Source of the DNA: Candidatus Stackebrandtia excrementipullorum
GTDB taxonomy: Bacteria > Actinomycetota > Actinomycetes > Mycobacteriales > Micromonosporaceae
Direction of reading: 5' to 3'
DNA: 32,546 nucleotides
NCBI GenBank assembly: GCA_019113825.1
Contig: DXGR01000016.1
Span: 1-32,546 of the forward strand
Below are positions 1 to 32,546 of this stretch, one piece after another (position 1 is the first letter of the stretch; each line of letters begins with the position of its first letter). Made by a program: the position numbers and the translations under genes. The notes under the pieces were generated by a model, which saw only the letters and a list, made by a program, of their open reading frames with translations, was not told the DNA's origin and did no database searches.

Positions 1-25
1 CGCCGGACCGTTTCCAGGTCCGGCG
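1..25 (-). terminator. Hairpin after the RiPP-like operon, probable terminator
   Basis: A perfect 9-bp inverted repeat (positions 1-9 and 17-25, 7-nt loop) lies 10 bp past the stop codon of the flavin-reductase gene on the minus strand. It sits at the window edge, so a following U-tract cannot be checked. The position fits the end of the minus-strand transcript, but an RNA-stabilising hairpin is also possible. Confidence 0.5.
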
Positions 26-35
26 CCCCGCCGTA

Positions 36-563
36 TCAGTCGTCGAGCGTCCGATAACGGCCGTGGGCGAAGAGGAGCGGGTCCGCGTGGTGCGTCCGAT
101 GCGCCAGGACACGTCCGAACAGGACGACGTGATCGCCGGCGTTGATCGCCGCTCCGGGCATGCGGCACACCAGCCATGCACTGACACCTTCCAGAATCGG
201 TTGGCCTGCCACCCCGAGCCGCCACGGCACGTCGCTGAACCGGTTCGCTCCGCTCCCGGCGAAACGTGTGGCCAGACCGCTTTGGTCTCGCGCCAGGATG
301 TTCACCGCGTAGTGGCCGCTGTGCTCGAATGCGTCACGGGTCGAGGAGCCGCGGTTGAGGCACCACAGAACCATCGGGGGTCGCAACGACACCGAGGTGA
401 ACGAGTTGACCGTCAACCCGACGGGATTGCCGGTGCGGTCGGTGGTGGTGACCACGGTGACGCCGGTGGCATAGTGCCCCAACATGTCTCGAAGCGACCG
501 GTCGGGGGTGACGACCGGGGCTTCGGGAGGGGGGTCGTTGCGTTGGGGATGCAGCAATGTCAT
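36..563 (-). CDS. Flavin-reductase-like FMN-binding protein
   Basis: A protein of 175 residues resembling the flavin reductase-like domain family (HpaC-type small components of two-component monooxygenases). Family-like stretches are LGHYATGVTVVTTTD, VNSFTSVSLRPP, YAVNILA, and GDHVVLFGRV near the C-terminus. Such proteins bind FMN/FAD and usually pass reduced flavin to a partner. The ATG at 563 is preferred over one 33 bp upstream because it overlaps the TGA of the TPR gene as ATGA, indicating translational coupling. It is the last gene of the protease-TPR-reductase operon, so it may supply redox chemistry for peptide maturation. No partner oxygenase or halogenase is visible in the window. 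The family call is good; the role in peptide modification is inference. Confidence 0.8.
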   Translation of the reverse strand: MTLLHPQRNDPPPEAPVVTPDRSLRDMLGHYATGVTVVTTTDRTGNPVGLTVNSFTSVSLRPPMVLWCLNRGSSTRDAFEHSGHYAVNILARDQSGLATRFAGSGANRFSDVPWRLGVAGQPILEGVSAWLVCRMPGAAINAGDHVVLFGRVLAHRTHHADPLLFAHGRYRTLDD

Positions 564-2671
564 GATCCGGCTCCGCTGTCCACCAACCGTCGGCATTCGT
601 GCAGCTTTTCGGCAATGTCGGTGTCGTCGGGAGCCAGACCGCGGGCGTGTTCGAGGTCGGCGAGTGCGTTCTCGGTGCGGCCCAGATCGATCGAGACGAC
701 GGCTCGGTTGAAAAGAACTTCCGCGTTGTCGGGCTCCACATCGACAGCGGCGTCCAAATCGGCCAGGGCCTCTACCGGTTGCGACAGTTCGTAGCGAAGC
801 TCTGCTCGCGCCGTCAACGCGCCCACCAGGTCTGGTTGCAGGTCCAGCGCCTTGTCGTAACAGGCCATCGCCTCTTCAGAATGGTCTTTGAGCTGCTGCA
901 GATGTCCGGCGAGGACGTGCAGTTCGGCGCGGTCGGGGTCGAGTTCCATGCCGGCGGCGATGTCGTTTTCCACCTGAACGAGGTCTCCGGACTCCAGTAG
1001 CAGTTCCGCCCGGTTGATATATGCATCCACATTGGTCGGGTCGAGGGCCGTGGTCTCGGCCAGGTCCGCCAACGCGCCCGCGACGTCGCCCACACCGGCC
1101 CGAGTGACGGCCCGGTTGAAGTACGCCTCGGGGAACGGAGGCGACAAACGGATCGCCTCGTCGTAGTCGGCCAAAGCCTCGACGTCGCGTCCCAGTCGCC
1201 GAAGCAGCGCCGCACGGTCGAAATGGTATTCGGGATAGTTCGGGTCGAGATCGATGACCGTGTTGTAGTCGGCCAGTGCCTCTTCGACCCGTTTGAGACC
1301 CGCCAGTACCTGCGCTCGGTTGTACCGCAGTACCGACCGGTGTAGCGCGTGGACATCGGCGTCCAACGCGTTGTCGAGCCGGTGCAGGCCGTCCTCGACC
1401 AGTTCCAGCGCCCGTTGCGGGTCGCCGAGGTGAAGCTCGATCAGCGCCAAACCGTTGCGGTAGAACGCAGAGTGGAACGCCCGCGACGCCTCGTTCGGGT
1501 CGAGCGAGGCGATGGCGATCGCCTGATTGATCCAACCCTTCGCCACGGTGTCGTCGCGTTCGTCCTCCTCGTGGTGCCGGGTGTACAGCATCGCGGTGGC
1601 GTAGGCCGCCTGCTGATGCACTGCGGGGGAGATGCTCGTGGCCCGCGCCTCGTTGTAGAGCACCTCTGATTCGGCGGCCCGTGCCAGCGCCGCCAACGAC
1701 GTGGTCATCTTGGTGGTGAACGCCCACCACTGTGCCGGTTCTTTCTGCGCGGTGACGTACCGGCGGCCTCGCACACCCAGATCGACGGTGGCGTCGTAGA
1801 ACCCCGAATCGATGCAGTGGTCCAGTGCGAACCGTAGAGCGGACACGCCTGCACCGTGAGGGTCGGTCCCATGTTCCCGGTGATACGGGACCGCACCGAG
1901 ACGGTAATTGAACTCGGCGTCGGCCAATTCGTCGGCGCGCTCGTCGTGCCAGGCAGCTCGCGTTGACGCATCGGCCTCCTCATAGGCGGACAGGAGACGG
2001 GGATCGTCGGTCAAGCCGTCCAGTTGAACGAAGCGACGGGCCGCACCGGAGGGTGCCGCGTCCGATCCGGTGCGGTCCGGTTCGTCGACGTCGATGCGCT
2101 CGGCGAACCGTTTCAGCGCTTCGGGAAGCCGTTCGGGCATTTCGGTGACCGGCTCGGAAAGTTCGTCGTAGCCGGTGCACACGACCATACGGATGTGTGC
2201 CGGGTCCAGTCGTCGCAACAGGACGGCGAGGAGTTCGGCATCGCAGGGGTCGGCGTGGTCGGCGTCGCGCACCACGAGACAGGCGGGGGCTTCCTGGGGG
2301 CGTTCATTGAGGAACGCGGTCATGCCGTGCGCCAACCGGAGAGTGCGCAGTCGGGAGTAGAACCGGGTGCGTTCCGACGGAACCGCCAGGGAGGTCAAGG
2401 TCTCTTTGCTGGGCTCGACCAGGTTCCGAAGCTGCGGATTGATCGTCAGCAGGGTGACTTCGTGAAGCCTCACGACCTCCGGTTTGGCCTCCCAGGTGTC
2501 GGGAACGGTGCGGGCGGCGAGTTCACCCCCGAAGGTGTAGGGGCCACGCAGTCTGCGGTGGGCGCTGACCGGCTCGAGGGTGAGCAGATCGGGCAGGTTG
2601 AGACCGGGCAGTGCGGTGTCGAGGTCTTCGCGCCGGTGAAGACGCAGCCACAGGTGCTGAGGTGTGGTCAT
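560..2671 (-). CDS. TPR protein with Walker-B-like segment, RiPP-operon component
   Basis: A 703-residue cytoplasmic protein. The N-terminal ~230 residues are not a clear known domain but contain CLVVRDADHADPCDAELLAV (131-150), which resembles the Walker B region of STAND/AAA-type ATPases. No P-loop is visible, so it may be a degenerate ATPase fold. From about residue 330 to the end the sequence is helical, with at least six tetratricopeptide repeats, for example ALADYNTVIDLDPNYPEYHFDRA and ALADYDEAIRLSPPFPEAYFNRA-type units (quoted separately). TPRs normally scaffold protein-protein contacts, so it could present precursor peptides to enzymes or be a catalytic protein of unknown type. Its ATG overlaps the TGA of the protease gene (ATGA), and its own stop overlaps the reductase start in the same way. 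Function is unproven. Confidence 0.75.
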   Translation of the reverse strand: MTTPQHLWLRLHRREDLDTALPGLNLPDLLTLEPVSAHRRLRGPYTFGGELAARTVPDTWEAKPEVVRLHEVTLLTINPQLRNLVEPSKETLTSLAVPSERTRFYSRLRTLRLAHGMTAFLNERPQEAPACLVVRDADHADPCDAELLAVLLRRLDPAHIRMVVCTGYDELSEPVTEMPERLPEALKRFAERIDVDEPDRTGSDAAPSGAARRFVQLDGLTDDPRLLSAYEEADASTRAAWHDERADELADAEFNYRLGAVPYHREHGTDPHGAGVSALRFALDHCIDSGFYDATVDLGVRGRRYVTAQKEPAQWWAFTTKMTTSLAALARAAESEVLYNEARATSISPAVHQQAAYATAMLYTRHHEEDERDDTVAKGWINQAIAIASLDPNEASRAFHSAFYRNGLALIELHLGDPQRALELVEDGLHRLDNALDADVHALHRSVLRYNRAQVLAGLKRVEEALADYNTVIDLDPNYPEYHFDRAALLRRLGRDVEALADYDEAIRLSPPFPEAYFNRAVTRAGVGDVAGALADLAETTALDPTNVDAYINRAELLLESGDLVQVENDIAAGMELDPDRAELHVLAGHLQQLKDHSEEAMACYDKALDLQPDLVGALTARAELRYELSQPVEALADLDAAVDVEPDNAEVLFNRAVVSIDLGRTENALADLEHARGLAPDDTDIAEKLHECRRLVDSGAGS

Positions 2672-3864
2672 CGGGATCCTGCCTTCGGTTGAGAGGAAAC
2701 GGTTCGGTTGAGTCTGCGTTCACGAAGACCCAGAAGTCCGGCGACAACGAACTGGCCGACGATCAGGACGGCGACGACGACGCTGTCGAGGAGCAGGGGA
2801 AGCGGCGCCTGCTCGATGATGCGATCGACCACTTCACCGACGACGAACACCAGGCTCGGGACGACGACGTACCCGAGGCTGAAAATCATGACGGCGTATC
2901 CCAGAAGTAGAAGCCAGGAGTACCAGCGAGCGGCGCGTCGATCGGTTTCCGTCGCCGAGATCGGTTCACCGACCGGGCGGCCGAACAGACGTCGAAGCCG
3001 ACGAAGGAGAAGGTCTCGGGAGGTCGCGTGAAGGTTCTTACAACCCAAGACGGTCACGGTCAGGTAGTAAAGATCGGTGCGCAGGAAGAAGTAGCACTGC
3101 CATAGGATGCGCATCGCCGTTCCCAGCGCCAGCGCCATGCTGACACCGGCGATGAGTCCGCCGGTCGACGCAGCCACGATGATCAACAACGCCGTTGCCG
3201 TGAGGTCGCTGATGACGCCGGCCAGGATCGGAACGTACCGCTTCCCTCTCGGCACGCTGACCAGACCGTCCATCGAGGTCTCGAAGACAATGAAGTAGAA
3301 CCGCCGACTGACCCTCAACCGTGATTTCAGGCCGAGTTTGCGGCCGGCCAACGCGTGGGCTCCCTCGTGGAGAAACAGGAAGGGAAACTGTCCCAGAAAG
3401 AGAGTCAGCATCACCACGATCAACGACGGTGTGTAGAAAGCGTGTGAATAGTGGGGAATCAGATCGGGTCGTTGCGTGAGTACGATCCCTGCTGCAACGA
3501 CGATCAGCGTGACCGCGGCCAGGCCCCATCGGGAGAACAACGCCGCTCCCAACCGTTGCCAACGGACGGGCTCTGCGGTGGTGACCTCCGTGTCGTCGTC
3601 GGCGAGGAACTCCAGTTCCTCCAAGGTCTCCAGGAAGTCACTCATGTCGACGGTTTCGCCGTAGGCCTCGGCGTACCAGGCGGCGGCCTGCTCAGGTGTG
3701 TCTCCGTCGGCGAGGCGCTTCAGCAACTCCGCGCCGTCTCGGGGTAGGTGAACGTAAGCGTCGATGTCGGGGCGGCCGACGGTCATCTCCTCGCCTTCGT
3801 CCAAGAAGGTCAGATGATGAAGCTTGACCGGGCGTTCCAGAACAGTCGGGTCGACAGTGGGCAT
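2668..3864 (-). CDS. Membrane M50-type zinc protease with N-terminal PqqD/RRE-like domain
   Basis: A protein of 398 residues. Residues ~8-90 have the pattern of PqqD-like RiPP recognition elements: a VGRPDIDAYVHLP strand segment, the helix GAELLKRLADG, then AWYAEAYGETVDMSDFLETL. The remainder is polytopic, with about six hydrophobic segments and an HExxH zinc motif (HEGAH, 166-170) in a membrane helix, followed by MDGLVSVPRGKRYVPILAG, as in peptide zinc metalloproteases of the M50/YydH type. The RRE-like part could bind the constant leader of the six small peptides just upstream, and the protease could cut them at or in the membrane. The start at 3864 is chosen over 3924 because an AAAGGA ribosome-binding site sits 6-7 bp upstream. 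First gene of the three-gene ATGA-coupled operon. Confidence 0.85.
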   Translation of the reverse strand: MPTVDPTVLERPVKLHHLTFLDEGEEMTVGRPDIDAYVHLPRDGAELLKRLADGDTPEQAAAWYAEAYGETVDMSDFLETLEELEFLADDDTEVTTAEPVRWQRLGAALFSRWGLAAVTLIVVAAGIVLTQRPDLIPHYSHAFYTPSLIVVMLTLFLGQFPFLFLHEGAHALAGRKLGLKSRLRVSRRFYFIVFETSMDGLVSVPRGKRYVPILAGVISDLTATALLIIVAASTGGLIAGVSMALALGTAMRILWQCYFFLRTDLYYLTVTVLGCKNLHATSRDLLLRRLRRLFGRPVGEPISATETDRRAARWYSWLLLLGYAVMIFSLGYVVVPSLVFVVGEVVDRIIEQAPLPLLLDSVVVAVLIVGQFVVAGLLGLRERRLNRTVSSQPKAGSR

Positions 3865-3899
3865 CGCAGTCCTTTGGGGGTGTCGATGTGTGAAGACGA

Positions 3900-3938
3900 C
3901 CGCCGGGCGGAGCACGAGGATCACGCCCCACCCGGCGG
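3900..3938 (-). promoter_or_regulatory. Inverted repeat between last precursor gene and protease gene
   Basis: A perfect 8-bp inverted repeat (3900-3907 with 3931-3938, 23-nt loop) lies in the 233-bp spacer between precursor gene 1 and the protease start. No U-tract follows on the minus strand, so it is not a standard terminator. It could lower read-through so that peptides exceed enzymes, or be an operator. The rest of the spacer (3939-4097) shows no ORF resembling the precursors. Confidence 0.35.
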
Positions 3939-4097
3939 TTGCGCCGGCCGAACATGGAGCCGTGTTTAAGCACAGTCCGTTGTGCGCAGCCGCTCAAACG
4001 GAAACAACGCACGATACGTAAACGCCGTGCAGCATCGCCGGACATCACGCAACAGACCAACAGGTGCGAAAACGGGCTTCCAAGATCGGCTGTCCGA

Positions 4098-4199
4098 TTA
4101 AGCTGCGACCGGGGCGGTGCTGCATTCGCCGGCGTAGAGGGGCTGGGCGGCGCTGGTGAGGCGGATGGTCTCGGTCTTACGGATCTGGATCTTCTTCAC
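4098..4199 (-). CDS. RiPP-like precursor peptide 1
   Basis: A peptide of 33 residues, last of six tandem paralogues on the transcript. It begins (from GTG) VKKIQIRKTET and continues with IRLTSAAQPLYAGEC (residues 12-26); the private tail is STAPVAA. It is the only copy with Ser rather than Gly right after the conserved Cys. The GTG start at 4199 is supported by an AAAAGGA site 7 bp upstream and by alignment with the paralogues. Codon choices in the constant part match precursor 4. The conserved N-terminal part is presumably the leader read by the RRE-like domain of the protease; the tail, possibly with Tyr22 and Cys26, is the presumed product. The modification is unknown. Confidence 0.85.
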   Translation of the reverse strand: MKKIQIRKTETIRLTSAAQPLYAGECSTAPVAA

Positions 4200-4232
4200 A
4201 GGTTTATCCTTTTCATACAAGGTTGGGCGGTA

Positions 4233-4252
4233 CCGGAATCGGGCGATTCCGG
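4233..4252 (-). promoter_or_regulatory. Intercistronic hairpin between precursor genes 2 and 1
   Basis: A perfect 9-bp inverted repeat (4233-4241 with 4244-4252, only 2 nt between arms) lies in the 98-bp gap between precursor genes 2 and 1. There is no U-tract. It may be an RNA-stability or processing element. Confidence 0.35.
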
Positions 4253-4297
4253 CCATACGGATCGTGGTGAAGTCGGTCGGGCAGACCGGTTGTCCAC

Positions 4298-4414
4298 TTA
4301 CGCGAGGACGACGCTTCCGCCGCCGCCTCCGCCGCCGCATTCGCCGGCGTAGAGGGGCTGGGCGGCGCTGGTGAGGCGGATGGTCTCCGTCTTACGAACC
4401 TGGATCTTCTTCAT
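4298..4414 (-). CDS. RiPP-like precursor peptide 2 with heptaglycine tail
   Basis: The longest paralogue, 38 residues. The shared part reads MKKIQVRKTET, then IRLTSAAQPLYAGEC; the tail is seven glycines followed by SVVLA. The glycine run is coded by GGC/GGA triplets (about 4315-4337), a repeat prone to slippage that may explain the longer tail. The start at 4414 has an AAAGGGA site upstream. The constant part matches precursor 6 (Val at position 6) in codon choice, yet its 5' flank is a near copy of the flank of precursor 4, so the gene is a mosaic. Confidence 0.85.
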   Translation of the reverse strand: MKKIQVRKTETIRLTSAAQPLYAGECGGGGGGGSVVLA

Positions 4415-4486
4415 GGTGTTTCCCTTTCGGATGGCTGGGGCGGACGAGGGCACGTACACCCGTGCCCGCGTCCACCATTGACAACA
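4415..4486 (-). repeat. Precursor-flanking repeat, copy 1
   Basis: A 72-bp block immediately upstream of precursor 2 that matches 4759-4830 at 66 of 72 positions by direct comparison. It carries the ribosome-binding site and a 7-bp hairpin (4448-4454 with 4461-4467, loop TACACC on the plus strand). It probably arose by tandem duplication or gene conversion. Confidence 0.85.
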
Positions 4487-4510
4487 ACGGTCGGACGACC
4501 GCTGCTCGTT

Positions 4511-4612
4511 TTAGGCGAGCTCGGCCGGGCCGCCGCAGTCTCCGACGTAGAGCGGCTGGGCGGCGCTGGTGAGGCGGACCGTCTCGGTCTTACGGATCTG
4601 GATCTTCTTCAT
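4511..4612 (-). CDS. RiPP-like precursor peptide 3
   Basis: A peptide of 33 residues: MKKIQIRKTETVRL, then TSAAQPLYVGDC, and the tail GGPAELA. It alone has Val instead of Ala after Tyr22. The ATG at 4612 has a GGAAG site upstream. The gap to precursor 4 is only 44 bp, the shortest in the array. Its Val12 codon and neighbouring bases match precursor 5. Confidence 0.85.
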   Translation of the reverse strand: MKKIQIRKTETVRLTSAAQPLYVGDCGGPAELA

Positions 4613-4656
4613 GCTGCTTCCATCCCGGTGGTTTCGAAGGTGTCCCGCTGTTCGAT

Positions 4657-4758
4657 TTAGGCGATCTCGACGGGGGTGCCGCAGTCGCCGGCGTAGAGGG
4701 GCTGGGCGGCGCTGGTGAGGCGGATGGTCTCGGTCTTACGGATCTGGATCTTCTTCAT
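4657..4758 (-). CDS. RiPP-like precursor peptide 4
   Basis: A peptide of 33 residues: MKKIQIRKTETIRL, then TSAAQPLYAGDC, with tail GTPVEIA. The ATG at 4758 follows an AAAGGGA site within the duplicated 72-bp flank. The tail resembles that of precursor 5 (…PVEVA): Gly-rich start, Pro, an acidic residue, then an aliphatic residue and a C-terminal Ala. Confidence 0.87.
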   Translation of the reverse strand: MKKIQIRKTETIRLTSAAQPLYAGDCGTPVEIA

Positions 4759-4830
4759 GGTGTTTCCCTTTCGAATGGCTGGGGCGGACGAGAGCACGTA
4801 CACCCGTGCCCGCGTTTACCGTTGAAAACA
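4759..4830 (-). repeat. Precursor-flanking repeat, copy 2
   Basis: Second copy of the 72-bp block at 4415-4486 (six mismatches), directly upstream of precursor 4. Its hairpin is shortened to a 5-bp stem (4794-4798 with 4805-4809) because one G is changed to A; the loop sequence is unchanged. Confidence 0.85.
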
Positions 4831-4849
4831 TCGCCGTCACGACCGGCGA

Positions 4850-4957
4850 TTAAGCGACCTCGACGGGGATACCGCCGCCGCAGTCGCCGGCGTAGAGCGG
4901 CTGGGCGGCGCTGGTGAGGCGGACCGTCTCGGTTCTACGGATCTGGATCTTCTTCAC
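4850..4957 (-). CDS. RiPP-like precursor peptide 5
   Basis: A peptide of 35 residues from a GTG start: MKKIQIRRTETVRL, then TSAAQPLYAGDC, with tail GGGIPVEVA. It alone has Arg for Lys at position 8. The GTG at 4957 is decided by a very strong AAAGGGGGTGA ribosome-binding site and by alignment to the paralogues. A 200-bp gap separates it from precursor 6. Confidence 0.85.
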   Translation of the reverse strand: MKKIQIRRTETVRLTSAAQPLYAGDCGGGIPVEVA

Positions 4958-5103
4958 GTTGATTCACCCCCTTTACGGAAACCGTGGACGGTGGCGGTGA
5001 GCGTGCGTCGGGGCCGGGCCTGCCTGCAATGGCTGAAGGTCGGCAGGCGAACCCACGTTCACCGGTGTCGTCCGAATAGCGTGAGTCGGAGAGCACCGTC
5101 TAC

Positions 5104-5149
5104 GGGCACGGCCGATACATCCACAGTGCATCGGTTTGAGCCGGTGCCC
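5104..5149 (-). promoter_or_regulatory. Intercistronic hairpin after precursor 6
   Basis: A long imperfect hairpin 8 bp downstream of the precursor 6 stop. The outer stem GGGCAC (5104-5109) pairs with GTGCCC (5144-5149), and an inner stem pairs CCGAT with ATCGG (5130-5134). The same GGGCAC/GTGCCC closing stem occurs in the 72-bp flanking repeat. No U-tract follows, so processing or stabilisation is more likely than termination. The remaining gap, 4958-5103, shows no further precursor. Confidence 0.4.
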
Positions 5150-5157
5150 ATGGGCTT

Positions 5158-5253
5158 TTAGCTCAGGTGGGTGCCGCATTCGCCGGCGTAGAGCGGCTGG
5201 GCGGCGCTGGTGAGGCGGATGGTCTCCGTCTTACGAACCTGGATCTTCTTCAT
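5158..5253 (-). CDS. RiPP-like precursor peptide 6, first of the array
   Basis: The shortest and promoter-proximal paralogue, 31 residues: MKKIQVRKTET, then IRLTSAAQPLYAGEC, with the short tail GTHLS, which lacks the C-terminal Ala and the acidic residue of the others. The ATG at 5253 follows an AGGAG site 7 bp upstream. It faces the divergent SARP gene across about 300 bp, so the array promoter should lie in 5254-5557. Confidence 0.85.
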   Translation of the reverse strand: MKKIQVRKTETIRLTSAAQPLYAGECGTHLS

Positions 5254-5557
5254 CGACCGCTCCTGTTTGTCGGATGAACGCGTGTAGGGGGCGTAACCCG
5301 ATGCGTTCTCCGGACAGTGTGTTGTGCGTCATCCTCATTCGGTCTTCGTTTGGTCCTCATTACCGTTTCGGCCCAACCCGATCGAGTGAGTGGTTGGCCT
5401 GAAGTGCCAAACGTTTTGTCTGGACGGATGCGGTAGGTACAACCGATTGTCCGACGTACGCCGACGCTCAGTAACGGTAGAAAAGAGATGTTGCGCCGGG
5501 TTCACCACAAGCGTTACGGCGCTTGCTGTTGGAGCACGATCCTGAACTGAGGTTACA
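5254..5557. promoter_or_regulatory. Divergent control region of peptide array and SARP gene
   Basis: This 304-bp spacer separates the first precursor (minus) from the SARP gene (plus) and should contain both promoters. Two dyads are visible: an imperfect one at 5370-5378/5392-5399 (GGCCcAACC with GGTTGGCC) and a perfect 6-bp one at 5508-5513/5520-5525 (CAAGCG with CGCTTG), about 32 bp before the SARP start. I could not identify convincing -35/-10 boxes or SARP heptamer direct repeats. Confidence 0.5.
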
Positions 5558-8323
5558 ATGGAGTTTCGGGTACTTGGCAATGTGGAGATTTCAGGCGACG
5601 GGCCGGTCGCCCTCTCCGGGAAACGAGTCCGTGCGCTGTTGGCCGTTTTACTACTCGATCAAGGCCGGACCGTTCCGGTGGCACGCATCGCCGAGGCACT
5701 GTGGGAGGAACCACCTCCAACCGCGGTGCGTCAGGTCCAGCACTGTGTTTCTCTACTGCGTAAGAGCCTCAACGGTTCACAGGTGAGGTTGACTACTGTG
5801 TCGTCGGGTTACCGACTGGACCTGGGAGCCGACGATGTTGTAGATGTGACACGGTTCGACACGCTGGTCGCCCGCGCACGCGAGGTCGTCGCACATGACC
5901 CGGCCGCGGCCGTGGACCTGTGGCGTGAGGCGTTGTCTTTGTGGCGGGGCAGCGCGCTTGCCGATGTATGTCACGCGGATCTGGCGTATCGTGCCGCACA
6001 TCTGAACGAACAGCGCGTTGTGGCGACCGAGGAATGCCTGGCCGTACAGATCGACCTGGGTAGACACCGGGAGGCCATCGCGGAGCTGTCCTCTTTGACC
6101 GCTGCGTTTCCGCTGCGTGAAAGACCTGCGGAACTGCTAATCCGTTCTCTTCGCGCCTCCGGTCGGCGGATAGAGGCCCTGGACAGGTACCGGGCTTTTG
6201 CTGCGCGGCTGGGTGACGAGTTGGGATTGGATCCCGGCGAGGGATTGAAGCGGCTGCATCGCGAACTGTTGCGGGGCGACGACCCGGAGGACGGCACGGC
6301 CGTCGCGTCCTCCAAAGTGGCGTCACTTCCCGCCGGCCCCATCCCCGCCGAACTACCCGGTGACCTGGCCAGCTTTACCGGCCGGACCGCGGAACTGTCC
6401 GAACTGGGGCGGTATGTTGAATCCGGACGCGGTCGGGTCGCGGTGGTGCACGGTATCGCCGGATGCGGTAAGACGTCCCTGGTCGTTCGTCTTGCTCACT
6501 CCCTTGCCGACGGCTTCGGCGACGGTCTGCTGTACGTGAACCTGCGGGCACACGGTCCCGGCTCCCCGATGACGTCTCACGCGGCGTTGTCACAGATGAT
6601 GCGTAGTTTGGGGATGCAACCCGGGTCGCTCCCGACCGACACCGACGAGTTGGCCGGTCGTTTCCGCAGTACGGTTGCCGGCCGTCGTCTGCTCATTGTG
6701 CTCGACGACGCCGTCGATGTGGAGCAGGTGCTGCCGCTGTTGCCGGGCACGCCGCAGAGCCTGGTGTTGGTCACCTCGCGCAGCGAACTTCCCGGTTTGC
6801 TCGGCCGTACGGATGCGTTGTCGCTGCCGTTGGGGCCGTTTACACCCGTGGAGTCGGTGACGTTGTTGCGTACCTTCATCGACGATGCGCGTGCCGACGA
6901 CGAAGGTGGCTTGGCGACCCTGTCCCGCTTGTGTTCGGGGCTTCCCGTGGCGCTTCGGTTGGTCGGGGAACGGCTGCGCCGTCAACACCGTCTCGGCCTC
7001 GACCGGTTGATTGACGAGCTGGCGGGGCCGCGTCGGTTGGATCAGCTCAGACTTCCGGGTGATCCGGGGGTCCGGGCTGCGTTTGAGGCTTCGTACCGAG
7101 CACTGCCGGAGCGGTTGCGCAGCCTGTGGCGGATCATGGCGTACGCCCCGTTGGACACCATTTCGGTCCATAGCGCTGCGAGTTTGGTCGACCTTCCCGA
7201 GGCGCAAGTGGACGCGGCGCTGGAGAAGCTGTCCACGGCGCACCTGTTGGAGGCGACCGACACCGGGGATTACAGGTTTCATGCGCTGCTTCGCATGTTC
7301 GCCATCGAGCGTGCCGCCGAAGAGGACTCCGAGGGATACCGTCACGAGGCGGTCCTGCGGTTGCTCGACCGGTACGTGTCACGGGTCGATGCCGCCTACC
7401 AGGCACTGAGCCCGGAATTTCCGCCCATCAGGCGAGCGGTGGAACCGTCGAGGATGTTTGCCACGAAAGCCACCGCCATGGGATGGATCCACGAGGAGTC
7501 GAACAACCTCATTATGTGCGGCCGTTACGCGGCGGGACACCTACTGCCGCACTGCTGGCAGTTGACCGTCGGTATGACGATCTGGTGGGTCAACCGCGCC
7601 AACCGAGCCGAATGGATCGCCTATTTCCGATCCATGTTGCTCATCACGCAGTCCATGAGAGATAGAGAGGGACAGTGGCGGCTTCATCACGGTCTCGGTC
7701 TCGCGCAATACCTGTCGGGAAATTTTGCAGCGTCGCGAACCCACTTCCGCAAGGCGATATCGCTGACCCAGTTGCGGGGTCGCCCTCTCGACGGGCTGTG
7801 GAGCTATTCGATTCTGGCGGAGTTGGAACTGGAGCATGGCCGTTACTCCGACGCCGGCCAGACCCTCCGTCAGGCGCTTGAACTTCTTCCCGCGCACCGC
7901 AGCCGTCCTCGGCTCGAGGCGACGCTGCAACGTAACGTCGGATACCTGCATTTGAAAACGGATCGCCCGGCCGAGGCACTGGATCCGCTGCGCAAGGCCA
8001 ACGCCCTACTGTCGGGCATCAGCGCCAACGTATGCCGTTCTTATGTGGAGATCGCGTTGGGTGGCGCGCACCAGGCGTTGAACAGGCCGGTGCTGGCCGG
8101 ACGCCACCTGCGTCAAGGGGTTCGTCTGTTGCAAGATCACCACGACCGCAAACTTCGCGGGAACGCCCATCTGCGTCTGGGGGCGTTTCTTGCCGAGCAC
8201 GGTGACGCCGCCGAAGCGCGGGCGCACCTGGAGGTGGTCCTGGAACAGCCGCAGATGCAGAATCCGGATCACGTCGCCGAGGCCCGCAAGATCCTGGCAC
8301 GGTTGGACGGTCGTGACATGTGA
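5558..8323 (+). CDS. SARP/AfsR-family transcriptional regulator with NB-ARC and TPR domains
   Basis: A 921-residue regulator with the classic large-SARP layout. Residues ~1-90 are an OmpR-like winged helix (MEFRVLGNVE start, RALLAVLLLD, ALWEEPP, SGYRLDL). Residues ~95-240 are the bacterial transcriptional activation domain (LWREALSLWRG, LIRSLRASGRRIEALDRYRAF). Residues ~275-560 are an NB-ARC-type NTPase with P-loop GIAGCGKT (299-306) and Walker B RLLIVLDDA. The C-terminal third is TPR-like. The ATG at 5558 follows a GAGG site. Large SARPs activate specialised-metabolite clusters. Its divergent position next to the peptide array makes it the likely switch for that operon, perhaps after sensing a nucleotide or protein signal; that is inference. 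Confidence 0.92.
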   Translation: MEFRVLGNVEISGDGPVALSGKRVRALLAVLLLDQGRTVPVARIAEALWEEPPPTAVRQVQHCVSLLRKSLNGSQVRLTTVSSGYRLDLGADDVVDVTRFDTLVARAREVVAHDPAAAVDLWREALSLWRGSALADVCHADLAYRAAHLNEQRVVATEECLAVQIDLGRHREAIAELSSLTAAFPLRERPAELLIRSLRASGRRIEALDRYRAFAARLGDELGLDPGEGLKRLHRELLRGDDPEDGTAVASSKVASLPAGPIPAELPGDLASFTGRTAELSELGRYVESGRGRVAVVHGIAGCGKTSLVVRLAHSLADGFGDGLLYVNLRAHGPGSPMTSHAALSQMMRSLGMQPGSLPTDTDELAGRFRSTVAGRRLLIVLDDAVDVEQVLPLLPGTPQSLVLVTSRSELPGLLGRTDALSLPLGPFTPVESVTLLRTFIDDARADDEGGLATLSRLCSGLPVALRLVGERLRRQHRLGLDRLIDELAGPRRLDQLRLPGDPGVRAAFEASYRALPERLRSLWRIMAYAPLDTISVHSAASLVDLPEAQVDAALEKLSTAHLLEATDTGDYRFHALLRMFAIERAAEEDSEGYRHEAVLRLLDRYVSRVDAAYQALSPEFPPIRRAVEPSRMFATKATAMGWIHEESNNLIMCGRYAAGHLLPHCWQLTVGMTIWWVNRANRAEWIAYFRSMLLITQSMRDREGQWRLHHGLGLAQYLSGNFAASRTHFRKAISLTQLRGRPLDGLWSYSILAELELEHGRYSDAGQTLRQALELLPAHRSRPRLEATLQRNVGYLHLKTDRPAEALDPLRKANALLSGISANVCRSYVEIALGGAHQALNRPVLAGRHLRQGVRLLQDHHDRKLRGNAHLRLGAFLAEHGDAAEARAHLEVVLEQPQMQNPDHVAEARKILARLDGRDM

Positions 8324-8381
8324 GACGTGACGGGTCCGTCTCGGGCCACCCGATGGTCGCCACCCGATAGCATCCGGGATC

Positions 8382-8825
8382 ATGGCCGGCAGTCGAACAA
8401 AAACACCAGTCCTGTTGCCGATCTTCATCGGCGTCGTCCTGCTGCTCGCCGGTTGGACCGCCATGAATTTCCGCGGCGGTGTCGCGCCCGACGACATCGC
8501 CGACCGCGACGAGGCGACGGCAACGGTCAACACGTGCGAGGAGGTCGGGCCACTCAGTCTTTCGGGTGTGGGCTACTGGTGGAGTTGCCGTGCCACCGTG
8601 ACCACTCAGGACGGTGACTCGTATGACCAGGTGTTCAACGGGTCCCAGTTCGACCCCGACGACCGGGGCGAGCAGTTTCGGGTGGTTAACGCCGGCCAGT
8701 ACTCCAACAGTTGGACCCGAGCGGACATACCGGCCAGGAACTGGGCGACCGTGGCCACCGCCATCGGGCTGATCGGTGGTGCGATATGCCTGATCATGGG
8801 GTTTCGCGGATTGTTGCGTCGCTGA
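8382..8825 (+). CDS. Small membrane protein, two TM segments, unknown function
   Basis: A 147-residue protein with a hydrophobic segment at residues ~10-26 (LLPIFIGVVLLLAGWTAM) and another at ~122-140 (ATAIGLIGGAICLIMGF). Between them is a polar loop, presumably outside the membrane, containing two cysteines (in VNTCEEVG and WWSCRATV) about 20 residues apart that could form a disulfide. The pattern resembles uncharacterised actinobacterial membrane proteins, possibly the DUF6346 type. It follows the SARP gene by 58 bp in the same direction, so read-through is possible, but a role in the peptide system is unsupported. Confidence 0.7.
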   Translation: MAGSRTKTPVLLPIFIGVVLLLAGWTAMNFRGGVAPDDIADRDEATATVNTCEEVGPLSLSGVGYWWSCRATVTTQDGDSYDQVFNGSQFDPDDRGEQFRVVNAGQYSNSWTRADIPARNWATVATAIGLIGGAICLIMGFRGLLRR

Positions 8826-8832
8826 ACGCGTT

Positions 8833-9657
8833 TCAACCCACCGTTGCCGTGACGGCGTGGGTGTCGCCGTCGCCGGAGTCGGAGCGGACCCATTCACCGT
8901 CCGACGACGACCAGGTCACGCCGTCGTATTCCACGGTGGTGACGGCGTGCCCGTGGGAGTGGGCGACGAGCCATGCAGCGTACTGCCATCCGTCGCGGGT
9001 GTCGTTGACCGGTACCGATACTCCGTCGGCGTCCTCGGTGTAAACCGTGTCGTCGCCCCAGTCGTTCAGCAACGCGGCGGTGAGCGCGGCCACGGACGGC
9101 TCGGTCTCGTGGTCGGTGGAGTGGCGGCACGTCAACGCACCGTCGGCGTCCCCGATGTAGGCGCTCACCATGACCTGGGAGTCCTCGGCCCACTGTTGAT
9201 ACTCCTCGGGGTATGCGCTCAACTGCACGGCTTGAGCCGCGTCGGTGATCCGCATGTCCTCCCATCCGGGGATGCGTTCGAGCTTTTCGAAGAACTTGTT
9301 GGAGGCGTAGCGCGGATCGAGGACCTCTTCTTCCGTGCCCCATCCTTGACTTGGACGTTGCTGGAACAGTCCCAGCGAGTCTCGGTCCCCGTAGTCGATG
9401 TTGTGAAGTTTGGACTCCTGCCAGGCTGTGGCCAGTGCGACGACCAACCCGCGTTCGGGTATGCCGCGTCGTAGCCCCACGGCGGTGATGGTCGCCGCGT
9501 TCGCCGCCTGTTCCTCGTCGAGGTGCACCGCCCGTTCGTCTACGGTGACGGTGCAGGCGTATTGGTGGGAACCGAATTCTTCGAAGTCGCCGCACCCGGC
9601 CGCCATGGTGACGGCGACAAGAACACCTGCGACCACGCTGGCACGACGAACCCGCAT
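8833..9657 (-). CDS. Secreted lipoprotein with lysozyme-like domain
   Basis: A 274-residue protein with a lipoprotein signal: MRVRRAS, a hydrophobic stretch, and a lipobox ending in MAAGC (Cys22). After the lipid anchor come ALATAWQESKL, the core GDRDSLGLFQQRPSQGWG and YPEEYQQWA, a pattern seen in actinobacterial extracellular proteins with a lytic-transglycosylase-like fold (the ES/GLFQ signature). It may act on peptidoglycan, though many relatives are uncharacterised. The ATG at 9657 follows AAAGGGGA. It is convergent with the preceding small membrane-protein gene. Confidence 0.7.
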   Translation of the reverse strand: MRVRRASVVAGVLVAVTMAAGCGDFEEFGSHQYACTVTVDERAVHLDEEQAANAATITAVGLRRGIPERGLVVALATAWQESKLHNIDYGDRDSLGLFQQRPSQGWGTEEEVLDPRYASNKFFEKLERIPGWEDMRITDAAQAVQLSAYPEEYQQWAEDSQVMVSAYIGDADGALTCRHSTDHETEPSVAALTAALLNDWGDDTVYTEDADGVSVPVNDTRDGWQYAAWLVAHSHGHAVTTVEYDGVTWSSSDGEWVRSDSGDGDTHAVTATVG

Positions 9658-9758
9658 GTGCGTCCCCTTTCACGGAAAACCGCCACACAAATGGTAGGCA
9701 GGTGAAACGCCGCGGCGCCTCGGACGAAACGGTGAAAGGGGCGTGCCGCGTTGTCGGT

Positions 9759-10547
9759 TCAGGACTTCTTCGGCACCCACACGGGATCGCGTTTCTCCTT
9801 GTACGCGGCCACTCCTTCACGTCCTTCCTCGGACAGAAAGAACCCAGCGGACGTTTGCGCGAGCCGTGCCAGCTCGTCACCGATGTCGTCCCTACCGGCG
9901 CGCAACAGGCGTTTGGCGCCGCTGACGGCTTTCGGTGCGCCGCGCACCAGGTCTTCGGTGTAACCGGCCACGGCGATGTCCACGTCGACGGACGGAACGG
10001 CACGTGTGACCAGACCGATCCTTTCGGCTCGGCGTCCGTCGAACACCGCGCCCGTCAGGTATAGCTCGGTCGCATCGCGGGGACTCAGGCGCGGCAGCAC
10101 GGTTGCCGAGATGACCGCGGGGACGACCCCGATACGTACCTCGGTGAACGCGAATGTGGCCTCGGCGGCACACACGGCGATGTCGGCGGCGGCGATGAGG
10201 CCGATGCCGCCGGCGCGGGCGGGGCCTTTCACCGAAGCGATGATCGGTTTGTCGTAGGACCACATGGTCGCCAGAACGTCGGTCAGCAAAGCGGCGGGAA
10301 CTTCACCGGCCTGACGTGCCGCGGCGGTTTCCTTGAGGTCGGCGCCGGAGGAGAAGACGCGACCGGCGTGGGTGAGGACCACGGCCCGGACGGACTCGTC
10401 GTCGGCCGCGGCGGTCAGATGGTCGATGAGCTGCCGCATGAGCGGCGTGGACAGGGCATTGCGGTTGGCGTCGCTGTTCAACGTCAAGGTCGCCACGCCG
10501 TCGTCGGCGGCGTATGTGACCAACTCGTCTCGGTCGTCCAGTTGCAT
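9759..10547 (-). CDS. Enoyl-CoA hydratase/isomerase family protein
   Basis: A 262-residue crotonase-fold protein. Visible family motifs are NRNALSTPLM near the N-terminus, GRVFSSGADLKE (first oxyanion-hole region), KGPARAGGIGLIAAADIAV (second), and FAFTEVRIGVVPAVIS. The position commonly holding the catalytic glutamate is within this last region. It probably hydrates 2-enoyl-CoA thioesters in fatty-acid or amino-acid breakdown; the exact substrate is unknown. The ATG at 10547 is chosen because the family N-terminus begins about there; no clear Shine-Dalgarno site precedes it. It is divergent from hemW with only 31 bp between starts. Confidence 0.85.
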   Translation of the reverse strand: MQLDDRDELVTYAADDGVATLTLNSDANRNALSTPLMRQLIDHLTAAADDESVRAVVLTHAGRVFSSGADLKETAAARQAGEVPAALLTDVLATMWSYDKPIIASVKGPARAGGIGLIAAADIAVCAAEATFAFTEVRIGVVPAVISATVLPRLSPRDATELYLTGAVFDGRRAERIGLVTRAVPSVDVDIAVAGYTEDLVRGAPKAVSGAKRLLRAGRDDIGDELARLAQTSAGFFLSEEGREGVAAYKEKRDPVWVPKKS

Positions 10548-10578
10548 GAGACGTACGGTAATACCCGTGCCTTCCGCG

Positions 10579-11784
10579 ATGCCAGACGGTGGACCCGTTC
10601 CCGTTGACGGCAAGCTTCCCGACGCCGCGTTGAACCGGCCCTCTCCAGCGGGTTTCGGCGTATACGTGCACGTACCGTTTTGCGCGACCCGCTGCGGATA
10701 CTGCGACTTCAACACGTACACGGCCACCGAATTGGGGGGTGGCGTCGACCGAGACGGGTACCCCGATCTCGTCACTCGCGAGATTGCGCTCGCCGCTTCG
10801 GTGTTGTCGGGTAGCCGCGGACCCGTCGACACCGTGTTCATCGGGGGCGGGACCCCGACGTTGCTGTCGGCGGAAGCCTTGATCGGTGTCGTCGAGGCCG
10901 TTGACAAGGCGTTCGGCTTGGCCGCCGACGTCGAGATCACGACCGAAGCCAACCCGGAGACGGTCGACCGGTCGTATTTCGAGACGTTGCGTGCCGGCGG
11001 GTTCAACCGCGTCTCGTTGGGGATGCAGTCGTTGGCGGCTCCGGTCTTGGCGGTTCTCGGTCGAACACACACTCCGGGACGTGCGTTGGATGCCGTGGGG
11101 TGGGCGAAACAGGCGGGATTCGAGCACGTCAACGTCGACTTGATCTACGGCACCCCGGGGGAACGGGCTCAGGACTTTCGCACTGGTTTGAAGGCGGCCG
11201 TCGATGTCGGTGCCGATCACGTCGCGGCGTATTCGCTCATCGTCGAGGACGGCACCGCGCTGGCGGCCAAGGTGCGTCGCGGGGACCTGCCGCGCCCCAG
11301 CGACGATGTGGCCGCCGACCGATACCTGATGGCCGAGGAGGTGTTGTCCGGAGCAGGCATGGCCTGGTACGAGGTATCGAACTGGGCAGCGAGCCCCTCG
11401 GCCAGGTGCCACCACAATCTGTTGTATTGGCGAGGCGGTGACTGGTGGGGTGTGGGGCCGGGGGCCCACAGCCACATGTCCGGTGTGCGGTGGTGGAACG
11501 TCAAACACCCGGCCCGTTACGGCGAACGACTGACACGGGGTGTTTCTCCCGCGCAGGCTCGCGAAGTCCTCACGGACCGTCAACGACATGTCGAAAACGT
11601 GATGCTGAGAATGCGGTTGGCCGAGGGAATGCCCGTGGCGTTGCTGGGAAGCGGTACCGCGACCGTCGATCGACTGGTCGCCGACGGCTTGCTGGACAAG
11701 ACGACGGTGGCTTCGGGGACCGCTCGACTGACGTTGCGTGGCCGGTTGTTGGCCGATGCCGTCGTTCGGGATCTTTTGGAGTGA
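10579..11784 (+). CDS. hemW: HemW-type radical SAM protein
   Basis: A 401-residue protein. The radical SAM cluster motif CATRCGYC (CX3CX2C) is in PFCATRCGYCDFNTY near residue 36-43. Further landmarks are FIGGGTPTLL, TEANPE, RVSLGMQS and VNVDLIYGTPGE. A HemW-type C-terminal region contains CHHNLLYWRGGDWWGVGPGA, with the HNxxYW signature that separates HemW from true coproporphyrinogen dehydrogenases. HemW is thought to bind and deliver heme in an S-adenosylmethionine-linked way. The start at 10579 is a compromise; an in-frame GTG at 10567 is also possible. Its neighbourhood with hrcA-dnaJ is a common actinobacterial order. It should not be taken for a RiPP radical SAM enzyme. Confidence 0.92.
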   Translation: MPDGGPVPVDGKLPDAALNRPSPAGFGVYVHVPFCATRCGYCDFNTYTATELGGGVDRDGYPDLVTREIALAASVLSGSRGPVDTVFIGGGTPTLLSAEALIGVVEAVDKAFGLAADVEITTEANPETVDRSYFETLRAGGFNRVSLGMQSLAAPVLAVLGRTHTPGRALDAVGWAKQAGFEHVNVDLIYGTPGERAQDFRTGLKAAVDVGADHVAAYSLIVEDGTALAAKVRRGDLPRPSDDVAADRYLMAEEVLSGAGMAWYEVSNWAASPSARCHHNLLYWRGGDWWGVGPGAHSHMSGVRWWNVKHPARYGERLTRGVSPAQAREVLTDRQRHVENVMLRMRLAEGMPVALLGSGTATVDRLVADGLLDKTTVASGTARLTLRGRLLADAVVRDLLE

Positions 11785-11866
11785 CCGAACGGTGGGTTTA
11801 GGGCCGTGGCCGGGTGCTGGAGACTGTGACGCCTTGATGTAACCCCTCGTGTAAGGCCCCTTGGAC

Positions 11867-13039
11867 ATGACATCTGTACCGCCTACCCGTGTGGCTCGGC
11901 GAATAGCGACCGGTCCGCTCTTGGCCGCCGCCGTTGTGGCGCTGTCGGTGGTGATGCTTGCGCTGCTGCTTGTGTGGCCGACGGCACGCCATGCGAGCGC
12001 GCCGTTGCGTGACGGACAGGAGCAGTCTCTGGTCGCGGGCTCCGACGATGACGTCGATGACGGGGAGAAGACGATCACGATCGCAGGGGTCGGCGACACG
12101 ATCCTGGGCACCGTTCCACACCTACCGCCCGACGACGGCGCCGGGTTCTTCGACCGGGTCGCCGACGACCTGACCGCCGACGTCGTGTTCGGCAACCTTG
12201 AAGGGGCGCTGTCCACGCGCGCGGATTTCACCAAATGTGGTGAAGAACCCGGCGACGACGCCCCGGAAGGGTGCGCCTACCTGCGGATGCCGCCGCACTA
12301 CGCGACGCTTTTCGCCGAGGCGGGTTTCGATGTGTTGAACATCGCCAACAACCACGGACACGACTCCGGCCCCGCGGGGCTCGACGACACTCGGCGGGTT
12401 CTTGACGAGGCCGGTGTCCGGTTGTCGGGCGTCAAGGGCGAGATCGTGGAACTGGACGTCGACGGTGTCACGGTCGCCGTGGTGGGCGTGGCCGCCTACG
12501 ACCTCTACACGAACCTTCTGGATCTTCGGGCGGTGTCGGCTCTGGTCGAGGCCGCCGACCGGGTAGCCGATGTCGTGGTGTTCAGCATGCACGTCGGTGC
12601 GGAGGGGACCGATGCCCGTCACGTCACCGGGCAACACGAGGAGTATTACGGTGAACCTCGAGGAAACACGATGGAGGTTGCCCACACCGCGGTCGATGCG
12701 GGCGCCGATGTGGTGTTCGGTCACGGGCCGCACGTGCTGCGTGGAATCGAGTATTACAACGGTCGTCTCATCGTTCACAGCCTGGGAAATTTCGCCGGTT
12801 ATGGGGTGCTTGACGCTACGGGAGCACTGGGGCGGGGTGCCATCGTGACGGTGAGGGTGACGGCCGAGGGAGAGTTCGTCGCAGGTTCGGTGACCGCGAC
12901 GCGAATGGTGGACGGTGGTTACCCGGCGTTGGACCCGTCCAACGGAGCCTGGTCCGACTTCAACGAGCTGGCCGACGATTTCGGAAACCGCGGCGTAACG
13001 GTCGATGGTGACGGCAACCTCAACCAACCGGTTGATTGA
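11867..13039 (+). CDS. CapA/PgsA-like metallophosphatase-fold protein, membrane anchored
   Basis: A 390-residue protein with an N-terminal signal anchor (residues ~18-42, LLAAAVVALSVVMLALLLVW) and an extracytoplasmic domain of the CapA family. Motifs include VGDTILG, FGNLEGAL, FDVLNIANNHGHD, FSMHVGAE, VVFGHGPHVLRG and VHSLGNFAGYG, which carry the His/Asp/Asn metal ligands of the calcineurin-like fold. CapA relatives take part in poly-gamma-glutamate synthesis or in cell-envelope chemistry. No pgsB/pgsC genes are nearby, so a capsule role is not supported here. A TTG at 11861 could also be the start; ATG 11867 has an AAGG site 10 bp upstream. Confidence 0.85.
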   Translation: MTSVPPTRVARRIATGPLLAAAVVALSVVMLALLLVWPTARHASAPLRDGQEQSLVAGSDDDVDDGEKTITIAGVGDTILGTVPHLPPDDGAGFFDRVADDLTADVVFGNLEGALSTRADFTKCGEEPGDDAPEGCAYLRMPPHYATLFAEAGFDVLNIANNHGHDSGPAGLDDTRRVLDEAGVRLSGVKGEIVELDVDGVTVAVVGVAAYDLYTNLLDLRAVSALVEAADRVADVVVFSMHVGAEGTDARHVTGQHEEYYGEPRGNTMEVAHTAVDAGADVVFGHGPHVLRGIEYYNGRLIVHSLGNFAGYGVLDATGALGRGAIVTVRVTAEGEFVAGSVTATRMVDGGYPALDPSNGAWSDFNELADDFGNRGVTVDGDGNLNQPVD

Positions 13040-13065
13040 GCCCGGTCTGCCGTCACCGTGTGCCG

Positions 13066-13653
13066 TCAGTCTTTGATCATCCGGATGGCGCCGGGGTAGC
13101 TGTAAACCTCTCCGCGACCGGCGTGTGAACCGCCGATGCAGCTGGCGATGACCTGCCAAATGATGATGCCGAAGATCAGCGGGTAGATGAGCACGGAGAT
13201 AAGCGCGCCGAAGCCCATGGTGGCGAAGGCCAGGACGACTCCGAGCAGGCACAGGACCAACGAGCCGCCGAACGCGTAAATGATCATCGATAGGTGGAAG
13301 TTGAGCGCGTTGGTGGCGCTCTGACGAACAAAAGCGGAGCGCAGGCCTTGGTTTCCCCGATATATCAACGGGCCGATGAAGCTCGGGACGATAGCTGCAA
13401 GACCCAAGAGTCCCAGGTACTGGGCGGTGGCGGCGTCGCTGCGTTCCTGCGGTGTGGGGCCACCGCCGTAAGCGGGCTGTTGGCCGTACTGTTGCTGTTG
13501 CCCATAGGGGTCGTTGGGGTACCCGGGCTGCTGATATCCCGGTTGTTGATACCCCGGGTGCTGAGCAGGCGAGTAGCCGGGTTGCTGCGGATACTGCCCC
13601 TGCTGTGATGGGTCGTGCGGCTGTTGGCCGTAGTCATATTGCGGATACGTCAC
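13066..13653 (-). CDS. DUF4870-like membrane protein with Pro/Gln/Tyr-rich N-terminus
   Basis: A 195-residue protein. The first ~75 residues are low-complexity, built of QQPGYP-type repeats rich in Gln, Pro, Gly and Tyr, likely disordered in the cytoplasm. The remainder has about four hydrophobic segments with family-like features ([33 protein letters not shown] near the C-terminus) as in DUF4870 proteins. Function is unknown. The GTG at 13653 is the only start that keeps the usual MTYPQ-like N-terminus. It is divergent from hrcA, with the CIRCE element in the spacer. Confidence 0.8.
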
Positions 13654-13747
13654 ATGCCCACCGTACTGGGTTAACGCACGGGCCGATGGTCGCGCCGACG
13701 CCGTGGGTGGATCGCCGAGAAGGCGGTCTGGTCGAAACCGGGTAAGC

Positions 13748-13774
13748 TTGGCACTCGTTAGCCGTGAGTGCCAG
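13748..13774 (+). promoter_or_regulatory. CIRCE operator for HrcA
   Basis: TTGGCACTC, a 9-nt spacer, then GAGTGCCAG: the arms match the CIRCE consensus (TTAGCACTC-N9-GAGTGCTAA) with exact N9 spacing, two differences in each arm and eight of nine pairs complementary. It lies 33 bp before the hrcA ATG. HrcA should bind here and repress hrcA-dnaJ until heat stress. Confidence 0.92.
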
Positions 13775-13807
13775 AATCGAAGCCGGCGTGATGGAGGTGG
13801 TGCCGAC

Positions 13808-14830
13808 ATGACCATGGGAGAACGCCGGCTGGACGTGTTGCGTGCCATTGTCGAGGATTACGTGTTGACCCAGGAACCGGTCGGATCGAAATCTCTCGTG
13901 TCGCGGCATTCGCTGGGGGTTTCCTCGGCGACGATTCGCAACGACATGGCGGCTCTGGAGGACGCCGGATACATCCACCAGCCGCACACGAGTGCGGGGA
14001 GGGTACCGACGAACAAGGGGTACCGACTGTTCGTCGATCGGCTGAGCAAGATCAAGCCGTTGACGGGGGCCGAACGCCGCGCCGTTCATCGTTTCCTCGA
14101 CGAGGCGGTCGACCTCAACGACGTCATCCACCGGACGGTGAGGTTGCTCGCGCAGTTGACCCGCCAGGTGGCCGTCGTCCAGTATCCGAGCCTGTCACGG
14201 TCACAGGTGCGACACCTCGAGCTGGTCCCGTTGGCGACGAGCCGGATCATGCTGGTCATGATCACCGATACGGGTCGGGTCGAGCAACGTGTCGTTGATT
14301 TTCCCGACGGCGTCGACGAGGACGACGTGTTGAGCCTGCGGCAGATCATCAACGACAAGCTCGTCGGTGTCCGGCTGACCGAAACACCCACCGAGATCGC
14401 GGCGATGGTCGAGGAGACGGCGCCGAGGTTGCGTCCCCCGATGACCACGTTGTCGACGGTGCTGTTGGAGACACTCGTCGAGCGGGGTGAGGAACGTCTC
14501 GCTTTGGCGGGGACGGCTAACCTGACCAGGAGCACCTTGGATTTTTCCGGGTCGTTGCGTCCGATTCTGGAGGCGCTGGAAGAAGAGGTCGTCCTGCTCA
14601 AGCTGCTCGGCGAGGTCGATTCCGGCGCGACCCTGCGCATCGCGATCGGCGAGGAGAACGACATCGTGGGCCTGGACGGCACTTCGGTGGTCAGTACCGG
14701 GTATGGTCCGGCAGGATCGATCGTCGGTGGCCTGGGAGTCGTCGGGCCAACCAGAATGGACTACCCGGGGACCATTGCGGCGGTCCGTACGGTGGCCCGA
14801 TACGTCAGTGAGATTCTGGCGCAGAACTGA
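13808..14830 (+). CDS. hrcA: Heat-inducible transcription repressor HrcA
   Basis: A 340-residue repressor. The N-terminal winged helix is [22 protein letters not shown] with [18 protein letters not shown] and the typical [14 protein letters not shown] segment. The central and C-terminal parts fit the HrcA dimerisation and regulatory domains ([35 protein letters not shown]). ATG 13808 follows GGAGG about 10 bp upstream and is the family start. It is followed by dnaJ after 24 bp, so the two are cotranscribed and autoregulated through the CIRCE box. Confidence 0.97.
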
Positions 14831-14854
14831 TGAACCAACCAACTATCCTCTGGA

Positions 14855-16003
14855 ATGACGAGAGCGCACGTGGCCAAAGACTATTACAACATTCTTGGTG
14901 TTTCACGCGATGCCACGCCCGAAGAAATGAAGCGGGCGTACCGGAAACTGGCGCGTGAATTCCACCCCGACGTGAACCCGGCTCCAGAGGCGGCGGAGAA
15001 GTTCAAGGAGATCAACGCCGCGTTCGAAGTGCTTTCCGACCCGCAGAAGCGGCAGATCGTCGACATGGGCGGAGATCCTTTCGCGTCCGGGGGCGGTGGC
15101 GGCCCGGCCGGGCCGTTCATGGGATTCCAAGACATCATGGACGCGTTCTTCGGCGGCGGTGGCATGGGAGGCGCTGGGCGCGGACCTCGTTCGCGGGTGC
15201 GTCCAGGTGCCGACGCCGTTCTCCGGCTCGACCTTGAACTGAAGGAAGCCGCCTTCGGGATGGAGTCACCCATCACCGTCGACACAGCCGTGACGTGTTC
15301 CACGTGCGAGGGGCAGGGCACCGCCGACGACTCTCAGCCGGTGGGTTGCGACACCTGCTCGGGCAGTGGTGAGGTTCAAAGCGTTCAGCGCACGATTCTG
15401 GGACAGGTCGTGACTGCGCGCCCGTGCCCCGCCTGCAGCGGATACGGCAGTGTCATTCCCAACCCGTGCGGTAAATGCGCGGGGGAGGGACGAGTACGGA
15501 CTCGACGCAAGCTGACCGTGAAGATTCCGGCCGGTGTCGAGGACGGCATGCGGATCCGTTTGGCAGGACAGGGAGAGGTGGGCCCCGGCGGTGGTCCTCC
15601 CGGCGACCTGTACGTCGAGATCCGCGAGAAGCCGCACGACGTGTTCACCCGTGAAGGTGACGATCTGCATTGCAAGATCAAGATTCCGATGACCGCAGCC
15701 GCGTTGGGCACTCGCCTCACGGTGGCGACGCTGGACGGTCAGGAGAGCGTGGACGTCCACGCCGGCACACAGCCGGGTTCCACGCTGCGTATCCGACGGG
15801 CCGGGGTGCCGACGCTTCGGGGCGGGGACGCCCGCGGTGACCTGTACGTCCACCTGGACATCCGCACGCCCACAAAACTCGATGCGGAGCAGGAGCAACT
15901 GTTGCATTCACTCGCATCGTTGCGTAACGAGGAAATCGTCGAGCCTGTCAAAGGCAGTGGGTTCTTCTCCCGCATGCGCGATGCCTTCAACGGCCACGCC
16001 TGA
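14855..16003 (+). CDS. dnaJ: Chaperone DnaJ
   Basis: A DnaJ co-chaperone of 382 residues. The J domain has HPD (residues 37-39), followed by a G/F-like region rich in Gly. The zinc domain has four CxxCxGxG repeats (CSTCEGQG, CDTCSGSG, CPACSGYG, CGKCAGEG). The C-terminal client-binding domain is followed by a terminus without a dimerisation oddity. It stimulates the DnaK ATPase. The start may instead be GTG 14870 (VAKDYYNILGV), where the family N-terminus usually begins; the ATG adds five residues. Pairing with hrcA suggests the heat-regulated DnaJ2-type copy of actinobacteria. Confidence 0.97.
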   Translation: MTRAHVAKDYYNILGVSRDATPEEMKRAYRKLAREFHPDVNPAPEAAEKFKEINAAFEVLSDPQKRQIVDMGGDPFASGGGGGPAGPFMGFQDIMDAFFGGGGMGGAGRGPRSRVRPGADAVLRLDLELKEAAFGMESPITVDTAVTCSTCEGQGTADDSQPVGCDTCSGSGEVQSVQRTILGQVVTARPCPACSGYGSVIPNPCGKCAGEGRVRTRRKLTVKIPAGVEDGMRIRLAGQGEVGPGGGPPGDLYVEIREKPHDVFTREGDDLHCKIKIPMTAAALGTRLTVATLDGQESVDVHAGTQPGSTLRIRRAGVPTLRGGDARGDLYVHLDIRTPTKLDAEQEQLLHSLASLRNEEIVEPVKGSGFFSRMRDAFNGHA

Positions 16004-16012
16004 GGTGCGGTG

Positions 16013-16049
16013 GGCGCCGCAACCGGGTGAAAAGCCCGTTTACGGCGCC
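16013..16049. terminator. Hairpin between convergent dnaJ and HAD genes
   Basis: A 7-bp stem (16013-16019 with 16043-16049) with a partly paired interior (CCGGG/CCCG) lies between the convergent genes. It overlaps the last codons of the HAD gene. Only short T or A runs are present, so bidirectional termination is a guess. Confidence 0.4.
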
Positions 16050-16687
16050 TCAATGAGATCGATGGCCTCGTCGACGGAGGTGACGACATGATTGGGCATG
16101 GTCAACTCGGGGTCAAGCGCCCGGCCGTGTGACAACCAGATCGTTGACAATCCGGCGGCCGCTCCACCCGTGACATCGCCGGACTGACTGTCGCCGACCA
16201 TCCAACCGCCGTCCGGCAGCGCTCGGTCGACGGTTCGCGCCGCGGCTTCGAAGATCGCCACGTCCGGTTTTTCGGCGCCCTCGGCTTCTGAGATGACCCA
16301 CCCGTCGACGTATCGGTCCAGACCGCTCAGCCGTATTTTATCGGTTTGGTTGTCGGTGAGACCGTTGGTGACGATGACGATTTTCCAGCCGCGTTTGCGC
16401 AACCGGGCCAGTCCCTGCATTGTCTGCGCCTGACAGCGCACGTAACGCGGATAGCCTTCTCTGAAACGTTTCCAGAAGGAGTCGAAATCGTCGCTGATGT
16501 CGAAGTAGGCGTGGATGCGACGCAGTTGGTTGGGAAGGTCCACCTCCCACAGGTCCACGTCGTACAGCACACTCAAGTCGGCGGTGCTGAGTTCGGTGCC
16601 CGATGAGAATCCGGCAACCCACCTGCGATAGGCGGCTGTCCGGTCTACCAGCGTGTCGTCGAGATCGAACAGTGCCAGTCCTGTCAT
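16040..16687 (-). CDS. HAD-superfamily hydrolase
   Basis: A 215-residue HAD phosphatase. Motif I is FDLDDTLVD at the N-terminus, with the nucleophile and acid Asp residues. Motif II is IVIVTNGLT, motif III the Lys in EGAEKPDVAIF, and motif IV GDSQSGDVTGG. An alpha-helical cap lies between motifs I and II, as in subfamily IA (YjjG/pyrimidine nucleotidase-like or phosphoglycolate-like enzymes). The substrate cannot be told from sequence. The start at 16687 places motif I at the expected position. Typical actinobacterial maps place an RsmE-type methyltransferase after dnaJ; here this unrelated gene is convergent instead. Confidence 0.88.
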   Translation of the reverse strand: MTGLALFDLDDTLVDRTAAYRRWVAGFSSGTELSTADLSVLYDVDLWEVDLPNQLRRIHAYFDISDDFDSFWKRFREGYPRYVRCQAQTMQGLARLRKRGWKIVIVTNGLTDNQTDKIRLSGLDRYVDGWVISEAEGAEKPDVAIFEAAARTVDRALPDGGWMVGDSQSGDVTGGAAAGLSTIWLSHGRALDPELTMPNHVVTSVDEAIDLIEAP

Positions 16688-16730
16688 GGTGTGTGAGCCT
16701 ACCGGGGTTCGTCGAGCGGTGGTGAATCCG

Positions 16731-17372
16731 TCAGTACCCGACGGTGAAACGTGTCCGGCGATGCTTGGGGTTGTCGGCTTCGTTGAGAAGCGCGACGGCG
16801 AAGTCCTCCAATGAGATCCGGGAATCACCCGTTTCATCGACCAACAGGTCGTCGAAGCCGACCCTGAAGACGCCGGTGCGTTGGCCGGGAAACAGGAGAG
16901 CGGGCGGACTGACATAAGTCCAGTCCACGATAGAATCGTTGCGGCATGCCGCAAGCTGTTCGTTGCACGCCATCGCGATCGGTCGTAGGTGCTGCGGAAA
17001 ATCCGGCTGCTCGGCCAGAGTGAAGCCGTTGTCGGTCCGGAGGCTTGCCGCGCCTCCCACCATGATCATTCGAACTCCGGTGTCACGCAGCCCGGCAAGT
17101 ATCGCTCGGGTGGTCGCCGCCAATTCGGGTTCGTTTCCCGCTCGCGGTCGGGTCGCACTGATCACCAGGTCCTGTCCTGTGGCGGTGGCGATGACGTCGG
17201 CGGAGTGTGACACGTCGGCGGCGACAACGGACAGGTTCGCCGCGCTGTCGAACCTGTCGACGTCGAGATCGCCTCGTCGGGACACCGCCGTGACTCGGTG
17301 GCCGCGTGACAGGGCCTCGGACACGACGCGGGTGCCGACCTCTCCGGTGGCTCCGTAAACGGTTATGCGCAT
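16731..17372 (-). CDS. NAD(P)-binding oxidoreductase of the SDR/NmrA type
   Basis: A 213-residue Rossmann protein. The dinucleotide motif is VYGATGEVGTRVV at the N-terminus, followed by VTAVSRRGD, DLVISATRP, and MIMVGGAASL. It resembles small NADH-flavin reductase/NmrA-like proteins that lack a catalytic YxxxK. Possible roles are redox sensing or reduction of small substrates; none is established. The ATG at 17372 overlaps the TAA of the upstream transporter gene by one base (TAATG), so it is coupled to the exporter and may handle or protect against the same compounds. Confidence 0.82.
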   Translation of the reverse strand: MRITVYGATGEVGTRVVSEALSRGHRVTAVSRRGDLDVDRFDSAANLSVVAADVSHSADVIATATGQDLVISATRPRAGNEPELAATTRAILAGLRDTGVRMIMVGGAASLRTDNGFTLAEQPDFPQHLRPIAMACNEQLAACRNDSIVDWTYVSPPALLFPGQRTGVFRVGFDDLLVDETGDSRISLEDFAVALLNEADNPKHRRTRFTVGY

Positions 17373-18274
17373 TATTCACTCCTATTGGTAACAAGTGGAC
17401 GTTCGATGGGGTGTGGGGCGCGACGTGCGTGGGACAGGCTGGGAATCGTGATCGCCGCCAGCACGATCGCGGCGCCGAGGAACTGCCAGGCCGTCAGGTG
17501 CTCGTCGAGGACAAGCCAACCGGCCACGGTGGCGGTCAGGGGGCTGAGGAAGCCGAGGAAGGTGACTTCGGTGGGGGAGAGGGCTTTTATGCCCCTGAAC
17601 CACAACACGTAGGCGATGGCGGAGCCGATCAGTGTCAAGTAGGCGTATCCCATCAGGTTTACGCCGGTCAGGGCCGGTGGCGTTCCTTCGGCGAACAACA
17701 TGATCGGCACCAGTGCCAGGCCGCCGGCAGTCAGCTGCCATCCGGTTGTGGCGATGACCGGTGCCGGGGACACCCATTTCTTGCTGAGGATGACGCCGGT
17801 GGCCATGATGGCGGCACCGCCGACCGCGGCGACGACGCCCAACGCGTCCAGGCGAGCATCGGCGCGCAGCACGAGAAGTCCGACCCCGGCGATGCCGGCC
17901 GCGGCGCCGACGACGACACCGGTGCGGAGCCGTTCCTTGAGGATCCAGGCTGCGAGCGCTCCGACCAGGAGCGGTTGTATCGCGCCGACCGTGGCGGCGA
18001 CCCCGCCGGGGAGTCGGTAGGCGGCGATGAACAGAAGCGCGAAGAACGCTCCGATGTTGAGGGTCCCGAGAATCGCCGACCTCCACCACCAGCTGCCGGC
18101 GGGAAGTCGCCTGGCGATCACGATGAGCAGTAGGCCGGCGGGTAGCGCTCGTAGGACTGCCGCCAACAGGGGCCGTTCGGGTGGCAGCAGTTCGGTGGTG
18201 ACGAGGTACGTGGAGCCCCACACGGCCGGCGCTATCGCGGTAGTCGCGAGGATCACCCCTCGATTCTTTATCAT
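17372..18274 (-). CDS. EamA/DMT-family transporter
   Basis: A 300-residue protein with about ten hydrophobic helices in two EamA-like halves, matching drug/metabolite exporters of the RhaT/YdcZ-like group (WGSTYLVTTELLPPERP early, GAIQPLLVGALAAWILKERL at mid-length, SPLTATVAGWLVLDEHL near the end). Probably it exports a metabolite or amino acid. There is no Shine-Dalgarno site before ATG 18274; an A/T-rich dyad begins 8 bp upstream, so the mRNA may be leaderless. It is divergent from a MarR regulator, which likely controls it. Confidence 0.88.
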   Translation of the reverse strand: MIKNRGVILATTAIAPAVWGSTYLVTTELLPPERPLLAAVLRALPAGLLLIVIARRLPAGSWWWRSAILGTLNIGAFFALLFIAAYRLPGGVAATVGAIQPLLVGALAAWILKERLRTGVVVGAAAGIAGVGLLVLRADARLDALGVVAAVGGAAIMATGVILSKKWVSPAPVIATTGWQLTAGGLALVPIMLFAEGTPPALTGVNLMGYAYLTLIGSAIAYVLWFRGIKALSPTEVTFLGFLSPLTATVAGWLVLDEHLTAWQFLGAAIVLAAITIPSLSHARRAPHPIERPLVTNRSE

Positions 18275-18281
18275 TAAACTA

Positions 18282-18305
18282 ATTTAGCTTAGCTCTAAAC
18301 TAAAT
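18282..18305. promoter_or_regulatory. Likely MarR operator between EamA and MarR genes
   Basis: A 24-bp A/T-rich dyad in a GC-rich background: ATTTAG (18282-18287), 12 bp, CTAAAT (18300-18305), with an inner TTTAG/CTAAA pairing possible. It sits directly upstream of the transporter start and in the MarR upstream region, the usual place for a MarR-type operator. Confidence 0.6.
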
Positions 18306-18388
18306 CGCGCCTTCTGTGGCGCACGTCTCCTGTGCGATCCGATCGAGGACGCGTGCCGACGGCGCAACCGGGTCTCTACCCTGATGGT

Positions 18389-18877
18389 GTGGACCATGTG
18401 GACCGGGTTGTGGAACAGTGGGGCCGGCAACGGCCGGACCTCGACGTCTCCCCGATGGGGGTGATCGGTCGTCTCACACGACTCACCGGGTTCGTCCGTG
18501 CACAACTGGGAGAGACGTTCCGGGCTCACGACCTCGACTCGCCCACCTTCGACGTGCTGGCGACTCTGCGACGAAACGAAGGCCCCCTGACGCCGAAGGA
18601 GCTCACCGCGTCGTCGATGGTCTCCTCCGGAGCCATCACCCAACGGCTGGACCGGCTGGAGTCTCTCGGCCTCGTCGTCAGAAAACCCAGTGACACCGAC
18701 GGCCGCAGCCTGCGGGTGGAACTCACCGAAGCCGGTCTCGCACTGGTCGATCGGGTCCTGCCCGATCACCTTGCGACCGAGCGGCGGATCCTCTCGAGCC
18801 TGACCGCCGAACAACAGGACGAACTGGCGATGTTGCTGCGCATACTGCTGGAGTCTCTTGGGGACACGGTCGACTGA
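18389..18877 (+). CDS. MarR-family transcriptional regulator
   Basis: A 162-residue regulator with winged-helix features: LDSPTFDVLATLRR, LTPKELTASSMVSSGAITQRL (recognition helix), RLESLGLVVRKPSDTDGRSLRVELTEAG-type wing (shown in parts), then a C-terminal dimerisation helix. Such proteins sense small molecules. The GTG at 18389 gives the typical length; further upstream starts to 18332 are possible, and no strong ribosome-binding site decides it. It is divergent from the EamA-SDR pair with a dyad in the spacer, a classic exporter-control layout. Confidence 0.88.
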   Translation: MDHVDRVVEQWGRQRPDLDVSPMGVIGRLTRLTGFVRAQLGETFRAHDLDSPTFDVLATLRRNEGPLTPKELTASSMVSSGAITQRLDRLESLGLVVRKPSDTDGRSLRVELTEAGLALVDRVLPDHLATERRILSSLTAEQQDELAMLLRILLESLGDTVD

Positions 18878-19025
18878 CGCTCGGCGTATCTTCCCGGTGG
18901 CAGTCGGCGGCTCGCCGACCGTGCCGACCTCCTCGCGAACGTGGTTGCGCGGAAATGGAGCCCTCATGCGTCGGCGGCGGAGCGGCGAGAAGGGTGCTCA
19001 CAGTCCCGGCCGTAGCATGTCCGGC

Positions 19026-19373
19026 ATGACCGATTGTCTGTTCTGCCGAATCGTCGCCGGGGAGATTCCGGCCACCGTGGTCGCCGACACCGACGGTGTC
19101 TTGGCCTTCCGCGATATCGACCCGAAGGCCCCACACCACATTCTCGTGATCCCGAAGGCCCATTACACCAACGCGGCCGACATGGCGGCCGCGGAACCGA
19201 TGTTGGCGGGCGAGGTGTTGGCCGCGGCGGGCAGGATCGCCGAATCGGAGGGTTTCGCCGCCGACGGATACCGGTTGATGTTCAACACCGGCGGGCACGG
19301 CGGTCAAGAGGTGTTCCACGCTCACCTGCACGTTCTGGCGGGTAAACCGCTTGGGCCGATGCTGGCGGTCTGA
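19026..19373 (+). CDS. HIT-family nucleotide hydrolase/transferase
   Basis: A 115-residue protein. The N-terminal zinc-type DCLFCRIVAGEIPA, PHHILVIPKAHYTN and the histidine triad FHAHLHVLAG at the C-terminus identify it as a HIT protein of the HINT branch, which hydrolyses AMP-linked phosphoramidates. The ATG at 19026 gives the family length; an in-frame ATG at 19017 would add three residues. Confidence 0.93.
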   Translation: MTDCLFCRIVAGEIPATVVADTDGVLAFRDIDPKAPHHILVIPKAHYTNAADMAAAEPMLAGEVLAAAGRIAESEGFAADGYRLMFNTGGHGGQEVFHAHLHVLAGKPLGPMLAV

Positions 19374-19395
19374 AGCCCTCGCCGAGGCTCGGACG

Positions 19396-19420
19396 ATAGA
19401 GGACGGTATCCGTCCTCTAT
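19396..19420. promoter_or_regulatory. Perfect 25-bp palindrome upstream of NmrA-like gene
   Basis: Two 11-bp arms (ATAGAGGACGG with CCGTCCTCTAT) separated by TAT, lying 40 bp before the NmrA-like ATG and 22 bp after the HIT stop. The size and symmetry suit a TetR- or HxlR-type operator. A terminator for the HIT gene is an alternative, but the 3' side has no U-run and the loop is only 3 nt. Confidence 0.6.
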
Positions 19421-19460
19421 TCCTTCTAGCGTGGTGGTCGTCGAACGAAGGGAAAAAGAG

Positions 19461-20288
19461 ATGACCTACCTCGTAGCGGGCTCGACGGGAACCGTTGGGC
19501 GCCATGTGGTGAAGACCCTGCACAGCGCCGGACGACAGGTGAGGGGGTTGACCCGAGATCCGAGCACGGCGCGATTCCCCGAGGGTGTGGAGGCGGTGCG
19601 AGGCGACCTGGCTGTACTCGACGGCCTTGCGGAGGCGTTGGAGGGTGTCGTCGGGGTCCACCTGGTAGGTTTCGGCGGTGCCGAACCCCATGCGCCGCTT
19701 GACAACGGCGGGGATCTGGTCGATCTGATCGAGGCTGCCGGGGTGCAGAAGGTGACGATGTTGGGGGCGTGGGAGGAGAGCAGCCTGGAACCGGCGGTCC
19801 GCGCTAGCCGCCTGGAGTGGACCCACGTCTGGCCGACGGCGTTCATGTCCAACATGTTCGACCGAACCGATGAAGTGCGGGCGGGGCTCGTCGAAGCGCC
19901 GTTTGTCGACGTGGAGGGCGCCGACGTGCACGAGGGCGACATCGGTGCGGTGTGTGCACATGCGTTGATGGACGAGGGGCATGCGAGCGCAGTATACGGA
20001 TTGACCGGCCCTGAACGACTTTCGTTGCGTGACAAGGTGAACATCTTCAGCGAGGTTCTCCGTCGTGACATTCGGCTCGTCGAACTGACTCCCGAACAGG
20101 CGCGCGCGAAGATGGAATCGGAGGGTGTGCCGACCGAGATGATCGATTTTGCTCTGAGTCTTTACTCCGACTCGGAGGGACTGGAGGAGTACAACATGGT
20201 CAACACCGTGGTCGAACAGGTCACGGGACGGCCCGCCCGTACCTTCGCCCGGTGGATTGCCGACAACGCAGCACGGTTCCAGCCGTAA
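19461..20288 (+). CDS. NmrA-like NAD(P)H-binding protein
   Basis: A 275-residue Rossmann protein: YLVAGSTGTVGRHVVKTL dinucleotide motif, RGLTRDPSTA, VTMLGAWEESSLE, and WTHVWPTAFMSNMFD. This matches NmrA/quinone-oxidoreductase-2-like SDRs (atypical, no YxxxK). It may reduce or sense quinones or other small molecules. ATG 19461 follows AAGGG with an A-rich spacer. The palindrome 40 bp upstream suggests tight control by a repressor that is not next to it in the window. Confidence 0.86.
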   Translation: MTYLVAGSTGTVGRHVVKTLHSAGRQVRGLTRDPSTARFPEGVEAVRGDLAVLDGLAEALEGVVGVHLVGFGGAEPHAPLDNGGDLVDLIEAAGVQKVTMLGAWEESSLEPAVRASRLEWTHVWPTAFMSNMFDRTDEVRAGLVEAPFVDVEGADVHEGDIGAVCAHALMDEGHASAVYGLTGPERLSLRDKVNIFSEVLRRDIRLVELTPEQARAKMESEGVPTEMIDFALSLYSDSEGLEEYNMVNTVVEQVTGRPARTFARWIADNAARFQP

Positions 20289-20624
20289 CGCCGTCGGTTC
20301 ATGGTCTCGAGCGTGGGAACCGCCGCGCCGGAGACCGATGGCGCCCGCAGCGGTCCGATACGGCGGCGCACCGTCTGATCAGGCCGTCCTCCGTTACGGT
20401 CCGATCAATACTCCACAAGATGTTTTCGCGGTTTCGCCGTGCTTAGAAGGAAACAGTGACCTGCGACGCATTGTGATCCCCTCAAGCGTGAAGGTCACAC
20501 CCTCCACCCTTCCGGATTTATACGGGCATGTTTTTGGCGAATGGGCAGACGGCGTTTGGTGTGCCCAGGAGACGGAATCGGCACGTCTTTGGGCAGTGGC
20601 TTCGGACATGCCCGTCAACATCGT
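20289..20624. other. Gap without a convincing gene
   Basis: These 336 bases hold only short overlapping reading frames on both strands with no recognisable domain. One plus-strand frame (20257-20706) contains a moderately protein-like stretch near TLPDLYGHVFGEWADGVW but begins inside the preceding gene in another frame and has no good start. A decayed gene is possible. Confidence 0.5.
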
Positions 20625-21605
20625 CTATAGCGGGTTCGGGCCGGGTTCGGCGGTTGAACGGCGGGCATGTTGTTCAAGGCGTGCGTTCCGCGACCGATTT
20701 CGGTGACGCGTAGCCCCACGGAGTACCGGTGCAGGCACCGCTGCACGGCCTCGGGCGCGTTCTTCGCCCGCAAGGGCGGCTTCGACGCCGTCCCCCCCAC
20801 GTCGGCTCGGTAGCGAACGATGTCGAGCTACTCCCGGAGACCGGCGCCTGTTTGCCGACGGCAGCCTGCCCCCGGGGAATCCGTTTTTGAAACACCGTTC
20901 TGTTGCTCGGTTTGTCGAACGCACACAGCACCCGGTATGAGCACACCCTCTCCGTCTTGTGATGTGTCCACCGAACGAGTGTTCACCACCCTCGGAGTCC
21001 ACAGACGGCTTGCGGGGAGAAGCCTGTGGCGATGTTGGCCGAGCGGGTCGCTGTCGAGGTAAACCGTCGTGGCCGAGCATCTGGCGTAGCTTGAGGATGG
21101 TCCGCCAATTGCGGGTGGTGGTGACGGCTTTGCCCAACGGTTTCCAGAACGGTGACCTGTCCAGTGTGGATTTTCCTTGGCCGTCGGGATAGTAGATGTA
21201 CACCTCGGTGGTGGTGACGACCGCCTCCTCGGGCAGCCCGTCGGGAACCGCGACGGCCCGACGCGTCTCATCGGTGATCGGTCGGGCCAGGAAGGTCACC
21301 GTCAGTTTCGCCGGATCGAGGTCGCGTCCGGGGAAAGGACGGGCCGCGATGACGGCATCCAGCTCGGCGGCGGAACGGATGATCACCGGGACGTCGAACC
21401 CGAAGCGGTCGGCGATACCGGATGCGATGCGATCACGTGCCGATGCGGGGTCGCCTACGCCGTCGAACACGACGTTGCCCGATTGAATATAGGTGCGGGC
21501 GCCCGGGTAACCCACGTCGGCGAACACATCGCGCAGTTCGGCCATCGGGACCTTTTTGTGCCCGCCGACGTTGATCCCGCGCAACAATGCGACATATCCG
21601 TCCAC
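20625..21605 (-). CDS. DUF1697 protein with unexplained C-terminal extension
   Basis: The first ~176 residues (21605 to about 21077) are a clear DUF1697 protein: YVALLRGINVGGHKKVPMAE, YIQSGNVVF, YYPDGQGKSTL, TTTRNWRTILKL. Members are normally about 180 residues. Here the frame stays open for another ~150 residues of Arg/Pro-rich, non-family sequence to 20625, probably because the natural stop was lost by a small deletion or frameshift. GTG 21605 follows a perfect AAAGGAGGT site, so translation should be strong. Function of the family is unknown. The real protein may end near 21075. Confidence 0.65.
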   Translation of the reverse strand: MDGYVALLRGINVGGHKKVPMAELRDVFADVGYPGARTYIQSGNVVFDGVGDPASARDRIASGIADRFGFDVPVIIRSAAELDAVIAARPFPGRDLDPAKLTVTFLARPITDETRRAVAVPDGLPEEAVVTTTEVYIYYPDGQGKSTLDRSPFWKPLGKAVTTTRNWRTILKLRQMLGHDGLPRQRPARPTSPQASPRKPSVDSEGGEHSFGGHITRRRGCAHTGCCVRSTNRATERCFKNGFPGGRLPSANRRRSPGVARHRSLPSRRGGDGVEAALAGEERARGRAAVPAPVLRGATRHRNRSRNARLEQHARRSTAEPGPNPL

Positions 21606-21808
21606 TGAACCTCCTTTCCGACCAGGTTAATCGCGGCGTGTGACACAAACGTGGGAAAGCAGTGTCATGGGCGCCGATGCAACCTCACTCTGCGTCCGGA
21701 ACCGGCCCCACCGTCGACGGTCGGCGCGTATCACCTCCGAGAGGGGGAGCAAAGTGGGTGGCTTTCTCCGCCCGGAACCGCACCGTGCTTAACGCCGTCG
21801 CACGAAAA

Positions 21809-21834
21809 AGCGGGGCGCCCGAGGGCGCCCCGCT
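21809..21834 (-). terminator. Rho-independent terminator of pepN
   Basis: A 12-bp perfect G/C-rich stem (21809-21820 with 21823-21834) followed on the minus strand by TTTTT, 13 bp after the pepN stop. The rest of 21606-21808 shows only weak dyads and no gene. Confidence 0.92.
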
Positions 21835-21847
21835 CTCCTTCGGTTAA

Positions 21848-24385
<2,538 letters not shown>

Positions 24386-24554
24386 GTTGCGCTCCCTTGT
24401 TGTTTCGTGTCGTTGCGAAGGTCGAGTCTGGCATGCCGACACCACAGTGTCCGCGTTGCCCGACTACGCAGCGGGCTGCACACCATCGAGTGATTGACCG
24501 TCTCACCCCGGATCGTTGGAGCCCGGCGCCGAGGCGGCGGGTTACCCTCTACGG

Positions 24555-25745
24555 GTGACCGCAGCACATCCCATTGCCAAAGCCTGGATATCGACCGGTG
24601 GCACCGGCGCCCGCAACTACGACGAGTTCGCCGATGAGTCCGAAATCACACGGATCGTCGAAGCAAACCCCACGTCGATTCTCGCGGTGGAGATGCCCGA
24701 CCGCACCCCGGAAGCACAGGCGGCCGGACTCGACTTCGACGCCGCGTTGCCCGCGGCCGCCGAACGGCTTACCGCCCTCGAGGAGACGGGACGTTTCGCG
24801 CCCGCGTCGCACGTCGTCGTCGCCTATCGGATCACTTCCGACGACCAGGTGTCGCACGGCCTGTTCTGCATGATCGACACGAACGAAATCTCGACGTCGG
24901 CGTCGGAGCCGGGACGAGTCATCCGCAACGAGGACGTCTTCGCCGAAAAGGTCAAACAGCGCGCCGCGCTGAACGAGACGTTGCAGCATCTTCTGTCGCC
25001 CGTCCTGCTGGTGCAGAACGCCAAGAGCGACGAGTTGCAGGCCTCGTTGATAGAAGCCTGCACGGGAGAACCGGCCGTCACCGAAACCGACCACGTCGGC
25101 CGACGCCACGAAGTGTGGGCGGTCCCGGCCGGTCCACTACAGGATCGGTTGTGTGACCTGGCCGGTGGTGGAGAACTGATCGTCGCCGACGGCAACCATC
25201 GCTCCCTGGCCGCGCAGGTCGGCAAGCTCGAGCGGTTCCTGGCCGTCGTCACCACACCGACGTCGGTCGCCATCCAGCCGTACCACCGCCTCATCACCGA
25301 CATGCCGATTACCGGTCCGGAGCTCGCCGACGCCTTGGGCCGTCGTAAAGCCACCGTCACCGAACTGACCGGGGACCTTGACACCCCGCTCGAGGCGGGC
25401 ACGGTTCACCTGTACACCGAAGGCACCGGCTATGCCGTGCGGCTTCCCGAAGGAACCGGCACCGTTGTCGATCGTCTCGATCACGCTCGCGTCGAGGCGG
25501 TCGTGTTCAACGAGATCCTCGGTATGGACGCGGGCGACACACGCATCACCTACGTCGGTGGCGACTACCCGGCCTCGTGGCTGGTGGACCAGGTCGACGC
25601 GGGTGCGGCCGCCGCTCTTCTCGTGGCTCCGGTGACGGTCGACGACTTCATCACCGTCAATCTCGAACGGTTGAAACTGCCACGTAAAAGCACCTGGTTT
25701 ACGCCCAAGGCCCTGGCGGGAATGGTGCTGGCAGACCTGCGATGA
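24555..25745 (+). CDS. DUF1015-family protein
   Basis: A 396-residue protein matching DUF1015, with ARNYDEFAD near the N-terminus, VIRNEDVFAEKV, LIVADGNHRSLAA (the conserved ADGHHR-type motif) and TPKALAGMV at the end. Some family members are free-serine kinases (SbnI/SerK-like), but that activity cannot be assumed here; the ADGxHR motif has Asn in place of the first His. GTG 24555 gives the family start. Its TGA overlaps the rpiB ATG (ATGA), so the two are coupled. Confidence 0.85.
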   Translation: MTAAHPIAKAWISTGGTGARNYDEFADESEITRIVEANPTSILAVEMPDRTPEAQAAGLDFDAALPAAAERLTALEETGRFAPASHVVVAYRITSDDQVSHGLFCMIDTNEISTSASEPGRVIRNEDVFAEKVKQRAALNETLQHLLSPVLLVQNAKSDELQASLIEACTGEPAVTETDHVGRRHEVWAVPAGPLQDRLCDLAGGGELIVADGNHRSLAAQVGKLERFLAVVTTPTSVAIQPYHRLITDMPITGPELADALGRRKATVTELTGDLDTPLEAGTVHLYTEGTGYAVRLPEGTGTVVDRLDHARVEAVVFNEILGMDAGDTRITYVGGDYPASWLVDQVDAGAAAALLVAPVTVDDFITVNLERLKLPRKSTWFTPKALAGMVLADLR

Positions 25746-26221
25746 TGACGGCCATGCGGGTATATCTGGGCAGCGACCACGCCGGTTTCGAACTCAAGAA
25801 TGTTCTCTCTCGTCATCTGACCGAAGACGGGCACGAGGTGGTCGACATCGGCCCCGAAACCTACGACGCCGAGGACGACTACCCGCCGTACTGCCTGGCA
25901 ACCGCCGCGCGTGTGGTGGCCGACCCGGGCAGTCTGGGCGTCGTCATCGGTGGGTCCGGCAACGGTGAACAGATCGCCGCGAACAAGGTTGCCGGCGCCC
26001 GTGCCGCGTTGGCGTGGAGTCCGCAGATCGCGCGGCTGGCGCGTGAACACAACGACGCCAACCTGATCGGGCTCGGTGCTCGCATGCACAGCACCGACGA
26101 GGCGTTGGCGATCGTCCGTGAATTCCTGTCGGTACCGTTTTCCGAGGCTGCGCGGCATCGTCGCCGCATCGACCAGCTCGGCGAATACGAGCGGACACGC
26201 AGCCTGCCGTCGCTTCCGTAG
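25742..26221 (+). CDS. rpiB: Ribose-5-phosphate isomerase B
   Basis: A 159-residue sugar isomerase that interconverts ribose-5-phosphate and ribulose-5-phosphate in the pentose phosphate pathway. Motifs are LGSDHAGFELKN at the N-terminus, DDYPPYCLA, and GGSGNGEQIAANKVAGARAA with the phosphate-binding Gly-rich loop. The ATG at 25742 overlaps the stop of the preceding gene; ATG 25754 is an alternative. Confidence 0.95.
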   Translation: MMTAMRVYLGSDHAGFELKNVLSRHLTEDGHEVVDIGPETYDAEDDYPPYCLATAARVVADPGSLGVVIGGSGNGEQIAANKVAGARAALAWSPQIARLAREHNDANLIGLGARMHSTDEALAIVREFLSVPFSEAARHRRRIDQLGEYERTRSLPSLP

Positions 26222-26315
26222 AACGACGCTGTAAGAGCCTCCATCGCTCGCACTCGATATGCGCCGTAGCGCTACTGTTGAGTGTCCGGGAATCAGGCGC
26301 GTTGGGAGGCAATAC

Positions 26316-27953
26316 ATGGCGGAGAAGCTCGACCTGGTGTGTGGTCCTGCCGATCCCCTTCCCGAGGCGACGAAAAGCTTCCGGCTGATTGAACGTCTCG
26401 GGTCGGGTGGGCAGGCCGACGTCTACAAGGCCGTACGTCGGACCGGTGGTATCTCGTCGGCGCCGGTGACGGTCAAGGTCTTCCGGCCGCACAACGACCG
26501 CCCCCTCGAGGCGCAGTTTCGGTCGTGGGACAAGGGCGATGCGGTCCACATGGACCTCGACAGTCGAGGCATCACGGGGATCTGTCGGCGTATCGACGCG
26601 TTTTACGGTCCGCCGCCCCACCGTCCGGATGCATCTCCGGGGCCCAATCTCGTGCCGTATCAGGTGCTCGAGTACCTGCCGGGGCGGGATTTGAAGCAGT
26701 TGATCCGCGAACGCCCCACTCAGCGGATCAACGCGGTGCCCGTGCTGCGCACGATCGCCGGCGTGCTGGACTCCATGCACCGGCCGCGTTCTCCCGAGAT
26801 ACACCCCACGTTGCACATGGACATCAAGCCCTCCAACGTGATCATCATGCCGTCGGGCGAGGCGCGTGTGATCGACTTCACGGGTTCGCGTTACTCCCTG
26901 CCGACGCACATGACGACGATCTCGTATACACCTCAGTCGGCCGGCCCCGAGGCTTTGGCCGGGAGGGTCGGTCCGTCGTACGACGTACACGGCTTCGGCG
27001 CGGTCGCCTATTACCTGGTCACCGGATCGAAGCCGCGCGTCGAAAGTGACGGCAACTCACCAGTCGGGATGTCCCTGCACCGGGATCCGGTTTTGGACGC
27101 CAACCCGCGCTTGCGGGATCACCTGCTGGCTCCGCTTGCCGACAGTCCAAGAGACCGTCCTCCGACATCGCACCTGGACCACTGGATCACCGAGCTGGCG
27201 AAACTCATGCGAGATGCCAACACACCGGATCTGGGAGTGGACTGGGGCAACAGCGCACCCGCCTCGACGACGAAACTGCCGAACCCGGCGCGTCACGAAG
27301 AGCCGGCCACCAAGCCCGACCTGAACACCGGCACCACGGAACAACCGCGAACTCGGCGTTTGGGCACCGGCCAGGAAGCGCAGGAGCCGCCAACCGCGGC
27401 GCCGGCGGCACCGTCACGACCGGTCGTGACGGGGACCGCCACCATCACGGCCACGGCATCGGTGCCCACTGCGGCTCCCCCCGGTAACCGTTACGGCCGA
27501 GGTGTGGCCGTCCCCACACAGCCGCGTCGGGAACCGGACACGGCCGAGACGGTCATGCCGGTCGATGTCGAACCGCAGTCCGGTGGGCCGCGCCGCCCGT
27601 GGACCGGCCCCGGGGGCAAACTGTCGTCGCTGTCGGGCGGGTCGGAATTCACGGTCGTGGGTGTGCTGTTCGCGTTCGTGTGCTGGGGCGTGTGGGTGAT
27701 CGACAACATCCGCAGCAGCGTGGTCGCGCACATCCTGTATTTCGTGGTGGTGTTGGTGGTGGCCGCAGCGGTTTTCGCGATCGCTCGTCTGGTGGGCACC
27801 CTGGTCTTGGTGCGTTTGTTGCGACGAAACAGACGTACGGCACGTTTGTCACATCTGGCCGCAGCGGCATTTCTGGTTATCACCGGTATCGGCTTTCTCA
27901 GTAATGTCTCGTTCATTAACAACGCGATCAACTGGTTGTCGAACATGGCGTAA
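26316..27953 (+). CDS. Membrane serine/threonine protein kinase-like protein with DFT motif
   Basis: A 545-residue protein. Residues ~20-310 form a Hanks-type kinase: Gly loop LGSGGQADVYKA, Lys54 in VTVKVF, catalytic HMDIKPSN (167-174), then D187-F188-T189-G190 where DFG is expected. The APE position reads GPE (210-212). A Pro/Ala/Thr-rich linker follows, then about three membrane helices at the C-terminus (from ~residue 445). The DFT change may lower activity or mark a pseudokinase, though Asp187 and the Lys are present. ATG 26316 follows GGGAGG at good spacing. Confidence 0.85.
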   Translation: MAEKLDLVCGPADPLPEATKSFRLIERLGSGGQADVYKAVRRTGGISSAPVTVKVFRPHNDRPLEAQFRSWDKGDAVHMDLDSRGITGICRRIDAFYGPPPHRPDASPGPNLVPYQVLEYLPGRDLKQLIRERPTQRINAVPVLRTIAGVLDSMHRPRSPEIHPTLHMDIKPSNVIIMPSGEARVIDFTGSRYSLPTHMTTISYTPQSAGPEALAGRVGPSYDVHGFGAVAYYLVTGSKPRVESDGNSPVGMSLHRDPVLDANPRLRDHLLAPLADSPRDRPPTSHLDHWITELAKLMRDANTPDLGVDWGNSAPASTTKLPNPARHEEPATKPDLNTGTTEQPRTRRLGTGQEAQEPPTAAPAAPSRPVVTGTATITATASVPTAAPPGNRYGRGVAVPTQPRREPDTAETVMPVDVEPQSGGPRRPWTGPGGKLSSLSGGSEFTVVGVLFAFVCWGVWVIDNIRSSVVAHILYFVVVLVVAAAVFAIARLVGTLVLVRLLRRNRRTARLSHLAAAAFLVITGIGFLSNVSFINNAINWLSNMA

Positions 27954-28077
27954 TGAATGAAACACCCCGTGTTGATGTGATATGGATCACTGCGGGATTT
28001 CTCGATTTATTACAACGTTTTTCAGCATCATTGCCGTCATCCCTTCGGATAATCCCTCTCCCGAAAGGCGCGATAGC

Positions 28078-28953
28078 GTGACTGTGCTGACGCAAGACGT
28101 GAGAATGACCCCTGAGCAGCGCGAAGCCTTTGAGCGTGACGGCTACATCATGCTCAAGGGCGTGCTCACCTCCGATGAGGTGTCGAAGTACGGCGCGGCC
28201 ATCGACCGTGCCTACGAGAGTGAAAAAGAAGCCGGCAATCTCGGTATCGACAATTCACTGCACAAGCTCAGCGCGGTAACCCACTGCCCCGAACTCGCAG
28301 ATCTGATCAACCATCCGAAGACGTTTCCCTTCGTGTGGGAAATGATCGGATGGAACATCCACATTTACCATTCACACTTTGACGTTCACCCTCCAATAGA
28401 GGTACCCAAGCCGCCGCGCTTCGAATGGCACCAGGACGGAGGACGTCAAAACCGGGAGCTCGAAACGGATCCACGTCCGCGTATCTCGGTCAAGGTCGCC
28501 TACTGGCTGTCGGACGTCTCCGAACCCGGCCGTGGCAACCTCAAGGTCGTTCCCGGAAGTCACAAGACGAACTGGATCGACGGACCTCCTCGACGTGACA
28601 TGGAGTGGCCCGACCCCGAAGGCGCCGTCGAGGTGATCGCCGAACCGGGTGATGCGGTCTTCTTCGACCGTCGTATCTGGCACGCGCGGTCCAACAACTA
28701 CTCCGACCTCACTCGTAAGGTCGTGTTTCTCGGTTACCTGCCCCGGTGGATCCACATCCGTGACGAGGTCGCAGACCTGCCGCAGCAGCCGTGGTGGAAC
28801 GACTTGGACGACGTACAGAAGCAGTTGTTGGGTGCCTTCGGCAACGGTGACGGCGACCATCAGTGGGGCCATTACCCCAAGGACGTCCCGCTGTACAACT
28901 GGCTGGCAGAGCGTGACCTGTTCAACCCGAACAATCCGCCGTTGAAGGCCTGA
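28078..28953 (+). CDS. Phytanoyl-CoA dioxygenase (PhyH)-family Fe(II)/2-oxoglutarate oxygenase
   Basis: A 291-residue oxygenase. FERDGYIMLKGVLTSDEV opens the fold, WHQDGG holds the HxD iron ligands, GNLKVVPGSHK is a family motif, and WHARSNN holds the distal His. GDAVFFDRRIWHA precedes an Arg for 2-oxoglutarate. It probably hydroxylates a small molecule or lipid; the substrate is unknown. GTG 28078 is preferred (GAAAGG upstream); the open frame to 27982 has no family sequence. No partner genes are close by. Confidence 0.85.
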   Translation: MTVLTQDVRMTPEQREAFERDGYIMLKGVLTSDEVSKYGAAIDRAYESEKEAGNLGIDNSLHKLSAVTHCPELADLINHPKTFPFVWEMIGWNIHIYHSHFDVHPPIEVPKPPRFEWHQDGGRQNRELETDPRPRISVKVAYWLSDVSEPGRGNLKVVPGSHKTNWIDGPPRRDMEWPDPEGAVEVIAEPGDAVFFDRRIWHARSNNYSDLTRKVVFLGYLPRWIHIRDEVADLPQQPWWNDLDDVQKQLLGAFGNGDGDHQWGHYPKDVPLYNWLAERDLFNPNNPPLKA

Positions 28954-29114
28954 AACGTTGAACGCGGATTCGGCCGGTACGGTTCCGGTCGGGTCCGTTT
29001 CGTTGAGGAGCAGGGAACCGTCGTGGGTTCGGGGGCGGACGAGCCACCCCCGAGAAAGACCCAGCGAGCGGGAGGCTACTCTGTATATCGCCGTTCGAAT
29101 CATCGGTCGGCTCG

Positions 29115-29188
29115 GCGGATGTAGCTCAATGGTAGAGCCTCAGTCTTCCAAACTGATTACGCGGGTTCGATTCCCGTCATCCGCTCCA
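29115..29188 (+). tRNA. tRNA-Gly (TCC), CCA encoded
   Basis: A cloverleaf can be drawn: acceptor GCGGATG/CATCCGC, D arm, anticodon loop CTTCCAA with anticodon TCC, and a T arm with GGTTCGATTCC. CCA is encoded after the discriminator T. Preceding positions 28954-29114 show no gene. Confidence 0.97.
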
Positions 29189-29191
29189 ACG

Positions 29192-29225
29192 AAAACCCCC
29201 AGGTCGACCAAGACCTGGGGGTTTT
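29192..29225 (+). terminator. Rho-independent terminator of tRNA-Gly
   Basis: A 14-bp perfect stem, AAAACCCCCAGGTC with its complement (29192-29205/29212-29225, 6-nt loop), ending in TTTTATT, begins 3 bp after the tRNA. Confidence 0.92.
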
Positions 29226-29273
29226 ATTGTAGACAACCCCGAAGGAGCGGCGTGCCACGCGTGCGCCCGAGGT

Positions 29274-29963
29274 TCAGCTCGCAGCGAAGCTCAGTTGATA
29301 CCCGATCGGCTCATAACCCAACCGGTCGGCGATACGATGCGACGGCGTGATTCTGGCACGCCATTGCGGAAGCAGGCGTGCTGCGAGGGCATGTCGGGTG
29401 GCCGCGGACGCCACAGCACCCGCCCACCCTCGGCCACGGTGATCCGGGTGAGACAACAGGCACATGTGAGCGGTAGACCGCAGCCACAGGTTGTATCCGG
29501 ATACGGAGACGATTTCGTCGTCAACCCGCACCACGAAAGCCGGAGAGGTGATCCCCGCGATGCCGCTTTCGTGAGCGTCGTCGCCCGTTGCCGCCAATAG
29601 AGCCGCGACGCCCGGATCGTTCTTGTCGACCTGTTCGACCTCGACCCCGTCGATGGGACGGAAAGCGGAACGGTCCAGGTAATCCAAGCGTGCCGGTCCC
29701 AGGAACGCCGTCACTCCGTCCTCCTGCAACGCGTCGCGATCGAGCCGACCGAACCGCGAAGCCACCCGTCGTACTCGCTCGGCGGCGGCGACGTCGGGAA
29801 CGGTGACGGCCGTCGCCGTCCCAAGCCGAACGAGCCCCGACCAGCCGGGTGGGCACCATTGAGAACCGGTCGTCACCACCACCGTCACCTCACCGGGACG
29901 GAAATCGATCGCCACTCCGGCCGACTCCTGCCACAGGGCTTCCACTGAACTCAAAAGGGACAT
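29274..29963 (-). CDS. GNAT-family acetyltransferase
   Basis: A 229-residue protein. The C-terminal half holds the acetyl-CoA motif HPDHRGRGWAGAVA and FVVRVDDEIVSVSGYN, with the typical GNAT ending (IADRLGYEPIGYQLSF). The N-terminal ~110 residues are a less conserved extension. It likely acetylates a small molecule or protein amine; the substrate is unknown. It lies 39 bp after the epimerase gene on the same strand, so they may be cotranscribed. Confidence 0.82.
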   Translation of the reverse strand: MSLLSSVEALWQESAGVAIDFRPGEVTVVVTTGSQWCPPGWSGLVRLGTATAVTVPDVAAAERVRRVASRFGRLDRDALQEDGVTAFLGPARLDYLDRSAFRPIDGVEVEQVDKNDPGVAALLAATGDDAHESGIAGITSPAFVVRVDDEIVSVSGYNLWLRSTAHMCLLSHPDHRGRGWAGAVASAATRHALAARLLPQWRARITPSHRIADRLGYEPIGYQLSFAAS

Positions 29964-30002
29964 CGGTTCATGGTCGAACGTTCCGTCGGTGGCGGCAAGG
30001 GA

Positions 30003-30968
30003 TTAACCGCTGTAATCCGCCAGCAGCTGTTCCTCCTCGGCGGCTGAAAAACCCCGCGACAGCGCCGGCCGGCCCCGGTCGCGGTCCCACGTCAGCACGT
30101 CGGCGGCGGTGACGGACAGGGGAGTGGAGGGCATCCCGGCTGCGCGAGCCTTCGAAGCGTCACGTTGAAGACCGGGCCAGGCCGACCTTTCGCGAACCAG
30201 CGGGAACAGAAACGGCGCCCGTTCAGCCCGGACGGGAACAATCTCCACCCGGCTTCCCGCGATCTGCGCACATGTGTGAATGAGGCCCGCCAGCGTTGTC
30301 GGTTCCGCGGGACCGACCGCGTCGAAGACGCCACTACGCCGATCGACGAGCAACCGGATCACCAAGGTCGCAAGGTCACGTGAATCGACCACCTGCACCG
30401 GTTGTTCGGGCTCGGCCGGTAGCGCGACGCGCCCGCCACGTTCGGCGCGGCGAACCCAGTAGGTGAACGCATCTTGATTGTCGTGCGGACCGGCGACTCG
30501 TCCGGGCCGTAGGATCACGGTCCGCTCGTCACCGAACCGAGCTCGAACGTCGTTCTCACAGGCAACCTTCAGCGGACCGTAGGTGGCGTTGTCGAGTTCT
30601 TCGGTGTCGCGGCGCTCGGCGCGCAAAGGCGTGGATTCGTTACCACCGGGGCCGATACCGTCGTGGTCGTAAACGGCCTGGGTCGATATGAAGACGTACC
30701 TGTCGACCCGGTCTCCCAGGGCTGCCATTGTCGTGGTGACGTGTCGCGGCACGTACCCGGACACATCCACCACGGCGTCCCAGTGCCCGGTGGCCAATGA
30801 TCGGTAGTCGTCGACATCGCGGTCCCCGGTGAGCCGAGGAAGGTCGGGGAACAGGTCGGCACCGGTGAATCCACGGTTAAACAAGGTCACGTCGAGCCCG
30901 TGTCGCACGGCGGTGTCGACGACGGTTCGACCGATGAACGAGGTGCCGCCGAGAACGAGAACTCTCAT
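30003..30968 (-). CDS. NAD-dependent epimerase/dehydratase-family protein
   Basis: A 321-residue extended-SDR protein: dinucleotide motif VLGGTSFIGRTVV, DAVVDVSGYVPRHV, VFISTQAVYD, active-site YGPLK (Y-x-x-x-K), and VILRPGRVAGPHD. Family members act on nucleotide sugars or similar substrates; here the substrate is unknown. It lies upstream of the GNAT gene in a two-gene set. Confidence 0.88.
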   Translation of the reverse strand: MRVLVLGGTSFIGRTVVDTAVRHGLDVTLFNRGFTGADLFPDLPRLTGDRDVDDYRSLATGHWDAVVDVSGYVPRHVTTTMAALGDRVDRYVFISTQAVYDHDGIGPGGNESTPLRAERRDTEELDNATYGPLKVACENDVRARFGDERTVILRPGRVAGPHDNQDAFTYWVRRAERGGRVALPAEPEQPVQVVDSRDLATLVIRLLVDRRSGVFDAVGPAEPTTLAGLIHTCAQIAGSRVEIVPVRAERAPFLFPLVRERSAWPGLQRDASKARAAGMPSTPLSVTAADVLTWDRDRGRPALSRGFSAAEEEQLLADYSG

Positions 30969-31002
30969 GCGCGAAACCTACAGACGAGCCGGGGACGTAA
31001 AA

Positions 31003-31042
31003 GGCCCGGGACGAGGGGTCTCGAGCTCCCACATCCCGGGCC
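31003..31042 (-). terminator. Terminator ending the 31.0-31.2 kb interval
   Basis: A perfect 9-bp G/C stem (31003-31011 with 31034-31042, 22-nt loop) followed on the minus strand by TTTT. It is 35 bp upstream of the epimerase start and about 245 bp after the marR stop, so it may end either the marR transcript or an RNA encoded in the interval. Confidence 0.75.
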
Positions 31043-31236
31043 ATGATCGTCGGCTCGCTGTTGGAGGACCGTGCCGACGAATGGATTCGCCGCAAGATGC
31101 CCGGCTCGCGGTTGAATCCGTATAAAAGTCTATGTTCCGCCGACGCTTGCGCGTCATTGGTTAGGAGTCCAATGTAATCCGGGATTTTGCCTTCGACCAG
31201 TCTCCGAAGGTTCCGACGGTGTCTCTCTTCGGTCAA
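31003..31236 (-). ncRNA. Candidate structured RNA between marR and epimerase gene
   Basis: On the minus strand, several hairpins occur in a row: CATTGG/CCAATG (31155-31160/31169-31174), GACGC-GCAA-GCGTC with a GNRA-type loop (31142-31155), GGATTC/GAATCC with an inner CCGC/GCGG (31083-31119), TCGTCGGC/GCCGACGA extended by CCAT/ATGG (31041-31084), then the terminator. No reading frame here looks coding. The class is not recognised. It may be a small RNA or a 3' UTR, so this is a weak call. Confidence 0.35.
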
Positions 31237-31286
31237 TGCTGAGTACCCCTAGGTACCACTTTCCGAGTGACTGTTCGGTTCGCTGG

Positions 31287-31763
31287 TCAACACTGTCCGG
31301 TTTGGCGATCGTCCCGGATACGTTCAAGAACTCGGTCACAGATGTCGGCCATGACTTTCATCTCATCGGGAGTCATCAGATCGACAAAGTAGCGTCGTGC
31401 CGCCGCGAGATGTCCTGGTGCAGCGGCACGAATCGACTCAAGCCCGTGTTCGGTGAGCTCGACCATGGTGCCTCGTGCATCCGCTTCACACTCGGTGCGG
31501 CGCAGAAGGCCACGTTTCTCCATCCGCCGAAGTTGGTGGGCAAGCCTGCTGCGGTCCCAACTGACCTGTGTTCGCAACTCTCGGGCACGTAGCCGGTGTC
31601 CGTCGGTCTCGGACAAGACGACCAGCAGTTCGTAGTCGGCGCTGGACAGGCCGGAATCCTGCACCAACTGGCGTTCCAGTGTCGCGCCCAGGTCGCTGCG
31701 TACGTGGTGAAACGCACGCCAAGTGTGATTTTCCTGTTCATTGAGCCATCGGGGTGCAGTCAT
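31287..31763 (-). CDS. MarR-family transcriptional regulator
   Basis: A 158-residue winged-helix regulator: LSSADYELLVVLSE, VSWDRSRLAHQLRRMEKRGLL (recognition helix region), RRTECEADARGTMVELTEHG (wing). It is close to regulators such as PecS/HosA-like MarRs that sense phenolics or oxidants. It faces yceI across 111 bp holding two identical operators, so it probably represses itself and yceI. Confidence 0.92.
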   Translation of the reverse strand: MTAPRWLNEQENHTWRAFHHVRSDLGATLERQLVQDSGLSSADYELLVVLSETDGHRLRARELRTQVSWDRSRLAHQLRRMEKRGLLRRTECEADARGTMVELTEHGLESIRAAAPGHLAAARRYFVDLMTPDEMKVMADICDRVLERIRDDRQTGQC

Positions 31764-31782
31764 GGAAACAACCCTACCCTGG

Positions 31783-31830
31783 TTGTTGACACGTCAGCAA
31801 TATCTGCTATATTTGTTGACACGTCAGCAA
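31783..31830. promoter_or_regulatory. Two identical MarR operators over the yceI promoter
   Basis: TTGTTGACACGTCAGCAA occurs twice, at 31783-31800 and 31813-31830 (30 bp centre to centre, about three helical turns). Each copy is a near-perfect dyad (7 of 8 pairs). A plus-strand promoter overlaps them: -35 TTGACA (31786-31791), 16 bp, -10 TATATT (31808-31813). Confidence 0.88.
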
Positions 31831-31874
31831 TGAGGTTGATGCGTTGAACTACAGATCAGATGGGGATGGAATCA

Positions 31875-32432
31875 ATGACCGTTTTGGATCCGACACTGAC
31901 CGGCAAGTACGCCCTCGACACCACTCACACCCGGATGGGTTTCGTCGCCCGCCACGCCATGGTCACCAAGGTGCGCGGGAACTTCGCCGAATTCGACGGG
32001 GGCGGGTTTCTCGACTTCGACGAACCCACCAAGTCCAACGGAACCGTGACGATCCAGGTCGCCTCGGTCAACACGGGCAACGAACAGCGTGACGGGCACC
32101 TGCGCACCAACGACTTCTTCGACGTCGCCACCTACCCGACCATCACCTTCGCCTCCACCGACATCGAGCGGGTGGACGACGAAAACTACAAACTCACCGG
32201 TGACCTGACGATCAAGGACGTCACCAAGCCCGTGACCATCGACATTGAGTACACCGGGGCCGCAGTAGACCCGTACGGGAATCAGCGCGCGGGCTTTGAG
32301 GGTAAAGCGGTGATCAACCGCCGAGACTTCAACGTCAACTTCAACGCAGCGCTTGAGGCCGGGGGTGTCCTGGTCGCCGACAAGGTCACGCTCGAGTTCG
32401 ACATTTCGGCGATCAAACAGGACGAAGTATAA
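31875..32432 (+). CDS. YceI-family lipid-binding-like protein
   Basis: A 185-residue YceI-type beta-barrel protein: YALDTTHTRMGFVARHAMVT at the start, RDGHLRTNDFFDVATYPTI, LTGDLTIKDVTKPV, FEGKAVINRRDF. Members bind isoprenoid-like lipids; no signal peptide is seen, so it is probably cytoplasmic. ATG 31875 has GGGATGGA upstream; ATGs at 31860 and 31866 are in frame too. It is under the twin operators and presumably induced when the MarR ligand appears. Confidence 0.92.
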   Translation: MTVLDPTLTGKYALDTTHTRMGFVARHAMVTKVRGNFAEFDGGGFLDFDEPTKSNGTVTIQVASVNTGNEQRDGHLRTNDFFDVATYPTITFASTDIERVDDENYKLTGDLTIKDVTKPVTIDIEYTGAAVDPYGNQRAGFEGKAVINRRDFNVNFNAALEAGGVLVADKVTLEFDISAIKQDEV

Positions 32433-32480
32433 AGCGACTGTTTTCCAGGAGGCGGGGCGCAGGGGCAGCGTTCCCGCGGA

Positions 32481-32518
32481 GGACGGCGACGGCGCATGGG
32501 GTGACGCCGTCGCCGTCC
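32481..32518 (+). terminator. Terminator of yceI
   Basis: A 14-bp perfect G/C-rich stem (32481-32494 with 32505-32518, 10-nt loop) lies 49 bp after the yceI stop, followed by CGTTCTTTC. Confidence 0.88.
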
Positions 32519-32546
32519 CGTTCTTTCGGTACCCGAGTCAAGCCGG

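Follow-up and report, generated by a model that had tools for sequence, protein, structure and literature searches.

A putative new class of RiPP operon with a combinatorial precursor array in the Stackebrandtia lineage

In Candidatus Stackebrandtia excrementipullorum, six small precursor genes precede the genes for an M50-type protease fused to an RRE and for a TPR protein, and this combination of precursor, protease and TPR protein is well supported as a conserved system. The system likely constitutes a RiPP class, and our best reading is that of a putative new one which is arrayed combinatorially in the Stackebrandtia lineage. The genes were analysed in a stretch of 32,546 nucleotides, referred to as the window, which is a complete contig and carries a flavin reductase gene at its extreme edge.

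The precursor array and its neighbouring genes

The array consists of six ORFs of 31–38 residues, which are arranged head to tail on the minus strand from position 5253 to 4098. Precursor 1 (5158–5253, MKKIQVRKTETIRLTSAAQPLYAGECGTHLS) was assigned from its ORF, a Shine-Dalgarno reading and homologues in other genomes, and is followed on the same strand by precursor 2 (4850–4957, GTG start, tail ...AGDCGGGIPVEVA), precursor 3 (4657–4758, tail ...AGDCGTPVEIA), precursor 4 (4511–4612, tail ...VGDCGGPAELA), precursor 5 (4298–4414, tail ...AGECGGGGGGGSVVLA) and precursor 6 (4098–4199, GTG start, tail ...AGECSTAPVAA). A previous sequence-only reading had described six tandem genes with a ribosome-binding site each. 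We located all six ORFs with their coordinates and start codons (four ATG, two GTG) and found a purine-rich Shine-Dalgarno-like stretch 5' of every one of them; the tandem arrangement therefore stands, and the strand, which that reading had left out, is the minus strand. All six peptides share the block [MV]KKIQ[IV]R[KR]TET[IV]RLTSAAQPLY[AV]G[DE]C and diverge behind it into the tails already listed in the earlier reading (STAPVAA, seven Gly plus SVVLA, GGPAELA, GTPVEIA, GGGIPVEVA and GTHLS), five of which indeed end in Ala. The 25 nt preceding the start codon are nearly all common to two of the copies, which marks a recent tandem duplication. No second precursor site was found in the same genome, where the best other match had an E-value of 2.68.

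Downstream of the array and on the same strand follow the genes for the RRE-M50 protease (2668–3864, with the ATG ending at 3864 adopted as start), for the AAA-like/TPR protein (560–2671), whose start ATG falls in a 4-nt overlap with the end of the protease gene, and for an accessory flavin reductase (PF01613, 36–596), just past which the contig ends. An AfsR/SARP-type regulator with BTAD, NB-ARC and TPR domains is encoded divergently from the array on the plus strand (5558–8323). The gap between both contains a candidate SARP operator on the minus strand upstream of precursor 1 (5331–5358), consisting of three GARGAY-like repeats with 11-bp spacing. SARPs bind such spaced repeats, and the best 11-bp-spaced triple direct repeat in the corresponding gaps of all five array loci known to us (see below) is GAGGAC-like and begins 105–121 nt ahead of the first array ORF. 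Its score was reached by 1, 8, 26, 0 and 3 of 500 shuffles in the five loci; at 26 of 500, S. albiflava has weak repeats. The pattern of the window, which was defined after seeing it, occurs once in the 32.5 kb and in none of 100 shuffles.

Distribution of the system and evolution of the precursors

Precursor matches with E-values of 0.01 or better were obtained in six of 61 related genomes, including the window's own. Further arrays are present in Stackebrandtia albiflava (G001, six copies), which was placed in the same genus as the window's genome, in Actinorhabdospora filicis (G010, seven copies), in genome G003 (eight copies, one of them eroded) and in Phytomonospora endophytica (G029, twelve copies, one lacking a start codon), and genome G012 contains a single precursor. 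The gene order of all four other arrays is that of the window, with a divergent SARP gene followed by the array and the genes for the RRE-M50 protease, the TPR protein and the flavin reductase. Past the latter, the called genes appear different in the five array regions, as read from the gene starts. Because four other genomes contain arrays flanked by the same genes and the leaders of the window array show a pN/pS ratio of 0.17, the array is not a product of chance.

A wider collection was scanned with a protease alignment (A1) and two short peptide patterns, yielding at least 48 loci; because only two such patterns were used, the scan is not exhaustive, and as the protease served as bait, a precursor lacking one would have escaped detection. 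Forty-two of the 48 scan loci are actinobacterial, and the remaining ones belong to Cohnella, a Bacillota MAG, a Nostoc MAG, a Chloroflexi MAG, a Lysobacteraceae MAG and Tahibacter. The phyla represented beyond the actinobacteria are thus Bacillota, Cyanobacteria, Chloroflexi and Pseudomonadota, with the presence in Cyanobacteria and Chloroflexi resting on MAGs. At least one precursor match is found upstream of the protease in all 48 loci (weakest best i-E 0.079), and all 75 matches with an i-E of 0.5 or better are on the strand of the protease and no more than 1.94 kb upstream. A match to the TPR protein is located downstream in 48 of 48 loci, in some outliers chiefly over the repeats. Ten further loci of the same family (family 1) yielded a precursor in 10 of 10 cases; because one of them (L096) is on the same contig as L064 and was counted once, the precursor is found upstream of the protease at 57 distinct places. 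The sequence-only reading had proposed a RiPP-like array linked to a protease gene, to be abandoned if homologues with such a linkage were lacking elsewhere, and the homologues upstream of the RRE-protease in all 48 scan loci bear it out. Its term "combinatorial" applies to the Stackebrandtia lineage, where five genomes contain arrays of at least six precursors, but not to the family elsewhere: 42 of the 48 scan loci have one precursor (for example MKKIVVRKAGTVRLTSAAASCYCGGTPVLA), three have two or three, and three are the arrays named above.

Gene families were clustered over 49 loci using home-made codon-scored gene calls. Apart from the protease, the TPR protein, the flavin reductase and SARP-type regulators (two clusters with 8 and 7 of 49 loci), no family occurred in more than five of the 49 loci. 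Flavin reductase matches were obtained in 17 of the 48 scan loci and none was seen in the other 31, some of which are incomplete; SARP-like matches were obtained in 12 of 48. At one locus from Actinoplanes regularis (L074:271–5864), the set of precursor, protease and TPR protein lies beside a TfuA-like gene, and its neighbours resemble another peptide cluster.

The linkage of protease and TPR protein was analysed in two surveys, in which absences are not absolute because only the best first-look candidates were scored per genome. In the first survey, covering 150 genomes of the order, 21 places matched the protease profile, 11 of them with at least 438 bits and 10 with 195–276 bits; the profile of the N-terminal domain of the TPR protein matched at 11 places, which adjoin the 11 strong protease hits one to one. 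Among the 61 relatives, 13 strong protease hits and 13 strong TPR-domain hits were paired one to one; a further 12 places matched the protease profile more weakly, and one TPR-domain hit, weak at 47 bits, had no protease beside it. Because five strong places are common to both sets, they add up to 19 distinct ones. The weaker hits represent a second protease clade (10 of 21 places in the 150 genomes, 195–276 bits with profile A3, and 12 of 25 places in the 61 genomes, 59–295 bits), which was not counted as part of the family; none of these places adjoins a TPR N-domain hit. Ten second-clade loci of the same order (L086–L095) showed a weak precursor-like match (i-E below 0.01) in three cases, and a TPR match is located about 5 kb off in one of the ten (L092). 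In L088 and L093, the second-clade protease directly adjoins a ThiF-family protein.

The precursor family was evaluated with a set of 89 precursors from 50 loci, defined as matches with an i-E of 0.11 or better, and with a set of 88 distinct precursors, for which ten precursors were added, duplicates were removed, and three with a leader unreadable to the parser (two intact, one eroded) were excluded. None of the precursors tested matched a model of NCBIfam or Pfam. Leader pN/pS ratios in the five arrays amounted to 0.17 (the window), 0.15, 0.27, 0.46 and 0.25, based on 6, 7, 6, 6 and 10 copies, and to 0.27 over 484 pairs between loci. Purifying selection therefore acts on the leaders. The high DNA identity between the window copies would also suit an array of untranslated DNA or RNA repeats instead of genes, but the synonymous rate exceeds the non-synonymous one in all five arrays, and all 48 scan loci as well as all 10 further loci carry a homologous ORF in front of the protease, which makes such an origin extremely unlikely.

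A threonine at position 15 is present in 86 of the 88 distinct precursors, and 87 of them contain both a Cys and a Tyr behind it in variable order, a count which is partly biased by detection because the search profile contains both residues. The commonest spacings are a Tyr followed by a Cys four residues on (39 precursors) and a Cys directly preceding a Tyr (15 precursors). Of the 89 precursors, 42 end in Ala, compared to 20.2% of 357 called genes, and 16 end in VLA; tails opening with a run of Gly and endings of PVLA or similar recur across the family. The Cys/Tyr pair and the bias for C-terminal Ala or VLA indicate that the tail obeys rules, and the previous statement that the tails differ completely has to be replaced by these family-level regularities. 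Because the poly-Gly runs are encoded by GGN codons, their sequence suggests that tail length may change through slippage.

Several copies deviate from this picture. The only member without Cys and Tyr is a Phytomonospora copy which also lacks a start codon (L039:4351) and looks decayed, and another array copy has an eroded leader but an intact YAGDC motif (L032:10941–10980); judged from their sequences, these copies suggest birth and death of array members. The first array ORF of Actinorhabdospora (L038:4830) and Phytomonospora (L039:4063) is odd, reading MKRITVRRL.PVRLPATA.AIYDGDS.GWPGCDPVFHEPPA, and its tail is near-identical between the two and unlike the other tails. The Nostoc MAG contains three precursors of identical sequence (MKKFVIREVETLRTTAAAAYVCWICSSCW; L079:5177–5648), forming an array without tail variation.

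The RRE-M50 protease and its TPR partner

The protease is predicted to consist of a PqqD-like RRE (residues ~15–85) fused N-terminally to an M50-type intramembrane metalloprotease. Its structural model (pLDDT 91.8) is helical, with three strands and three helices at its N-terminus. In a Foldseek search, the leader-bound lasso RREs TbiB1 and TfuB1 were at the top of 246 matches (TMt 0.65–0.72, probability 0.98–1.00), albeit with weak E-values of 0.2 or worse. A profile search returned TbiB1 first among six hits (E 0.019), and the match to Pfam PqqD was below the cut-off (16.3 vs. 23.4 bits). The RRE fold is a predicted one. The assignment to the M50 (site-2) proteases is based on an HExxH motif (166–170) and a distal Asp as zinc ligand (Asp264) in a multi-helix membrane protein; HExxH, Asp220 and Asp264 are invariant in all 41 aligned proteases (alignment A3, comprising 40 of the 48 scan loci and the window, and excluding close kin, fragments and one row containing a stop). 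The Pfam cut-off for M50 was reached by one of four scanned proteases, a Chloroflexi relative and not the window's, and no solved M50 protease was among the best 50 of the 246 Foldseek matches or among the six profile hits. Distant relatives of the protease were found in 25 plasmid records and in no phage record. The 12 plasmid relatives listed share 32–37% identity and are annotated as hypothetical protein (seven) or without a name (five), and might be members of the second clade.

The TPR protein (model pLDDT 93.9) combines an AAA_16-like N-terminal domain without Walker A motif and a long TPR superhelix, whose best Foldseek match is the TPR superhelix of O-GlcNAc transferase. In the latter, Asn residues of such kind line the peptide-binding groove. 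Asn406, Asn451, Asn519 and Asn655 are invariant in all 33 aligned TPR proteins, and Asn553 and Asn382 are present in 32 and 30 of them, respectively (alignment A2, comprising 32 of the 48 scan loci and the window with the same exclusions as above). None of the 33 sequences contains a Walker A motif. The N-domain represents no family of NCBIfam or Pfam and matches no PDB sequence; AAA_16 stayed below the cut-off in all five proteins tested (E 6.9e-6 to 1.8), covering only the later part of the domain in four of them. Because this is the only match common to the N-domains and no PDB sequence is matched, a reading as FMN-dependent hydroxylase like BhaC1, prompted by PMC11002830, was unsupported and discarded.

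A short precursor, an M50 protease and a TPR protein in linkage also recall the peptide pheromones of the RRNPP type, in which a propeptide gene is paired with an adjacent receptor gene, according to PMC10075063. The M50 protease would then free signal peptides, with the intracellular receptor being either the TPR protein or the TPR-bearing SARP. The protease would thereby correspond to Eep, an M50 protease freeing peptide signals, and the invariant Asn residues in the TPR helices and the presence of a TPR-bearing SARP and promoter repeats by every array agree with such a logic. Nevertheless, we regard it as unlikely. The precursors show no hydrophobic signal sequence when read from sequence, no HTH or other DNA-binding domain was matched in the TPR protein, and the RRE is a RiPP feature. 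Moreover, 6 to 12 different tails per genome are many for one signal, and SARP-like matches are confined to the 12 scan loci mentioned above. A TPR receptor with an HTH or effector domain beside the propeptide, as expected for RRNPP systems, was not found; it is the divergent SARP which combines a DNA-binding domain with TPRs.

Class assignment and proposed mechanism

The system shows the general features of a RiPP locus, namely a short precursor, a conserved leader, a variable core and linked processing genes. No recurring tailoring family was found among the 49 loci besides the accessory flavin reductase, and because no further family exceeds five of these loci, the system may lack a modifying enzyme or exporter, and the term "post-translationally modified" may be untrue. 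The literature searched, beyond which lie most subscription journals, contained no description of the set of precursor, RRE-M50 protease and TPR protein.

The fusion of RRE and M50 protease is not new, since the peptidases of daptides (MpaA/MpaP class, PMC10036551) likewise have an N-terminal RRE joined to an intramembrane site-2 protease; PMC10036551 also describes daptide clusters as often containing several precursors and as occurring mainly in Actinomycetota and in a few Bacillota. The operon could therefore be a daptide-like cluster, or a known RRE-M50 RiPP cluster of another type, stripped of its tailoring genes, and one protease relative indeed matched the daptide HExxH model weakly (E 0.18). 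However, this match reached 10.9 bits versus a cut-off of 300, none of the 88 precursors ends in the Thr characteristic of daptides, and their leaders are unlike ELExMEAP. The decarboxylase, aminotransferase and methyltransferase set of daptides does not recur either, no family beyond the protease, TPR protein, flavin reductase and SARP exceeding five of the 49 loci, whereas the system described here has a TPR partner that looks obligate, and its core contains Cys and Tyr. We consider such a derivation very unlikely.

Membrane M50 proteases also act on ribosomal peptides in epipeptides (EpeP) and pearlins (TglG, TmoG), as stated in PMC10885120, and such an action is predicted here from the genes, with the difference of an RRE fused to the protease. 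In a pearlin-like system, the protease would, like TglG and TmoG, remove residues from the C-terminal end of a scaffold peptide that is used repeatedly. The release of pearlins by M50 proteases (PMC10885120) and the short, conserved peptides would agree with this, but the C-terminus itself is the variable part and no candidate PEARL family occurs in more than five of the 49 loci, making a scaffold function highly improbable. Neither a radical SAM epimerase nor a PEARL family recurs among these loci. These enzymes have defining roles in epipeptides and pearlins, respectively. The lasso RRE proteins TbiB1 and TfuB1 resemble the N-terminal domain of the protease in its modelled fold, whereas the window operon contains no lasso cyclase or lasso-type protease, and no such family recurs among the 49 loci. 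Thr15 resembles, by analogy only, the invariant Thr at position -2 of lasso leaders reported in PMC10885120.

A RiPP-type operon of a class new to the libraries and literature searched is probably the correct reading, together with the following mechanism. The core of the operon comprises the precursor of about 30 residues, the RRE-M50 membrane protease and its P-loop-less AAA-like/TPR partner. The leader is basic (KKIxVRKxxxVRLT) and contains alternating hydrophobic residues; judging from this pattern and the modelled RRE fold, it would become an extra beta-strand of the N-terminal RRE of the protease. The M50 site would then cut near the almost invariant Thr15, probably directly after it, and free a peptide of about 10–28 residues with the Tyr/Cys pair and often an Ala end. 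The TPR superhelix with its invariant Asn residues probably holds the precursor or the freed peptide and may present it to the protease or to a modifying or export step. Tandem duplication and drift of the tails, including the runs of Gly codons, would have turned one precursor into six to twelve in this lineage, and we propose that one machine thus makes a small mixture of peptides. The divergent AfsR-like SARP probably activates the array via the three 11-bp-spaced repeats.

A further step is conceivable but rather doubtful: the Tyr/Cys pair might be the site of the chemistry, as a Tyr-Cys thioether cross-link or a metal- or redox-active pair, formed without a classical tailoring enzyme by the complex of RRE-protease and TPR protein or by autocatalysis, with the flavin reductase helping in some clusters. 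The system would then be a new RiPP class of at least five phyla, which has become a combinatorial library in Stackebrandtia and its kin.

With a core of three genes and a defined substrate of about 30 residues, the system is small and tractable. Should it prove to be a RiPP pathway, it would represent an additional class which is not flagged by the libraries searched (NCBIfam and Pfam). It raises the questions of how a Cys/Tyr peptide is treated by an RRE-bound M50 protease in a system with no recurring tailoring enzymes, and of which role a P-loop-less, STAND-like TPR protein plays as its constant partner. The arrays represent a natural path to peptide libraries, by drift of the tails on a fixed leader.
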